Source: an uncultured Acidobacteriota bacterium
GTDB lineage: Bacteria; Acidobacteriota; UBA6911; CAINFC01
Reading direction: 5' to 3'
Length of the DNA: 64,000 nt
Assembly: GCA_903847975.1 (NCBI GenBank)
Contig: CAINFC010000216.1
Location: 1-64,000 of the forward strand
Shown here: one piece after another, positions 1 through 64,000 of the stretch
How the letters are laid out: each line of letters opens with the position of its first letter
How positions within the stretch are numbered: position 1 is the first letter of the stretch
The notes under the pieces: generated by a model
What the model was told of the DNA's origin: nothing
What the model saw: only the letters and a program-made list of their open reading frames with translations
The model's database searches: none
Program-made: the position numbers and the translations under genes

Positions 1-530
1 CGGGGTAGGCGCGAAGCGCGCCAACCCCGGGCTGTGTACCGAAGCCCTTTCAGGGCTTTCCCCAACGGAAAACCGAAAATGTGGGACTTTTTTGCGGCTT
101 CCTCAAGAAAGGCGGTCCGATCAAAATTCTGGAACCCCGAAAGGGGTTCCGGATCACAGCCCGGGGTTGCGCCTTATAGGCGCTACCCCGGGTGGGCGGT
201 TTTTACCCTGCAGCCCTGTAAGGGCTGCGCAAACAATTGGCATGGCTGGATTTTGCGCAACCCTTTCCGGGTTGTGCCTGCGGGTGTGCCTACCCGGGGT
301 AGGCGCGAAGCGTGCAAACCCCGGGCTATGTTACGAAGCCCTTTCAGGGCTTTCCCCAAAGGAAATCCGAAAATATGGGACTTTTTTGCGGCTTCCTCAA
401 GAAAGGCGGTTCGATCAAAATTCTGGAACCCCGAAAGGGGTTCCGGATCTCAGCCCGGGGGGAAGCCTCGGGAAGCGATGTTGTATCAAGCATGGAGCCC
501 TGAAAGGGCGGCCTGATAGGAACGACTTTG
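1..530. repeat. Hairpin-rich direct repeat array
   Basis: A segment of about 165 bp at 1-165 is repeated with roughly 90% identity at 295-460, giving a period near 295 bp. Each unit is a chain of short perfect or near-perfect palindromes with 3-4 nt loops: a CCCGGGGTAGG/CCAACCCCGGG pair, GAAGCCC-TTTCA-GGGCTTT, GGAACCCC-GAAA-GGGGTTCC, GCAGCCCT-GTAA-GGGCTGC and GCAACCC-TTTCC-GGGTTGT. A further hairpin, GAGCCCTGAAAGGGC, lies near 495-510. Reading frames run through the array but have repeat-derived composition and no family signature, so I treat the stretch as non-coding. An inverted relative lies at 6977-7160. The architecture resembles REP/BIME-type elements mobilised by RAYT transposases, but none is visible here. 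The array lies just beyond the 3' end of the symporter gene. Confidence 0.8.
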
Positions 531-598
531 GGGTTTTCGACTTATTGCGGGATTATCCCGGGTTGCCTTTTCTCGCAATTTGTGCGGAGCCTCCGGCG

Positions 599-2386
599 CT
601 AGCCGTTGAAATAGAGGTAGGCGCCGAGGATCGCGGCCAGAACGAAGGCCGACCCGGCCACCTCCTGCCATCCCCAGCTGGCGCGGGTTTCGGCGCGGTC
701 CCGGTCCGTGGCCGTTCCGAAGGTCAGCCCCCCGATCCGGGAATAGTCGGGCTCCGGCGTCAGGAAGCTGACGCCCACCATGACGGCAATCGAAGCCAGG
801 GTGATCAGGATGCTGAAATACTGGAAGTTGATGTTGTTGATGATCCACAGGAAGGATCCCGGCTCATACCCCTGCTCGAAGCCCTGCATGCCCACGGTCA
901 CCGGCGTATCCACCGCCATGCGGAAAACGCCAAGAATGAATCCCACCACCATGGCCCAGAAGCAGCCCTGGGCGTTCATCCTTTTCCAGAAAACGCCCAG
1001 GAAAAAAACGACGAAGATGGGTGGAGCCAGGTAGCTCTGCACCGCCTGCAGGTAGTTGTACAGGCCGTGCGCCCCCTTGACCACCGGGATCCAGGCCAGG
1101 GCGATCAGCACCATGATCCCGGTGGCGATCCTGCCCATACGCACCAGCTGGTGCTGGGTGGCTTTGGGCCGCAGCTTTTCGTAAAGGTCCACGGTAAAGA
1201 GGGTGGAGCAGGCGTTGAAGACGCCGGCCAGCGAGCCCATCAGCGCCGACAGCAGCCCGGCGACCACCACGCCGCGCAAGCCCGCCGGCAGCATGTATTT
1301 CACCATCATCGGGAAAGCGCCCTGCGATCCTTCCGAGGCAAAGGCGGCAGCCAGCGCCGGATTTTTCCCGCTGGTGGCCAGGGCATAGCAGATCAGTCCG
1401 GGAATAATGAAAAGATAAACGGGGAAGAGCTTCAGGAAAGCGGCAAAGAGGCTGCCGCGGCGCGCCACCTTCTGGTTCGGAGCGCTCAGAGCTCTCTGGA
1501 TGATGTACTGATCGGTGCACCAGTACCAGAGCCCGATGACCGGGGCGCAGATGGCCATGCCCAGCCAGGGGAAGTTGGTGTTGAAATACCAGGCCTGGCG
1601 GACCACCTCGCCGGCCGCATTTTTCTCCAGCACCGGCGCCCAGGTGGAGACCACTCCGGCCGGCACCATCGGCTTCCAGAGGTTGAACATTTCCGATCCG
1701 CAGATGCGGCGCAGCTCCGACCATCCGCCCAGCTGCACCAGCCCGTAGGCGGTCAGCAGCAGGGATCCGCCGATCAGCACCACCACCTGCATGGCATCGT
1801 TGTAGGCTACGGCGCGCATTCCGCCGAGCATGGTGTAAAGCCCGGTCAGAACGATCACCGCCACGCTGCCGACCCAGAAGCTGTCGATTTCCAGGCTGCC
1901 GATATGAAAGTGAATTTCCGGCAGCAGCGTGGCAAAAACCACGCCCCCGGCGAAAATTCCGACGGCGATCTTGGACACGATGAAGGTCACCAGCGAGACG
2001 ATGGAGAGCACGTAGCGCGAGCTGGCGCTGAAGCGGCGCTCCAGGAATTCGGGCATGGTGAACACCAGGGAGCGCGCATAAAAAGGCACGAACACCCAGG
2101 CCAGCACCAGAAGGCACCAGGCGTGCAGCTCGTAGTGGGCCATGGCCACTCCGTCCCTGGCCCCGGAGCCCGCCAGGCCGACGATGTGCTCCGAGCCGAT
2201 GTTGGACATGAAAATCGATGCGCCGATAATCCACCAGCTCAGGTTGCGGTCCGCGAGAAAGTAATCGGTGGCATTATCTTTGCCGCGGCGGACCACCCAC
2301 CAGGCGATGCCGAGAAGCAGACAGAAATAAAGACCGATCATGAACCAATCCAGGCCTACCAGGGTCGATGCCGTTCCGCCGTTCAT
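599..2386 (-). CDS. Sodium/solute symporter (SSS family, SGLT-like)
   Basis: Inner-membrane Na+-coupled uptake carrier, probably for a sugar or related polyol. The 595-residue protein has about 14 hydrophobic segments, the usual size for SGLT-like members. The family signature following TM1 is visible (SNIGSEHIVGLAGSGA), resembling the vSGLT/SGLT sodium-sugar motif. I chose ATG 2386 (MNGGTAS...) because AGGAGAGGAAC lies just upstream; the longer open frame to 3595 is antisense to the SDR gene and is not credible. It diverges from an SDR dehydrogenase and an exported glycosidase, which suggests uptake of a sugar released by that enzyme. The substrate cannot be read from sequence. Confidence 0.9.
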   Translation of the reverse strand: MNGGTASTLVGLDWFMIGLYFCLLLGIAWWVVRRGKDNATDYFLADRNLSWWIIGASIFMSNIGSEHIVGLAGSGARDGVAMAHYELHAWCLLVLAWVFVPFYARSLVFTMPEFLERRFSASSRYVLSIVSLVTFIVSKIAVGIFAGGVVFATLLPEIHFHIGSLEIDSFWVGSVAVIVLTGLYTMLGGMRAVAYNDAMQVVVLIGGSLLLTAYGLVQLGGWSELRRICGSEMFNLWKPMVPAGVVSTWAPVLEKNAAGEVVRQAWYFNTNFPWLGMAICAPVIGLWYWCTDQYIIQRALSAPNQKVARRGSLFAAFLKLFPVYLFIIPGLICYALATSGKNPALAAAFASEGSQGAFPMMVKYMLPAGLRGVVVAGLLSALMGSLAGVFNACSTLFTVDLYEKLRPKATQHQLVRMGRIATGIMVLIALAWIPVVKGAHGLYNYLQAVQSYLAPPIFVVFFLGVFWKRMNAQGCFWAMVVGFILGVFRMAVDTPVTVGMQGFEQGYEPGSFLWIINNINFQYFSILITLASIAVMVGVSFLTPEPDYSRIGGLTFGTATDRDRAETRASWGWQEVAGSAFVLAAILGAYLYFNG

Positions 2387-2560
2387 CCTTGTTCCTCTCC
2401 TTTTTTGACTGTCCGGGCCGGATGCGCCCTGCGCCGGCCCTTCGCGCTTCTGCGCCTCATGCGCGGGTTGCCAGAGACGATACAATGTATTGCCTGGCTT
2501 GTAAATAGTCCGGAAGGCGTTACAATTGTCTGACCCCTGTTGGAAGAAAGAAAGGATTAT

Positions 2561-3352
2561 ATGGATTCCCAGAAAAAAGTTGCTATTGTCACCGGAAGCT
2601 CGGCGGGCGTCGGCCGGGCCACGGCCGTGCGGCTGGCAGACCATGGCTGCCATGTCGTTGTCAACTACCGGAAAGGTCGGGCGGAAGCGGAGGAGACCGC
2701 CGCGCTGTGCCGCGCCGCCGGCGCCGAGGTCTGCGTGGTGGAGGCCGATGTGGCCCGCGATGAAGATTGCCGGAGGCTGGTGGATACGGCGGTGCACTCT
2801 TTCGGGCGTCTCGATTACCTGGTCAACAACGCCGGCACCACCCAGTTTATCCCTTTTGAGGAGCTGGAAAGGCTCTCGGAAGAGGTGTGGGAAAAAATCT
2901 TCCGCACCAATGTTTTCGGCACCTTTTATGGCATTCGTGCCGCGGTTCCTCACCTGAAGCGGTCGGGGAGCGGGTCGATCGTCAATGTGACCTCCATTGC
3001 CGGCATCCAGGGAACGGGAAGCTCGATCGCCTATGCCGCCTCCAAGGCGGCGGTCAACAACATGACCCTGGCCCTGGCGCGGACCCTGGGGCCGGAAATC
3101 CGGGTTAATGCCGTGGCCCCGGGGGCTATCGACACCCGCTGGATCCGCAACGGAATCGGCGAAAGCGGCTATGGCGCCCTGGAGAAAATGTACCGGGAAA
3201 GCGCCCCGCTGCGGGAAATCGTTCCGGCGGAAGCCGTGGCGGAGACCATTGTCTGGCTGTTGGAAGGAGCGCGGATGACCACCGGGGAGGTGATCACCGT
3301 GGATTCCGGAATTCACCTCGGACCGGCGCCTCCGCTGAAGCGCCGCGATTAG
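2561..3352 (+). CDS. SDR-family NAD(P)-dependent oxidoreductase
   Basis: Classical short-chain dehydrogenase of 263 residues, cytoplasmic. The Rossmann cofactor motif TGSSAGVG is at residues 11-18, NNAG is near 90, the catalytic Ser lies in NVTSIAG and the YAASK catalytic Tyr/Lys pair follows. Family members oxidise sugars, polyols or 3-oxoacyl groups. Start ATG 2561 follows AAAGGA with good spacing; an ATG 21 bp earlier is in frame but less well placed. The gene diverges from the SSS symporter and precedes the exported glycosidase by 49 bp, so an aldose or deoxysugar dehydrogenase role is reasonable, but this is inference from context. FabG-like activity is an alternative. Confidence 0.88.
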   Translation: MDSQKKVAIVTGSSAGVGRATAVRLADHGCHVVVNYRKGRAEAEETAALCRAAGAEVCVVEADVARDEDCRRLVDTAVHSFGRLDYLVNNAGTTQFIPFEELERLSEEVWEKIFRTNVFGTFYGIRAAVPHLKRSGSGSIVNVTSIAGIQGTGSSIAYAASKAAVNNMTLALARTLGPEIRVNAVAPGAIDTRWIRNGIGESGYGALEKMYRESAPLREIVPAEAVAETIVWLLEGARMTTGEVITVDSGIHLGPAPPLKRRD

Positions 3353-3401
3353 TCGACGGGAAAATATCCGGCGGTGGCCGGAAGAAACAGGAGACTGCAG
3401 T

Positions 3402-5855
3402 ATGAAAACGACAAGACGTACGTTCATGGGAACCGCTGTTGCCGCGGCCGCTGTCCCCGGGCCCGCGGCCCCGAGCCCCGGCTCTCCGGATGCGGCCCTC
3501 ATCGCCCGCCGCCACCCCATTGTGCGGGTGGGGCCGACTCCGGACTTCTTCGAAGGAATCCTGCTCGGCAACGGGGATATCGGGGTCTGCGTCACGGTGC
3601 GGCCCGACGCCCTGGGCCTGCATCTCGGGAAAAACGATTCCTGGGATATACGGGTCAGCGAGGAGCACGCCGCTCACATCAAGCCTTTCGCGGAAGTTCT
3701 GGAAATGTGGAAGCGGGCCTCGGCGGAGGCCCGGCGGCAGGGAAAGCCGGAGATGATCTTCCTGGAATCCAACATCGATTTTTTTCGCGAGTACGCCACC
3801 CTCATGCAGTCTTCCTACCGCAAGCCGTGGCCCCGCCCCTGGCCGTGCGGCATTGTCTGGTTTCACTGGGACCCGCGATGGCTGCGCGTGGTTCGGCAGG
3901 AACTGGACATTTCCTGCGGCGTGCTTTCCGTGGTGCTGGAGCGGGATGACCTGCGCGGAAACCTCCGGCCGGTGCGGCTGACCGTATGGGTCGGCCGGGA
4001 GCAGAACCATGTCTGCGTTTCCAGCGATCAGCCCCTGCCGCTGCTTTCGATGGGCTATTACCCGAACTGGGATGCCCAGGCCCAGCTCCCCGAGCCGGAG
4101 CTTGGAGCCGGTCCGGGCCGGTTTCAGGGCCGGCAGTATTTTCCGGCCACCGCTCCTACCCGGGAACAGCCCGATCCGCCCCGCTCCGAAAAGGACCGCA
4201 GCCTGGCTCTGCATGGCCTCCTGGCCGGCCGGTGGGCGGCCGAGCCGGTGGACGCCGCCCGCCGCCGCGTGCTTCTTCGTCCTTCCGAAGAGATGCCGCT
4301 GCGCTTCGACCTGGCGCTGTTCACCTCCCTGGAGGCGCCGGATCCGGTCGCCCGGGCCCGGTCGGAAGCGGAGCGCCTGGCCGCCGCTTCCCTGGAAGGG
4401 CTGCAGACGGAGTCCGCCCGGGAATGGGCCGGCTTCTGGTCGAAATCGGCCATCGAGCTGGGGGACCGGGAGCTGGAGGCTCTCTGGTATCAGAACCAGT
4501 ATTTTCTGGCCTGCTGCCTGAAGCCGGGCAAGGTGGCTCCCGGACTCTTCGGCAACTGGACCAGCGGGAAAATCGGCACCGCCTGGCACGGCGATTACCA
4601 CATGAACTACAACACCCAGCAGGTGTGGTGGGGCGTTTTCTCCAGCAATCATGCCGAGCAGCACGAGCCCTACGTACGCCTGGTGGAAAACCTGATGCCC
4701 ATGGCCGAATGGAACGCCCGGGTTCAGTTCGGGCTGCCGGGCGCCTACTTTCCCCACACCGCTTACCCGGTGCCGAGCCAGGTCAACCCGTACCCGGCGC
4801 CGCCCTGGGGCTACGAGATCTGCGAAACGCCCTGGACCGTGCAGAGCCTCTGGTGGCAGTACCTTTACACCCTGGACGTGGCGTATCTCCGCCGGGTTTA
4901 CCCGATGCTGCGGGCCGCGGCCGACTTCCTGGTGGCCTATGTCAAAAAGGAAGAGGACGGCAAATACCACATCGTGCCGACCGTCTCTCCGGAAAACTGG
5001 GGGGCCACCGTCGACTTCCGCCTGAACCGGGACTGCATCATCGACCTGGCCCTTACCGAATTTCTTCTGGATGCGGTAGTCGAGGCCTCGCGGATTCTGG
5101 GCCTGGACCGGGAGCTCTCTGCCCGGTGGCAGGAAGTGCGCCGCGGCCTGGCGCCCTACCCCACGGTGGAGGGTCCCCACGGAACCGTCTGGCTCGATGT
5201 GCCCGGCGCTCCGGCCGAGTATGTGTATAACGTTCCGGTGACCCTGGCCCCGGTCTTTCCGGGTGAGCAGGCCGGCCTCGGGCTCCGGCCGGAATGGTAC
5301 GAGCTGGCCTGCCGGACGGCCCGCACCGTTCGCCTGGAAGGGGGAAACGACCTGGTCTGGCAGCCGCTGGTCCGGGCCCGCCTGGGGATGCTGGACCTGG
5401 AATGGTTCAAGCGCGAAGTGCGCTACTGCCTGTTGCCGCTCGGCGTGGCCAACGACCGGGTGCGGCAGATCGGCGGTCGCTACCGCGACGAGACCAACTA
5501 CGATTTCATGATGCGCATGGGAGTCTGGACCGAGAACCTCTCGCTGCCGGCGGTGATCAACGAATGCCTTCTGCAGAGCTACTCCGGGGTCATCCGCATT
5601 TTTCCCAACACCACCAACCTGGGCCGGGCGCGCTTCTCGCGCCTGCGGGCCGCGGGGGCCTTCCTGGTGTCGGCCGCCTGGGACGGCAGCCAGGTCACGG
5701 AGCTGGCCCTGGTCAGCGAGAAAGGCGCCCGGGCGCGCGTCGCCAATCCCTGGCCGGGCCGGAAAGTCCGGCTGCCGGTGCCCTGCACCGAAAAGGACGG
5801 GATCCTGGAGTTCGCCACCGCGCCGGGGCAAATTTATGAGCTGCGTCCATCCTGA
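3402..5855 (+). CDS. Tat-exported GH95-like/DUF5703-like glycosidase
   Basis: Exported protein of 817 residues with a Tat-type leader (MKTTRRTFMGTAVAAAA, residues 1-17). The N-terminal region has LLGNGDIGVCV and LHLGKNDSWD segments, similar to the beta-sandwich start of GH95/DUF5703 proteins. The centre carries NWTSGKIGTAWHGDYHMNYN followed by Trp-rich helices typical of (alpha/alpha)6 six-hairpin glycosidases. The C-terminus looks like a short beta domain. GH95 enzymes are alpha-L-fucosidases or galactosidases, so an exo-glycosidase on deoxyhexose-containing glycans is possible. RBS AGGAG lies 8 nt before the ATG. It follows the SDR gene on the same strand, probably co-transcribed. The fold class is moderately sure, the substrate is not. 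Confidence 0.75.
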   Translation: MKTTRRTFMGTAVAAAAVPGPAAPSPGSPDAALIARRHPIVRVGPTPDFFEGILLGNGDIGVCVTVRPDALGLHLGKNDSWDIRVSEEHAAHIKPFAEVLEMWKRASAEARRQGKPEMIFLESNIDFFREYATLMQSSYRKPWPRPWPCGIVWFHWDPRWLRVVRQELDISCGVLSVVLERDDLRGNLRPVRLTVWVGREQNHVCVSSDQPLPLLSMGYYPNWDAQAQLPEPELGAGPGRFQGRQYFPATAPTREQPDPPRSEKDRSLALHGLLAGRWAAEPVDAARRRVLLRPSEEMPLRFDLALFTSLEAPDPVARARSEAERLAAASLEGLQTESAREWAGFWSKSAIELGDRELEALWYQNQYFLACCLKPGKVAPGLFGNWTSGKIGTAWHGDYHMNYNTQQVWWGVFSSNHAEQHEPYVRLVENLMPMAEWNARVQFGLPGAYFPHTAYPVPSQVNPYPAPPWGYEICETPWTVQSLWWQYLYTLDVAYLRRVYPMLRAAADFLVAYVKKEEDGKYHIVPTVSPENWGATVDFRLNRDCIIDLALTEFLLDAVVEASRILGLDRELSARWQEVRRGLAPYPTVEGPHGTVWLDVPGAPAEYVYNVPVTLAPVFPGEQAGLGLRPEWYELACRTARTVRLEGGNDLVWQPLVRARLGMLDLEWFKREVRYCLLPLGVANDRVRQIGGRYRDETNYDFMMRMGVWTENLSLPAVINECLLQSYSGVIRIFPNTTNLGRARFSRLRAAGAFLVSAAWDGSQVTELALVSEKGARARVANPWPGRKVRLPVPCTEKDGILEFATAPGQIYELRPS

Positions 5856-5896
5856 GTGCGCCCCGCCCGGGAGTAAAATCAGGCTTCTTCAACTTT

Positions 5897-7078
5897 TCAA
5901 TGGAGCAGTTCTTCTTTAACTCCGGAAAGCGAAATCACTTCAAGACGCTCTCCCAAAGGATAGGATAGCGATCCGGGGTAAACAACAAACAGCCGCTCCA
6001 GCCCGAGGTCCGTCGAAACAAGATGCATGGACCTGGTGGAACGGGGCGCATCCTGAAATTTGAACTCGAAACCGAAGCGCTTTCCGCCGCGCTGGATCAG
6101 CAGGTCCAGCTCCGCCCCGCCATGGGTTTTGTAGAAATAGGCATCTCGCTCCGCGTTCAGCCGGCATAGGACTTCCTCCAGGGCAAATCCTTCCCAGGAA
6201 AATCCGAGACAGGGATGCGAAAGAACCTGGTCGATGCTCTGAAGACGCAACAGAGTGTGCAGCAGACCGGAATCCCGGAGGTAGATTTTCGGAGCTTTGA
6301 CGACACGCTTGCGTGCATTTTCAAACCAGGGAGTCAGCTGGCGGATCATGAAAGCGTCGCAAAGAATATCCAGGTAGTGCCTGGCCGTAGGCTGGCGGGT
6401 ATCGAGGGCGCGGGCCATTTCGGAGGAATTCCAGATCTGGCCATGCCGATGAGCCAGCATCATCCAAAAACGCCTTAAAGTGGCGGCCGGAATGCGGATG
6501 CCCAGCTGCGGGATATCTCTTTCCAGAAAGGATTGAATAAAGTTCTGCCTCCAGTCATAGCTCTGAACTTCAGTCGCAGCCAGGAAGGAATCGGGAAACC
6601 TGCCCCGGACCCAAAGGGATTTCCATAAATCGGGTCCTGTCTCCTCCATGTTGAATCCGCTCATCGGCACGTAGGCAATTCGACCGGCGAGCGTCTCCGA
6701 ACTGCCCTTTACCAGATCGGGAGACGCGCTTCCAAGGATCAGGAAGCGGACCGGAAGCGGCCGCCGGTCCGCCAGTACGCGCAGAAGGCTGAAAAGCTGG
6801 GGCATCCGCTGGAATTCATCGATTACCACCAGACCTTGCGCCGATCGCAATGTGATTCCCATCGATTCCGGATGGAGGGGACACTCCGGATCCTCCAGAT
6901 CGAAATATTGCGCATTCTGTCTTGATGCAATCTCATTGGCAAGAGTCGTTTTGCCGCACTGCCTTGGTCCAAAATGCCCCGGGTAGGGACACCCGCAGGA
7001 GGCAACCCGGAAAGGGTTGCGCAAAATCCAGCCATACCAGGTGTTTGCGCAGCCCTTACAGGGCTGATTTTCAGACAA
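5897..7078 (-). CDS. AAA ATPase with DUF4143, N-terminus replaced by repeat
   Basis: Family members pair an AAA_14 domain with a C-terminal DUF4143 nuclease-like domain; their role is poorly known. Visible are Walker A GPRQCGKTT, Walker B LVVIDEF, a GSASPDL sensor region and a C-terminal HGGAELDLLIQ...FGFEFKF motif of DUF4143. The frame is intact from Walker A to the stop. Upstream of about position 6977, however, the DNA is the hairpin repeat seen at 210-303, inverted. The usual 30 or so residues before the P-loop are therefore replaced by repeat-encoded sequence, and the only in-frame start is a TTG at 7078 inside the repeat. No ribosome site is evident. It may be a pseudogene or be translated from a weak fortuitous start. 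Confidence 0.7.
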   Translation of the reverse strand: MSENQPCKGCANTWYGWILRNPFRVASCGCPYPGHFGPRQCGKTTLANEIASRQNAQYFDLEDPECPLHPESMGITLRSAQGLVVIDEFQRMPQLFSLLRVLADRRPLPVRFLILGSASPDLVKGSSETLAGRIAYVPMSGFNMEETGPDLWKSLWVRGRFPDSFLAATEVQSYDWRQNFIQSFLERDIPQLGIRIPAATLRRFWMMLAHRHGQIWNSSEMARALDTRQPTARHYLDILCDAFMIRQLTPWFENARKRVVKAPKIYLRDSGLLHTLLRLQSIDQVLSHPCLGFSWEGFALEEVLCRLNAERDAYFYKTHGGAELDLLIQRGGKRFGFEFKFQDAPRSTRSMHLVSTDLGLERLFVVYPGSLSYPLGERLEVISLSGVKEELLH

Positions 7079-7160
7079 TCCGCCTACCCGGGGTAGCGCC
7101 CATGCGGCGCAACCCCGGGCTGTGATCCGGAACCCCTTTCGGGGTTCCAGACTTTTTGAC
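6977..7160 (-). repeat. Inverted copy of the hairpin repeat
   Basis: On the minus strand this stretch matches the segment around 206-303: the GGGCTGCGCAAACA block, the TGGCTGGATTTTGCGCAACC block and a TACCCGGGG boundary, in the same order with few changes. It then continues on the plus strand with CCGGGGTAG...CCCCGGGC and GGAACCCCTTTCGGGGTTCC hairpins. One boundary falls exactly before the Walker A region of the ATPase gene, which shows that the element moved or recombined into an existing gene. Confidence 0.8.
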
Positions 7161-7211
7161 GGGTGGTCAGGAAACGGGTGTCCTTAATTTTATTGGACTT
7201 GCGGTGCGGGT

Positions 7212-8474
7212 TTATTCATAGCGCAGGGCTTCGACCGGGTCCATCCGGGCGGCTTTCATGGCCGGCCACACTCCGAATATCAAGCCGACCGAAACGGACA
7301 TTCCCAGGCCCATGCCGATCGCCCAGAGCGGGGGGATGACCGGCATGCCGGGAATGACCAGGTGCAGAGCCAGGCCCAGGAGAAAGGCCAGGATCACTCC
7401 GGCCGCGCCGCCCAGGCCGGTGAGCAGGCTGGCTTCCAGCAGGAACTGCAGGATGATATCCCGGCGCGTGGCGCCGATGGCTTTCCGGATGCCGATTTCC
7501 CGGGTTCGCTGGGTTACCGACATCAGCATGATATTCATAACCCCGATGCCGCCCACCAGCAGCCCCAGGCTGGATATGGCCAGCGTGGCGATGCGGATCA
7601 GGGCGGTTACCTGGTCCAGAGTCTGAATGATCATGTCGGAGGTGGACATTACGAAGTCGTCCGGCTGGTCCGCCTTGAGCCCGCGCAGCCGGCGCAGCTC
7701 CGCTTCGATTTCCTGGTAGGCGGCTTCGCGGAGGTTCGGCTTGGAATGGCAGTAAAAGACCACCAGTTCGGCCTCCGGGTAGCGGCTGCGCAAGGTATTG
7801 GCGGGAATCAGAACGGCATTGTCCTGGCGATTTTCTCCCATGAAGGTTCCCTGGCGCTTTTCCAGGACTCCCACAACCGTGTAAAGCGCGCTGTCGATTT
7901 CGACCTGCTTGCCGAGAGGGCTTTCCACCGGAAAAAGAGAGGTTTCGATATTGGGACCGATGACGCAGACCCGGGCGCGGCGCCGCTCTTCCTCGCTGTC
8001 GAAGTTCCGCCCGCTGCGGATCTCCGCCCGGGTAATGGGGGCAAAGGTCCAGGAAACTCCCTGGACCAGTACCCGGTCGTTTTCCAGCTTCCGATGTCGG
8101 GCCACGACGGCCCGGCCGCCCACCAGGTTGGGCAGCATGATTTGAACCGCGGTGGAATCCAGGGAAGGGCAGGCCTGGGTAAGCTGCGCTGCGAATTCCA
8201 GCTTGAGGGGCCGGCGGGTGATTTCCTCGGGCTTGACGGACGGCTGGTAGGGGTCGCCCTGCAGGTGAAAAACAAAAATATTATTGGGCCCGAATTCCTC
8301 GAACAGCCGGACCACATTGGCTCTTACCCCGATGAGAACGGTGGCCACCAGCACGACGGTGACGATCCCGATGACGATTCCCAGGACAGTCAGCGCGGAC
8401 CGGAACTTGTGTGCCGCCAGCTGCTGCAGGGCGAAGACCGGGAGCTCCGGGTTGAAGGCGGCAGGCAGGCGCAT
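7212..8474 (-). CDS. MacB-type ABC transporter permease (FtsX fold), downstream copy
   Basis: Inner-membrane protein of 420 residues. It has one N-terminal TM (residues about 20-45, RSALTVLGIVIGIVTVVLVA), a large periplasmic MacB_PCD domain, and a C-terminal FtsX domain with three TMs and the conserved TQRTREIGIRKAIGA loop. Such proteins work as mechanotransmission permeases in efflux or lipoprotein-release systems and need a LolD/MacB-like ATPase. The start ATG follows the stop of the paralogous permease gene by one base (8476/8474), so the two are translationally linked. No ATPase or periplasmic adaptor gene is adjacent. Confidence 0.9.
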   Translation of the reverse strand: MRLPAAFNPELPVFALQQLAAHKFRSALTVLGIVIGIVTVVLVATVLIGVRANVVRLFEEFGPNNIFVFHLQGDPYQPSVKPEEITRRPLKLEFAAQLTQACPSLDSTAVQIMLPNLVGGRAVVARHRKLENDRVLVQGVSWTFAPITRAEIRSGRNFDSEEERRRARVCVIGPNIETSLFPVESPLGKQVEIDSALYTVVGVLEKRQGTFMGENRQDNAVLIPANTLRSRYPEAELVVFYCHSKPNLREAAYQEIEAELRRLRGLKADQPDDFVMSTSDMIIQTLDQVTALIRIATLAISSLGLLVGGIGVMNIMLMSVTQRTREIGIRKAIGATRRDIILQFLLEASLLTGLGGAAGVILAFLLGLALHLVIPGMPVIPPLWAIGMGLGMSVSVGLIFGVWPAMKAARMDPVEALRYE

Positions 8475-8475
8475 C

Positions 8476-9768
8476 CTATTCCGATCGCAAGGCTTCGACC
8501 GGGTCCAGCCGGGCGGCCAGGTATGCCGGGTAGGTGCCGGCGGCCGAGCCGATCAGGGCGGAAATTCCGAGCGCCAGGAAAAGGTAGGAAAGAGGCAGCC
8601 CGACGCCGGTTCCGAAAGCGCCGGATAGGGCAAAGGTGCCGACATACGAAAGGAGCAGCCCGAGTCCGCCTCCCAGGCTGCAAAGCAGAGTGGACTCGAT
8701 GAGCACCTGGATCAGGATGTTGCGCCGTGTGGCGCCCAGCGATTTGCGGATGCCGATTTCCCGGGTCCTCTCCGTCACGGAAACCAGCATCATGTTCATC
8801 ACCACCACACCGGCCACCAGGAGAGCTATGGAGCTGATGGGAATGATAGCCTGGGAAATGGCGTCCGTCAGGCGGCCGACAAAGCCCCGGCCGGCCTCGG
8901 GGATGAGCAGGTCGAAGGTGTCCTCCTCGCGCGGGCCCAGGCCGCGAATGAGCCGCAGGGCAACGCGGGTCTCTTCCTGCGCGGCTTCAAAGTCATGGGT
9001 TTCGCGGGGCTGGGCAAAGACCGTCAGGGAGCGCTGTGTGCCCCAGATCCTCTGAAAGGCAAGCAGAGGCATCCAGACGGAGCGGTCCAGGGAGGAACCG
9101 AAGCTGGAGCCCTGCCGCTCCTGCACGCCTATGACCGTGAAAAAAATGCCCTGGATTTTGACCTGCCTGCCGAGCGGATCGACGGATGGAAAAATTTCGT
9201 CGACGATATCCTGGCCGATCACCACCAGCCGCTGGGCGCGCATGTTTTCCTCCTGCCGGAAAAAGCGACCCTGAGCGATGCGGATGTCCCGGATCAGCTC
9301 CAGGGCGCCGTCTCCCCCGGTGATCGAAGCGGCACGGAAAACCCGGTTGCCGCTTTTCACGTCCGCGATTTCCTGCAGGGTGGCGGCCAGCCGGGTGCTG
9401 GCGTGGACCATCCGTTCCAGCCTCCTGGCTTCCGGCAGCAGGATTTCCGGATTTTTCCGCAGCTTGTCCGCCAGCTCCCTGCGGCTCAGAGTTCCGCTCG
9501 AGGCCACCCGGGCCAGAATGAAAGTGTTGGCCCCGAAGGTCTGGGTGGTGGTGGCTACCGCGATGGTCCGCAGCGCTTCGATGGCGGCGCCCACCAGGAC
9601 CACGGCGGCAATACCGATCACGATTCCCAGGATGGTGAGAAAGGAGCGCAGCCGGTTGGCCCAAAGCGTGTCCACGGCGAGGACGAAAATATCCCGAAGC
9701 TCCCGGCAGGCAGCGGCGGCCCGTTTGGCGATCCCCTGTCCGGATCGTTCTGGTCTTCTTTCCCGCAT
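8476..9768 (-). CDS. MacB-type ABC transporter permease (FtsX fold), upstream copy
   Basis: Paralogue of the following gene: 430 residues with an N-terminal TM (RSFLTILGIVIGIAAVVLVG), a periplasmic MacB_PCD domain and a C-terminal FtsX domain with TERTREIGIRKSLGA. A basic cytoplasmic extension of about 35 residues precedes TM1. The pair may form a heterodimeric permease. The gene is first in its unit and diverges from the AsmA-like gene. The ATG at 9768 has only a weak ribosome site, so the start could lie slightly downstream. The ATPase must be encoded elsewhere. Confidence 0.88.
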   Translation of the reverse strand: MRERRPERSGQGIAKRAAAACRELRDIFVLAVDTLWANRLRSFLTILGIVIGIAAVVLVGAAIEALRTIAVATTTQTFGANTFILARVASSGTLSRRELADKLRKNPEILLPEARRLERMVHASTRLAATLQEIADVKSGNRVFRAASITGGDGALELIRDIRIAQGRFFRQEENMRAQRLVVIGQDIVDEIFPSVDPLGRQVKIQGIFFTVIGVQERQGSSFGSSLDRSVWMPLLAFQRIWGTQRSLTVFAQPRETHDFEAAQEETRVALRLIRGLGPREEDTFDLLIPEAGRGFVGRLTDAISQAIIPISSIALLVAGVVVMNMMLVSVTERTREIGIRKSLGATRRNILIQVLIESTLLCSLGGGLGLLLSYVGTFALSGAFGTGVGLPLSYLFLALGISALIGSAAGTYPAYLAARLDPVEALRSE

Positions 9769-9886
9769 CCGGCGATTTTACAGGTGGCCCGCGCGATTGT
9801 CAAAGTATGGAGCAGTCATTCATGCCAGTGTGCGCTTTCGTCAGAATAAGGAATATGAAACCGGAATTCTATTTGGATCCATGGCT

Positions 9887-9914
9887 TTGGACCGGGCCAC
9901 CGATTTGGTAATAT
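9887..9914 (+). promoter_or_regulatory. Candidate sigma70-like promoter for the AsmA gene
   Basis: TTGGAC (9887-9892) and TAATAT (9909-9914) are separated by 16 bp and lie about 20 bp before the ATG at 9934. The -35 is imperfect and the assignment is by eye only. Confidence 0.3.
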
Positions 9915-9933
9915 AGGATCATAGGCTTGGCCC

Positions 9934-12789
9934 ATGTTTCGGCATCGTCGGATCGTAATCATTGCTGCTGCTTTTCTACTGTTCGGGACGGGAATCCTTC
10001 TCGTAGCGGGATTGTTTTTTTCTGCGGACCGGTGGAAGCCGTTCCTGAAGGCGGAGCTGGAAAAGCAGCTGCGCCTGCCGGTGGAAATCCGGGCCTGTTC
10101 CTTTTCGCTGTGGGGCGGAATGCAGCTTCAGGCGGCCGGCATCCGGATCGGGACCGCTCAACCCTATGGAGAAGTGGAGCGGGTTTCGCTTTCCTTTTCC
10201 CTGTTTTCCCTGTTGCGCGGAAAAACGGAACCTTCCGGGGTCCTGCTGCAAAAGGTCCGTCTCTCCTTCCAGGAAAAAAACGATTCCTGGGAAATTCGGA
10301 GCGGCGGAGAGGGCCTTCCCTCCCCGTTGCCGGATACATCCCGGGAAGCTCCCGGGGCCCCCGGGCGGACTTTGCCTCTGATTCCCGATTCCCTGCAGGT
10401 GGAGGATGCCGGCATCCAACTGTTCCGTCACGGTTCCGCGGATCCTCTGGAACTTGGCATTACCCGGTTTTCCTTTCGGAAGAATAAGGCTTCCCGCCCC
10501 GGCTGGGTCGATTTTCAGGCGGAGCTCCAAGCCGAGTTCCTGCGCGGAAAGGCCGCGGAGGTCTCTCCCCTGAAAGCGGTCGTTGCGGGCGGGTACGAGC
10601 CGCAAACCCGGGTCCTGGAACTGCAGAAAGCGGAAGTGCAGGCCGGTCAGAGCCGGTTTCAGGCGGAGGTCCGGATGGAAGGGCTGAGCTCCCGGGCAAA
10701 AGGGAAAGTGCATCTTGTCGCCCGGGAGGCCCGGCCGGAGGACCTCCTCCGTTTTATGGCCCTGTTCCGCACCGGAAATCTTCCGCTGAAAACCTCTGGA
10801 ACGATCCGCGCCGACCTGTCCCTGGAGGGCTCCCTGGCCCATCCCCGTTTTTCCGGAAGTCTGGAGACGGATGAGCTGCGCTTTTTCTATGCCGACCAGG
10901 GCGAGCCGGTCTGCCTGTCCCGCCTGGCGTTCAGCCTGAACGGCGACCAGGTGCAAAGCAACGTTTTTCAGGCCGGGCTTTGCGGCCGCAGCTCCGTGGC
11001 CCTTTCCCTGCAGGCCGATCATCTGGGCACCGACCCCTTGCTGCACTTTCATGCGGAAACCAGCCGGCCGATTCCCCTTCGGGAAATGCTGCGCGTGGCC
11101 TCCTCCTTCGGCCTTTCCTGGCCGGTGCCCCTGGAGGTCGTTTCCGGCCATGCCTCCTTCCAGCTGAACGGTCAGGGCGTGGGCCTGCAGAGCGGACATT
11201 TCGACATTACCGGACAGATGTCGCTCCAGGAGCTGGCTCTGCAGCCGAAAGACCTGAAAGAAACGCTGCTGCTCTCCCCGGTGGAGGTACGGCTGGATCG
11301 CAACCGGATCCAGGCGGGCCGGTTTACCTTATCGCTGGGGGGGAGCGAAGCCGTTGAAGTTTCGCAGTTCGATCTGACCGACCGGCCCGAGGGTCCTGCC
11401 TTCCTGGCCCGGGCGCGGTCTCTGCAGAGCCTGTCTGCCGACCGCTGGCTGAAGGTGGTGCAGCCCCTGCTGTCCGGGATCCCGGAAACGGTCCGCCTGG
11501 TTGGAGGGCGGCTGACGCTTTCCGCGGAGATGCAGCGTCATCCGGGCCGGCCGCTCGAATTCTCTTCCACCGGACGATTTCAGAACGGAACCGTCGCCCT
11601 GAAGCAGCTCGGGGAAAGCCTGGAAATAGAAACCTGCGGGTTCGATCTCTCCGGCCGGCGCTTTTCCCTCGACGCGGTGAAAGGGCGCCTGGCGGGTGTC
11701 GCCTTTCGCGGGAACCTGCAGGGGACCATCCCGAATCAAGGTCCGGCGGTCGTCCGGTTCGACCTGCAGGCGGACCGCCTGGACCTGGATCGCTGGGCGG
11801 CAAAGCTTGCGGTTGCGCCGGCTCCGGCGGCAAAGCCGGTTTCGGCACCGGCGCCGGCGGGTGCCGTGGAGCTGTTCCAGATCGAACAGGGCCGGCTGAG
11901 AATTCAAGGCGCCGTTTTCCGGGAAAAGACCGTTTCCGATGTCGACCTGACCCTGGCTTACAAAGACAGGACTCTTTCGGTTCCCTCGCTCGATTTCAAG
12001 TTGTACGACGGCATCCACCACGGGAAGCTGCAGGCCGACTTTCGAACCAATCCGCCCCCGGTGCAGTACCAGGGAAGGATTCAGAACATGGACCTCCAGA
12101 AGTTCCTGCAGGACAGCCCTCATTTTCGCGGGGCCCTGCGCGGGCGCTTTCAGACGGAGCTTTCCCTGCAGGGACGGATCGAACCGGCCGGGGATCCGGC
12201 CGGCACCCTGCGCGGATCCGGACAGTATCAGGTCACTGAGGGGCGGCTCACCAGTGTCAGCCTGGCCCGCCAGATCCAGGCCATCACCCGGCTGACCGGC
12301 TGGGATATCTCCGCGCAGGGTACCGACATCCCGGAAGCCAAAGGAAACTACCTGGTGGAAGGGAAGACGCTGCGGCTGACCGACACACGGATCCGCACAC
12401 CGGAGGCCCTGGTTTCCGCCGCGGGGACGGTGCAGCCCGAGGAACGGACCATGGATCTGACTGCCACGGCGCAGCTCAGCAGCCAGTGGAAGCCCTCCGG
12501 CAACGCTCTCGGACAGCTGATCAGCGGAGCGGCGGAACTGTTTTTCCGCGAGGAGAGCGGGCGCATGATCGTCCCTTTGCGCATCACCGGCTTTCTGGAA
12601 AAGCCCTCCTTTGCCTTGGACCAGCAGGCCCTGCGCTCCGGCATGCGCAACGCTCTGAATCCGGAGAATATCCGCTCCGGCATCCGCACCCTGCGCAATA
12701 TCTGGCAGCAGATTTCCGCGGAATCCGCCTCCGGCGGAAGCGATGCCACTACCACCACTACCACCACTCTCCCCGGATCTCCGCAATGA
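9934..12789 (+). CDS. AsmA-like envelope protein
   Basis: Large protein of 951 residues with one N-terminal TM (about residues 7-30) and a long beta-rich periplasmic region. The C-terminal part has the AsmA_2-like pattern (GSGQYQVTEGRL...SLARQIQAI...DLTATAQLSSQ). AsmA/TamB-like proteins span the periplasm and are linked to lipid transport or outer-membrane protein homeostasis. The last residues form a Thr run (TTTTTT) encoded by ACC/ACT codons. The MFS gene starts 19 bp later on the same strand. No clear ribosome site precedes the ATG. A second, shorter AsmA-like protein lies at 55792-57423. Confidence 0.82.
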   Translation: MFRHRRIVIIAAAFLLFGTGILLVAGLFFSADRWKPFLKAELEKQLRLPVEIRACSFSLWGGMQLQAAGIRIGTAQPYGEVERVSLSFSLFSLLRGKTEPSGVLLQKVRLSFQEKNDSWEIRSGGEGLPSPLPDTSREAPGAPGRTLPLIPDSLQVEDAGIQLFRHGSADPLELGITRFSFRKNKASRPGWVDFQAELQAEFLRGKAAEVSPLKAVVAGGYEPQTRVLELQKAEVQAGQSRFQAEVRMEGLSSRAKGKVHLVAREARPEDLLRFMALFRTGNLPLKTSGTIRADLSLEGSLAHPRFSGSLETDELRFFYADQGEPVCLSRLAFSLNGDQVQSNVFQAGLCGRSSVALSLQADHLGTDPLLHFHAETSRPIPLREMLRVASSFGLSWPVPLEVVSGHASFQLNGQGVGLQSGHFDITGQMSLQELALQPKDLKETLLLSPVEVRLDRNRIQAGRFTLSLGGSEAVEVSQFDLTDRPEGPAFLARARSLQSLSADRWLKVVQPLLSGIPETVRLVGGRLTLSAEMQRHPGRPLEFSSTGRFQNGTVALKQLGESLEIETCGFDLSGRRFSLDAVKGRLAGVAFRGNLQGTIPNQGPAVVRFDLQADRLDLDRWAAKLAVAPAPAAKPVSAPAPAGAVELFQIEQGRLRIQGAVFREKTVSDVDLTLAYKDRTLSVPSLDFKLYDGIHHGKLQADFRTNPPPVQYQGRIQNMDLQKFLQDSPHFRGALRGRFQTELSLQGRIEPAGDPAGTLRGSGQYQVTEGRLTSVSLARQIQAITRLTGWDISAQGTDIPEAKGNYLVEGKTLRLTDTRIRTPEALVSAAGTVQPEERTMDLTATAQLSSQWKPSGNALGQLISGAAELFFREESGRMIVPLRITGFLEKPSFALDQQALRSGMRNALNPENIRSGIRTLRNIWQQISAESASGGSDATTTTTTTLPGSPQ

Positions 12790-12808
12790 AACCGGACCGC
12801 AACCACGG

Positions 12809-14104
12809 ATGAGCAGCCGCATTCCCGCCCAGCGCTGGTGGCGGATCCTGCCGCCCGCCATCCTGGTTTACATTTTTTCCTTCATGGACCGCACCAACAT
12901 CGGCTTTGCCATGGCCGGCGGCATGAACGAGGAGCTCGGCCTGACCGCCTCCCTTTCCGGCCTGGCCGCCGGCATTTTTTTTGTGGGCTATATCCTTCTG
13001 CAGATCCCGGGCGGACATCTCGCCGAACACGGCAGCGCCAAAAGGTTCATTGCCGCGACGATCCTGGCCTGGGGCGGCTTGTCCATGCTGTGCGGCTGGG
13101 TGCAGACTCCCGTGCAGCTTCTCCTGGTCCGGTTCCTGATCGGGGTAGCGGAAGGCGGTGTATGGCCGGCCATGCTGGTCATCCTGAGCCACTGGTTTCC
13201 GAACGAGGAACGGGGCCGGGCCAATGCCATCTTTTTCATGAACCTGGCCATAGCCTCCATTATCACCGGCCCTTTGTCCGGCTGGATTATTAGTGCTTTC
13301 GGCTGGCGTTGGGTCTTTGTCCTGGAAGGCCTGCTCTCCATCGCTCTGATTTTCGTCTGGTGGCCTCTCATTCAGGACCGGCCCGAGGACGCCCGCTGGA
13401 TCTCGCGCGAGGAAAAAGAGTACCTGACCTCCCGGATCCGTGCGGAGCAGGCGTCTTTCCAGGCTGCGGAAAACCGGAATTTTTCCTACCGCCGGATCCT
13501 GCTGGATGCCTCCATGGTCAAGCTGATCCTGATCTATTTCTTTTACCAGACCGGCATCTACGGGTTTACCATGTGGCTGCCCACCCTGCTTCAGGAACTG
13601 ACCCGGGCGGGCATGACGGCGGTCGGATTTCTGTCCACGCTGCCCTACTTTGCCATGATGTTCGGGCTCTGGTTTTTCGCTAGGCTCTCCGATGCCAGCA
13701 TGAACCGGCGGCGCTATACGGCGCTGCCCATCGCCCTGCTGGCGCTCTGCCTGCTGGGCTCCAGCCTGTTCCGCGGGGAAATATGGATCTCGTTCGCCTT
13801 CCTGGTGGCCTGCGGTCTGTTTCTGCAGTCCGCCTCCAGCGTTTTCTGGACCATCCCGCCGCTCCTTTTTCCGGCCGGCATTGCCGGGGGGGTCCGCGGC
13901 ATGATCAATGCCCTGGGGAACCTGGGGGGCTTTCTCGGGCCTTTCCTGGTAGGCTGGGCCCGGGGGCTGTTCCGGACGTCGGATGCCGGGATTTACCTGC
14001 TGACCGCCTCCCTGGCGGCCGGCTTTATTCTTACCCTGTCTCTGCCGCCGCAGACCGCCGGGAAGACCGGCGCCAAAGAATCGGCTGTTCCAAAGGAGAA
14101 ATAG
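12809..14104 (+). CDS. MFS transporter, ACS (anion:cation symporter) type
   Basis: Inner-membrane importer of 431 residues with 12 predicted TMs. The ACS-family TM1 signature FSFMDRTNIGFAM is present, as is the motif-A-like loop after TM2. Family members import organic anions such as glucarate, galactonate, tartrate or phthalate. I chose ATG 12809 (MSSRIPAQRW) because the in-frame extension to 12743 overlaps the AsmA 3' end. The gene ends 3 bp before the start of the sugar-acid dehydratase, and the RBS of that gene overlaps its last codons, so the two are co-translated. The context suggests import of a pentonate or hexonate. Confidence 0.9.
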   Translation: MSSRIPAQRWWRILPPAILVYIFSFMDRTNIGFAMAGGMNEELGLTASLSGLAAGIFFVGYILLQIPGGHLAEHGSAKRFIAATILAWGGLSMLCGWVQTPVQLLLVRFLIGVAEGGVWPAMLVILSHWFPNEERGRANAIFFMNLAIASIITGPLSGWIISAFGWRWVFVLEGLLSIALIFVWWPLIQDRPEDARWISREEKEYLTSRIRAEQASFQAAENRNFSYRRILLDASMVKLILIYFFYQTGIYGFTMWLPTLLQELTRAGMTAVGFLSTLPYFAMMFGLWFFARLSDASMNRRRYTALPIALLALCLLGSSLFRGEIWISFAFLVACGLFLQSASSVFWTIPPLLFPAGIAGGVRGMINALGNLGGFLGPFLVGWARGLFRTSDAGIYLLTASLAAGFILTLSLPPQTAGKTGAKESAVPKEK

Positions 14105-14107
14105 AAA

Positions 14108-15829
14108 ATGCCGCAACAGCGCTGTCGGGAAATACGCAAAGCCTGGGCTCAGGTCGACGCACTCATGATGGGCATGAACTGGTCCGAGGAGGACATCGAG
14201 AAGCCGCATATCCTGGTGGATGACGTCCAGGGGGACAGCCACCCCGGCAGCAGCCACCTGGATGTTCTCAGCAGGGAAGTGGCCATCGGTGTCTACGAGA
14301 CCGGAGGCAAGCCGGCTCATTTCCACGTGACGGACATTTGCGACGGCTGGGCGCAGGGGCATGACGGGATGAACTATGTTCTTGCCTCCCGGGAGGTCAT
14401 GGCCGACATGGTGCAGGTGCACGCTTCCGTGATTCCCTGGGACGGGATGGTCCTCCTTTCGGGATGCGACAAATCCGTTCCAGCGCACCTCATGGCCGCG
14501 GCGCGGATGGATCTGCCGACCATCCACATTCCCGGCGGAACCATGCGCTCCGGGCCCGACACCACCACCTCCGGCGTGGCCGGCCCGCTTTCGGCGCGAT
14601 CCAAAAAAGGGCTGGTGGACTCCGGGGAGCTGCGCCGCTACCGCCTTACGGGCTGCCCTTCCTGCGGGTCCTGCCAGTTCATGGGTACGGCCAGCAGCAT
14701 GCAGTGCATGTCGGAAGCGCTCGGCATGGCCCTGCCCGGAACGGCGCTGATGCCCGCCACCTTTGCCGATATCCGGCGCATGGCCCGCCTGGCCGGCAAG
14801 AAAATCATGGAGCTGTCGGCCGCCGGGCTCACCTCCGCAAAAATTCTTACGCTGCCCGCTTTTCGGAATGCCATCCAGGTGCATGCCGCCATCGGCGGCA
14901 GCACCAACGTGCTGATCCACCTGCCGGCCATTGCCCACGAGCTGGGCATCGAGCTGGATCCGCGCTGGTTCGACACCCTGGGCAGCGAGGTTCGCCACCT
15001 GGCCAGCATACAGCCCAGCGGCCAGTATGTGGCCGAGCTCTTCTGGTTCGCCGGCGGCGTGCCCATGATTCAGTGGCTCCTCCGGGACCGGCTTGACCTG
15101 GATGTGCTTACCGTGAGCGGCTCTTCCCTGGGAGAGAACCTGGCCCAGCTTTGGGTCGACGGGTTTTTCGAGCGCTGCCTGGCCCACCTGAAAACCTTCC
15201 ACATCCCCGCCGAGGAGATTATCCGCCCGCCCGAAAAGGCGGTCCGGTTCGGCTCCATCGCCGTCCTTTCGGGAAACCTGGCTCCGGAGGGGGCGGTGGT
15301 CAAGCACTCCGCGGTGGTGCCTTCCATGCAGGTGCACACCGGCGCGGCCGCGGTCTTCGACTCGGAAGAAGCGGCGCAATCGGCCATCGTCGCCGGCCGG
15401 GTGGATCCCGGGGCGGTGGTGGTCATCCGCTACGAAGGCCCCCGGGGTTCCGGCATGCCGGAAATGTACATGACCACGGATGCCCTGGTGTATGACGACC
15501 GCCTCGAAGGCACCGTGGCCCTGGTCACTGACGGACGCTTTTCCGGCGCCAGCAGCGGGCCCTGCATCGGCCACGTCTCGCCGGAGGCCGCCGAGGGCGG
15601 GCCCATCGCGCTAGTGGAAGACGGCGATCTCGTTTCCATCGATATTCCCGGCCGCCGGCTGGAAATCGTCGGAACGCAGGGGGAGCGCAGGTCCGGGGAG
15701 GAAATCGAGCGCCTCCTGGCGGAGCGCAGAGCCCGCTGGACCCGGCCGGAGCTCAAGCCCAAGAAGGGAATCCTGAAGCGCTATGCGGAAAGCGCCGCCT
15801 CGGCGATGGCCGGGGCTTATATGAAGTAG
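14108..15829 (+). CDS. IlvD/Edd-family sugar-acid dehydratase
   Basis: Fe-S dehydratase of 573 residues, the usual family length, which removes water from a sugar acid to give the 2-keto-3-deoxy acid. Cluster and metal ligands are visible: Cys78 in DICDGWAQGHDGM, Cys120 in LLSGCDKSVPAHLM, and the TGCPSCGSC segment near 178-188. The C-terminal VTDGRFSGASSG motif is intact. Branched-chain IlvD, Edd and pentonate dehydratases share this fold. The neighbouring FAH-type dehydratase and semialdehyde dehydrogenase make a D-xylonate or L-arabonate dehydratase more likely than IlvD. The RBS AAGGAG precedes ATG 14108. The gene ends convergent with the FAH gene, 10 bp away. Confidence 0.9.
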   Translation: MPQQRCREIRKAWAQVDALMMGMNWSEEDIEKPHILVDDVQGDSHPGSSHLDVLSREVAIGVYETGGKPAHFHVTDICDGWAQGHDGMNYVLASREVMADMVQVHASVIPWDGMVLLSGCDKSVPAHLMAAARMDLPTIHIPGGTMRSGPDTTTSGVAGPLSARSKKGLVDSGELRRYRLTGCPSCGSCQFMGTASSMQCMSEALGMALPGTALMPATFADIRRMARLAGKKIMELSAAGLTSAKILTLPAFRNAIQVHAAIGGSTNVLIHLPAIAHELGIELDPRWFDTLGSEVRHLASIQPSGQYVAELFWFAGGVPMIQWLLRDRLDLDVLTVSGSSLGENLAQLWVDGFFERCLAHLKTFHIPAEEIIRPPEKAVRFGSIAVLSGNLAPEGAVVKHSAVVPSMQVHTGAAAVFDSEEAAQSAIVAGRVDPGAVVVIRYEGPRGSGMPEMYMTTDALVYDDRLEGTVALVTDGRFSGASSGPCIGHVSPEAAEGGPIALVEDGDLVSIDIPGRRLEIVGTQGERRSGEEIERLLAERRARWTRPELKPKKGILKRYAESAASAMAGAYMK

Positions 15830-15839
15830 ACTCCGCGGC

Positions 15840-16700
15840 TCAGACCTCCGTCACCGGGTTTTCGAGCCGGCCGATCCCGCTGATGGCGATGTGCACCGAA
15901 TCGCCGGGCTGCAGGGTGAAGTCGTTGGCGGGAACCACGCCTGTTCCGGTAAGCAGAACCGCCCCGTGCGGAAAGCTCTGGCAGCGGAACAGGTATTCGG
16001 CCAGCTCCGAAAAAGTGCGCTTGATATTCGATACCGAAGTGCGGCCTTCAAACGCCGCGCAGCCGGCGCGCCGGATTTCCAGCGAAATGCTCCAGGCCCG
16101 GGCGTCCTCTTCTCCGGCGCCGATGCGGATGGCCGGCCCCAGGGCGCAGGACCGGTGATAGGTCTTGGCCTGGGGGAGATAGAGCAGGTTCTCTCCCTCG
16201 ATTTCGCGCGAGCTCATGTCGTTGCCGATGGTGTAGCCCGCAATCCGCCCCCTGGAGTTCAGCACCAGGGCCAGCTCGGGCTCCGGTACGTTCCATCGGG
16301 AATCGCGGCGAATGCCGACCGGCTCCCGGGGGCCGACGACTTTTTCCGCCAGGGATTTGAAGAAAATCTCCGGGCGCGCAGCGTCGTACACCCGGTCGTA
16401 GGCATTGGCGCTGAAGCTGGATTCCTCCATGCGTGCGGTCTTGCTGCGCAGATAGGTGACTCCGGCGGCCCAGACCTCCTGGCGTTCGACGGGCGGCAGC
16501 AGCTGTACCTGGCCGGCCGGCAGGGAAGGAAGCCCCTGGGCGGCCAGCGCAGCCAGCCGGGATTCCAGCCCTTCCTCTTCTTCCAGCAGGGGGAAAATGC
16601 GGTCGATTCCTGCGGCTCCGAGGTCCAGGACCCGGTCGTCCTCAGCCAGCAGTCCCACGTGGATGTTCTTTGAAGCGTCTTGAAATCGGCATAGTTTCAT
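15840..16700 (-). CDS. FAH-family 2-keto-3-deoxy-pentonate dehydratase (probable)
   Basis: Protein of 286 residues of the fumarylacetoacetate hydrolase superfamily. The metal ligands are visible as the PEPELALVL Glu pair and the Asp in GYTIGNDMSSRE. The segment AGVTYLRSKTARMEES with RVYDAARPEIFFK is characteristic of the 2-dehydro-3-deoxy-D-arabinonate/xylonate dehydratase subgroup rather than of fumarylacetoacetase. The reaction would yield 2-oxoglutarate semialdehyde. The start at 16700 lies 12 bp downstream of the aldehyde dehydrogenase stop, so both form one minus-strand unit. This context strongly supports the assignment, although other FAH-family activities cannot be excluded. Confidence 0.85.
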   Translation of the reverse strand: MKLCRFQDASKNIHVGLLAEDDRVLDLGAAGIDRIFPLLEEEEGLESRLAALAAQGLPSLPAGQVQLLPPVERQEVWAAGVTYLRSKTARMEESSFSANAYDRVYDAARPEIFFKSLAEKVVGPREPVGIRRDSRWNVPEPELALVLNSRGRIAGYTIGNDMSSREIEGENLLYLPQAKTYHRSCALGPAIRIGAGEEDARAWSISLEIRRAGCAAFEGRTSVSNIKRTFSELAEYLFRCQSFPHGAVLLTGTGVVPANDFTLQPGDSVHIAISGIGRLENPVTEV

Positions 16701-16712
16701 GGTTCCGGCTCC

Positions 16713-18173
16713 TCAGCAGGAATAATCCAGGTATACGGTTTTCAACTTGCTGTAGAACTCCACGGCCGAGGCCCCCTGCTCCTTGAAGGAATCGGTGCTG
16801 GACTTTTTCACTCCGCCGAAAGGCGCCTGCAGAGCCAGTCCGGTACTGATCTGGTTGATTTTTACCACCCCCGCCTGGATCCGCTCCGCATACAGCATGG
16901 CTTTTTTGAGATCCCGGGTGACCAGGCTGGCGCTGAGCCCCATCTCGACTCCGTTGGCGATCTGCAGCGCTTCCTCGAATCCTTCCGCAGCCAGAACCGC
17001 CACGACCGGGCCGAACACCTCTTCCCGGGCGATGCGCATTCCGGGGGTGACCTCGGAGAGCACCGCCGGGGACAGGAACCAGCCGCGGGCGTATTCCCCG
17101 TCGAGGAGCCTCCGGCCTCCGCAGAGCAGCCGGGCGCCTTCGGCCACCGCACCTTCCACGTAGGCCAGGTCGCCCTCGAGCTGGTCGCGGCTGACCGCCG
17201 GCCCCATTTCCACGCCGGCTTGCAGTCCGTTGCCGACCCGCAGGGCGGCCGTCTTCTGCAACAACTTTTCCAGGAAAGGCTCCAGGACGACGCGCTCCAC
17301 GATGACCCGGCTGGTGGCGGTGCAGGCCTGTCCGGTCAGCCCGAATCCCGCCTTGACCACCAGGGTGGCCGCCAGGTCCAGGTCGGCGTCGGCCAGGACC
17401 AGGGTGGGATTCTTGCCGCCCATTTCCATCTGGGCGCGGGCCATGCGGCGGGCCAGCCGCTCGTAGATGCCCTGTCCCACAGCATAGGAGCCGGTGAAGC
17501 TGAGCGCGGCAACGGCCGGGTGGGAGGCGATCTCTGCGCCGACCGACCGGCCTTCTCCGACGACGACGTTCAGCACGCCGGCGGGCAGGCCCGCTTCGGC
17601 CAGGGCGCGGGCCAGCTCCAGGGTCATGGCCGGGGCCTGGCTGGCCGGCTTCATCACCACGGAATTTCCGCAGACCAGGGCCGGCGCCAGCTTCCAGGCG
17701 GGAATGGCGATGGGAAAATTCCAGGGGGTGATCAGCGCGGCCACTCCCACCGGCTCCCGTCGGGTGAAGAGAAGGTTGCCCGGGAGGTCGTGCGGAATGG
17801 TCTGGCCGCCCAGGACGTAACTCATTCCCCCGAAAAAGCGAAAAATATCGATGGCCCGCTGTACCTCGCCCAGGGACTCGGCCAGCGTCTTACCCTCCTC
17901 CCGGGTCAGCAGCTCCGCCAGCTCGGCCTTGCGCCCTTCCAGGATTTGCGAGGCTTTGCTGAGGATGCGTCCGCGGGCCACCGCCGTCTGAGCGCTCCAG
18001 GCCGGATAGGCCTTTTCGGCGGCCGAAACCGCCGCCGCGGCGTCTTCGCGTCCGCCGAGCGGATACTCCGCCACCGGCTCCTCGGTGTCGGCCGGGTTTC
18101 GGGTGGAAAAAGTGGCCCCGGTGCAGGAAGGCAACCACTGGCCGCCGATGAAATTTCCATAGGTGCGCATCAT
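16713..18173 (-). CDS. Aldehyde dehydrogenase, probable 2-oxoglutarate semialdehyde dehydrogenase
   Basis: NAD(P)-dependent dehydrogenase of 486 residues, typical length. It has the TPWNFPIAIPAWKLAPAL cofactor region, catalytic Glu in QMEMGGKNP and catalytic Cys in TGQACTATSR. Succinate-semialdehyde and 2-oxoglutarate-semialdehyde dehydrogenases both look like this. The adjacent FAH-type dehydratase and the IlvD-type dehydratase point to the latter, closing a Weimberg-type route into the citric acid cycle. A strong GGAAAGGAG site precedes the tandem ATG codons at 18173. The gene heads a two-gene minus-strand unit and diverges from the pseudouridine synthase. Confidence 0.9.
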   Translation of the reverse strand: MMRTYGNFIGGQWLPSCTGATFSTRNPADTEEPVAEYPLGGREDAAAAVSAAEKAYPAWSAQTAVARGRILSKASQILEGRKAELAELLTREEGKTLAESLGEVQRAIDIFRFFGGMSYVLGGQTIPHDLPGNLLFTRREPVGVAALITPWNFPIAIPAWKLAPALVCGNSVVMKPASQAPAMTLELARALAEAGLPAGVLNVVVGEGRSVGAEIASHPAVAALSFTGSYAVGQGIYERLARRMARAQMEMGGKNPTLVLADADLDLAATLVVKAGFGLTGQACTATSRVIVERVVLEPFLEKLLQKTAALRVGNGLQAGVEMGPAVSRDQLEGDLAYVEGAVAEGARLLCGGRRLLDGEYARGWFLSPAVLSEVTPGMRIAREEVFGPVVAVLAAEGFEEALQIANGVEMGLSASLVTRDLKKAMLYAERIQAGVVKINQISTGLALQAPFGGVKKSSTDSFKEQGASAVEFYSKLKTVYLDYSC

Positions 18174-18236
18174 CTCTTGTTCTCCTTTCCGCCTGGGGAG
18201 ATAAAATAATCCTGTCGGGTTTACATTACGTTCTTC

Positions 18237-19067
18237 GTGGCTAATTATATCAGAATGTCAAAAGGGGATTGCTTTGCGGATGCGGGAGCAAGGGTTGGTC
18301 TGGCACGTGCCCTGTCCAAGCTCGGGTTGTGCTCCCGGAGCCTTGCCGTGGAGCGGATCCGGCAGGGCCGGGTGACGGTGAACGGCCGTGTGGTCCGGGA
18401 CGCCGGGCAATGGGTTTGTCTTCTGAAAGACCGGATCCGGGTCGATGAAGGAGAGGTGCGCGAAGCAGTCAAGGTCTACCTGATGCTCCACAAGCCCCGG
18501 GGGACGGTGACCACCTGCCGGGACGAGCGCGACCGGGAGACCGTTTACCGCTGCCTGCAGGATGCCGGCCTGCCCTGGGTTTCGCCCGTCGGGCGCCTGG
18601 ACAAAGCCAGCGAGGGGCTTCTTCTTTTTACCAATGACACCCGCTGGGCGAGCGGGATCACCGATCCGGCGACGCACCTCGACAAGATGTATCACGTGCA
18701 GATCGACCGGGTGGCGGAGGAAGCGCTCCTGGAGAGGATGGCGGCCGGCGTGCCTCTGGCCGGGGGAGATTGCCTCCGGGTGAAAGCGGCGCATCTGCTT
18801 CGGCGCGGAACGAAAAACTGCTGGCTGGAAATCACGCTGGACGAAGGGCGCAACCGCCATATCCGCCGGCTTCTCCAGGTTCTGGAGGTGGGTGTGCTGC
18901 GCCTGGTGCGCATCTCCATCGGCCCCCTGCCGCTCGGCTCGCTGGCCAGGGGCTGCTGGCGCCACCTGACGCCCGGGGAAGTCGAAAGCCTCTCCCGGCG
19001 CGTCAGGGGACCCGGAAGCAGAAGGGATCTTTTTCCGCCAGCGGGTCCCGGCCGGTTCCCGCGGTGA
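18237..19067 (+). CDS. RsuA/RluB-family pseudouridine synthase
   Basis: RNA-modifying enzyme of 276 residues that isomerises a uridine in rRNA. An N-terminal S4 RNA-binding domain (ALSKLGLCSRSLAVERIRQGRVTVNG) is followed by the catalytic domain with PVGRLDKASEGLLLFTND, where the Asp is the nucleophile, and the late EGRNRHIRRL motif. The GTG at 18237 opens the frame; ATG 18255 is an equally plausible start because neither has a clear ribosome site. Its 3' end overlaps the convergent radical SAM gene by 65 bp. The target site in rRNA cannot be told from the sequence. Confidence 0.85.
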   Translation: MANYIRMSKGDCFADAGARVGLARALSKLGLCSRSLAVERIRQGRVTVNGRVVRDAGQWVCLLKDRIRVDEGEVREAVKVYLMLHKPRGTVTTCRDERDRETVYRCLQDAGLPWVSPVGRLDKASEGLLLFTNDTRWASGITDPATHLDKMYHVQIDRVAEEALLERMAAGVPLAGGDCLRVKAAHLLRRGTKNCWLEITLDEGRNRHIRRLLQVLEVGVLRLVRISIGPLPLGSLARGCWRHLTPGEVESLSRRVRGPGSRRDLFPPAGPGRFPR

Positions 19068-20010
19068 CTGCCAGGCATCCGCCGCAAGCCTTCCGGAGCC
19101 GGCACTTCCGGCAGCCCAGGCTTCCCCGCCGGTAGTCCTCCGCCGTGCGGGAGCGGTAGATGGAATCCAGGTCGCTGCTTCGAATGGACCCCAGCAGGGA
19201 GGGGAACTTGCGGCAGGCATGCACCTCTCCGTCCGGGAGCAGGGCCACGAAATTGAAGGCCGCGCCGCAGCCATAACCGGTGCAGCCCGGCAGCAAAGGA
19301 CGGCGGTGCCGTTCGCGCAGAATGTTGAACAGGTTGTCCTTGAAACCGAAGACCGGATTTGTTTTGCGGGCCAGAGAATAGGCTTCCAGAAATCCGGCAA
19401 AATCCGGCGGGGACGGCAGGAGCAGCGCCGCCCCTTCGCCGACCGGCGACAGGCGGTTGAAGGTAAATCCTTCGGTCAACCCGCGCAGCCTTTCTCCCAG
19501 GGGGAGGACCTGGTCCAGATTGTCCCGCGTCAAAGTCAGCATGACCCGGGTCGGGAGACCCTTCTGCCGCGCCAGGTGCAGAAAAGCCATGACCTTTTCA
19601 TAATGGCCGGAACCCCGGATGGAGTCGTTGTGCTCTTCCAGCCCTTCCAGGCTCACCTGGTAAAAGCCGGGCAGGCGGATACCGATCAGCCGGTCGATCT
19701 GCCGGCCGGTCGCGGGATTCCCGAGCAGCGTGACGGGGAGGTCCGCATCCGCGGCGGCCCGGTAAAGGTCCCAGAAGCAGGAATGCAGCAGCGGATCCCC
19801 TCCGGTGAGGCACAGCCGGGTTTTAACCCGGTGCCTGCGGCCGAAGGCGCGCAGATCCTCCAGCACCGCCAGGCACTCCGTGCGGTCCATCTCCGGGCGA
19901 TCGGAGCGGTCGTAGCAGTGCCGGCAGCGATAGGCACAGCGGTTGGTCAGGTGCCACTGCAAAGTGAAGGTTTCCGCTTTGCGGCCGCCCCACGCCCGCT
20001 CGCGGATCAT
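19003..20010 (-). CDS. Radical SAM/SPASM peptide maturase candidate
   Basis: Protein of 335 residues. The radical SAM cluster motif CX3CX2C is at Cys25, 29 and 32 (TNRCAYRCRHC), followed by a GGDPLLH glycine-rich segment. The C-terminus holds a SPASM-type extra-cluster region: a Cys in CGAAFNF, DGEVHACRKF, then CRKCRLRKACGGC and a terminal FC. SPASM enzymes usually modify peptides or proteins. The C-terminal pattern reminds me of the thio(seleno)oxazole-type maturase group (SbtM), but this is recollection and not a match. ATG 20010 overlaps the channel gene's stop as ATGA, so translation is coupled. The best substrate candidate is the Cys/Gly-rich tail encoded two genes upstream. Confidence 0.85.
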   Translation of the reverse strand: MIRERAWGGRKAETFTLQWHLTNRCAYRCRHCYDRSDRPEMDRTECLAVLEDLRAFGRRHRVKTRLCLTGGDPLLHSCFWDLYRAAADADLPVTLLGNPATGRQIDRLIGIRLPGFYQVSLEGLEEHNDSIRGSGHYEKVMAFLHLARQKGLPTRVMLTLTRDNLDQVLPLGERLRGLTEGFTFNRLSPVGEGAALLLPSPPDFAGFLEAYSLARKTNPVFGFKDNLFNILRERHRRPLLPGCTGYGCGAAFNFVALLPDGEVHACRKFPSLLGSIRSSDLDSIYRSRTAEDYRRGSLGCRKCRLRKACGGCLAVTAGTGRDPLAEKDPFCFRVP

Positions 20011-21761
20011 GCGACTTCCGCCGGGTCGGGAAATGGAATCCACTGGATGCCGATCACTTCGTCGCCCGGCGACCCGGAGCCGTACCGGGCATAGCTCTCG
20101 TAATCCTTTTCGCCCTGCTTTTTGATCAGGGCAGGAAATCCGTCGGACTTCTCCTCCCCGGCCGCAGCGCCTTGGGTAGGCGGGCCGGGCGGTATCACCT
20201 GGTGCCTGACCAGCATCAGGCTGTCCGGCAGAAGAATGCCCTGCAGGATTTCGGGGCAGAAGACCGCTCCCACGAAGGTCGGGGCCGCGGCTCCGGAAAC
20301 GCTTTGAATGGCATCGATGTGCAGGTCGTGGCGGATCTTCTCCTCCAGCTTGTCGTCGAAAATCCGCAATACCACCCGGCAGGCTGAATCCGCGCGCTTT
20401 CCCGCCAGCCCGATGCTCAGGTTGGCCAGGTCGTCGTCGGTCACCGCCAAAATGGCTTTGGCCCCGGATACGCCGGCTTTGCGCAGGGTTTCTTCCATCT
20501 GCGGATTGCCGATTACCACCGAGGCGATTTCCCGCACGGTCTGGACGAATTCGCCGTCCTCCCGTGCGCCGATGGCCACCACGGTTTCCCCGCTTCCGAC
20601 CAGGGCCCGCACCAGGCGAAAGCCGATGTCTCCCAGTCCGGCGACGATGATATGTCCCTTGAACCGCGAGCATCCCCGGGCCAGCACGTCGCGCAGCCGG
20701 GTTCCCAGCATCAGGTCGGTCATGATGCTGAACAGGATGGCCAGGGTGGCCGCCCCGCTCAGGATGACCAGCGAGCCGTACAGCTTGATCCAGGGCGGGG
20801 CGTTCATCAGGTTGAAGTCCCCGTATCCCACGGTGGCGACCGTGGCGATCACAAAATAGAAGGCATCCACCCAGGCCAGGCCCAGGTAGTAATGAAACAG
20901 GACGACGCTGAGGATGACTACGTGGAAAAGGGCGACCAGCGCAAAGCGCAGGGCTCCCGGAGCGTCGCGCCACCACTCGCCGATGCCGGCCCATGCCGCC
21001 CTCCAGCTGCCCGGCCTCCGCCGCCGGAACGGGCCTTTCCCCGCCTTGCCGTCGGACCGGCGCCGGGGGTTGGTCAGACGCAGTCCGATCAGCCGGGTTC
21101 CGGGTTCGAGGAGGCCATCCGCGGCGGGCTGAAAAACTGTTTTCTTTCCCGAAAGGCGGGCCACCACTTCCAGCCGGTTTACCCTGTGCCAGGCCTCGAT
21201 TGTTTTACCGACCCAGGGGGAGCCTTCCTCGATGCGGTGCTCCTCCAGAAAGCAGGTCATGCCGGATACCTCGAAGGTTCCCAGGGCGGTTTCCCCGAGG
21301 GCCGCCGCGGCGAAAGCCGGCGCCGCCAGGGCGGAGGCGGAAAGAGCCCGGCTGATTTTCATGGACTTTTCCAGGTGAACGGCCAGCTCGCGGTCGAAAA
21401 GCCGCATAACGATGGCGATTTTCGGGTTCAACCGCCGGGCATCCAGGGCGACGGAGACATTGGCCAGGTCGTCGTCGGTGACGATCAGGATCGCGCGGGC
21501 CTCGCGGATGCCGGCCTGCATGAGCAGCTTTTCATCCCGGGCATCTCCCAGAAGGACCGGGAAACAGGGCTCCGCGGCCAGCCGCCACTCTTCCTGGGTT
21601 TCCCGGGTGATGACCACTCCGCGCTCTCCCAGGCGGGAAAGGACGCACAGGATCCGGTGACCGACATGGCCCAGGCCGCAGACGATCATGTGTCCGGTCA
21701 GGCGGCCGGATTCCGCGGGCAGGTTCGTTTCGGGGGTGCTTTTCTCTGGCGCGGAAGCCAA
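20007..21761 (-). CDS. Potassium channel with RCK domains on both sides of the pore
   Basis: Inner-membrane protein of 584 residues. An N-terminal RCK/TrkA-N domain carries GLGHVG at 29-34. A two-TM pore module follows, with the selectivity filter TVGYGD at about 310-315, and then a second RCK domain with GLGDIG near 375. The first RCK precedes the membrane part, an uncommon order. The longest frame starts at 21848, overlapping the upstream gene by 83 bp. I prefer the TTG at 21761, because GGAGG lies 8 nt before it at the upstream stop and the protein then begins just before the RCK fold. The 3' end is coupled to the radical SAM gene by ATGA. RCK domains usually gate K+ flux in response to nucleotides or ions. 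Confidence 0.85.
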   Translation of the reverse strand: MASAPEKSTPETNLPAESGRLTGHMIVCGLGHVGHRILCVLSRLGERGVVITRETQEEWRLAAEPCFPVLLGDARDEKLLMQAGIREARAILIVTDDDLANVSVALDARRLNPKIAIVMRLFDRELAVHLEKSMKISRALSASALAAPAFAAAALGETALGTFEVSGMTCFLEEHRIEEGSPWVGKTIEAWHRVNRLEVVARLSGKKTVFQPAADGLLEPGTRLIGLRLTNPRRRSDGKAGKGPFRRRRPGSWRAAWAGIGEWWRDAPGALRFALVALFHVVILSVVLFHYYLGLAWVDAFYFVIATVATVGYGDFNLMNAPPWIKLYGSLVILSGAATLAILFSIMTDLMLGTRLRDVLARGCSRFKGHIIVAGLGDIGFRLVRALVGSGETVVAIGAREDGEFVQTVREIASVVIGNPQMEETLRKAGVSGAKAILAVTDDDLANLSIGLAGKRADSACRVVLRIFDDKLEEKIRHDLHIDAIQSVSGAAAPTFVGAVFCPEILQGILLPDSLMLVRHQVIPPGPPTQGAAAGEEKSDGFPALIKKQGEKDYESYARYGSGSPGDEVIGIQWIPFPDPAEVA

Positions 21762-21776
21762 CGGATTAACCTCCGC
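21759..21776 (-). promoter_or_regulatory. Ribosome site deciding a TTG start of the channel gene
   Basis: On the minus strand GGAGG overlaps the last Gly codons and TAA stop of the Cys-rich membrane protein gene. It lies 8 nt before TTG 21761. This gives termination-reinitiation geometry, and the alternative ATG at 21848 lacks it. Confidence 0.55.
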
Positions 21777-22701
21777 CGCACCCGCCGCAGCCTCCGCCGC
21801 ACCCGCCTCCGCACGAGGATCCGCTGCCGCAGGAGGAGGTCGCCGCACAGCTGGAACTGCAGCTGCTTCCGCCCTGGGATTTTTTGGTCCGGCTGCCGTG
21901 GGGGACCACTGCCCCGGAAAGAGTCGAGGGGAGCACCACCAGGCCGAAAGCGGCGCCGAGAAAGGTGAATTCGCTGGTTGTCCGGCCCAGAGCGAATTCC
22001 GACCGCCGATTTTTAAGGGAGGAGAACATGGACTGGATCTGCGAAAGGACCTGGTCCCCCAGCGCGGTGCGAAACTGGCGTATCAGGGCGAAGAAAACGA
22101 AAGGCACCAGCAGGGCGAGGACAACCAGGAACAGGATGTTGGTCCGGCCCCGCTCCAGGGCGATGAAAATTTTCAGGGCCGCCACGGCCCAAAGCGCGGG
22201 GATGGCGACCTGGATCCTTTTCCTGCGCTGCGCCTGCGTTTCCGGACCGGGCAGCAGCTTTCGGGCCTGCAGCCCTTCGGCGATGATTGCCGCCTCGGCC
22301 AGCACCACCTGGTCGGTGGCGAGGGATTCCACCATGCCCGGCGAGGCGAACTTAACCAGAATGGCCTTGTCCAGCGGCCGGCGCGCCTTGGCCGCGGCGT
22401 CCGGGCCGACCGCCTGGAGCGTGGACTTTCCGCCGGGGGAAGAACTGCTGCGGGAGGTGAGCAGGCCGCGCTCCAGGAGCGAGACCAGGGCCACCCGGAT
22501 GACCTCTCCACGTCCTCCCTGCAGATAAGCCACGGCGTGGGGATCCTGAGCCAGGTAGCGGGCATGAACATCCACCAAGTCCGCCCGTCCCCCCTCCGCG
22601 GCGCGCTGCCACAAAATGATCGCCAGGGCGCCCAGGGCACAAAGAGCGATATAAAAAATGAGAAATCCCGGTCCGTAAAGATCGAAAGGATTGAGGTTCA
22701 T
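21766..22701 (-). CDS. Membrane protein with Cys/Gly-rich C-terminal tail (TIGR04222-like)
   Basis: Protein of 311 residues. One TM lies near residues 10-32, more hydrophobic stretches near 148-190 and another near 245-265. The middle contains a soluble segment (ARYLAQDPHAVAYLQGGRGEVIRVAL) like that of the uncharacterised TIGR04222 membrane-domain proteins, which often end in low-complexity tails. The last 35 residues are almost only Gly, Ser and Cys, with seven Cys spaced 3-6 residues apart. The start is one base after the nucleotidyltransferase stop. No function is established. The tail resembles a substrate for post-translational modification, and a radical SAM/SPASM enzyme is encoded two genes downstream. 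Confidence 0.8.
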   Translation of the reverse strand: MNLNPFDLYGPGFLIFYIALCALGALAIILWQRAAEGGRADLVDVHARYLAQDPHAVAYLQGGRGEVIRVALVSLLERGLLTSRSSSSPGGKSTLQAVGPDAAAKARRPLDKAILVKFASPGMVESLATDQVVLAEAAIIAEGLQARKLLPGPETQAQRRKRIQVAIPALWAVAALKIFIALERGRTNILFLVVLALLVPFVFFALIRQFRTALGDQVLSQIQSMFSSLKNRRSEFALGRTTSEFTFLGAAFGLVVLPSTLSGAVVPHGSRTKKSQGGSSCSSSCAATSSCGSGSSCGGGCGGGCGGCGGG

Positions 22702-22702
22702 C

Positions 22703-23452
22703 TCAGTCCAGCCTTTCGGAGCGCCGGTACATGGCCTCGGCCAGGGCGATCAGCTCAAAGACCACCGGGCCGGGCGTGCCCGGGGGAAGGGCTTTGGTCT
22801 CGCGCGCCTGACTGACCCGCTCCAGGGTTGGCGACCAGCGGGTCCCTGCTATTTTTTCCGCAACCCGGGCCAGCGCTTCCTTGGGGGAGCGGACCGCGGT
22901 GCCCTCCAGCTGCAGCAGGCTGGCGGCGGAAGAGCGCAGCGGGCCGGCGGCATCGGCGATGACCGCCACCAGCTGCTCCTCGCGCAGCCCGATGGCCGTG
23001 TAGCGCTCCCGCAGGCGCAAAAACAGGTTCATCAGCACCTGGCGCAGCCGTACCTTCCGGGCTTCGCGGGAGGGATTCAGCCGGGCGATGACGTCTTCAC
23101 CAAAAAGAACACGGCGCCGGCGCTGCATGTCCTCGAACTTGACGGCGAAGGCCTCCGCGGCGGCCTCCGTCTCGGAGTCGAGGAGAAACATGGCTGCGGC
23201 CCGCGCGGCCATGTAGGCGGCCCGCAGCGGCTCCCGAAAAGAGTCCACGCGATCCTTCTCGAACCGCCGCAGCACGAACAGAAGGTTCAGATCGGAGGTG
23301 CTCCGCAGGTGCCCCTCGGCGCCGCTGCCGAAAAGGATTACGCTTTGCAGATCGTCGCCGAAGCAGCTTTGGGCCGAGGCAACCAGGCTCTCGAGCAGCT
23401 TTTCGATTTCCGGAGGCAAAGCCGCTCCGGTCGGCCGCACGGCAGTATCCAT
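22703..23452 (-). CDS. Degenerate nucleotidyltransferase-fold protein
   Basis: Cytoplasmic protein of 249 residues. An N-terminal nucleotidyltransferase (pol-beta-like) fold is recognisable from LFGSGAEGHLRSTSDLNLLF. The Gly42-Ser43 pair and Asp54 are present, but the second metal-binding Asp is replaced by Asn56, so classical transfer activity is doubtful. The C-terminal half is helical and HEPN-like in character, though no RX4-6H motif is evident. ATG 23452 is chosen because GGAG lies 7 nt upstream; an ATG 18 bp earlier lacks a site. It is the first gene of a tightly packed four-gene minus-strand operon and diverges from sthA. Confidence 0.75.
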   Translation of the reverse strand: MDTAVRPTGAALPPEIEKLLESLVASAQSCFGDDLQSVILFGSGAEGHLRSTSDLNLLFVLRRFEKDRVDSFREPLRAAYMAARAAAMFLLDSETEAAAEAFAVKFEDMQRRRRVLFGEDVIARLNPSREARKVRLRQVLMNLFLRLRERYTAIGLREEQLVAVIADAAGPLRSSAASLLQLEGTAVRSPKEALARVAEKIAGTRWSPTLERVSQARETKALPPGTPGPVVFELIALAEAMYRRSERLD

Positions 23453-23607
23453 ATTTTTTCTCCAAAGCAAGCCGCGCTTCCCTGGGCGGGAGGTCGCACC
23501 GGCTTTCCTGCCGGAGCGGCCTGCGCATGGTTCTCCCGCGACGTGCCGACAGATTTTCGATCCGATCCACTATTTTTATTTGCCTAAAGACTATCACACT
23601 CCGCCTA

Positions 23608-23637
23608 TTGTCGGAATTCGGGCAAGTGTTTTATACT
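23608..23637 (+). promoter_or_regulatory. Candidate sigma70-like promoter for sthA
   Basis: TTGTCG (23608-23613) and TATACT (23632-23637) are separated by 18 bp, about 60 bp before the sthA start, in the divergent region between sthA and the nucleotidyltransferase operon. Confidence 0.45.
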
Positions 23638-23698
23638 CATGCCATAATCGGGTAACTTTCTGGTAGGGCTAGGAAGAGGGGCGCGAGGGTCAGGAAAG

Positions 23699-25114
23699 GT
23701 GGCGGTTCATAACACGGATGTGATTATCCTGGGCGGAGGGCCGGCCGGCGAGCGGGCCGCGGTGCAGGCCGCCCGCGCCGGTCAGCAGGTCGTGCTGGTG
23801 GAGCAGGAGCGCGTGGTCGGCGGTACCTGCGTCAACTGGGGCACGATTCCCAGCAAGACCCTGCGGGAGAGCGCGCTTTTCGTGCTCGGGCTGACCCAGC
23901 GCAAGATCGAAGGCATTCACTGCCAGATCTCCCGGCCGTTCACCATGGCCGAGGTCATGTACCACAAGCAGACCGTCGTGCAGCGGGAGCTGGAGGTGAT
24001 CAACCGGACGCTGGGCCGTTACCGCATCGAAGTGCGGGAAGGGTTCGGGAGCTTTATCGATGCGCATACCGTTTCGGTTACCGGGCCGGACGGAGAGGAA
24101 AGGGACCGCCTGGCCGGCAAAGTGATTGTAATTGCCACCGGCTCCAGCCCCAACCATCCGGACGACGTGGACTTCAACCGCCAGACCATCTTTGACAGCA
24201 CCACCATCCTGGACCTGGAAAAAATGCCGGGAACCATGATCGTTCTGGGAGCCGGGGTTATCGGCCTGGAGTATGCCTGCATTTTCGCGGCGCTCGGCGT
24301 GGAAGTCACCCTGGTGGATACCCGGGAGCAGCTGCTGCCCTACCTGGACCGGGAAATCGTTTCCCTGCTGGAAAAAGGAATTGCCCGGGTCGGCGTGCGG
24401 CTGATTTCCAACGAACATTATCGCCAGGTAGAAGACCTCCGGGGAGAGCGCCGGGGGATTCGCCTGGAAACCCGCACCGGACGGGAGCTGCGGGCGGATG
24501 TGCTGCTCTACTCCGTGGGCCGCGACGGGAACACCGCCCGCCTGGGACTGGACCGCATCGGGCTGCGCCCCAACCCGCGCGGGCTGCTGGAGGTGAACGA
24601 ATACTACCAGACCGCCCACCCGCACATCTATGCCGTGGGGGACGTGATCGGCTATCCGGCCCTGGCCAGCACCTCCGCGGAGCAGGGGCGGCAGGCCATG
24701 CGGCATGCCCTGCACATATCCGGGCCCAAAGGGAAAACCGATGTGCTGCCCTTTGCCGTCTATTCCATTCCCGAAATCAGCTTTATCGGGCCTTCGGAAG
24801 AGGAGCTGCAGCGGAAAGGGGTTCCCTATGTCGTCGGCCGCGCGCAATATGGCATGAATCCCCGCGGCCAGATCCTGGAGGACCGGGAGGGATTACTGAA
24901 GCTGCTCTTCGACGCCTCCACCCTGCAGCTGCTGGGGGCCCACGTGATCGGAACCAGCGCCAGCGAGCTGATTCACATCGGGCAGGCCTTTCTCCGGGCC
25001 GGCGCCGATGCCTGGCAGGCGGCGGAAACCCTGTTTAATTATCCCACCCTCTCGGACCTTTACCGCCATGCCGCCTGGGAAGCCATTGCCGCCCGGAACC
25101 GCCGGCCGCAGTGA
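23699..25114 (+). CDS. sthA: Soluble pyridine nucleotide transhydrogenase
   Basis: Cytoplasmic flavoprotein of 471 residues that exchanges hydride between NADPH and NAD+. It has the FAD-binding GGGPAGERAA start, a VGGTCVNWGTIPSKTLRESA active-site region, an NAD-binding GAGVIGLEYA motif, and the C-terminal dimerisation domain. The second redox Cys of dihydrolipoamide dehydrogenases (CX4C) is missing: the region reads CVNWGT, which is the hallmark of SthA. The GTG start at 23699 follows AGGAAAG closely. The HD-GYP gene begins 43 bp downstream on the same strand. Balancing NADPH made by sugar-acid oxidation is a plausible but unproven link. Confidence 0.9.
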   Translation: MAVHNTDVIILGGGPAGERAAVQAARAGQQVVLVEQERVVGGTCVNWGTIPSKTLRESALFVLGLTQRKIEGIHCQISRPFTMAEVMYHKQTVVQRELEVINRTLGRYRIEVREGFGSFIDAHTVSVTGPDGEERDRLAGKVIVIATGSSPNHPDDVDFNRQTIFDSTTILDLEKMPGTMIVLGAGVIGLEYACIFAALGVEVTLVDTREQLLPYLDREIVSLLEKGIARVGVRLISNEHYRQVEDLRGERRGIRLETRTGRELRADVLLYSVGRDGNTARLGLDRIGLRPNPRGLLEVNEYYQTAHPHIYAVGDVIGYPALASTSAEQGRQAMRHALHISGPKGKTDVLPFAVYSIPEISFIGPSEEELQRKGVPYVVGRAQYGMNPRGQILEDREGLLKLLFDASTLQLLGAHVIGTSASELIHIGQAFLRAGADAWQAAETLFNYPTLSDLYRHAAWEAIAARNRRPQ

Positions 25115-25157
25115 CCGGGCTCATTTCCATGTTCCGTCGACCAGAAACGAAACGATC

Positions 25158-26396
25158 ATGATCAAGAAGATACCCATCGAAGCGCTCCAAGTCGGGATGT
25201 ACATTCATGACCTGAACTGCAGCTGGGCCGATCACGATTTTCTGCTCAACCGTTTCCGGATCAGGGGCGAGGGGCAGATTGCCAAGATTCAGAAACTGGG
25301 AATCCGCTACCTTTATATTGACACCCAAAAGGGGGACGACTATCTGGACGCCCCGACGGAAATGGAGGTCAAAGCCGACCTGGAAAACAAGCTCCTGGCC
25401 ACCGTGCAGGCCTCCGGCGCCGTCCCGCGCCCGGCCGCTCATCCGGAGCCCGTTTCCATCCGCGTGGAGATGGCCCGGGCGCAGAAGGTCCAGAAGGAGG
25501 CCCTGCGGGTGGTGCACGACGTGATGATGGACGTGCGGATGGGCAGGCAGGTGGAGTCGGAAAAAGTCGCCGCCGTGGTGGGGGAGATCACCCAGTCCAT
25601 TTTTCGAAATCCGGATGCGCTGCTTAGCCTGTGCCGCATCAAGAAGAAGGATACCTATACCTTCGAGCATTGCGTGAGCGTCTGCGCTCTGCTCACCTCC
25701 TTTGCCTGCTCTCTCGGCATGGACCAGAAGAGCATTCAGGATGCCGGAATCGGCGGCCTGATTCATGACCTGGGGAAAATGATGGTCCCGGATGAAATCC
25801 TCAACAAGCCGGGGAGGCTGACCGAACCGGAATTCGAAATCGTAAAAGGCCATGTGAATTTCGGCAGGGATTGCCTGATCGGGGCCGAGCACATCAGCCC
25901 CCTCGCCATGGAAGTGACTTCCGAGCACCACGAGCGCTACGACGGTACCGGGTACCCGAAGAACCTGTGCGGCAACGAAATTTCCATGCTGGGGCGAATG
26001 GCGGCGATCGTCGATGTTTACGATGCCATTACTTCCGACCGGGTGTACCACAAAGGAATCGCGCCGCACGAAGCCATCCGCAAGCTGTATGAGTGGAGCA
26101 CCCAGCACTTCGAGCCGAGCCTGGTGGAGAATTTCATACGGGTGGTGGGGATCTATCCGACGGGGTCGGTGGTAACCCTGAAGTCCGGCAGGGTGGGCGT
26201 GGTGATTACCCACCGCCAGGATGACCTGCTGCACCCGGTTTTGCGGATCATCTACGATTACCGGCGCGAAGCCCGGGTGCCGCCTTTCAGCCTGGACCTC
26301 GCCGGCCGCGCGGCCCGGGAGCAGGAGGAGTCGATTGTCGGGCTCAACGAGGAGATCGTCCAGCAGCTGGAAATCCATCCGATGGACTATCTCTGA
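25158..26396 (+). CDS. HD-GYP domain protein with N-terminal DUF3391
   Basis: Probable cyclic-di-GMP phosphodiesterase of 412 residues. The first 110 or so residues (IPIEALQVGMYIHDLNCSW...) match the DUF3391 domain that commonly precedes HD-GYP. The catalytic domain shows HCVSVCAL, HDLGKMMVPDEIL, EHHERYDGTGYP and DVYDAITSDRVYH, so the HD and GYP signatures are both intact. No TM segment is present, hence cytoplasmic. Start ATG 25158 is preferred over the longer frame at 25008, which overlaps sthA. It may share a transcript with sthA. A PilZ-domain fusion protein, a potential c-di-GMP receptor, is encoded at 58599-59753. Confidence 0.93.
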   Translation: MIKKIPIEALQVGMYIHDLNCSWADHDFLLNRFRIRGEGQIAKIQKLGIRYLYIDTQKGDDYLDAPTEMEVKADLENKLLATVQASGAVPRPAAHPEPVSIRVEMARAQKVQKEALRVVHDVMMDVRMGRQVESEKVAAVVGEITQSIFRNPDALLSLCRIKKKDTYTFEHCVSVCALLTSFACSLGMDQKSIQDAGIGGLIHDLGKMMVPDEILNKPGRLTEPEFEIVKGHVNFGRDCLIGAEHISPLAMEVTSEHHERYDGTGYPKNLCGNEISMLGRMAAIVDVYDAITSDRVYHKGIAPHEAIRKLYEWSTQHFEPSLVENFIRVVGIYPTGSVVTLKSGRVGVVITHRQDDLLHPVLRIIYDYRREARVPPFSLDLAGRAAREQEESIVGLNEEIVQQLEIHPMDYL

Positions 26397-26498
26397 GGGG
26401 TTCGAATAAAGTCTTGAATCGATCCGTAACGATCTCGCACACGAAATCTGTATGGAGTTCAAGCTTTAGCTTGGGTGGCGCAAACTGAATCCTTTTAT

Positions 26499-26548
26499 AT
26501 TCTGGATTCTGACTTCTGACTTCTGGCTTCCTGTTTTTCGGACTTTTT
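26499..26548. repeat. Degenerate TTCTG 7-mer repeat
   Basis: About five successive 7-mers of the form (A/C)TTCTG(A/G)(C/T) end in CTTCCTGTTTTTC. A very similar run with the same ending occurs at 54547-54604. Confidence 0.7.
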
Positions 26549-26610
26549 ACCCCTTCATCCTCTCTGATCTTTTCACAGGAAGGAGAGAAGGTCAGGAAGC
26601 AAGGAGGAGG
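26549..26610. repeat. Intergenic purine/pyrimidine repeat, copy 1
   Basis: The purine-rich arm (26574-26602) aligns over about 29 nt with arms at 45439, 58553 and 61431; the shared pattern is ACAGGAAG, then GGAAG, then GGGAAGAAA-like blocks. The left pyrimidine arm is degenerate in this copy. It lies between convergent genes. Confidence 0.6.
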
Positions 26611-26686
26611 CAGTCAGGTCTGCCCTGACAAGGACCGGGACCGTCGGCCGGACCATCCTCGCCAAACCCCGTCGATTCCCGGTGCG

Positions 26687-28069
26687 CTAGGACAGATCCC
26701 GGCGGTCGGCGGTGTCGGAAAAAAACTCCCGGTGCAGATGATTGACCGTTTCGTCCACGGCCTGCTCCTCGATTACGAAGCTGAGGTTGATCTCCGAGGC
26801 TCCCTGGGAAATCATGTTGATGCTGGTATTGCCGAGCGCCTTGAAGACCCGGGCGGTAATGCCGGGCATGTTCCGTAGGTTCTCCCCCACCACGCAGACA
26901 ATGGCTTTGGACGGGCTGATGGTGACCGTGGAAAAGACGCTCAGCTCCCGGGCGATCTCCTCCAGATTTTTCCCTGAATCGATGGTCACCGAAACGCTCA
27001 CTTCCGAGGTGGCCACGGTGTGAACCACCGTCTGGTACTTGTGAAAAACATCGAAGACGCTTTCCAGGAATCCGTGCGCCAGGAACATGCGGGTGGAGAC
27101 GATGTTGACCAGGATGATCCCTTCCTTGTAAGCGATCGACTTGATGGACCCGGGCGAGGAGGCCAGGGCTTTGGGAAGAATCAGCGTGCCGGCGGAGTCG
27201 GGCCGGTGGGAATTCAGGACCCGCACCGGGATCTTTTTCTGGACCGCCGGCAGAATGGTGCTGGGGTGCAGAACCCGGGCTCCGAAATAGGCCAGCTCGG
27301 AGGCCTCGCTGAAGGTCATTTCCCGAATATTCCTGGCGGAAGGGACGACGGTCGGGTCGGCGGTAAGAATGCCGTCCGTGTCGGTCCAGATCTGCAACTC
27401 CTCGGCATCCAGCAGGGAAGCGAAAATGGCCGCGGAATAATCCGATCCGCCCCGGCCGATGGTGGTGGTCAGCCCGTCTTCGGTCGATCCGATAAATCCC
27501 TGGGTTACCACGCAGCGGCACCGGGAAAAGAGCGGGCGCACCTCCCTGTCGAGCCGCTCCTGGCTTTTTTCGAAGAGGGGCACCGCCGAAGTGAAGGAGG
27601 CATCGGTAATCAGGCAGTGCCGGGCATCGACCAGGGCCGAGTCCACGCCGAGGGTTTCCAGAAAAGCCGAGAAAATCAGCGAGGAAGACCGCTCCCCGAA
27701 GGAGGCGATATAGTCTTTGGCCCGCGGGGTCAGCTCCTTGGTCACGGCGATGGCATTGGCAAAGGTCTCCAGGCGGCGGAACCACTCCTCGAGGTTGTAT
27801 TCGGCCAGGCGGTGCTGGGGTCTTCCTGCCAGGAGCTCCTCGGCCAGCTGCAGATGCCTCTGCTTCAGCGATTCGACGGCGGCAAGAACCTCGCCGACAT
27901 CCCCCGATTCCGCCGTTCCTGCCAGGCCTAAAAGCGCATTCGTAACTCCGGCGCAGGCGGACAGAACCACCAGGACGGGGCGGTCCGTTTCCCGGGTGAC
28001 GATCCCGGCAACCCGCCGCATGGCGGTGGCATCCTGGACCGAAGTGCCTCCGAATTTCTGAACGATCAT
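26687..28069 (-). CDS. lysC: Aspartate kinase
   Basis: Phosphorylates L-aspartate, the first step towards lysine, threonine and methionine. The 460-residue protein has the KFGGTSV start, FGERSSS substrate region, [13 protein letters not shown] loop and [12 protein letters not shown] motif, followed by two C-terminal ACT domains that usually bind the feedback inhibitor. Length and domain order fit the monofunctional LysC type; no homoserine dehydrogenase is fused. ATG 28069 has GAGAGGAA upstream; the longer frame to 28132 runs into the divergent promoter region shared with purL. The gene stands alone in its unit. Confidence 0.95.
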
Positions 28070-28227
28070 ATGATTTCCTCTCCTGATCCCGCTGACCGTG
28101 GAATGGTAAGCGGACCAGGCGCATTCTGTCAATAGCGGTTTTCCTCCTTCCGCGCCTGTCTTGACATCCGTACCCCCGGCTCCTAAAATTGGACCTTGCG
28201 ACCGCCTCAGGACAACAAGGAGAATTC

Positions 28228-31200
28228 ATGAGCCGTGTCTACCGGATTTTTGCCGAAAAAAAGCCGGGCTTCGACGTGGAAGCCGGAGCCGTCTTCCCGG
28301 ACCTGAAAGAAAACCTGGGTATTTCCGGGTTGCAGAGGGTCCGGATTTTGCATCGCTATGATGTGGAAGGGATTACGGGGGAGGAATACCTCGGAGCACG
28401 CTGGGTGGTGTTCGGAGAGCCGACCGTCGACCTCCTGCGGGAGGAAACATTTCTTCCGCCGCTGGGATCGCGGGTCCTGGCTGTGGAGTACCTGCCCGGA
28501 CAATACGACCAGCGCGCCGATTCCGCGGCTCAATGCCTGCAGATCCTTTCCCACCGCGAGCGTCCGGAGGTCCGTTCGGCCCGACTGCTGGTCCTGGAAG
28601 GGGACATTTCCGATGCCGATTTCCGGAAAATAAAGGAATACTGCATCAATCCGGTGGAGTCGCGCCAAGCCGGAGAAGAAAAGCCCCGGACGCTGGAGAC
28701 CAGGGTGGAGCCCCCCTCGGAGGTGGAGATTCTGCACGGCTTCACCGAAGCCGGCGGAGAGGCGCTGGAAAGGATGCACCGCAGGCTCGGGCTGGCCATG
28801 TCCCTGGAGGACCTGGAGTTCTGCCGCGGCTATTTTTGCCGGGAGGAAAAGCGCGATCCCACCCTCACGGAAATACGCGTTCTGGATACTTACTGGTCCG
28901 ACCATTGCCGGCACACCACCTTCCTGAGCCGGATCAGTGAGGTTGATATCGAGCCCGGCCCTTTCGCCTCCCTCCTGGAAAGCGCGCTGGGGCAGGTGAG
29001 GGAAGCGCAGAAAAGAATTTCCCCGGAGGATTCCGGCGAGCTGTCGCTGATGAGGATCGCCACCCTGGCCATGAAGGAAATGCGCCGGGACGGACTCCTG
29101 GAGGATGTGGACCTTTCGGCGGAGGTCAATGCCTGCTGCATACGCGTCGAAGCGGAGGTCGACGGCCGGAAAGAGCCCTGGCTGGTTCTTTTCAAGAACG
29201 AAACCCACAACCATCCCACGGAAATCGAGCCGTTTGGCGGGGCAGCCACCTGCCTGGGCGGGGCGATCCGCGACCCGCTTTCCGGAAGGGCCTATGTCTA
29301 CCAGGCCATGCGCGTCACGGGCAGCGGCGACCCCAGGGTCCCCGTTTCGGAAACCCTGCCCGGCAAGCTGCCGCAAAGCACCATCACCCGGGGCGCTGCG
29401 GCCGGCTTCAGCTCCTACGGCAATCAGATCGGCCTGGCCACCGGCCAGGTGGTCGAACTCTACGACCCCGGGTACATTGCCAAGCGGATGGAGATCGGCG
29501 CCGTCCTGGGGGCGGCGCCGGCGCAAAATGTCGTTCGTTCGGAACCCGAGCCGGGGGATCGCGTCATCCTTCTGGGCGGCCGGACCGGCCGGGACGGCTG
29601 CGGGGGGGCCACCGGCTCCAGCAAGGCACACACGGAAGAGTCGCTGCTGACCTGCGGGGCGGAAGTGCAGAAAGGGAATCCGCCCACCGAGCGGAAACTG
29701 CAGAGATTGTTCCGCAAGCCGCAGGTCAGCCGGATGATCAAGCGGTGCAACGATTTCGGCGCCGGAGGCGTATCCGTCGCTCTCGGAGAGCTGGCCGACG
29801 GGCTGGAAATCGACCTGAGCGCCGTTCCGCGGAAGTATGAGGGGCTGGACGGCACAGAGCTGGCTATTTCCGAGTCCCAGGAACGTATGGCGGTCGTGAT
29901 TGCACCCGGTAACCTCCGCGATTTTCTGGCGGCGGCGGCGGAAGAAAACCTGGAAGCGACGGCCGTGGCTCAAATCACTGCCGAGCCCCGGTTGAAAATG
30001 AGGTGGCAGGATCGCCCCATCGTCGATTTAAGCCGGGCCTTTCTCAACACCAACGGCGTGCAGCAGACGGCCCGGGTCCGCATCCGCGCGCCGCGCCCGG
30101 AGGAAAGCTATTTCCGGGGGGGCGCCGGGATTTCCCCGCACGGATCCGCCGCAGAGCTGAAAGCCGCGTGGCTGGCCAACCTGAGCCGGCTCCTGACCTG
30201 CTGCCAGAAAGGGTTGGCGGAAAGATTCGACAGCACCATCGGAGCCGGGACCATTCTTCTTCCATTCGGAGGCAGCCGGCAGTGGACTCCCGAGGAGGGA
30301 ATGGCCGCCCGGATCCCCGTCCTGGAAGGGGAAACGGATACGGCGACGCTGATGTCCTTCGGATACAATCCCGTTCTGGCCCGCTGGAGTCCCTTCCATG
30401 GGGCCGTCTACGCGATTGTCGAGGCGGTGGCCAAAACGGTTGCCATGGGCGGGAGCCACCGCGGAATCCGCCTCAGTTTGCAGGAGTACTTCGAGAAGCC
30501 CGGAAAAAATCCCGACGCCTGGGGAAAGCCTTTTGCGGCCCTGCTGGGGGCTTACCATGCCCAGAAAGAGCTGGGAATTGCCGCCATCGGGGGCAAGGAC
30601 AGCATGTCGGGCACATTCCAGGAGCTGGTGGTGCCGCCCACCCTGGTGGCATTTGCCGTGAGCTCTGTCCGGGCCGGCCGGGTGCACTCTGCGGAATTCA
30701 AGGAAGCAGGCAGCCGGGTGATCTGCGTTCCCCTGGTCCGGGACGCGCAGGACATGCCCCGCTGGGAGAGCCTGCACCGCTCTTATGACCGGGTGCATGC
30801 CCTGATGGCCGAAGGGCGGATTCGCTCTGCCCGTTCCGTCCGGCATGGCGGGATTGCGGAAGCGGTGTCAACAATGTGCTTCGGCAACTGGGTCGGCTTC
30901 TCTTTCGATTCCTCCTTTCCGGCGGAAGAGCTTTTCCGGCCCGATTACGGATTTCTGCTGCTGGAAGTGGCGCCCTCCTTCGATCCGGCTTCCATGGCCG
31001 GCGGACTGCTGTGGCGCGAAGTCGGGATGACCGTGGCGGAGCCGGTCCTCCGCTTCGGCGATATGAAGATTTGCCTGGAGGAGGCATTGCAGTGCTGGAG
31101 GGCACCCCTGGAAAAAGTATTTCCCGTGGAAGCTCCGGCGGAAGGGCCGCCGCCCCAAGCCTATTGCTATCCGCAAGAGAAAGTGCGCCGGGCCGGGATC

Positions 31201-32007
31201 CGGACGGTTCACCCGCAGGTATTCATGCCGGTATTCCCGGGGACCAACTGCGAAGTGGACACCGAGCGGGCCTTCCGCAGGGCCGGCGGGCGGGTCCGGA
31301 CTGCGGTCTTTCGCAACCTGCACCCCCCGGAAATCGAAGAGAGCCTGGCGGAAATGGTCCGTCAGATCCGGCAGGCGCAGATTCTTGTCCTCCCCGGGGG
31401 CTTCAGCGCCGGGGATGAACCGGAAGGCTCCGGGAAATTCATCGGGGCCGTCTTCCGCAATCCGGCGGTCCGGGAGGCGGTCGGCCACCTGCTGCAGGAG
31501 CGGGACGGGTTGATCCTGGGGATCTGCAACGGATTCCAGGCTCTCGTCAAGCTGGGCCTCCTGCCCTACGGAGAAATCCGCGACCTGGGGCCGGAGGATC
31601 CCACGCTCACCTATAACCGGATCGGCCGTCACGTGTCCTGCATGGTCCGGACCCGGATTGCCTCCACGCTTTCGCCCTGGCTCGGGAAGCGCAGGGTCGG
31701 GGACATCCATATCATCCCGGTTTCCCACGGGGAAGGGAGATTTGCGGCCAATCCGGAATGGCTGGAGCGCCTGGCGGCCCGGGGACAGATCGCCACGCAG
31801 TATGTGGATCTGCAGGGTGTGCCCACCTGTGAGGGCCTCTTTAATCCCAACGGATCGGCGGGCGCCGTCGAGGGGATCACCAGTCCGGACGGCCGTGTGT
31901 TCGGCAAAATGGGGCATTCGGAGCGGATCGGGCCCTACGTGGCCTCGAACGTCCCCGGGGAAAAGGACCAGCAGATTTTTGAAGCCGGGATCGAGTATTT
32001 CCTTTAG
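28228..32007 (+). CDS. purL: Phosphoribosylformylglycinamidine synthase, single-chain
   Basis: Purine biosynthesis enzyme of 1259 residues that converts FGAR and glutamine to FGAM. It is the long form with N-terminal PurS-like and linker regions, two AIRS-like synthetase halves (the first with FKNETHNHPTEIEPFGG), and a C-terminal class-I glutamine amidotransferase (FPGTNCEVDTERAF; Cys in LGICNGFQALVKLG). The length and early divergence resemble the clostridial/Bacteroides clade of large PurL rather than E. coli. ATG 28228 follows AAGGAG. No other pur gene is adjacent. The esterase gene starts 27 bp downstream. Confidence 0.95.
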   Translation: MSRVYRIFAEKKPGFDVEAGAVFPDLKENLGISGLQRVRILHRYDVEGITGEEYLGARWVVFGEPTVDLLREETFLPPLGSRVLAVEYLPGQYDQRADSAAQCLQILSHRERPEVRSARLLVLEGDISDADFRKIKEYCINPVESRQAGEEKPRTLETRVEPPSEVEILHGFTEAGGEALERMHRRLGLAMSLEDLEFCRGYFCREEKRDPTLTEIRVLDTYWSDHCRHTTFLSRISEVDIEPGPFASLLESALGQVREAQKRISPEDSGELSLMRIATLAMKEMRRDGLLEDVDLSAEVNACCIRVEAEVDGRKEPWLVLFKNETHNHPTEIEPFGGAATCLGGAIRDPLSGRAYVYQAMRVTGSGDPRVPVSETLPGKLPQSTITRGAAAGFSSYGNQIGLATGQVVELYDPGYIAKRMEIGAVLGAAPAQNVVRSEPEPGDRVILLGGRTGRDGCGGATGSSKAHTEESLLTCGAEVQKGNPPTERKLQRLFRKPQVSRMIKRCNDFGAGGVSVALGELADGLEIDLSAVPRKYEGLDGTELAISESQERMAVVIAPGNLRDFLAAAAEENLEATAVAQITAEPRLKMRWQDRPIVDLSRAFLNTNGVQQTARVRIRAPRPEESYFRGGAGISPHGSAAELKAAWLANLSRLLTCCQKGLAERFDSTIGAGTILLPFGGSRQWTPEEGMAARIPVLEGETDTATLMSFGYNPVLARWSPFHGAVYAIVEAVAKTVAMGGSHRGIRLSLQEYFEKPGKNPDAWGKPFAALLGAYHAQKELGIAAIGGKDSMSGTFQELVVPPTLVAFAVSSVRAGRVHSAEFKEAGSRVICVPLVRDAQDMPRWESLHRSYDRVHALMAEGRIRSARSVRHGGIAEAVSTMCFGNWVGFSFDSSFPAEELFRPDYGFLLLEVAPSFDPASMAGGLLWREVGMTVAEPVLRFGDMKICLEEALQCWRAPLEKVFPVEAPAEGPPPQAYCYPQEKVRRAGIRTVHPQVFMPVFPGTNCEVDTERAFRRAGGRVRTAVFRNLHPPEIEESLAEMVRQIRQAQILVLPGGFSAGDEPEGSGKFIGAVFRNPAVREAVGHLLQERDGLILGICNGFQALVKLGLLPYGEIRDLGPEDPTLTYNRIGRHVSCMVRTRIASTLSPWLGKRRVGDIHIIPVSHGEGRFAANPEWLERLAARGQIATQYVDLQGVPTCEGLFNPNGSAGAVEGITSPDGRVFGKMGHSERIGPYVASNVPGEKDQQIFEAGIEYFL

Positions 32008-32034
32008 TACAAACTTTCCTTCGGAGAAAAAACC

Positions 32035-32931
32035 ATGGCACACCGGTTCTGTTTCGCCGCCTTTCTGATACTTGTCCTGGCGGCAAAGGCCTTTCCTCAA
32101 AACCAGCCGCGCGATCCTTTCCCCCTCTGGCCGGAGGGCGCTCCGGGAGCGCTCGGGAAAGAAGATAAGGATATCCCGACGCTGTCCCCTTATTTCGCCA
32201 ATCCCTCCAAGGCAACCGGGGCTGCCGTGCTGATATGTCCGGGCGGCGGGTACGGGGCGCTGGCGCCCCACGAGGGGCGGGATTATGCCCTGTGGCTGAA
32301 CGAGCAGGGGATCGCCGGCTTTGTCCTGAAATACCGTCTGGGCTCGAACGGCTATCGCCATCCGGTCATGCTGCAGGATGTCAGCCGGGCCATGCGAACC
32401 ATTCGCTCCCGCGCTGCCGAGTGGAAGCTTGATTCCGGGAGAATCGGGGTGATGGGCTCTTCTGCCGGGGGTCACCTGGCGTCCACGCTACTGACCCACT
32501 TCGACGGCGGAAACCCGGGAGCAGCCGATCCGGTGGAGCGCGTCAGCTCGCGTCCGGACATGGGCATCCTGATGTACGCGGTCATAAGCATGGCGGATCC
32601 CAACGCCCACGCCGGCTCAAGAAAAAACCTGCTGGGGGAAAACCCCTCGCCGGAGCGGATCGAATCCCTTTCCAACGAGAAGCAGGTCACCCGGAACACT
32701 CCGCCCACCTTCCTGTTTCATACCGTGGAGGATCCGGGTGTCAAAGTGGAAAACAGCCTGGACTTCGCATATGCCCTGCGCCGCAACGGGGTTCCCTTCG
32801 CGCTGCACCTGTATACCCGGGGGCCGCATGGCATCGGGCTGGGAACCCGGCAGTGGGATCCGGAAGCCCGGCATCCCTGGACGGCCCAGTGCCTGCTGTG
32901 GCTGAAGGAGCAGGGCTTCCTCGGCAAATAG
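32035..32931 (+). CDS. Exported alpha/beta hydrolase (BD-FAE/acetylxylan esterase-like)
   Basis: Secreted esterase-like protein of 298 residues with a Sec signal peptide at 1-21 (FCFAAFLILVLAAKAFPQ). The oxyanion-loop CPGGGYGALAPHEG and nucleophile GSSAGGHLAS motifs mark the hormone-sensitive-lipase-like esterase group that deacylates plant polysaccharides. The catalytic His lies in GPHGIGLG. GGAG precedes the ATG by 8 nt. It follows purL on the same strand, but a functional link is not apparent. It fits the carbohydrate-degrading theme of nearby sulfatase and glycosidase genes. Confidence 0.88.
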   Translation: MAHRFCFAAFLILVLAAKAFPQNQPRDPFPLWPEGAPGALGKEDKDIPTLSPYFANPSKATGAAVLICPGGGYGALAPHEGRDYALWLNEQGIAGFVLKYRLGSNGYRHPVMLQDVSRAMRTIRSRAAEWKLDSGRIGVMGSSAGGHLASTLLTHFDGGNPGAADPVERVSSRPDMGILMYAVISMADPNAHAGSRKNLLGENPSPERIESLSNEKQVTRNTPPTFLFHTVEDPGVKVENSLDFAYALRRNGVPFALHLYTRGPHGIGLGTRQWDPEARHPWTAQCLLWLKEQGFLGK

Positions 32932-32958
32932 CCGGGTGGAGGGGGGAAGGGATTTCGC

Positions 32959-33891
32959 TCAGCTTCTCCAGGGGCGGGTGCGGTTCAGGCCGGCCAGCGT
33001 GGTGCGCAGAATTTCCGCGTCTTCCTGGATTTCGAAGTCGAACATGCCTGCCAGGATGTGGTCCGCCCCGTTTTCAAAGGCGTAGCGGAAGGCATCCTTG
33101 GGAGGGATGGCTCCGGCGGCCATCACCTTGAAGGCAATCCACGGCTTGGTCACGTTCTTCATCAGTTCGATGGTCGCCTCGGGATCGCTGCACCAGTACC
33201 CCGGGTTCTCGGCGTAGGGGCCCTTGATCTGTCCTGGCTTGGGGCCGCTCGGGTACTTGTGGTGGTGAAAGGTCTTGATGTAGAAGTCGGCCGGTATTTT
33301 CTGCTTTTCGCATTCGGCGATGACCCGCAGGTCGTGAGCCCCGACGCCGGAAGGAACGCCTTCGTCCTTGGCTACCTCCACCGCTTTGGCGATCAGGCCG
33401 ATTTTCCCGTCCGCCATGAGCTTGTCGGAATGGACGCCCCAGAGGTAAATGGCTTCACAGCCCTCCTGGATGAGCTCCCGCACCTGGGTCTTGTATTCCT
33501 CCATGTCTTCGGTGACCTTGGCGGTGGGACAAATGATCCACTGGATCTTGCCGCCCCGGGCCCGGTACTTGCGCAGCACCCCCATGGGGCGCGGGGGATT
33601 GTGCATGGATACGGTATTGATGCCGTTGGCTTCCGCCGCGGCCAGCGTCTCCATGATCTTTTCGTCGGTATTGTAATGGGCGCAGAGGTTGTAAACGTAC
33701 TTTAAATCGCGGCTGTGGGTGTAGTGGGTCAGCAGATTGCCGCCCAGGATCATCCGGCTCAGCTTGAGGTCTCCGATCTTTCCCTGCGGGAGAGTTCCTT
33801 TTTCTTCCGCAGCCGCCCGGCTGCTGCCGGAGCCCGCGCTCTGGGCAACCGCGGCGGTCAGAGTGGTTTGAAGCAGTTGGCGACGATTCAT
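32959..33891 (-). CDS. Exported TIM-barrel protein, aldo/keto-reductase-like
   Basis: Protein of 310 residues with a twin-arginine-like leader (MNRRQLLQTTLTAAVAQSA). The body (KLSRMILGGNLL, AEANGINTVSMHN, VPSGVGAHDLRVI, KPWIAFKVMAAGAIPP) suggests a TIM barrel, distantly like aldo/keto reductases. The strict NADPH-binding motif is not visible, so a catalytic call would be premature. A strong GGGAGGGAA precedes ATG 33891. It is the third gene after a sulfatase and a Gfo/Idh/MocA oxidoreductase on the same strand, 47 bp downstream of the latter. Probably involved with a periplasmic or wall-bound substrate. Confidence 0.7.
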   Translation of the reverse strand: MNRRQLLQTTLTAAVAQSAGSGSSRAAAEEKGTLPQGKIGDLKLSRMILGGNLLTHYTHSRDLKYVYNLCAHYNTDEKIMETLAAAEANGINTVSMHNPPRPMGVLRKYRARGGKIQWIICPTAKVTEDMEEYKTQVRELIQEGCEAIYLWGVHSDKLMADGKIGLIAKAVEVAKDEGVPSGVGAHDLRVIAECEKQKIPADFYIKTFHHHKYPSGPKPGQIKGPYAENPGYWCSDPEATIELMKNVTKPWIAFKVMAAGAIPPKDAFRYAFENGADHILAGMFDFEIQEDAEILRTTLAGLNRTRPWRS

Positions 33892-33938
33892 CTTTTTCCC
33901 TCCCTTAACATGGTTACTGGTTTTGTTCCGCAACGGAA

Positions 33939-35237
33939 TCAGGCGGTCCGGATCTTGCGTCGGACCGGATCGTACACCGTCCGGCGGCCCGTTTCATAGG
34001 AAGTCATGGCCATGATCACCGCCACGGCGTGCTGGAAGCCGGCTTCGATCGGCGCGTGAGGCTCCTTCCCGGTACGCAGGCACTGCAGCCAGTTCAGAAA
34101 GTGGTCGGGGTTGGGAACCGGCTTGACTTCATTATCCCCGCGGATCGGGCCTTTCTGACGATTCGGGGCCCCCTTGGCGTGGTAGGTCGGCGCGGACCAG
34201 TTCCCGAAGTCCAGCACCCCCTGGTCGCCGAAAAGCTTGCGGGTGTTGCCGAAGCCGTTGCCCAGGTTGTTGGAGCTGCTGACCAGGAAGCCTTCCGGAT
34301 AGACCCAGGTGGCCTGGATGCAGTCCGGAGAGGTGAAGCGGTGCTCGTCGTTCCAGGTGAACGTTCCTCCCAGGCAGACGCAGGAGGACGGGAATTTCGC
34401 CCCGGTGATGTAATGGACCAGGTCGATATAGTGGCTTCCATAGCCCGGAATGGGACCCTTGGAAAAGTCGTAGTAGCCGTACCAGCCCGAGTAGAGATCG
34501 GGGTGAAAGGGCCTCCATCGCGCCCCGTGCAGGAACTCCTTCCACTCCACATCCTTCTCCTGAACCGGCTTGAGATACTGGTACCAGTAAGGCCTTTCCG
34601 TGTTGCGGCATTCCTCGATGCGCGAGACCTTGCCGAAGGCGCCGCTCTTGAAAAGCTCGCGGCAGCCGACTATTTCCGGAAGGCTGCGGATCTGGGTGCC
34701 GACCTGGACCACCACCCTGGCTGCTTTGACCGCATCGTAGGCCTTCACCAGGGCATCCATTTCGCGGGCCATCGGCTTTTCGATATATATATGTTTTCCG
34801 GCCCGGGCGGCAGCCTCCAGGTGGGTGGTGTGCTGGTGGTCGCAGGAGGCGATCATCACCGCGTCGACCTCCGGGAGGGCCAGCAGGTCGCGGTAGGAGA
34901 CGAACTGCCGGGCGTCGCGGCCGAACCACTCGCGCACCTTGGCATTGGCTTCCTCGCGGGCCAGCCGCCAGGGATCGCAAACCGCGATGATTTCAAAGTT
35001 GGTCTCCTGCACGAACTTGTGGATCCCTTCCATGTGGGCATGGATGCCGCGATCCCCGCAGCCGATGATTCCGATGCGGATCCGGTCGTTGGCGCCGAGA
35101 ATCCGCCCTCCCGGGGCGGCGGTCATCAGGGAACTCGATTCCATCAGGCTTCCGGCAACCAGGCCGGTGCCGGCCGCCAGAAAGCGGCGCCGCAGCGTTG
35201 GCTCGGAGGACGGGGAGGTTTGGCTGGGATTTGACAT
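33939..35237 (-). CDS. Exported Gfo/Idh/MocA-family oxidoreductase, sulfatase-linked
   Basis: Protein of 432 residues with a Tat-type leader (LRRRFLAAGTGLVAGS) after about 15 residues. A Rossmann domain carries IRIGIIGCGDRG; EKPMAR follows as in the family's dinucleotide/substrate motif. Members use NAD(P) tightly bound, often to modify sugars, and glycosidases of a related type use NAD+ in hydrolysis. GGAG lies 7 nt before the ATG. The gene starts 21 bp after the sulfatase stop, consistent with co-transcription. The substrate is unknown. A related exported oxidoreductase is at 46615-48093. Confidence 0.87.
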   Translation of the reverse strand: MSNPSQTSPSSEPTLRRRFLAAGTGLVAGSLMESSSLMTAAPGGRILGANDRIRIGIIGCGDRGIHAHMEGIHKFVQETNFEIIAVCDPWRLAREEANAKVREWFGRDARQFVSYRDLLALPEVDAVMIASCDHQHTTHLEAAARAGKHIYIEKPMAREMDALVKAYDAVKAARVVVQVGTQIRSLPEIVGCRELFKSGAFGKVSRIEECRNTERPYWYQYLKPVQEKDVEWKEFLHGARWRPFHPDLYSGWYGYYDFSKGPIPGYGSHYIDLVHYITGAKFPSSCVCLGGTFTWNDEHRFTSPDCIQATWVYPEGFLVSSSNNLGNGFGNTRKLFGDQGVLDFGNWSAPTYHAKGAPNRQKGPIRGDNEVKPVPNPDHFLNWLQCLRTGKEPHAPIEAGFQHAVAVIMAMTSYETGRRTVYDPVRRKIRTA

Positions 35238-35258
35238 GCGATGGCTCCTTTGGCCGGA

Positions 35259-36833
35259 TTATTTCTTTCGGTTGATTTCGTCCCAGGGCGCCACGCCGGC
35301 TCTCTGGGCCCACTGCTCGTAAAGCTTTTTCAGCTCTTCCGCCTTCGCCGGATGGGCGGCGGCCAGGTTGTTCCTTTCCGTGCGGTCCTTTTCCAGGTTG
35401 TAGAGCTCCCATTGCCCGGGATACCGGGAGACCAGCTTCCACGGGCCTTGCCGCAGGGCGCGGTTCCCTTCGTGCTCCCAGGCCAGGACCGGGTGCGGGG
35501 AGCGCTTCCCGGTGCGCAGAACAGGGACCAGGCTCCGGCCCTCCATGGGGGGGATGGGCTTGCCCCTAAATTCCTTCGGGTAGGTCGCACCGGCCGCATC
35601 CACACAGGTGGCCATGAGATCGACCAGATGGCCGACTTCGTGGGAGATCTTCCCCTCTTTGCGCAACACGGAGGGCCAGGAGGCAATCAGAGGCGTCGAG
35701 ATGCCGCCCTCGTGCACCCAGTGCTTGTAGAGACGGAACGGTGTGTTGCTGGCGTTGGCCCATCCGACCCCGTAGCTGGTATAGGAGTCGGGGCTTCCGG
35801 CCGGGGCGCCCGCTTTGCCGCGGTCGAGGATTTCGGCGCATCCGCCGTTGTCCGCCAGAAAAAGAACCAGGGTGTTCTCCTCCTCGCCCCTCTCTTTTAC
35901 TTTGGCCAGGATCCGGCCGATGCCCTGATCGAGGCGGTCAATCTGGGCGGCGTAGACCGCCATGCGGAGATCCCACGCTTCCTGCTCCTTTTCACCGAGG
36001 TCTTTCCAGGCGGGAACCTGGGAGTCCCGGGGGGTAAGGGGCCAGTCCTTCCGCACCAGCCCCAGCTCCTTCAGCCGTCTGTGGCGCTCCTCCCGGAGCC
36101 GGTCCCAGCCGATACGGTATTTTCCCCGATAACGGGCAATGTCCTCCGGTAGGGCGTGCAGCGGCCAGTGCGGCGCGGTGAAGGCCGCATAGCAGAAATA
36201 GGGCTGTTGCCCCGGAGGCGCCTGCCCGATCATCCGGACGGCGCTGTCGGCAATCCAGTCGGTCATATAGAACGATTCCGGTGGGGTGAACTCCCGGTCT
36301 CCGATGGCCATCTTCCGGCCGGCATCCAGGCGGAAATAGCTGGAAGCTCCGCTGATCAGGGTGTGCGACTGCTCGAATCCGCGGTCTACGGGCCAGTGCG
36401 GCCGGTTCTCTCCGACGTGCCATTTGCCGGCAATCATGGTTCGGTACCCGGCTGACTGCAGGACCTCGCCGATGGTTACGCACCGGTCGTTCAGGTAGCC
36501 CTGGTAGGCCGGCCGGCCCCGGTTTTCCACCATGTGCCCGATGCCGGCCTGGTGGGGAAAGAGGCCGGTCAGCAGCGAGGCCCGGGTCGGGCAGCACCGG
36601 GCGGTATTGTAAAACTGAGAAAAGCGCAGGCCTTTCCGCGCCAGCTGGTCCAGGTTGGGCGTCCGGATTTCGGAGCCATAGCAGCCGATGTCGCTGAAGC
36701 CCATATCGTCGGCCATGATCAACAGGATGTTGGGCCGCGCGCGTTGGGCGGCTGCGGCTGCGGCATCGGCCGCCGGGAGCAGGCCGGCATTCAATCCCAT
36801 GCCCAGGCCGCCGAGAAAGGTTCTTCGATCCAT
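35259..36833 (-). CDS. Exported sulfatase (arylsulfatase-like, formylglycine type)
   Basis: Protein of 524 residues. It starts with MDRRTFLGG, a Tat-like leader, then RPNILLIMADDMGFSDIGCYG with metal-binding Asp pair. The maturation motif CCPTRASLLTG is intact, with the second Cys of NTARCCPTR as the expected formylglycine precursor in C-x-P-x-R. The C-terminal domain contains the expected NNLAA region. It removes sulfate esters, probably from glycans. GGAGG lies about 8 nt before ATG 36833. It is the first of a three-gene minus-strand set. The formylglycine-generating partner or anaerobic maturase is not present in the window. Confidence 0.93.
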   Translation of the reverse strand: MDRRTFLGGLGMGLNAGLLPAADAAAAAAQRARPNILLIMADDMGFSDIGCYGSEIRTPNLDQLARKGLRFSQFYNTARCCPTRASLLTGLFPHQAGIGHMVENRGRPAYQGYLNDRCVTIGEVLQSAGYRTMIAGKWHVGENRPHWPVDRGFEQSHTLISGASSYFRLDAGRKMAIGDREFTPPESFYMTDWIADSAVRMIGQAPPGQQPYFCYAAFTAPHWPLHALPEDIARYRGKYRIGWDRLREERHRRLKELGLVRKDWPLTPRDSQVPAWKDLGEKEQEAWDLRMAVYAAQIDRLDQGIGRILAKVKERGEEENTLVLFLADNGGCAEILDRGKAGAPAGSPDSYTSYGVGWANASNTPFRLYKHWVHEGGISTPLIASWPSVLRKEGKISHEVGHLVDLMATCVDAAGATYPKEFRGKPIPPMEGRSLVPVLRTGKRSPHPVLAWEHEGNRALRQGPWKLVSRYPGQWELYNLEKDRTERNNLAAAHPAKAEELKKLYEQWAQRAGVAPWDEINRKK

Positions 36834-36881
36834 ACCCAGTCCCTCCTTCATTTGGTTACAATAAGGTATCACTTCCCCGGT

Positions 36882-37496
36882 TCAGCGATAGACTTTTTTC
36901 TTTGCCAGAAAGGTTGTCAGCCCGGGCAGGAGAAGACGCTCGCTCAAAAGTCCGACCTGCGCGTTGAAGTCGCGGCCCGCCGCGCGGGGCAGCCGGCTCT
37001 CGAAATTGCGGATCTCTTCCGAAGGCTCCCATTGAAAGGCGAAATGCAGCCCGCGGGCCGCGCCCCTCCAGGCGCGATAGTTGCTGTAGGCCCGGACCGC
37101 GGGGTAGAAAAAGAAAATGTTGGGACCGGGCAAAGGCATCAGCAGCGCGCCCAGGCAGGCCAGAAAAAAATCGGTTCCAAACCAGAAGCGGTGCCGCCTG
37201 GCCTGGCGATGAAAAAAGCGATGCAGGGCGATGCGGGCTTCTTCCGGGGTGGCCGCGGAGGAATAGACGGCATGCGCCCTCCCGGCCGAAAGGAGCCGGG
37301 TGCACAGTCTTTCATTCAAAGGGAATTTGCTTTCCAGCATCCTGTAGAGATGGAGAACCTGCCGGTGTACCTTCCGGAGCCAGGAAGAACCTTCTTCCGC
37401 CGTCCCGCTTTCTTCCCCGGCAGCCTTTTCCTCCTCCCGTTCTTCGAAATAGGGAATCAGGTTTTTTCCGAACAGGTAGAGGCGCAGGATATTCAC
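36882..37496 (-). CDS. Small membrane protein, possibly K+/H+-exchange-related
   Basis: Protein of 204 residues of unknown function. Residues about 105-130 contain a hydrophobic segment (FFLACLGALLMPLPGPNIFFFYPAVRAY), whose PLPGPNIFFFYPAVRAYS core resembles a family described from mitochondria as K+-H+ exchange-related. That resemblance is from memory and weak. The N-terminal half is charged with an acidic, Glu-rich linker near residues 20-40. The start is a GTG at 37496, 24 bp after the thiE stop, with no evident ribosome site. It may be co-transcribed with accB-accC-thiE and precedes the sulfatase by 48 bp. Confidence 0.65.
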   Translation of the reverse strand: MNILRLYLFGKNLIPYFEEREEEKAAGEESGTAEEGSSWLRKVHRQVLHLYRMLESKFPLNERLCTRLLSAGRAHAVYSSAATPEEARIALHRFFHRQARRHRFWFGTDFFLACLGALLMPLPGPNIFFFYPAVRAYSNYRAWRGAARGLHFAFQWEPSEEIRNFESRLPRAAGRDFNAQVGLLSERLLLPGLTTFLAKKKVYR

Positions 37497-37520
37497 GGGA
37501 AAGGATCGGTCCGGGAAAGT

Positions 37521-38204
37521 TCAGCCCAGGGTGAGGGATACCTGTCGGAGGGAGCCCAACAGGGCGATAAACGCTTCTGTCCGGCGCGTGATGGGGGGCG
37601 GAGCCATCAAGCCGGAAACGACTGCCAGGGAATCGATCCCTGCAGCAATCAGGCCGGCGGCATTGGACAGGCTGATTCCTCCAATGGCCACCAGGGGCTT
37701 GCCTACCCGGGCCCGAATTCTTGCGGATTCCTCCACTCCGAGGGGAGGGCATTCGATTTTTTTGGTGAGGGTGGCAAAGACCGGGCCGATGGCGACATAG
37801 TCCACATCGCCATCCTGGTCCGCCCGGATCGCCTGTTCCATGTTCTCGGCCGATCGGCCGATCAGAGCCCGGGGCCCAAGCATCTGCCGGGCGATTCCGG
37901 GGGGGGTGTCCTCCTGCCCCAGGTGCACCCCGTCTGCCATGGTCCGGGCCGCCAGGCCCGGCCGGTCATTGACAATCAGCAGGGCGCCTGATTGCCGGCA
38001 CAACCGGACGGATTCGGCAATCTGGGGAAACAGCTCCTCGTCGGACAAGTCCTTATCGCGAATCTGTATGCAGCGGCATCCGCCGCGCAGCAGTTCGCGG
38101 ACGATATCCGGGTGGGCCATGCCGGCCAGCTGCCGGTCGGTGACCGCATACAGCACCGGCAGGGTCCGCCCTCCCGGGACGCCGATGATCCTTTGCCTTT
38201 CCAT
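37521..38204 (-). CDS. thiE: Thiamine-phosphate synthase
   Basis: Cytoplasmic TIM-barrel enzyme of 227 residues that joins HMP-pyrophosphate and thiazole phosphate to thiamine phosphate. Motifs visible include IQIRDKDLSD, NDRPGLAARTMADGVHLGQED, GPVFATLTKK and IGGISLSN, all typical. ATG 38204 lies 19 bp after the accC stop, so the gene is probably in the acc operon, an uncommon neighbour. The longer frame to 38303 overlaps accC and is not needed for the fold. A TenI regulatory homologue is less likely because the substrate loops are intact. Confidence 0.88.
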   Translation of the reverse strand: MERQRIIGVPGGRTLPVLYAVTDRQLAGMAHPDIVRELLRGGCRCIQIRDKDLSDEELFPQIAESVRLCRQSGALLIVNDRPGLAARTMADGVHLGQEDTPPGIARQMLGPRALIGRSAENMEQAIRADQDGDVDYVAIGPVFATLTKKIECPPLGVEESARIRARVGKPLVAIGGISLSNAAGLIAAGIDSLAVVSGLMAPPPITRRTEAFIALLGSLRQVSLTLG

Positions 38205-38223
38205 GAAGAGCGACGGCGAAAAA

Positions 38224-39582
<1,359 letters not shown>

Positions 39583-39594
39583 GGCAGCCGGCAC

Positions 39595-40107
39595 TCAGCG
39601 GACCATGCGACTGGACTGGCGGATGGCAAACAGCGGCTGGCCATATTCCACCGGCTGCTTGTTCTCTGCGTACACTTCGGCAATTTCCCCGGCGATATCC
39701 GACTCGATTTCGTTCATCAGCTTCATGGCTTCCACGATGCAGAGCACCTGGCCCTCTTCGACCTTGCTGCCGACTTTGACGAAGGGAGGGGCATCCGGAT
39801 TGGGGGCTTTGTAGAAAGTGCCGACGATAGGCGAGCGAATAATATGATAGTCGACGGGGCGCTCCTCGGACCGCGCATCGACCGGAGCAGCGGCGGCCGT
39901 CGGAACGGGAAGGGCGGCCGCCGGGACCGGTGCCGCCGGAGAAAGGTTGGCCTCGATGGCCATGACAGCCTTGGCTTCCGCCGGCTCCGTGCTGCGCAGG
40001 CGGTTTCTGCGGATGCGCAGGTGCGTCCCCGCTTTCTCGTATTCGAACTCTTCAATATCGTATTCGACCAGATGTCGAATGATTTCCTGTACTTCTTTCA
40101 AGGTCAT
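39595..40107 (-). CDS. accB: Biotin carboxyl carrier protein of acetyl-CoA carboxylase
   Basis: BCCP of 170 residues. The N-terminal helix (LKEVQEIIRHLVEYDIEEFEYE) is followed by an Ala/Pro linker and a C-terminal biotinyl domain with the EAMKLMN site, whose Lys is biotinylated. The domain also includes GTFYKAPNP and VEEGQVLCIVEAMK. It is first in accB-accC-thiE. ATG 40107 is chosen; a GTG 9 bp earlier is also in frame. Two good -10 boxes lie upstream on the minus strand. Confidence 0.93.
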   Translation of the reverse strand: MTLKEVQEIIRHLVEYDIEEFEYEKAGTHLRIRRNRLRSTEPAEAKAVMAIEANLSPAAPVPAAALPVPTAAAAPVDARSEERPVDYHIIRSPIVGTFYKAPNPDAPPFVKVGSKVEEGQVLCIVEAMKLMNEIESDIAGEIAEVYAENKQPVEYGQPLFAIRQSSRMVR

Positions 40108-40143
40108 AAGAACCACGCTGTCGGAAAATGATTGCAGTGCGGA

Positions 40144-40173
40144 ATTATAGGGGGCTCCGCACTATGGCCCCAA
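40144..40173 (-). promoter_or_regulatory. Candidate promoter for accB-accC-thiE
   Basis: On the minus strand TTGGGG (40173-40168) and a consensus TATAAT (40149-40144) are separated by 18 bp, with a leader of about 30 nt before accB. A second TATAAT lies at 40207-40202 on the same strand. Confidence 0.45.
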
Positions 40174-40231
40174 ACGGCACCCCGTCCGACATAAGATGGT
40201 AATTATAGAACAACTGACCGGTTTCTTCGAC

Positions 40232-41788
40232 TTAAAAAGAAGAAGGCCACAGGCGAAGGAGGACAACTCCGTGGCCGGCCACCCGCGCCGCGTATTCGGC
40301 GTCATGGGTGCCCCGATCCTGCTGGTACCAGAGATCCCGGATTTTCTGTTTTCCGGAAAGGCCCAAATCGCTCCAGCGGACCGAGATCTGCTGCTCTTCC
40401 GGCAGCAGGTTGAACAGCCCCAGAGCCTGGGAGCCATCTTCCAGCGGCTTCAGGAAAACCATTTGCCGGTCGCTTTCCCGGATGGGTTTTGCCTGGCGAC
40501 CCAGGGGGTCCTGATTGACATCAATGACCTCTGCGTTGCAGAGCACGTTAAGGGTGAAGGGATCCAGCCGATTGATATCCCCGGAAAAAAACAGGGGGGA
40601 AGCCATCAGGGACCAGAGGGACATGTAGCTGTATTGCTCTTCGGCGGTCAAAGTCGTTTTCCGGGGGGGATCGTCGATGTTATGCGCATTGCCTACATAG
40701 CCGATCAGAATATAATCCGGATCGTTCCAGGCTCCCGGGCCGGCAAACGCATGGTGCCGGGCGTTCTTCCGGCCGATGTGGTAAAAACCGGGCAGCTCGT
40801 TTCCCCGCTCCAGCCCGAGGTCGCCGGTGGTTCGCCAGCATTGTCCGCCCACTTCGGCTCCCCATTTCCATACCTCATCTTTGCCGTACTGGCAAAGATT
40901 GAACAGGATATCCCGATCCAGCTGCTGCAGGAGGGCGCCCATCAGGCGGAAAGGGCGCTGGGCCCGCTCCAGTCCTTCGCCCTGGGCCACCCCGGTGTAA
41001 GAGCACCAGTCGTACTTCAGGAAATCGAAGCCCCAGGCCGCAAATTGCAGGGCATCCTCCTTTTCGTGCTGCCAGCTGCCGGCATAAACCTGGCAGGTAT
41101 AAGGGCCGGGAGAGGTGTAAAGGCCCGCTTTGAGCCCTTTCCCGTGAATGTAATCGGCCAGGCCTTTCATGTCGGGAAAATGCCTGTTCGGAAGGATGGC
41201 TCCCCGGGCTCCGCGGGGCTCCCCGTGGATCATCGGATCCTTCTGCTCGGAGCTGACCATCCAGCAGTCGTCGATATTCACGTATTGATAGCCGAAGTCG
41301 GCCATTCCCGAACGGATCATGGAGTCCGCCGCCTGGCGCATCAGGGAGTCCGTGATCCGGTTGTACCAGGTGTACCAGCTGTTCCAGCCCATGGGCGGGG
41401 TCAGGGCCAGCGTATCCCCGACCACAATCTTGAACGGACGCCTGGCCTTGCCCTTTTCCCCGGTCGCCTGCAGCTCCACCAGGTACTCTCCCCGCTTTTC
41501 CGGAGTTCGCCCCCGGATAACGCCGGTATCGCGGTCCAGGATCAGCCCGGCGGGAAGGTTGCGGGCTTCAAAACGGATCGGACGCTCTCCGGTGCAGGGG
41601 ATGCGATAGAGAAAGGGTCGGCCGGGGCGGCAACCGTAAACCCGGGGGCCATTGATTCGCGGCTCGGGTCCGGGTGCGGGCGTACGTATGGGTTCGGCCT
41701 TCATGGCACCGGAGGCCAGTAAAAGGAGGAATGCCGGCAGCATCCAGGACCGCCGCAGCCCGGAGACTCTATTTTTCCTGATGGACAT
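40232..41788 (-). CDS. Exported GH27 family glycosidase (alpha-galactosidase-like)
   Basis: Secreted protein of 518 residues with a hydrophobic signal segment at about 16-31. An Ig-like putative domain (RFEARNLPAGLILDRDTGVIRG) comes first. The GH27 catalytic domain then starts at LTPPMGWNSWYTWY, with NIDDCWM, the nucleophile Asp in FLKYDWCSY and the GAWNDPDYILIG motif. A beta-sandwich C-terminus ends the chain. GH27 retains configuration and releases terminal alpha-galactose or N-acetylgalactosamine. GAGG lies 8 nt before ATG 41788; the longer frame to 41890 is not needed. It is a single gene, divergent from the metalloprotease gene. Confidence 0.92.
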   Translation of the reverse strand: MSIRKNRVSGLRRSWMLPAFLLLLASGAMKAEPIRTPAPGPEPRINGPRVYGCRPGRPFLYRIPCTGERPIRFEARNLPAGLILDRDTGVIRGRTPEKRGEYLVELQATGEKGKARRPFKIVVGDTLALTPPMGWNSWYTWYNRITDSLMRQAADSMIRSGMADFGYQYVNIDDCWMVSSEQKDPMIHGEPRGARGAILPNRHFPDMKGLADYIHGKGLKAGLYTSPGPYTCQVYAGSWQHEKEDALQFAAWGFDFLKYDWCSYTGVAQGEGLERAQRPFRLMGALLQQLDRDILFNLCQYGKDEVWKWGAEVGGQCWRTTGDLGLERGNELPGFYHIGRKNARHHAFAGPGAWNDPDYILIGYVGNAHNIDDPPRKTTLTAEEQYSYMSLWSLMASPLFFSGDINRLDPFTLNVLCNAEVIDVNQDPLGRQAKPIRESDRQMVFLKPLEDGSQALGLFNLLPEEQQISVRWSDLGLSGKQKIRDLWYQQDRGTHDAEYAARVAGHGVVLLRLWPSSF

Positions 41789-42036
41789 ATCTTTTACCTC
41801 GAAAAGGGGATCGTGATTCTGCATTGCCCTGAGGACAGAGGTCCATGGAGGGAGCAGCCAATCGAGAATCCATTTAACCCAATCGAACATTTTCCATGAT
41901 ATATTATTTACATTGCGATTGAAACGGAGAGATTTGCCGGACCTGCCCTTGGTTGTGAAAATGGCAGGAGGGTTTCCAATCTCCGAAGATCAACCCTTTG
42001 ACCGGGAGATCGTTTGTGCTGCGAGAACGAGTACAA

Positions 42037-45000
42037 ATGGGGATGCCGCATCGGATCCCGACATGCCGCAGGCCACTGTTCAGGGGAAAACTTTTACTGC
42101 TTCTCGGTTTTCAGTGGTTGGCCTGGCCCTGCTCCCAGCCCTTCGCTCCTGCCTCCGGGTCCCAGACCCTGAGAGCCGCCGGACCGGGAGAGCTGTCGAT
42201 GGCCGAAAAAACACGAGTGCAGACCGAGAGGTTCGCCTTCCATGGCTCCCTGGCGGATACCCTGCGGAAAATTCCCCCGGGCGGTCAGGTTCTGATGACC
42301 GACTGGCCCATGTCTCCCGGAAAGAGGATCGCTGCGGTTTTGAAGCGGGTGGAGATCTACTCCCCGGAGGCCAAAATCTATCGGGTCGACAAAAAAGGCC
42401 TTGTGGAACTTCCGCGCTCGAGATGGATGTTCTTTCAGGGTCGCGGCCAGGAGGATTCCGGCGAGCGCTTTTCTCTGAGCCTGGATCCGGATTCCGGGAA
42501 AATGGAATCCTTCCAGGTCAGCACCCGGGGAACGTTTCACATCCGGCAGGATGATGTTCCGGGTGCGGGCCGGTATCGGCTGATGGAAGACGGCTGGGCT
42601 TACAACGAGCTGGGAGAAGCGGTTTCCCGGTTGAACTGGTCATGCGGGGCCGACGACCTGCCGGTTACAGAAAATCCCCCGCGCCCCATACACCTTCGAT
42701 CCGCAAACCAGCAGCAGCCTTCCATTACCTCTTTGCATGGAATGATTCTGGGGGTCGATACCGATAACGAATTCATGTCGCTGAAGTTCAGCGACAACAC
42801 GACCAATGCCACCAACTATGTCGCCGCCCTGATCAGCGGCATCAGCGTGGTCTACGAGCGGGATCTGCTGGTCCGGCTTTTGCAGGGAACCACTTACTTG
42901 CGCGTGTCCTCCAGCCCGGATCCCTATACCCAGACCAGCGCCGGAGGGGCTACCGTGGCCCAGCTGCAGGAGTTCGGCAATTACTGGTCCGCGAACATGG
43001 GGGCGGCAAGCCGCGGGCTGGCGACGATGCTCTCCGGCAAGCAGACCAGCAACTATAGCTCTTCGGGCATCGCCTGGGTCGGGGATACCGGGCAGTGCCT
43101 GTGCTCGACGACCTACGGGTACAGCTTTTTTCAGGTGTTCAAGTATCCCGGCAGCACCGCCGCAAGCGACGTATCCGTCGCGGCGCACGAAATCGGACAC
43201 AACTTCGGATCGCCCCATACCCACTGCTATTCCCCGCCGATCGACCTGTGCTATAACCAGACCGGCTGTTACGCCGGTGCCACCAGCTGCCCGGCCGCAA
43301 CCACCATCAACGGGGTTGCCAACGTGCGGGGTACACTCATGAGCTACTGCCACATGCTGGGCGGCTGCAGCAGCACGCCGGTATTTCACCCGACTTGTGT
43401 GGCCAAAATCGCCCCGCTGATCAATCTGAAAGTCGGCACCTGCATCACTCCCATAAGCAACCCGGTTCCGACCCTCAGCAGCATGAGCCCGACCTCGGCA
43501 ACGGCCGGAAGCACGGCGTTCAACATTACAGTCAACGGCACGAATTATGTATCCGATTCCGTGGTGAAGTGGAACGGATCGAGCCGCAACACCACCTTTG
43601 TAAGCGCCGGCCAGCTGACCGCGGCCATCACTGCCGCGGATATTGCCGCTGCCGGAAGTGCCAGCGTTACGGTGCATAATACGACCCCGGGAGGAGGGAC
43701 ATCCAGTGCCCTTACCTTCACCATTCTGAGTCCCAGCAATCCGGTTCCCATGTTGAGCAGCCTCAGCCCGTCCTCGGTGACTGCGGGAAGTTCTGCCTTC
43801 ACTATGACGTTGAACGGCGGTAACTTTCTGGCCGGATCGGTGGTGCAGTGGAATGGAGGGAATCGAACGACCACCTATGTGAGCTCCACCCAGCTGACCG
43901 TGTCGGTTTCGGCATCGGATGTGGCTACAGCCGGATCGGCCACTGTTTCGGTGTTCAATCCATCTCCCGGGGGGGGCACCTCCAACACCTTGACATTTAC
44001 CATTCAGTCGATCTCCAACCCGGTGCCGATCGCCAGCAGCCTCAGCCCGTCCTCAGTGAGCGCGGGAAGCTCAGACTTTACCTTGACGTTGAACGGCGGT
44101 AACTTTCTGAGCGGGTCGGTGGTGCGGTGGAATGGAGGGAACCGGACCACCACCTTTGTGAATTCCACCCAGCTGAACGCCAGCATTTCGGCATCGGATG
44201 TAGCGACGGCCGGGACGGCTAACGTTGCGGTGTTCAATCCGTCGCCCGGAGGCGGCACCTCCAACACGTTGACCTTCACCATTCAGTCGGTTTCCAACCC
44301 GGTGCCGGCTCTCAGCAGCCTTACTCCGTCCGGATCGATTGCAGGAAGCTCTGCTTTTACTCTGGCGGTGAACGGAACCAACTTTATCAACGGATCCACG
44401 GTTCGGTGGAACGACAGCAGCCGTACAACCAGCTATATCAGCGCCAATCAGCTTTCCGCGTATATCCCGGCCACCGATATTGTGACCGCGGGAACGGCAA
44501 GAGTCACCGTTTTCAATGGCAGCCCCGGCGGCGGTACATCCAATATGCTTCCTTTCAATATTGTCGCCGCCGCAACATTGAACCGCAAAGGCTATCTGCC
44601 GGTTATTCTAAAGGATGTCGTGGCGCTGGCCTGCGGATTTGACTCTCCGTTCAACGGGGATATGTCGGGCTGGCAGGTCCATTCCGGCTCCTGGACGGCC
44701 GGCAGCCAATATATGACCGGAACCGGCCTGACAGGAGTAAGGTCTTCCGTAAGCCGGGCCACCGCCTATTCCAATTTGGTTTATGAGGCGAAGCTCATGC
44801 GATACGGCACGGACACAGATGCCAATACGCTCTATATCCGGGGAACCGTGAGCCCGCTGGACAGTTCCAATCAGTGGTATAGCGGCTACGGATTCCAGTT
44901 TACCCGCGACGGTTCGTACTTTGTCTTTAAAAGGGTTGCGGGGGTAACCACCACCCTGCAGTCCTGGACCGACTCCGCTGCCTTGTACCAGGGAAGTGCC

Positions 45001-45177
45001 TGGAACACGCTGCGCGTTGTGGCTAGCGGAACCAGCCTGAGCTTTTATGCCAACGGCGCTTTGCTCTGGAGCGGTTCGGATGCCTCCCTTTCGTCCGGAT
45101 CTGTAGGAATAGGAATGTATTGTTCCTACACCGACACGCTGCTGGTCGACTGGGCAACTCTTTCCTGCAGCCCGTAG
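42037..45177 (+). CDS. Secreted M12-like zinc metalloprotease with four repeats
   Basis: Exported protein of 1046 residues with a signal segment around 17-30. A propeptide-like region precedes a reprolysin-like catalytic domain with [13 protein letters not shown] from residue 384 and the LMSYCHM Met-turn, plus several Cys pairs. Residues 475-846 are four copies of a 93-residue IPT/Ig-like module, each starting NPVP and ending in a GGGTSN-type block. The C-terminus is a LamG/concanavalin-like domain ([20 protein letters not shown]). The start could be either of two close ATG codons at 42037 and 42043; the TTG-started longer frame is less likely. It is a single gene with an AT-rich upstream region shared with the GH27 gene. 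Confidence 0.88.
43459..44574 (+). repeat. Four in-frame tandem repeats of exactly 279 bp
   Basis: Repeat starts lie at 43459, 43738, 44017 and 44296, so the period is exactly 279 bp (93 codons) without any indel. Units 2 and 3 are most alike at the DNA level, including long identical runs around GGCGGTAACTTTCTG. Confidence 0.85.
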
Positions 45178-45519
45178 GGCAGAGGAGATCGAAGCCGGAC
45201 GGCTTGGCAAACGTGTGCAGCCGCCTTTCCCTGCCCGGGGAAAGACAGCCAAACCGGTACGGATTTGAATTTCCAGGACGGGCCTCTGGCCCTTGGACGG
45301 ACCCGGGATAAATGGGATTGTACGGGCCTGTCTTCGCGGATGGAGCTGTCAAAAGCAAGCCTTCTTGCCGTCCGGGTTGCCCTGGCTTCCAGCTCCTTCC
45401 TTCCGGATCTTCCCCTCTTCCTGTGAAAAGCTTTGGCTCACAGGAAGAAAGGAAGAGCGGGAAGAAAAGGGAGGCGGCCTGTGGGAAGAGAATGGGTTCA
45501 GACGCCCATTCCGTTTTAT
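45178..45519. other. Intergenic region without a gene
   Basis: It holds GC-rich inverted segments near 45225 (TGCCCGGGGA) and 45279 (GGGCCTCTGGCCC), then a copy of the purine/pyrimidine palindrome. I see no credible coding frame; the small frames have no family features. Confidence 0.6.
45410..45476. repeat. Intergenic purine/pyrimidine palindrome, copy 2
   Basis: CTTCCTGTGA (45417-45426) pairs perfectly with TCACAGGAAG (45438-45447) across an 11-nt loop. Flanking CTTCCC and GGAAG blocks extend the stem imperfectly. It lies between the convergent metalloprotease and ferredoxin genes and could act as a bidirectional terminator. Confidence 0.75.
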
Positions 45520-46437
45520 TTAGAGCCAGGATTCCGATACGATATTCCCCTGGAGGCCGACCACGGTGGTCTTGACGGGCACTTTACGCTTGGCGGTGCG
45601 CTGCGCGGTCTGCGCCAGGCGGACCAGCCCGTGGCAGCAGGGCACTTCCATGACCATCACCTGCAGCGTGTTGATTTCCGCCTGTTCGATCAGATCGACC
45701 AGCTTGGCCAGATAGGTGTCCTGGTCCTCATCCAGCTTCGGGCAGGCAATGGCCAGCGACTTCCCTTTGAGATATTGACTGTGGAATCCGCCCAGGGCAA
45801 AGGCCACGCAGTCGGCCGCCAGCAGAAGATCGGCTTTCCGGAAATAGGCGGCGTTGGGGTTGATCAGGTGCATCTGGATCGGCCACTGGCGAAGCTGCGA
45901 CGGCTGAGGGCCCAGGTCCTCCGGTTTGGCATTCTCCTCTTTGGCAAAGGAAAGAACGCGGGATCCGGGGCAGCCGCCCGAAGGGGGAGCGGCGGGCTTG
46001 GCCGGGCCCGGAGCCGGTGCGGGCTGCGGGCTGCGGGGCGGAGCCGGCAAGGCGTGAATGGTCTGAAAAATCTCGTCGACGTCGAAGGGGATCTCCTCCC
46101 GGTGCTCGCGCAGGTACCGGGCGCCCTCCTTTAAGAATTCAAACTGCTGGTGCTCCTTGAGGTGCTTCAGGTGGGCCAGGATCACGTTCTTGCCCTGGGG
46201 CACCATGACCTTCATGACCGCGGTCTCATCATAGCGCTCCGCCTCCCGGGTTTCGATGGTGATGGCTCCCACCGGGCAATGCCCCAGGCAGGCGCCCAGC
46301 CCGTCGCACATCAGTTCGCTGACCAGGGTGGCCTTGCCGTCAATCATCTGCAGCGCGCCTTCATGGCAGTTGGGTATGCAGGCCTCGCAGCCGTTGCAAA
46401 GGTCCCGATCGATTCGTACGATTTCTCTTTTCGTCAT
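45520..46437 (-). CDS. 4Fe-4S ferredoxin-domain protein
   Basis: Iron-sulfur protein of 305 residues. The N-terminal dicluster ferredoxin domain has CNGCEACIPNC and CDGLGACLGHC motifs. A Pro/Ala-rich linker near residues 130-160 follows. The C-terminal domain contains CX7-spaced Cys residues (ADCVAFALGGFHSQYLKGKSLAIACP, MEVPCCHGL), which resembles a CCG-like or iron-sulfur domain found with these ferredoxins. Such proteins are often annotated as 4Fe-4S ferredoxins of unclear partner, active in cytoplasmic electron transfer. AAAGGTGG precedes the ATG. The partner oxidoreductase is not adjacent. Confidence 0.83.
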   Translation of the reverse strand: MTKREIVRIDRDLCNGCEACIPNCHEGALQMIDGKATLVSELMCDGLGACLGHCPVGAITIETREAERYDETAVMKVMVPQGKNVILAHLKHLKEHQQFEFLKEGARYLREHREEIPFDVDEIFQTIHALPAPPRSPQPAPAPGPAKPAAPPSGGCPGSRVLSFAKEENAKPEDLGPQPSQLRQWPIQMHLINPNAAYFRKADLLLAADCVAFALGGFHSQYLKGKSLAIACPKLDEDQDTYLAKLVDLIEQAEINTLQVMVMEVPCCHGLVRLAQTAQRTAKRKVPVKTTVVGLQGNIVSESWL

Positions 46438-46546
46438 GGTGTTCCACCTTTCTGGAAAATATATATTTAAGTATTTCAATACCAATATACCACATAATTC
46501 CGGCGGGAGCAATCCTGCGGTACGAATTTGTTTGAAGGCGGAGGAG

Positions 46547-46586
46547 GCCCCGGGGGCTGCGTCGGCGCCGACGCAGCCCCCGGGGC
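46547..46586. repeat. Perfect 40-bp palindrome
   Basis: Two 20-nt arms meet directly at GGCGCC with no loop, from GCCCCGGGGGCTGC to its exact complement. It sits between the oxidoreductase stop (46615) and the ferredoxin start (46437), both on the minus strand. No T-tract follows, so it is not a classical intrinsic terminator. Confidence 0.9.
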
Positions 46587-46614
46587 GGCATTCGCGGGGG
46601 GCGGGGCGGCGGCC

Positions 46615-48093
46615 TTAGACCTGCTCCGGCACCACGAAGGGCGGCCGGTAGGGATCCTTGACCAGCTGGTTGGCCCAGCGGGTGATGTCATACTCCCCTT
46701 GGGAAACGAAGCGCTCCTGGGCGGCGTCCACGTTCAGCCAGGGACCCAGCACCGGGGGGGCGGCGCTGAGATCCACCTCGTTGGCCGCCAGGTGCTCCTC
46801 GAAGCGCTGCAGGCTGTCCTTGACGTCGGGCTGGGCGGCAACGGCCTCCCGGACCGCGGCCGGCGCGGTTCGCTGCCCGAGGCGGTAGGAAATGTTGGCC
46901 AGGTGGCAGAGCGCGGAGGAAATGTGTCCTCCCAGAACCGGGGCGTTCAACTCGGAGCTCTGGCGGCTGCGCAGGGTGCGGATGAAATTGGCGGTGTGAT
47001 CCCCCCCGCCGTCCCCCTGAAACTGCTTGACCCTTTTCTTGTCGTTATCGTAGATCCAGCCGCCCCCGGCACCGCCGGCAAAATAGCCCTGTTCGCACTG
47101 GATGACCACCCCGATGCGCACGCCGCGGTATTGATCCATGGCGGCCATCCCCTTTTTCTGCGGCAGTCCGCGGACCTCGAAAATGAGCGGGGCGGGGCGG
47201 TAGTCGAAGACCGCAATCTGCGTGTTGGGAGTCGTGCCGTCGTCGTCGTAGCCGAAACGGCCGCCGATGCTCATCACCCGCGGCGGCAGCCCCTGCTGCC
47301 CCAGCGCCCAGCGGCACATGTCCATTTCGTGGATTCCCTGGTTGCCGATATCGCCGTTGCCGGTCGCCCAGTTCCAGTGCCAGTCGTAATGCAGCTCCTT
47401 GCGCATCAGCGGCCCGAGCGGGGCCGGCCCGGTCCAGAGATCGTAGTGGACGCTCTTGGGTATCGGCTGCGGCCCGGGCACCTTGCCGATGCTTTTTCTA
47501 TCCTTGTAGCAGAATCCCCGGGCAACCAGGATCTTGCCCAGGGCGCCGGACTGCAGGTAGGCGAAGGCTTCCTGCAATCCCTTGTCGGATCGGGATTGCG
47601 TTCCCGCCTGGACAATGCGGTTGTATTTCTGGGCGGCTTCCACCAGCTTGCGTCCCTCCCAGGGATTGTGGGAAACCGGCTTCTCCACGTAGACGTCTTT
47701 GCCCGCCTGGCAGGCCCAGATGGCCATCAGCGAATGCCAGTGGTTGGGAGAGGCAATGACCACCGCATCCACATTTTTACTTTCCAGGAGGCGGCGGACA
47801 TCGATAAAAGTGTCGACCTTCTCGCTGCGGGCGGCGAACCGCGCGTTTTCGCGCTGCAGAATTTCGTCATCGGCGTCGCAGAGCGAGGTGATCCGCACCC
47901 CGGGGATCGCCCGGAACACATCGATGTGCTGTCGCCCTTTGCCCCGTATGCCGATCATGCCAAGACGCACTGCGTCGTTGGCACCCTGAATCATATTGCT
48001 TGCTTTGACGTTCCGTGGGAAAGCGGCCGCAGCAAGAGTGCTGGCAGCCAGGGAGGAATGAAGCCAATACCGGCGGCTGGTTTTTGCTGTCAT
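46615..48093 (-). CDS. Exported Gfo/Idh/MocA-family oxidoreductase
   Basis: Protein of 492 residues. A leader with a twin-Arg-like pair (SRRYWLHSSLAASTLAAAA) precedes a Rossmann fold with RLGMIGIRGKGRQH, and EKPVSHNPWEG follows. The longer family form (about 490 residues) is common among Planctomycetes and Acidobacteriota glycan-handling proteins. The start is uncertain: ATG 48093 or 48108, neither with a good ribosome site. It is separated from the ferredoxin gene by 177 bp containing the perfect palindrome, and diverges from the M3-like peptidase. The substrate is unknown. Confidence 0.85.
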   Translation of the reverse strand: MTAKTSRRYWLHSSLAASTLAAAAFPRNVKASNMIQGANDAVRLGMIGIRGKGRQHIDVFRAIPGVRITSLCDADDEILQRENARFAARSEKVDTFIDVRRLLESKNVDAVVIASPNHWHSLMAIWACQAGKDVYVEKPVSHNPWEGRKLVEAAQKYNRIVQAGTQSRSDKGLQEAFAYLQSGALGKILVARGFCYKDRKSIGKVPGPQPIPKSVHYDLWTGPAPLGPLMRKELHYDWHWNWATGNGDIGNQGIHEMDMCRWALGQQGLPPRVMSIGGRFGYDDDGTTPNTQIAVFDYRPAPLIFEVRGLPQKKGMAAMDQYRGVRIGVVIQCEQGYFAGGAGGGWIYDNDKKRVKQFQGDGGGDHTANFIRTLRSRQSSELNAPVLGGHISSALCHLANISYRLGQRTAPAAVREAVAAQPDVKDSLQRFEEHLAANEVDLSAAPPVLGPWLNVDAAQERFVSQGEYDITRWANQLVKDPYRPPFVVPEQV

Positions 48094-48265
48094 AGGTTTT
48101 GGTACCATAAAAAAATTGATACAGAAATACACCCTTCCAAAATAGCCAAGGTAGTTTAGCAAAATAAGGCGGGTTATTCAATATAAGTCCCAAACTCGCT
48201 TAAGGTTATAATTCATCCTCGTGGCTTCAAGCCGGAAAAATCCGAACAGCGATAAAGGAGGAAGG

Positions 48266-50425
48266 ATGGTTTTCTCGGTGAAATCCCTGGTCTGGACGGG
48301 AGCGATCCTGCTGTGTATGGAGGCGGGGGCGGCGCGGGCCGCATCGCAGGCGGCTCCGCCGCCGGGCGCTCCGGCCTCCGGGAGTTCCGAATCCGCGCCG
48401 CGTCCGGCCTGGATGGCCGGCAGCCTCGGGAAAATCGAGGAAGAGCTCAGCGCCCGGTACGGTCCGCTGCAGAGGGCCCGGCTGCACCGCGGCCTGCACC
48501 AGGTGGCATCCTTTTGGCGAGCGGAAGACGGCGACGCCGGGCAGTTTGCGGCCTTTGTGCGGGAAAATTATGCCGGAACCGCCGCGGTGCGCGATGCCCT
48601 TTTCGAGCGGCTGGAGGCCCTCCTGGAGCAGCTGGACGGGCATATGACCGAAATCGTACGCCACTTCCGGCAGCAATCGGAGCTGGACCGGGGCCCCGTG
48701 TTGCCCATGGATGAACTGTTTGCCGGGTATAATCCTGCGGCTCACATCCAGGAGGATTTTTTTCATAACCGGCTGGCCTTCGTGGTGCTGCTCAATTTCC
48801 CCCTGACCACCCTGGAAGAGCGTCTGCAAAAAGGCGAGTCCTGGAGCCGGCGGGAGTGGGCGGAAGCGCGCCTGACAGCGCGCTTCGCCAAGCGGATTCC
48901 GGCGGAGGTTTACCTGGAAATGACCCGGGCGGTGGCCCGGGCGGAGAGCTACATCGCCTCCTACAACATCTGGATGCATCATCTGCTCACCGCGGACGGC
49001 AAGAGGCTGTTTCCGCCCGGCCTCTTTTTGCTGCTGCACTGGAATCTGCGGGATGAGATCAAGGCCAGCTATGGGGATCCGGTCCAGGGCCTTGCCAAGC
49101 AGCGGACCATCCGGCAGGTCATGGAGCGGATCATCCAGCAGACCATTCCGGCACCGGTGATCGACAACCCCTACCTGGACTGGAATCCGTGGAGCAACCA
49201 GGTGCGGCTTTCGGATGTGCGCGATGCGGACCTTCCGGTGCCCCCGGGGCTGAGGGCCAAGGCGGACCCCGAACCGGATACGCGCTATGCGCGCCTCCGG
49301 GAAGTTTTTCAGGCCGCCCGCCGGGTGGATCCCTTCAGCCCGCTCACTCCGACGCTGATGGCCCGCCGCTTCGAGGAGGACCGCGAAATACCCGAAAGCC
49401 GGGTGCGTGCGGTTCTGGAGCAGGTCCTGGCCTCCCCCCTGCTGGCCCGCACCGCGCGGCTGGTGGAGAAAAGGCTGCAGCGCCCGCTGGAGCCTTTCGA
49501 TATCTGGTACAACGGCTTCCGCTCCCGCGGGCGCAGCAGCGAGGCGGAGCTGGATGCCCTGGTCGCCCAGCGCTACCCTTCGGCCGAAGCCTTTCAGAAG
49601 GATATCCCGTCCATTCTGGAGAAGCTGGGATTCAAGCCCGACAAAGCCCGGTGGATCGCCGGCCACATCGCCGTCGACCCGGCCCGCGGATCGGGGCACG
49701 CCATGGGCGCTGCCATGCGCACGGCGCAGGCGCGCCTGCGCACCCGGGTCGGCAAGGGCGGCATGAATTACAAGGGATACAATATCGCGGTGCACGAGCT
49801 GGGGCATAACGTCGAACAGGTGCTCACCCTGAACGGAATGGACCACACCCTGCTGCAGGGGGTGCCGAATACGGCCTTTACCGAGGCTTTTGCCTTCGTC
49901 TTTCAGAGCCGGGATCTCGAGCTGCTGGGGCGGAAGGCGCCGGATCCCGGGGAAGAAAATCTTCGCATCGTGAATGAATACTGGAACACCTGCGAGATTG
50001 CCGCCGTCTCCCTGGTGGATATGGCCATCTGGCACTGGATGTACGAACACCCTTCGGCCACAGCCGCGGAACTGAAGGAAGCGGTGGTGCAAATCGCCAG
50101 GGACATATGGAATCGATATTACGCCCCGTGTTTCCGGGTCCGCGATACCCCGCTGCTCGCCATCTACTCGCACATCATTCAGTCGTACCTCTACCTCCCG
50201 GACTACGCTCTGGGTCACCTGATTTCCTTTCAGATCGAAGAGCGCATCCGCCAGGCAGGAGTGGTGGGTCCGGAAATGGAGCGGATGACCCAGGCCGGGA
50301 ACATCGCTCCGGACCTCTGGATGAAGAAGGCGGTCGGTACCGCGGTGGGGCCGCAGGCCCTTCTGGAGGCGGCGGAAAAAGCGATTTCCGCTCTGGAAAG
50401 CACCGCGCCAGGGAAACCATTTTAA
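48266..50425 (+). CDS. Exported M3-like zinc metallopeptidase
   Basis: Protein of 719 residues with a signal peptide (LVWTGAILLCMEAGAARA). The zinc site HELGHNVEQ starts at residue 510, and a Glu-containing FTEAFAFVFQ segment follows about 30 residues later, as in the M3/gluzincin fold. The remainder is helical, also like M3 oligopeptidases, but the family assignment is only by these features. AAAGGAGGAAGG lies directly before ATG 48266, a strong ribosome site. The glycosyltransferase gene begins 16 bp downstream on the same strand. A role in peptide processing outside the cytoplasm is likely. Confidence 0.8.
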   Translation: MVFSVKSLVWTGAILLCMEAGAARAASQAAPPPGAPASGSSESAPRPAWMAGSLGKIEEELSARYGPLQRARLHRGLHQVASFWRAEDGDAGQFAAFVRENYAGTAAVRDALFERLEALLEQLDGHMTEIVRHFRQQSELDRGPVLPMDELFAGYNPAAHIQEDFFHNRLAFVVLLNFPLTTLEERLQKGESWSRREWAEARLTARFAKRIPAEVYLEMTRAVARAESYIASYNIWMHHLLTADGKRLFPPGLFLLLHWNLRDEIKASYGDPVQGLAKQRTIRQVMERIIQQTIPAPVIDNPYLDWNPWSNQVRLSDVRDADLPVPPGLRAKADPEPDTRYARLREVFQAARRVDPFSPLTPTLMARRFEEDREIPESRVRAVLEQVLASPLLARTARLVEKRLQRPLEPFDIWYNGFRSRGRSSEAELDALVAQRYPSAEAFQKDIPSILEKLGFKPDKARWIAGHIAVDPARGSGHAMGAAMRTAQARLRTRVGKGGMNYKGYNIAVHELGHNVEQVLTLNGMDHTLLQGVPNTAFTEAFAFVFQSRDLELLGRKAPDPGEENLRIVNEYWNTCEIAAVSLVDMAIWHWMYEHPSATAAELKEAVVQIARDIWNRYYAPCFRVRDTPLLAIYSHIIQSYLYLPDYALGHLISFQIEERIRQAGVVGPEMERMTQAGNIAPDLWMKKAVGTAVGPQALLEAAEKAISALESTAPGKPF

Positions 50426-50441
50426 CCTGCCGAGGATCCTT

Positions 50442-51155
50442 ATGACTTCATTCCCATCTGCTGTTCCCATGCTTTCGGTGGTCATACCGGTTTACAACGA
50501 AGAAAAAACGATCCATTCGATCGTGCAGGAGGTTCTGAAGCAGGAATGCGTCCAGGAGCTGATCATCGTCGACGACTGCTCGCGGGACGGAACCTGGCCG
50601 GTGCTGGAGAAGCTGGCGGGTGAGGAGCCCCGCATTCGATTGAGCCGCCATTTCAACAACCGGGGAAAGGGCGCCGCCCTGCGGACCGCCTTCCGCATGG
50701 TGAGTGCGCCCGTGGCCGTCATTCAGGATGCCGACCTGGAATACGATCCCGAGGATTACCCGGCCCTGCTCCGGCCGATTCTTCAGAACAAGGCCGATGT
50801 GGTTTTCGGTTCCCGCTTCCTGGGAAGCGGCGCGCACCGGGTGATCTATTTCTGGCACTATATCGGAAACAAGCTGCTGACCACCCTCAGCAACATGTTC
50901 ACCAATTTGAATCTTACCGACATGGAGTGCGGGTACAAGCTGTTCCGCAAAGAGGTCCTGGAAGGCATTGAAATCGAGGAGGACCGCTTCGGCTTCGAGC
51001 CGGAAATCACCGCCAAGGTCTCTTCGCTGAAGGTGCGCATTTACGAGGTTCCGATCTCCTATTACGGAAGGACCTACGCCGAAGGGAAAAAAATCGGGTG
51101 GAAGGACGGGGTCAGCGCCCTGCGTTGCATCCTCAAGTACAACCTTTTCCGCTAG
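50442..51155 (+). CDS. Family 2 glycosyltransferase (dolichyl/polyprenyl-phosphate type)
   Basis: Protein of 237 residues with a GT-A fold. It has SVVIPVYNEEKTIH at the N-terminus, a VDDCSRDGTW segment and the QDADLEYDPEDYP DXD-like motif, then EITAKV near the end. No TM pair is visible, so it resembles the DPM1-like synthases without a membrane tail, which transfer a sugar from a nucleotide donor to polyprenyl phosphate or a similar acceptor. It lies 16 bp after the peptidase gene. Its stop codon overlaps that of the convergent amidohydrolase: the sequence CTAG holds both. Confidence 0.9.
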   Translation: MTSFPSAVPMLSVVIPVYNEEKTIHSIVQEVLKQECVQELIIVDDCSRDGTWPVLEKLAGEEPRIRLSRHFNNRGKGAALRTAFRMVSAPVAVIQDADLEYDPEDYPALLRPILQNKADVVFGSRFLGSGAHRVIYFWHYIGNKLLTTLSNMFTNLNLTDMECGYKLFRKEVLEGIEIEEDRFGFEPEITAKVSSLKVRIYEVPISYYGRTYAEGKKIGWKDGVSALRCILKYNLFR

Positions 51156-52597
51156 GTTTTCTGCAGCCGGTAGGGGGAGAGCGGGATCGAAAAGTCCGGC
51201 CGCTTCCGCAGGGGAAGGCCGCTCTTGTGCAGCGCCGCCGATAGCATGGCGGCCGCATGACGGTTGGTTTCCGCAACCGCTTCTTCTTCGCGGATCCGCA
51301 GGCAGCTCCCGTTCTGGTAAACGATCTGCCCGTGGACCATGGTCAGGTCGACGGGGTGGGGCGACAGGTTGTAGAGGACTGCGGCCAGCGGGTCGCTCTG
51401 CGCGCCGGCATAGGCCATCCGGTCCAGACGCAGCAGCACCAGGTCCGCGGCTTTTCCGGGCTCGAGGCTGCCGATGTCATCCCTTCCGAGCGCCCGGGCT
51501 CCCCCCCGGGTGGCCATCCAGAGCGCTTCTTCCGCGGTGATCCAGGCCACGCCCGGCTCCAGGCGGTGCAGCAGCATGCACTGCCTGGCTTCCGCCAGCA
51601 TGTGGGAGGAGTCGTTGGAAGCGGAGCCGTCCACCCCCAGGCCGACCGGCACCTGGCGATCGAGCAGCCGGCGGATGGGTGCGATTCCCGACCCCAGGCG
51701 GAGGTTCGAGGTGGGACAATGAGCGATGCTGGTGCCGGTTTGTCCCATTTTTTCGATCTCCGGTTCGTTCAGGTGAATGCAGTGGGCCAGCCAGATATCC
51801 TGCCCCAGCCAGCCCAGGTTCTCCAGGTAATCGAAAGGCCGGCAGTGATAGGTCTTCCGGCAATACTCTTCTTCGTCCAAAGTCTCGGCGAGGTGGGTAT
51901 GGCAGGAAACCTTGTATTCCCGCGCCAGCCGGACGGTTTCCTTCATCAGTTGGTCGGTCACGTTGAAAGGAGCGCAGGGGCCCAGGGAAATCCGGGTCAT
52001 GGCCAGGGGAGCCGGATCGTGGTAGGTTTCCAGCAGGCGGCGGCAATCCTCCAGGATGGCCTCCTCGCTCTGGCAGATGTCATCCGGGGGCAATCCCCCG
52101 AGGCTTTTGCCCCGGCTCATCGACCCCCGGCAGGGCTGAAAGCGAATCCCTATCTGCCGGGCGGCATCGATTTGCCGATCGATGAAATGTCCGGAGCCGA
52201 CCCGGGGAAAGAGGTAAAGATGATCGCTGGTGCAGGTGCAGCCGCTGGCCAGCAGTTCGGCCATGCCGGTCAGAGAGGCGGCGTATACGGCTTCCGGAGT
52301 GATTTCCCTCCAGATCTCGTACAGGGTCAGCAGCCAGGGAAAAAGCCCGGCGGTCTGCACCAGCGGGATGTTCTTGGTCAGCACCTGGATCAGGTGATGA
52401 TGGGTGTTGACCAGGCCGGGAATCACCAGGCAGTTTTTCCCGTCGATGATCCGCTCGGCGGCCAGGGGCGGCTCTCCGGTGCCTACGGAGAGAATCCGCG
52501 GGCCCTCAATCTGGATGTAGGCGTCCGACAGGAGATCGCGCCGGTCGTTCATGGTGGCCAGCAGCTGAATGTTCTTGATCAGCAGGGTCGGGGGCAT
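51152..52597 (-). CDS. Amidohydrolase, 8-oxoguanine deaminase/TRZ-ATZ type
   Basis: Metal-dependent hydrolase of 481 residues. It has GLVNTHHHL with the first metal-binding His pair, SCHTHLAETLDEE with metal His, and a GVDGSASNDSSHM segment with the conserved Asp. This last segment is typical of the 8-oxoguanine/hydroxyatrazine deaminase group. Other purine or triazine deaminase activities are possible. AAGGAG precedes the ATG. The D-cysteine-desulfhydrase-like gene lies 51 bp upstream on the same strand and may share the transcript. Confidence 0.88.
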   Translation of the reverse strand: MPPTLLIKNIQLLATMNDRRDLLSDAYIQIEGPRILSVGTGEPPLAAERIIDGKNCLVIPGLVNTHHHLIQVLTKNIPLVQTAGLFPWLLTLYEIWREITPEAVYAASLTGMAELLASGCTCTSDHLYLFPRVGSGHFIDRQIDAARQIGIRFQPCRGSMSRGKSLGGLPPDDICQSEEAILEDCRRLLETYHDPAPLAMTRISLGPCAPFNVTDQLMKETVRLAREYKVSCHTHLAETLDEEEYCRKTYHCRPFDYLENLGWLGQDIWLAHCIHLNEPEIEKMGQTGTSIAHCPTSNLRLGSGIAPIRRLLDRQVPVGLGVDGSASNDSSHMLAEARQCMLLHRLEPGVAWITAEEALWMATRGGARALGRDDIGSLEPGKAADLVLLRLDRMAYAGAQSDPLAAVLYNLSPHPVDLTMVHGQIVYQNGSCLRIREEEAVAETNRHAAAMLSAALHKSGLPLRKRPDFSIPLSPYRLQKT

Positions 52598-52648
52598 AAG
52601 GCTCCTTGGTAGTTTCGTTCGGGGGGACGGCCGAAGGAAAAAGTCGGC

Positions 52649-53644
52649 TCAGGCATAAAAGGGCGAATAATGGCTGGTCATCAGGCCGAAAAGTCCGCCG
52701 GTGTGAAGGAAGAGCAGTTCGGGATCCGGTCCGAACAGGCCTTTTTCCCATTCCTGTACCATGCCGTAGAAGGCTTTGGCCGTGTATACCGGCTCCAGGA
52801 TCAGACCTGTTTCCGCGGCCAGCCGGCGAATGCACAGGTGAATCTCCGCGGGGGCCTGGGAATATCCCGAGAAAACGTAGCCGTCGACAATCCGTATTTC
52901 CTCCGGGCGGATGGTTACCGGGAGACGGAATCGTCGGACGGCGCGTTCCATTTCGCCCAGAATGCGTTCCTGGAAATAAGCGGCGCTGTCGCAAATGTTG
53001 ATTCCCCAGACCGGAATATCCCAATGCAGCAGCCGGGTGCCCAGCCAGAGTCCGGTGTAAGTGCCCCCGGAGCCGACCGCGCAGACCAGGCCTTTGACCG
53101 GCAGTGCGGCCTGCCGCACCTGGTGATAGATTTCCTCGGCGGCCAGAATGTAGCCGAAGGATCCCAGGGAATTGGATCCCCCTTCCGGAATGATGTAGGG
53201 GCGATGTTCTTCCCGGATCAGACGGTCCGCGAATTCCTGCATGAGCTGGTCTCTGCGCCGGCTGTAGTCTTCGGCGGAAAGGAAGTGCAGGTCTGCACCC
53301 AGAACGCGGTCCAGAAATAAATTCCCTTCCAGGGGGGCATCCGCGCCGCCCCGGAGGAACAGGTGGCAGTTCATTCCCAGGGAAGCGGCGGCCGCCGCGC
53401 AGGTCCGGGCATGGTTGGACTGAATCCCGCCGCAGGTCAGGACCGAGTCGCACCCCTCGCCCCGGGCTTCGGAGAGCAGGAATTCCAGCTTGCGGATTTT
53501 ATTTCCGCTGGTCAATGTACCGGTCAGGTCGTCTCTTTTAACCCACAGCGCCCCGCTGCGGGGCAGCAGGGAACAGGAGATTTTTTCAATGGGAGTAGGC
53601 AGTTGGGCCAGCGGCAGGCGGGAGGGATAAGGGATCGAGTTCAT
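52649..53644 (-). CDS. PLP-dependent D-cysteine desulfhydrase/ACC deaminase-like enzyme
   Basis: Cytoplasmic fold-type II PLP enzyme of 331 residues. The Schiff-base Lys is in the SGNKIRKLEFLLSEA motif, followed by GGIQSNHARTCAAAA and a glycine-rich GSGGTYTGLWLG phosphate loop. This matches the D-cysteine desulfhydrase/ACC deaminase family; many members deaminate D-cysteine to pyruvate and sulfide. ATG 53644 is the chosen start; a TTG 21 bp earlier is in frame. It probably heads a unit with the amidohydrolase, and it diverges from the small coiled-coil gene. Confidence 0.9.
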   Translation of the reverse strand: MNSIPYPSRLPLAQLPTPIEKISCSLLPRSGALWVKRDDLTGTLTSGNKIRKLEFLLSEARGEGCDSVLTCGGIQSNHARTCAAAAASLGMNCHLFLRGGADAPLEGNLFLDRVLGADLHFLSAEDYSRRRDQLMQEFADRLIREEHRPYIIPEGGSNSLGSFGYILAAEEIYHQVRQAALPVKGLVCAVGSGGTYTGLWLGTRLLHWDIPVWGINICDSAAYFQERILGEMERAVRRFRLPVTIRPEEIRIVDGYVFSGYSQAPAEIHLCIRRLAAETGLILEPVYTAKAFYGMVQEWEKGLFGPDPELLFLHTGGLFGLMTSHYSPFYA

Positions 53645-53814
53645 AGCCAAAGGATTATATTCCAATCCGCCGGGTGCGTCGAGGGTAAGGTTCCTGAGTA
53701 TAGAACTGTATTGTGGGTCCGTAGTTTATTTGGTAGGATGTGTACTTTGCTTAAAGCGCGTGAGTATATAACATAATTAGAACTTCGGGATCCATACGGA
53801 TTTAAGGAGTAGAA

Positions 53815-54093
53815 ATGAAGCAGACCCGGGAAGAACAGGAATCGGAATTGAAACGTCTGTTGCTGGAGAAGGAGAAACAGGAAAACAAGCTGAAGGAAAT
53901 ACAGCGAAGCCTGGACAAGCTGATCGCCGGCTGGAAGGCGGTGGAAGAAGAGCCGGCGGCCAAGCCGCCTGCTCCCGCGAAGAAGAGAGAAATCACCGTT
54001 ACGCCGGAAGAAAAGAAGCGCCGCTCCGAGCGGATGAAAGAGTACTGGCAGGAGTACAGGAAAAAGAAAGCGACCAAGCCTGCCAAGGCCTGA
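53815..54093 (+). CDS. Small charged coiled-coil protein
   Basis: Protein of 92 residues, not recognised as a named family. Residues 1-45 are a strong heptad coiled coil rich in Glu and Lys. A short Pro/Ala linker (EEPAAKPPAPAKK) follows, then a basic segment ending KKKATKPAKA. AAGGAG precedes the ATG by 6 nt, and codon use resembles neighbouring genes, so I accept it as real. Its basic tail suggests nucleic-acid or polymer binding, which is only a guess. It has no neighbour on the same strand. Confidence 0.75.
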   Translation: MKQTREEQESELKRLLLEKEKQENKLKEIQRSLDKLIAGWKAVEEEPAAKPPAPAKKREITVTPEEKKRRSERMKEYWQEYRKKKATKPAKA

Positions 54094-54685
54094 TTGCAGC
54101 AGGTTTATTCGGCTCCGGGGCCGCGGGACGCTTCCTGAATGAGTATAGAAATGAAAGCTCCGCCCGCCCCGCTGGGTTTATTCATCGTTGTGTTCCTTTT
54201 TCTTTTTGTACATAAAAGAAATACACAACATCCTTTCCTGGCAAACTCCTAAAAAGTCGAAATCTCGTTTTGTTCTGCTGTTCCTTACGGGATTTGCGTG
54301 TGTACCGCACGGGACGAAATGGCGGATGTCGTACCGTTGTACTCCGACCTTGCCTTGTCGGGCCTCGCGTAATCCGGCCCAGGCTGTGATTCCGAGGCAT
54401 AGTCCCATCGGGACGGCAGAACCGGACGAAAAAACGATTCTTTACGAAGCCATCATGACAGCTTCGCAAAAATTCCGTTTTGGAATTCAGAATCCAGAAG
54501 ATAGAATTCAGGATAGGGGTAACCTGTTGAAAATATGTCTTTAATATTCTGGCTTCTGGCTACTGGCTTCTGACTTCTGCATTCTGACTTCCTGTTTTTC
54601 TGACTCATTACGAAGCCATCATCTTTCCTGGCAGCATTCGCTTTTCTTCCCGGTCATTCCCGGGGTTGCCCGATGAAAGGCCCGC
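54094..54685. other. Repeat-rich intergenic region without a gene
   Basis: No convincing coding frame is seen; short frames on both strands are repeat-like or have no family features. The region includes short GC hairpins (CCCATCGGGACGG near 54402) and two direct copies of TTACGAAGCCATCAT (54442-54456 and 54608-54622) that flank a segment of about 150 bp. Confidence 0.6.
54478..54610. repeat. Inverted pair of TTCTG-type repeats
   Basis: The left part (54481-54512) reads as CAGAATC/CAGAAG-type 7-mers, and the right part (54547-54604) as TTCTGGC/TTCTGAC/TTCTGCA 7-mers. The arms are roughly complementary. The ending CTTCCTGTTTTTC matches the run at 26499. Confidence 0.7.
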
Positions 54686-55693
54686 TCAACGAAACTTCTT
54701 GATGTAGTCCATGAAAAGTCGGGCCGTGCGGTCCAGGTTTTCCACGCTCCCCCCGCCTTCCAGCACCTCGCACATCTCGTAGGCAATATATCCCTGGTAG
54801 CCGATTTCCCGCAGGGTGGAAATGAAGCTGTCGTAATCGACCAGCCCGGGCCCCATCGGGATGGCCCTTTCCACGGCCTCCGCTTTCAGGTAGTTGGTCA
54901 GCTCCAGGGAGTAATTGAACCGCGGGTGGCGGACATATTGCGCTGTAGTGGTATGGACAATGAAGGGCTTCATGGTGAGTATGGACTGCCGTATTTCCTC
55001 TTTGCTCAGCCCCTCCAGGGTGGGCGACCAGGCGTCCCAGGCGGACTTCACGTTGGGCAGGTTGACTTCCTTGAGCAGCCAGGACATGACGTCGTGGTGC
55101 AGGGCGATGTCGTGGTGGTTCTGGACGGCGAGGGTTATGCCGTATTTGGCGGCCTGCGCTCCGGCCAGCTTCAGCCCTTCGAGCACGGTGGCGTACTGCT
55201 TGTCATAAGGGATGCCGCTGCGTTCATACCCGGTATAAATCCGGATCATATTGGTTCCCAGGTCAGCGGCCATTTTAGACAGCTCGCCGATATACGCAGC
55301 CTGTATCTCCAGGTGGGGAATTCCGGCGCGATCAATTCCGGCGGTGAAATCCGAATAGGCTGCCAGGCAGACCAGCTTGAGCCCCAGTTCCTCGATGCGG
55401 GCCCGCAGCCGCTTGCGGGCGGCGGCGTCGTAGTCCAGCAGGGAGAGGTGAGGCCTTTTGGCTACCAGCATGACTCCGTCGTATCCGAACTGCTTGGCTT
55501 TGACCAGAAACTCCTCCACGGGAAGAGTGGCCTGGCCGCGCCAGATGCCGGCGTAGCTGATGGAGTGCAGGCAGGTCTTGAGCTTGAAGTCGGCCGGATT
55601 CCCGGTGGGAGTCGGCGGCTGGCCCATCAGCAGGGAACTGCAGCAAAAGGCGGCAAAAAGAATAAAACAGAAGGACAGGGGAATGGCTCTCAT
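54686..55693 (-). CDS. Exported sugar phosphate isomerase/epimerase-like protein
   Basis: Protein of 335 residues with a Sec signal peptide (FCFILFAAFCCSSLLMG). The body is an AP-endonuclease-2-like TIM barrel (DGVMLVAKRPHLS, NMIRIYTGYE, TLAVQNHHDIALHHD, GYIAYEMCEVLEGGG), with metal-ligand-like residues in the NHHD and YEMCE strands. Members include xylose-isomerase-like epimerases for sugars. GGAG lies about 10 nt before ATG 55693. It stands alone between the repeat-rich region and the AsmA-like gene. Substrate unknown. Confidence 0.83.
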   Translation of the reverse strand: MRAIPLSFCFILFAAFCCSSLLMGQPPTPTGNPADFKLKTCLHSISYAGIWRGQATLPVEEFLVKAKQFGYDGVMLVAKRPHLSLLDYDAAARKRLRARIEELGLKLVCLAAYSDFTAGIDRAGIPHLEIQAAYIGELSKMAADLGTNMIRIYTGYERSGIPYDKQYATVLEGLKLAGAQAAKYGITLAVQNHHDIALHHDVMSWLLKEVNLPNVKSAWDAWSPTLEGLSKEEIRQSILTMKPFIVHTTTAQYVRHPRFNYSLELTNYLKAEAVERAIPMGPGLVDYDSFISTLREIGYQGYIAYEMCEVLEGGGSVENLDRTARLFMDYIKKFR

Positions 55694-55791
55694 GAAAGCT
55701 TGCTCCTTGATATGCAAAAGATTAATTGCGTTTCTCTCCCGGTATCCGTGGTGCGGCAACCGATCTGGTCGCGCAGAATTCAGGTCAGTTT

Positions 55792-57423
55792 CTATAATAT
55801 GACTTCCAGGTTGTCCAGCGTGCCGCGCACCCGGAAGGGAGGGGCACTCTGAACGGCTCCGGAGACGACCCCCATAATGGCTCCGAAAAGGGAATCCTGG
55901 CCCCGCGAAGGAGCCTGCATCTTAGGCTGTACCTGGTAGTCGAGAAAGCCCTGGGTGGTAAAGGATCCGTCCAGCAGCAGGGTTAGCAGGCCGGCGCGGG
56001 CCTCCATGGACCTGCTTTTTACTTCCTTTCCCGTAAACCGATAGTCGGACTGCACATTCAGGTCGCTCGACAGCTTTTCGTCACCGGAGGCGATCCGGGT
56101 CAGGGTGTTCAGGAATTTCAGCTTTTCCGAGAGCTCGAAGGTATTGATTTTTCCTTTTTGAATGGTGAAGCGGCCGTCGGCGCGCAGGTTCTGGATGGAC
56201 TGCTCACGGTGAAAGTCGAGCCCGGCCCCCTGGAGGTTTCCGGTCAGGTCCAGAAGACCTTCCATGCGCGGCTTGCCGGAAGCGGAGGCGAAAATCAGAC
56301 CGAGATCCGCCTGCCGGATTTCGACTTTGAGCTGGTACTCCGGAAGACGGGAGCCCGGGAGAATCTGTCCCGAAGATTTAAGCTGGCCGCCAAAAATCTG
56401 ACCCTGGAGCTGGGGAATGACCAGCTGATTGTCGGTCCAGCGGAGCTGCATGACCACCTGCTCCGCATTCCGGGGACCGATCCCCAGCCGTTCGACCGCC
56501 AGAGTGCCCTGGATGTCCGAGGCGCTGGAAGGGGAAGAGGTCAGGCTTTTGCCGCCGGCGGGAATGGCGACGGAAGTTTCCTGGACCAGGTTTCTCCATC
56601 TCTCGATATTTTCCAGCTTCAGCTCCGGGCTGCGCAATTCAAAACGGACGATCGGTTCCAGAAAAGAGTTGACCTGGATATTCCCTTCAAACGTGCTGTT
56701 GTCCAGCCTGGCTTTTACCTGCTCGATAAGCAGGCGGTTCTGGACCAGGCGCGCCAGCCCCTCATCAATCAGCAGGGGCGGGGTCAGCCGGCTGAGTTGA
56801 ATCGTGGCCCCTTCCAGGTTGACTTCCGCCTGGGCGCTCAGAAAGGGGTTTCCTTCCGGAGGATCGGGATCCCAGAACCGGGCCCGGATATTTTGAATCT
56901 GAAAGGCCGGACGGGACGAGGAGCTGTCATCCCAGTATCCTACGGTCATTTCGTCCAGTTGCACGTTCAGGCCTTTGGGGAAGCCGGCTTCATTCCGCTC
57001 GCCGGCAGGAGAAGTGCCGGCCGGCGAGGTCCCTGGCGCGGCATCCTCTTTCGGGGCTTTCTGGCTCAGGACTTCCCTGTTGAGCTGCAGGACCGGCTTG
57101 GAAATCCGAATGGACTCCACCTCCGTTTTCCCCCGCAGGTAGGCGAGGGGGTCCACATGGATCTCGACGGAGGGGGAGACCATAAGGTCCATGCCGGCCG
57201 GCAGGCGCGAGTCCTGAATGTGAAGGTTTTCGATTTGCAGCCGAAAAGACGGGATGGTCTTGAGCTGCAGGCGGTCAAAGGAAACCTTGCGGCGCAGAAC
57301 CTGCTCCAGCTTGGACTGCACCAGCGGCCGGAAGTGGTTCGCATCCATCAGAATGGGAATACAGAGAAGGGCAATCAGCACCAGGATCAGCACTGCGCCC
57401 AGCACGGCAATGGCTTTTTTCAT
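55792..57423 (-). CDS. AsmA-like protein, short form
   Basis: Protein of 543 residues with one N-terminal TM (AIAVLGAVLILVLIALLCIPI) and an otherwise beta-rich periplasmic part. The DANHFRPLVQSKLEQVLRRKVSFD start is typical of AsmA-family proteins, and the C-terminus has the AsmA_2-like LNTLTRIASGDEKL region. These proteins are associated with outer-membrane lipid homeostasis. It is the second AsmA-like protein of the window. ATG 57423 is chosen because the upstream frame has no TM and no fold support. It diverges from the methyltransferase gene. Confidence 0.8.
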   Translation of the reverse strand: MKKAIAVLGAVLILVLIALLCIPILMDANHFRPLVQSKLEQVLRRKVSFDRLQLKTIPSFRLQIENLHIQDSRLPAGMDLMVSPSVEIHVDPLAYLRGKTEVESIRISKPVLQLNREVLSQKAPKEDAAPGTSPAGTSPAGERNEAGFPKGLNVQLDEMTVGYWDDSSSSRPAFQIQNIRARFWDPDPPEGNPFLSAQAEVNLEGATIQLSRLTPPLLIDEGLARLVQNRLLIEQVKARLDNSTFEGNIQVNSFLEPIVRFELRSPELKLENIERWRNLVQETSVAIPAGGKSLTSSPSSASDIQGTLAVERLGIGPRNAEQVVMQLRWTDNQLVIPQLQGQIFGGQLKSSGQILPGSRLPEYQLKVEIRQADLGLIFASASGKPRMEGLLDLTGNLQGAGLDFHREQSIQNLRADGRFTIQKGKINTFELSEKLKFLNTLTRIASGDEKLSSDLNVQSDYRFTGKEVKSRSMEARAGLLTLLLDGSFTTQGFLDYQVQPKMQAPSRGQDSLFGAIMGVVSGAVQSAPPFRVRGTLDNLEVIL

Positions 57424-57616
57424 AATCGATTGTTCGCTTTCCTGCCGGCAACCGCCCGCTGCTTCCCGACTCGCCGAAATCCGGCGGAGCCGTTGCCGTA
57501 TCGCTCCTAAATACATAATTCTGCCATAGGAAACGGGCAAAGGGAAATCAAGGTGGAGCCATGCATTCCACACGAAGATAACTTATAATCCGGAAAAGCC
57601 GGACCAGGAGTATAAA

Positions 57617-58456
57617 ATGAGCGACAGCGGTTATTGGCAGGAAACGTTTGATCTGCAGGACCCGGGCCTTCCGCCGGTCCTGGACGAATTGCCCTTCTGG
57701 TCGGCTCCGTTCGGGTTGCGGCTTATGGAGGCCATACCCTACCGGCGCGGGCAGCGGGCTCTGGATATCGGCTGCGGCACCGGATTTCCTTTCCTGGAAC
57801 TTGCCATGCGCCTGGGGCCGTCCTGCTTCGTGGCAGGATTGGAGCCCTGGGCCGGAGGGCGGCAGAGGGTCCGCCAGAAGCTGGATCGCTACCGGCTCGA
57901 CAATGCCCTCGTCGTGGCGGGGTGCGCCGAGGAGCTGCCATTTCGGGAGGAAACGTTCGACCTGCTGGTCTCCAACAACGGCTTGAACAATGTGCAGGAC
58001 TTGAGCCGGTCGCTCGGGGAGTGCCGCCGCGTGTGCCGCGCGGGCGGGCGGCTGATTTTCACCGCCAACACCGATCGCACCTTTCACCGCTTCTATGCTC
58101 TATTGGCCGGGGTGCTGACGGAGCTGGGCCGGCCGGACCTCTGCGGCGGCATGGAGGAGCACATCCGGCGGAAAAGGCCGTCCGTGCCGGTGTGGGAAAC
58201 CACTCTGGGGCAGAATGGCTTTGTCGTGCAGGCCGTGCAGGAGGACTCTTTCTCCTACCGCTTTGCGGACGGGACGGCCCTTTTTCGCCACTTCTTCATG
58301 AAGCTTGCCTTTTTGCCGGCCTGGAAGGAGGTCGTCCCGGAGGAAAACCGGCCGGCGGTTTTCTCCCGGCTGGAATATCTTTTGAACCGGGAGGCGGAAC
58401 CCGGGGGAATCTGCCTGCCGGTGCCGTTCCTGCTCTTCGACTGCCGGAAGAAGTAG
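57617..58456 (+). CDS. Class I SAM-dependent methyltransferase
   Basis: Cytoplasmic protein of 279 residues. It has the Rossmann-type ALDIGCGTGFPFLEL SAM-binding motif I, an acidic strand, and SNNGLNNVQDLSRSLGE as motif IV-like segment. The C-terminal 110 residues form an unassigned substrate domain. The ATG follows AGGAGTATAAA. The substrate is not evident; ubiquinone/menaquinone-like or small-molecule methylation are options. It stands alone, convergent with the ferritin-PilZ fusion gene. Confidence 0.85.
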   Translation: MSDSGYWQETFDLQDPGLPPVLDELPFWSAPFGLRLMEAIPYRRGQRALDIGCGTGFPFLELAMRLGPSCFVAGLEPWAGGRQRVRQKLDRYRLDNALVVAGCAEELPFREETFDLLVSNNGLNNVQDLSRSLGECRRVCRAGGRLIFTANTDRTFHRFYALLAGVLTELGRPDLCGGMEEHIRRKRPSVPVWETTLGQNGFVVQAVQEDSFSYRFADGTALFRHFFMKLAFLPAWKEVVPEENRPAVFSRLEYLLNREAEPGGICLPVPFLLFDCRKK

Positions 58457-58504
58457 CTTTAACGCTGCGGTAAAAGGTGCCACCCTATCCTTGCGAAACG
58501 CCCT

Positions 58505-58598
58505 TTCGCTTTTCTTTCCGCTCTTCCTTTCTTCCTGTGAGTTCATGCCCTTGACAGGAAGACGGGAAGATCAGGAAGGAAAGAAGAAGGAAAGCCGG
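58505..58598. repeat. Intergenic purine/pyrimidine palindrome, copy 3
   Basis: Arms of about 23 nt pair imperfectly: the left arm ends in CTTCCTGT (58531-58538) and the right arm begins ACAGGAAG (58554-58561), with a 15-nt loop. It lies between two convergent genes and contains the same arm blocks as the other copies. Confidence 0.75.
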
Positions 58599-59753
58599 TC
58601 AGGACGGGATTTTTTCGATTTCCTCGAGAAGCCTTTTGGGGGTGGCGATGGAAACATCCAGCTGGACGTTTACTCCCTGGCTGGTCAGCGCTTCCCGCAA
58701 TCCTTTTTCCTGGAGGCCGGCGACGGCTATGACCGGAAGGTCCTGATAGTGGGCTACGGAGCGCACAAACCGCAGAAGAAAGAAACTGGGGTCCGCGACC
58801 GCCTCGACCATCAGGACCAGGCAGGAGAGATCCATTCCTTTCCGCAGCGCCGATAAGGCATCCGGGATGGTGCTGATCGCAATGGCTTTGTGGCCGGCAT
58901 AAGTGAGTGCGTGGGAAAAATACTGGACGTTGCAGTTGGGGGACAGGCGGCCGCCGACCAGCAATACCCGCTTTTTGGTGTTGGGAGCGGGCTCCAGGAT
59001 ATTCCGGGCGACGTACCTGCGAATCGCATCCCGGTCTTCGGTCTCCAGGCCGGAAAACTGAATCCCGATTCCCACGGCTTCCAGTTCATATTGAATGACC
59101 GCCGTGAGCGTCAGGAACCTTTCCTCCAGGGGAAACTGGACGGTGATCGATTCTCCGGGAGCGAAAGCGCCATCGGACATCAGAAACATGCCTCCTTCGC
59201 TCATGTCCACTCCTTTGGCGGACCGGGTCCCGTTGATCAGAACGGTCTCCTTGTAGCCCACCCGGGTATGGCCCCGAAAGTCGTTTTCGGCGGGCTTGAG
59301 CTCGACGGCCACGCTCCGGGCGAACCCGGCTACCTTGTCGGCATGGGCTCCAAACCCCACGCTCAGCTGCATGAGGAAATTCCGGAGCTCCGGGTTGGTG
59401 TCTTTCAGGGCGGTGATCCAGTATCTTTCCGCTTCGCTGTTTTCGAAGTGGTAGATATGGTTGACCAGCTCGGTAAAGGAAAGGTCCGCGGTTTTCAGCC
59501 AGGCAATTTTTTTCAGCGTGGCGTTGATCTCCGAAAGGTTGATTCGGGCCTCCTTGAACACTTTGGGGGCGGACTCCATGATCCGCCTTTCCATGCGCAC
59601 GAATTGAACATGGGAATTTTCCTCCTGGTGCATCGATAGGAAGAAATCCGCTACCTGCTTGTATTCCAGGTGGTTTTCATACTGGTGGTAATAGAAAGAA
59701 GCCATTTCCGATTCGACCCGCTCGAGCAGGTCCAGAAGTTTGCTGATTCTCAT
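58599..59753 (-). CDS. Ferritin-like/PilZ/pseudo-receiver fusion protein
   Basis: Protein of 384 residues with three segments. Residues 1-150 are helical and ferritin/rubrerythrin-like, with Glu16 in VESEMASFYYH, E44-E45-N-S-H48 and Glu104/109; some metal ligands are present but the last ExxH is replaced by AHADK. Residues 155-250 form a PilZ domain with RGHTR (160-164) and DMSEGG (183-188), so the c-di-GMP-binding signature is intact. Residues 261-384 look like a response-regulator receiver, but the DD pair and phosphoacceptor Asp are missing (LLVGGR, LVLMVEA), hence a pseudo-receiver. AAAGGA precedes the ATG. An HD-GYP protein that could set c-di-GMP levels is at 25158. Confidence 0.78.
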   Translation of the reverse strand: MRISKLLDLLERVESEMASFYYHQYENHLEYKQVADFFLSMHQEENSHVQFVRMERRIMESAPKVFKEARINLSEINATLKKIAWLKTADLSFTELVNHIYHFENSEAERYWITALKDTNPELRNFLMQLSVGFGAHADKVAGFARSVAVELKPAENDFRGHTRVGYKETVLINGTRSAKGVDMSEGGMFLMSDGAFAPGESITVQFPLEERFLTLTAVIQYELEAVGIGIQFSGLETEDRDAIRRYVARNILEPAPNTKKRVLLVGGRLSPNCNVQYFSHALTYAGHKAIAISTIPDALSALRKGMDLSCLVLMVEAVADPSFFLLRFVRSVAHYQDLPVIAVAGLQEKGLREALTSQGVNVQLDVSIATPKRLLEEIEKIPS

Positions 59754-59810
59754 GGATCCTTTTTGATTGAGGGTGTAAGAGTGTGGTGGACGGGGCCGGA
59801 TTCCTTCCCG

Positions 59811-61289
59811 TCACGCCATAGATAAGCCTGGTACGCCGGGCGCCAGCTTCGACTTCCAGCGGGCATAGAGCGCCCGGAATTCAGCCTGGCGCTGCGCGTG
59901 GGAAACAACAGGCGGTGGATAATTGCCCCTCTGCCCGGCCGGAATATTTCCGGAAATCAGCAGGGAAGCATCCACGGCACCCAGCTCCGGGAGGTAGGTG
60001 CGGATGTAGTCTCCGCGCGGGTCGTACTTTCCGGCCTGCAAGCAGGGATTGAAGATCCGCAGAGGCTTGGGGTCCATGCCGCTGGATGCGCTCCACTGCC
60101 AGCCTCCGTTATTGGCGGCCAGGTCTCCGTCTGCCAGATGCCGCATGAAATACTTTTCTCCCCATCGCCAGTCGATGCACAAATCCTTGGTCAGAAACGC
60201 GGCCACAATCATGCGGCAGCGGTTGTGCATCCAGCCGGTGGAGTTCAGCTGGCGCATGGCGGCATCGACCATCGGGAATCCCGTTTCGCCGCGGGTCCAG
60301 GCGTGAAAGAGGTCTTCCCGGTTCTCCCACGGGAAGCGGTCCCAGCCGGGCCGGAAGGCGCCGTCGGCCAGTCCGGGAAAATGCCAGAGGGCATGCTGGT
60401 AGAACTCGCGCCAGCAAAGCTCCTGCTGCCAGGTTTGAACCCCTTCGGACGCGCCGGCAGAGAAGCTCTGCCTCTCCGCGCGGCAGGAGGCCGCCCAGGC
60501 GGTGCGGATTCCCAGAACTCCCAGGTGAAAAGCGGCACTGAGTCCGGAGGTGCCGGCCACGGCCGGAAAATTCCGCTGAGTGTGGTAGGAGGCAATCCGG
60601 TTTTCCATGAATTCATGCAGCATTTGCCGGGACGCCGCCTCTCCCGGGGCTGCCGGCAAGTCTCCCTTCCAGTTCAATCCGGCCTGCCGGCGAATCGACC
60701 GGCAGTCGGTTTGCGGATCGAGCATTTCCGGAATTTCCCCTTGGGCGGCTCTCCACTCCGAAGGGAGAAGGGATTCCAGCCCGCGGGGCTCACCGACGGG
60801 CTTCGGCTTGGGCAATCGGATCCACTTTCTCCAGAAGGGGCCAAACACCTGGTAGGCCTGACCGCTTCCGGTGTAGAGCTCCTGCGGGGAGTGCAGCAGC
60901 TGGTCCCAGAATCGGCACACGCCCGTTCCCGAGGCCCGCAAAACCTGCTCGACTTCCGTGTCCCTGCGGCGGGAATAGGGCTCCACGTCCTCGTTCCAGA
61001 AAACCGAAGCGGCATGAAGGGCTTGGGCCAGCGCGGGAATCCGCTCCTGCGGGGCGCCCCGCAGCAGAACCAGGCGTCCTCCCGCGTCGCGGTAGCGCCG
61101 GGCCAGCTCCGGAAGGCATTCCAGCAGGTAAGCCAGCCGGACGGGGGCCAGGTCTTCCCGCGCCAGGATTCCGGGGTCCAGGCAGAAAACGCCCACCAGC
61201 CTGGGATTCTGCTGGGACGCGGCATACAGACCCAGGTTGTCCGAAAACCGCAGATCGCGGCGATGCCAAAATAGAATCGTTTGTTTCAT
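59811..61289 (-). CDS. phr: Deoxyribodipyrimidine photolyase (CPD class I)
   Basis: Flavoprotein of 492 residues that repairs UV-induced pyrimidine dimers with light. It has the photolyase start (TILFWHRRDLRFSDNLGL), antenna-binding domain, and a FAD-binding C-terminal domain with WMHNRCRMIVAAFLTKDLCIDWRWGE, NNGGWQWSASSG and the Trp triad region. Length and order fit class I CPD photolyase rather than plant cryptochrome. It stands alone, and its start faces the GWxTD gene across a divergent intergenic region holding a palindromic repeat. Confidence 0.95.
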   Translation of the reverse strand: MKQTILFWHRRDLRFSDNLGLYAASQQNPRLVGVFCLDPGILAREDLAPVRLAYLLECLPELARRYRDAGGRLVLLRGAPQERIPALAQALHAASVFWNEDVEPYSRRRDTEVEQVLRASGTGVCRFWDQLLHSPQELYTGSGQAYQVFGPFWRKWIRLPKPKPVGEPRGLESLLPSEWRAAQGEIPEMLDPQTDCRSIRRQAGLNWKGDLPAAPGEAASRQMLHEFMENRIASYHTQRNFPAVAGTSGLSAAFHLGVLGIRTAWAASCRAERQSFSAGASEGVQTWQQELCWREFYQHALWHFPGLADGAFRPGWDRFPWENREDLFHAWTRGETGFPMVDAAMRQLNSTGWMHNRCRMIVAAFLTKDLCIDWRWGEKYFMRHLADGDLAANNGGWQWSASSGMDPKPLRIFNPCLQAGKYDPRGDYIRTYLPELGAVDASLLISGNIPAGQRGNYPPPVVSHAQRQAEFRALYARWKSKLAPGVPGLSMA

Positions 61290-61390
61290 GTTTCTGCCAA
61301 GGTCCGGCGGAAAATCAGCTTGGCGCAGAACCGGTAGCGTCTGTTTCTCCGACCTAATTATACACAGCGGCCGAGAGCTTCTTGCTATAT

Positions 61391-61462
61391 CCTTTCCGAT
61401 CTTCCGGCCTTCCTGTGAAAGGATCGGGATTACAGAAAGAAAGGAAGATCGGGAAGAAATGC
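61391..61462. repeat. Intergenic purine/pyrimidine palindrome, copy 4
   Basis: Left arm 61396-61416 and right arm 61432-61452 pair at 17 of 21 positions around a 15-nt loop. It is the only copy between divergent genes. Confidence 0.78.
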
Positions 61463-61488
61463 GGAAGGGCTGGCGCTTCGCGTCGGTA

Positions 61489-61518
61489 ATGACTTTTTCC
61501 CGGCGTATCCTTTATAAT
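61489..61518 (+). promoter_or_regulatory. Candidate promoter of the GWxTD gene
   Basis: ATGACT (61489-61494) and a consensus TATAAT (61513-61518) are separated by 18 bp. The -10 lies only 8 nt before the ATG at 61527, so the transcript could be leaderless; no ribosome site is evident. Confidence 0.4.
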
Positions 61519-61526
61519 TGAGTGTG

Positions 61527-63119
61527 ATGAAGAAGCACTTCCTTTTCTGCCTGCCGGCACTTCTGTTTTTTCTGGTCCCGCTGCTGGAGGGACAAGCCCC
61601 CGGCTCGCGGAAAAAACCGGCGCCGCCCAGGAACCGCTACCAGGAGTGGCTTTCCCGGGATGTGGCCTATATCATCACCCCGGAAGAGAAGCAGGTTTTT
61701 ACCCAGCTGAAAACCGACGACGAGCGGGAGCAGTTTGTAGACCAGTTCTGGCTGAAGCGGGATCCGGATCCGATGACCTTCGCCAACGAATACAAGGAGG
61801 AGCATTACCGGCGGTTGGCCTATGTGAACACCTATTACGGGTCCGGGATCCCCGGATGGAAAACGGACCGCGGGCGGATTTACATTCTCTACGGGCCGCC
61901 GGCGCAAATCGAGGCCAACGCCTCCGGCAGTTCCTACGAGCGTCCCCGGAGCGAGGGCGGAGGCCGCACCGCGACCTTTCCTTTTGAGGTCTGGCGCTAC
62001 CGGCACATCGACGGGATCGGCGACGACGTGACCATCGAGTTCGTGGATAAATCGATGACCGGGCAATACACTCTGTCCACCGATCCCTCGGAAAAGGATG
62101 CCCTGCTGCGGGTACCCGGGCTGGGCAAAACCCTGCTGGAAGAGGCCGGTGTCGCTTCCAAGACCGATCGTGTTCTGGGTGTAAATCAGCAGGAAACGGT
62201 CCTGCAGATGGGGCGGTCCTGGAAAGACCAGTCTTTCGAGCGGATCATCCAGAGCGCCAACCTCAACCGCCCCCCCGAGATCCGCTTCAGGGAGCTGCAG
62301 CAGTCGGTTCAGGCCCGGGTTTTATACCGCGACATTCCGGTCCGCATTCGCTGGGAGCACATCTGGGTGGACGATCAGAGGGTGCTCGTTCCCCTTACCA
62401 TGGTGGTGCCGTCCTCCGCGCTGGCTTTCCGCATGGAAGGAGATGGCATCACCCGCAGCTCCTCCGTGCAGTACTATGGAAGAGTCATCAGCGTGACCGG
62501 GCGGATCACGCGGGAATTCGAGCAGGAGCTCTCTTTCCACCCCTCGCGGAGCGCCGGCGGATTCGTCATTCTGCGGCAGGTTCTGCTGCCACCCGGACGC
62601 TATCGCCTGGAGCTGGTCCTGAAGGATCTGGTCTCCAACAAATACGGTTTTGCAGAAACCGGGATCTCCGTGGTCAACGACCGGCCGGCCCAGGCGAAGA
62701 TGAGCTCCCTGATCCTGGCTCACCGTATCGAAGTGCTCACCCAGGCGCCGGACGCTCTGGATGCCGCCGTCATCGGGGATCTGCGCATCCACCCGGTGAC
62801 CGAGCCGGTATTCTCGGGAAAGTCGAACCTGGGAGTGTATTTCCAATGCACAGCACCGGAATCGTCTCTTTCCTCCTCCCTGCCGATTGAGGTCCAGTAC
62901 CGGGTGTCGCGCGGGGATCAGGTGGTGGAGGAGGTGATCGACCGCGAGGGAATCACGGTTCATCGCCGGGATCCGGGCCGGATGATCGCTTTTGCCTTTC
63001 TTTCTCTGGGCAAAATGGCACCGGGAAATTACACCCTTTCCGTTACGCTAAAAATTCCGGAGAATGAACCCCTGACCGCCGGCAGACCGTTTTCGATCCG
63101 AACCGAGGGAGGCCCTTAG
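61527..63119 (+). CDS. GWxTD domain exported protein
   Basis: Exported protein of 530 residues with a Sec signal peptide (FLFCLPALLFFLVPLLEG). The GWxTD domain lies around residues 35-165: RNRYQEWLSRDVAYIITPEEKQ, FVDQFWLKRDPDP, GIPGWKTDRGRIYILYG and FEVWRYRHIDGIGDDV; the GWKTD segment gives the family its name. The rest is beta-rich. The family is typical of Acidobacteriota and allied phyla, and its molecular role is not known. It precedes the TonB-dependent receptor by about 180 bp on the same strand. GTG and TTG codons a few bases earlier are alternative starts. Confidence 0.88.
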   Translation: MKKHFLFCLPALLFFLVPLLEGQAPGSRKKPAPPRNRYQEWLSRDVAYIITPEEKQVFTQLKTDDEREQFVDQFWLKRDPDPMTFANEYKEEHYRRLAYVNTYYGSGIPGWKTDRGRIYILYGPPAQIEANASGSSYERPRSEGGGRTATFPFEVWRYRHIDGIGDDVTIEFVDKSMTGQYTLSTDPSEKDALLRVPGLGKTLLEEAGVASKTDRVLGVNQQETVLQMGRSWKDQSFERIIQSANLNRPPEIRFRELQQSVQARVLYRDIPVRIRWEHIWVDDQRVLVPLTMVVPSSALAFRMEGDGITRSSSVQYYGRVISVTGRITREFEQELSFHPSRSAGGFVILRQVLLPPGRYRLELVLKDLVSNKYGFAETGISVVNDRPAQAKMSSLILAHRIEVLTQAPDALDAAVIGDLRIHPVTEPVFSGKSNLGVYFQCTAPESSLSSSLPIEVQYRVSRGDQVVEEVIDREGITVHRRDPGRMIAFAFLSLGKMAPGNYTLSVTLKIPENEPLTAGRPFSIRTEGGP

Positions 63120-63142
63120 ACCGCCTTTTGCCGCAAAGAATT

Positions 63143-63164
63143 CCGCGGCTAATCTTAGCGGCGG
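63143..63164 (+). terminator. Hairpin after the GWxTD gene, possible terminator
   Basis: CCGC-G-GCTAA and TTAGC-G-GCGG pair around a TC loop with a single G-G mismatch. A moderately T-rich tail (ATTTTGTTGT) follows. Confidence 0.5.
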
Positions 63165-63201
63165 TAAGGATTTTGTTGTAAAATGTTAAGTACTTTGGGA
63201 A

Positions 63202-63268
63202 GGTGAGCCTGTTCAACACTTGAATTCCACAGAGTTTTTCTCCGTGGTTATTCGAGGGACGGCTCACC
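63202..63268 (+). promoter_or_regulatory. Structured 5' leader of the TonB-dependent receptor gene
   Basis: An outer stem (GGTGAGCC 63202-63209 with GGCTCACC 63261-63268) encloses an inner stem (CCACAGAG 63227-63234 with CTCCGTGG 63240-63247, one mismatch, TTTTT loop). The structure ends about 30 nt before the start codon, upstream of the AAGGAG ribosome site. No known riboswitch is recognised. Confidence 0.5.
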
Positions 63269-63298
63269 AGAGGATATTCCGGAAAAGGAGATTAAATT

Positions 63299-64000
63299 AT
63301 GCGCAGAGGCTTCCCTGATACTTTTTTTCTTTTTGCTGGATTGTTTCTGCTGGTTTTTCTTCCGAATTGCGTCTGGGCGGGAGGGGTGCTGACCGGAACG
63401 GTGTCCGGTACGGTCATCGACGGCCAGAACAACCAGCCGGTCGGCGATGTGGAGGTGTTTTTAACCAACAGCCGGACGGGCGCCGCACGGCGCACGCTAA
63501 CCAGCGAGAAAGGGGAATACGTTTTTTCGCAGGTATACCCGCCGGGGATTTATACCCTCAGCGCGCAAAAAGCCGGATATCAGACTCTGGAATACGAAAA
63601 CCTTCAGGTGGCGATCAACGACACCACCACTCCGGTCCCTCCGATTGTCCTGAAAACCACCCAGGAGGCGGCTGCCGCTCCGGCCGTGCAGGGACGGGCT
63701 GCGATCGTGAACCTCACGGATTCCATGCGAAAGATGGATGTGGGGGCTCCGGCGATTACTCTGCTTCCGATTTCCGGAGTGCGCTCCTTTGACCGCCTGG
63801 CCATGCTGGCTCCCGGGGTCTTCGAGGTTCCCGCCGCCGAAGGCACGGGCCCCGGCGTAGGGCCGGGGGTGGGCACCGCAGGTCAGTTCGCGGTCAACGG
63901 GCAGCGGGGGCGCAACAACGGCTTTCTGGTCGACGGCTCCGACAACAACGACCAGGATGTCGGCGTGCGGCGCCAGGGTTTCGTTACCCTGGTTCCGCAG
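63299..64000 (+). CDS. TonB-dependent receptor with carboxypeptidase-regulatory domain (5' part)
   Basis: Outer-membrane receptor running off the window end, with 234 codons seen and no stop. A signal peptide (FFLFAGLFLLVFLPNCVWA) is followed by a carboxypeptidase-regulatory-like domain (LTGTVSGTVIDGQNNQPVG, GEYVFSQVYPPGIYTLSA). The plug then begins with FAVNGQRGRNNGFLVDGSDNND, an Oar-like plug motif common in Acidobacteriota. Such receptors import large substrates or assist envelope assembly. AAGGAG lies 8 nt before the ATG. Confidence 0.88.
   Translation, partial: MRRGFPDTFFLFAGLFLLVFLPNCVWAGGVLTGTVSGTVIDGQNNQPVGDVEVFLTNSRTGAARRTLTSEKGEYVFSQVYPPGIYTLSAQKAGYQTLEYENLQVAINDTTTPVPPIVLKTTQEAAAAPAVQGRAAIVNLTDSMRKMDVGAPAITLLPISGVRSFDRLAMLAPGVFEVPAAEGTGPGVGPGVGTAGQFAVNGQRGRNNGFLVDGSDNNDQDVGVRRQGFVTLVPQ

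Follow-up and report, generated by a model that had tools for sequence, protein, structure and literature searches.

The locus consists of four genes on the minus strand (23452-19003) of the window, the whole 64,000-nucleotide stretch of DNA that was analysed, and an open reading frame check recovered them in the order first stated (Table 1). Genes 1 and 2 are separated by a 1-nt gap and genes 3 and 4 overlap in an ATGA, as the first-pass annotation had described, although the second gap, which it gave as 5 nt, measures 4 nt up to the TTG at 21761 that is the likely start of gene 3. No Rfam families or tRNAs were found in the window. The host genome, an 8.1-Mb draft with 71 radical SAM matches, holds one TIGR04222 gene and one SbtM-type gene over cut-off, and no MNIO (PF05114) was found anywhere in it. 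Because the Cys-rich tail, the D-x-N motif and the gene order described below recur across phyla, we consider the operon more than a chance arrangement.

Table 1 Features of the four-gene locus, in positions of the window.
Feature	Position	Strand	Basis
Gene 1, pseudo-nucleotidyltransferase, MNT + HEPN-like	22703..23452	-	AlphaFold2 model, VIA-align
Gene 2, TIGR04222 membrane protein, presumed substrate	21766..22701	-	TIGR04222 100.1 bits, cut-off 43
Gene 2, codons of the Cys-rich tail (residues 276-311) and stop codon	21766..21876	-	Presumed modification sites
Gene 3, RCK-2TM-RCK K+ channel	20007..21761	-	TrkA_N twice, Ion_trans_2, TVGYGD
Gene 4, short SbtM-like radical SAM/SPASM maturase	19003..20010	-	TIGR04082 496.7 bits, cut-off 350

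Gene 1 had no Pfam match over cut-off; its AlphaFold2 model (pLDDT 92.4) has a predicted nucleotidyltransferase (MNT/ANT) fold, with an MNT domain at residues ~10-120 and a HEPN-like helical bundle at ~128-249. In VIA-align the model reached Z 13.3 (rmsd 3.7 over 213 residues) against 6p01 and Z 13.0 against AadA, with ANT(4') and AadA being the nearest structures, and Z 10 against separate MNT and HEPN chains. The catalytic D-x-D of active enzymes is replaced by D54-x-N56, and this D-x-N is invariant across all aligned copies of gene 1, which bears out the initial description of a degenerate nucleotidyltransferase.

Gene 2 combines a TIGR04222 domain and predicted transmembrane (TM) helices with a C-terminal tail, GGSSCSSSCAATSSCGSGSSCGGGCGGGCGGCGGG, that is almost only Gly, Ser and Cys, carries the seven Cys originally counted in it and ends in GGGCGGGCGGCGGG. 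The final GGGC-GG-C block is invariant in aligned relatives from both the radical SAM-type and the MNIO-type cassettes discussed below. The predicted model shows three long helices, taken as membrane-spanning, without a fourth of that sort, and a disordered tail; the stretch behind TM3 carries a strong positive charge. Gene 3 has the parts expected of an RCK K+ channel, namely a 2TM pore with the GYG-type filter TVGYGD, two TrkA_N domains around it and two GxGxxG Rossmann motifs.

Gene 4 matches the SbtM model TIGR04082 well above cut-off (the other short forms introduced below score 452-526 bits), and its next-best model, TIGR04340, reaches 142 bits; the kinship with SbtM that had been put forward for HMM comparison is thereby supported. 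The match covers positions 195-516 of the 516 in the model, such that gene 4 is not a full-length SbtM and is without its N-terminal ~195 residues. Its radical SAM motif is intact (C25-X3-C29-X2-C32), and its eight SPASM-type Cys (243, 248, 266, 300, 303, 309, 312 and 331), first noticed together with that motif, are all common to a full-length SbtM with which it shares 51% identity. Other SPASM models score lower (PapB 53, StsB 49 and AlbA 32 bits). No small SbtA-type Cys/Sec peptide lies upstream of gene 4, where the partner is the channel or the TIGR04222 protein. A profile search of 20 short-form genomes for the SbtM N-terminal domain returned nothing, and the same search found it in three of three controls. 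This domain is probably the substrate-recognition part of SbtM, and its absence from the short-form genomes implies that some other part must hold the substrate and that recognition differs. The domain has no relative in the PDB by sequence. Motifs in this region (LPDLARLEWA and AL..AV..GIL; for example L033:8294-8902) resemble the MNIO partner domain NGO1945_C; we rejected an assignment as an NGO1945/RRE-like MNIO partner, since only 2 of 27 members match NGO1945_C, weakly, with a best E of 0.02.

A scan of 84,980 species genomes for the radical SAM enzyme yielded 80 loci of two sorts: 59 long forms, with ~220 residues before the HCYD motif, which are canonical SbtM, and, outside the window, 21 short forms with ~30. 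The short forms are one clade, set off by a branch that has 100/99 support, and L043 and L097 are the outermost pair of the 22 that include the window's. Gene 1 and/or a Gly-Cys-tailed TIGR04222 gene stands directly beside the enzyme at 17 of the 21 short loci outside the window, or 18 of 22 with it (L039 is cut by a contig end before gene 1), and the cassette extends to ten phyla besides the window's: Verrucomicrobiota, Lentisphaerota, Planctomycetota, Nitrospirota, Thermodesulfobacteriota, Myxococcota, Pseudomonadota, Spirochaetota, Bdellovibrionota and Omnitrophota. In contrast, none of the 59 long loci has either neighbour within the flanking DNA examined; restricted to the 34 long loci whose flanks reach ≥3 kb on the upstream and ≥1.5 kb on the downstream side, the comparison of 17/21 short with 0/34 long gives a Fisher p of 9e-11. 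Only 1 of 20 sampled canonical-SbtM genomes encodes a TIGR04222 protein anywhere. Upstream of the long forms, 40 of the 51 loci with enough flank have a frame that passes a loose Cys/Sec-motif screen, of which many are clear SbtA-like peptides and some are probably chance matches; the upstream peptides of long SbtMs have a common [GS][CU][GS] core. The genome-wide co-occurrence that the first-pass annotation had proposed looking for was thus found, and homologues of the enzyme do not regularly stand without a Cys-rich neighbour: the long SbtMs mostly have an SbtA-like peptide upstream, and only three of the 22 short forms (L043, L052 and L097) lack a detected Gly-Cys neighbour. The proposal that the Cys tail is the substrate of the radical SAM enzyme is well supported as a prediction, given that the short clade co-occurs with Gly-Cys tails and that the same cassette exists with an MNIO.

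The MNIO-type cassettes were found by a TIGR04222 search of the window's phylum followed by inspection of wider flanking DNA. At L149 the order is gene 1, TIGR04222 with a Cys tail, MNIO (222 bits) and RCK channel, and at L146, L147 and L148 it is gene 1, TIGR04222 and MNIO with no channel; the genes in the MNIO slot score 191-267 bits against PF05114. These four, all in the window's own phylum, are the only MNIO-type cassettes with gene 1 that were seen. Gene 1 is retained with both maturase types, and the tails of the two types are indistinguishable by eye. In the TIGR04222 tree the radical SAM-type and MNIO-type proteins are intermixed, and the starred branches require two changes or more; as the trees have long branches, we make no claim about the direction and number of swaps. 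Whole-genome searches found no MNIO in the 18 radical SAM-cassette genomes, whereas an MNIO is present in all four genomes whose short radical SAM enzyme has no adjacent TIGR04222. The absence of MNIO from the 18 genomes is modest evidence when taken alone, because MNIOs are far from universal, but combined with the gene order it is strong. The best reading of these sequence comparisons is that the radical SAM enzyme and the MNIO can replace each other as thiooxazole synthases acting on one and the same tail. Our search of the available literature found no earlier report of such a swap. The first-pass annotation had recognised neither the membrane protein as TIGR04222, nor the loss of the N-terminal domain of SbtM, nor the exchange of maturases. 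Oxygen as its explanation is at most hinted at: a COX1-family oxidase is present in 15 of the 18 radical SAM genomes, which makes the argument weak, and high-scoring COX1 is found in 9/18 radical SAM and 13/14 MNIO genomes (p = 0.02), in a comparison where the MNIO sample comes from one phylum and the metagenome-assembled genomes are uneven.

The three short forms that stand apart belong to Myxococcota (L043 and L097) and Elusimicrobiota (L052), and each of their genomes has an MNIO elsewhere; in that of L052 a TIGR04222 gene lies right beside it. At L047 (12273-15139) an MNIO, a PME-like gene, a distant gene 1 homologue and two short membrane peptides, whose long Gly-Cys tails read SSCGSSCGSSC..., are convergent with a short SbtM-like radical SAM gene. 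The group represents a minimal form without TIGR04222, and its position beside the short radical SAM gene again ties the enzyme clade to Gly-Cys tails.

One explanation for these observations, which we consider probable, is that the operon is a post-translational modification cassette in which a tail is converted to thiooxazoles with the help of a pseudo-nucleotidyltransferase, binds metal and reports to a channel. SbtM is described as converting a Cys (or Sec) of its peptide to a thio(seleno)oxazole, with four hydrogens lost in the reaction (PMC11002830); 5-thiooxazoles are described as what MNIOs, together with partners, make from Cys (PMC12668002, PMC12452194). That two unrelated makers of the same group are used in turn on the same tail is our reason for naming thiooxazole as the likely product. 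The radical SAM/SPASM enzyme would oxidise Cys of the Gly/Ser-Cys-Gly tail on the TIGR04222 protein, most likely to 5-thiooxazoles as SbtM makes on SbtA, and would take the place that the O2-using MNIO occupies in sister cassettes. A probable role for gene 1 is the handling or presentation of the Gly-rich tail, or else the sensing of a nucleotide; handling of the tail would explain how the enzyme manages with the N-terminal domain of SbtM missing. Once modified, the tail would hold a soft metal, for instance copper, at the membrane, and in cassettes with the K+ channel it would report to the channel's RCK domain. Points against this explanation are the missing N-terminal domain, the lack of a channel in half of the cassettes, the three short forms with no Gly-Cys neighbour, the MNIO operon next to the radical SAM gene at L047 and the restriction of the four MNIO-type cassettes with gene 1 to one phylum.

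The part played by the channel is the least certain element of this interpretation. The channel is present in nine of the 18 radical SAM cassettes (the window, L019, L022, L027, L028, L032, L037, L039 and L044) and in one of the four MNIO cassettes with gene 1 (L149), and must be optional since half of the cassettes lack it. One may postulate, on these counts, that the channel is a passenger at a tolerant insertion site and that the conserved unit is gene 1, TIGR04222 and the maturase; this scenario concerns the channel only and is compatible with the preferred explanation of the tail. It is possible, although we would not expect it, as the channel is found repeatedly, in several phyla and alongside either maturase, its gene either separates substrate from maturase or directly follows the maturase, and at L032 it is fused in frame to the tail. 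There, one 874-aa frame (L032:11043-13667, minus strand; an assembly error is possible) runs from TIGR04222 through the Cys tail into an RCK-2TM-RCK channel, such that the tail is the joint between the two and lies next to an RCK domain. RCK domains are cytosolic in known channels. A cytosolic tail is favoured by this fusion, and likewise by the three predicted TM helices of gene 2 without a fourth and the positive charge after TM3; the published proposal in PMC12452194 is that TIGR04222 tails are periplasmic, a poor match for a tail that acts directly on an RCK domain in the cytosol. The L032 fusion and the MNIO-plus-channel cassette argue for a functional link between tail and channel, and it is plausible that a modified tail, perhaps with metal bound, would control the channel, much as the first-pass annotation had supposed. 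The fullest version, in which a K+ channel is controlled by a ribosomally made, metal-binding thiooxazole tail, on a partner or fused, with two unrelated maturases exchanged, is doubtful as a whole.

An alternative that retains the tail as substrate is that the radical SAM enzyme makes something other than a thiooxazole, such as a thioether cross-link of the sactipeptide or ranthipeptide type. The loss of the N-terminal domain, the many Cys in the tail, the substantial divergence from SbtM and the presence of ranthipeptide and sactipeptide maturases among the lower-scoring SPASM relatives (PapB, StsB, AlbA) are all consistent with it. We regard it as unlikely, however: the SbtM score lies far above that of TIGR04340, the MNIO that takes the same slot is known to turn Cys into thiooxazole, not to form cross-links of this type, and few residues other than Gly, Ser and Cys are available in the tail as cross-link partners. 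A membrane stress unit, in which the radical SAM enzyme has another substrate and the unmodified tail is a metal or disulfide switch for the channel, might be suspected from the Gly-Cys tails on many TIGR04222 proteins, the third of TIGR04222 genomes that lack an MNIO according to PMC12452194 and the three short radical SAM genes without a tail gene, but it is very improbable when either of two unrelated Cys-modifying enzymes fills the slot and the short clade overall is tied to Gly-Cys tails.

Under the preferred thiooxazole reading, the operon is a variant assembled from known parts, with the maturase swap as the new element. A close counterpart is the SbtM/SbtA thio(seleno)oxazole system (TIGR04082; Lewis et al. 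2021, as cited in PMC11002830 and PMC12538549), with which it shares a radical SAM/SPASM catalytic part over cut-off, all cluster Cys and target Cys in a Ser/Gly context. It differs in that gene 4 belongs to a separate clade without the N-terminal ~195-residue domain, in that the presumed target Cys sit in the tail of a three-TM protein of 311 aa that lacks Sec and not in a small leader peptide, and in the extra pseudo-nucleotidyltransferase and channel. TIGR04222 proteins, of which there are over 3,500 sequences, have already been proposed as MNIO substrates, with their modification and role stated to be open, in the available text of PMC12452194, which reports no radical SAM maturase, channel or nucleotidyltransferase with TIGR04222. 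Those clusters have the same substrate family and a similar Cys tail, and the same pseudo-nucleotidyltransferase in four genomes, one of which also has the channel, but the maturase here is a radical SAM enzyme unrelated to MNIO in a genome that lacks one. Bufferins, which are MNIO-made thiooxazole copper chelators, resemble the predicted product in modified Cys and metal binding, although they are small peptides that are exported, carry Sec signals and have PME-type 1 partners, whereas here the substrate would be a membrane protein without such a signal. FGE and the anaerobic sulfatase maturase, an O2-using and a radical SAM enzyme, serve the same protein substrate. They are a parallel in how the pair works; enzymes, substrate and modification are different, and O2 as the reason is weakly supported in the present case.

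A second, unrelated type of thiooxazole-maker in the same slot is independent evidence on the modification and predicts it for both kinds of cluster. If correct, SbtM chemistry would reach beyond small peptides to a membrane protein's tail, and there would be one more example of a single task shared between an O2-using enzyme and a radical SAM enzyme. The recurrence of the channel, once fused through the tail, suggests a possible part for these groups in ion control and not in metal chelation alone.

The TIGR04222 fold had no significant match in Foldseek; among the VIA-align matches listed for the model, RRF had Z 9.5 and GOLPH3/Vps74 a weak Z of 7-8.5 (residues ~48-272), and the L032 protein matched DUF2207_C below cut-off (E 3e-5). 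TIGR04222 is possibly a distant relative of GOLPH3/Vps74 and DUF2207_C.

A wider family of gene 1 occurs in 75 of 392 Acidobacteriota genomes at E <= 1e-15, cassette genomes counted in; D-x-N is dominant in it, and L124 is an exception with D-x-D. At the other Acidobacteriota loci examined, the usual neighbours of the family are a LemA protein and a TPM-domain membrane protein whose tail is Gly-rich, and the family may be a partner of the LemA/TPM pair that has not been described before. As a Gly-rich-tailed membrane protein is common to both contexts of gene 1, we propose its putative tail-handling role. Among L121-L145, the TPM-domain neighbour (checked with Pfam at L132, L126 and L121) ends in GGFGGGGxFGGGGAGGxW.
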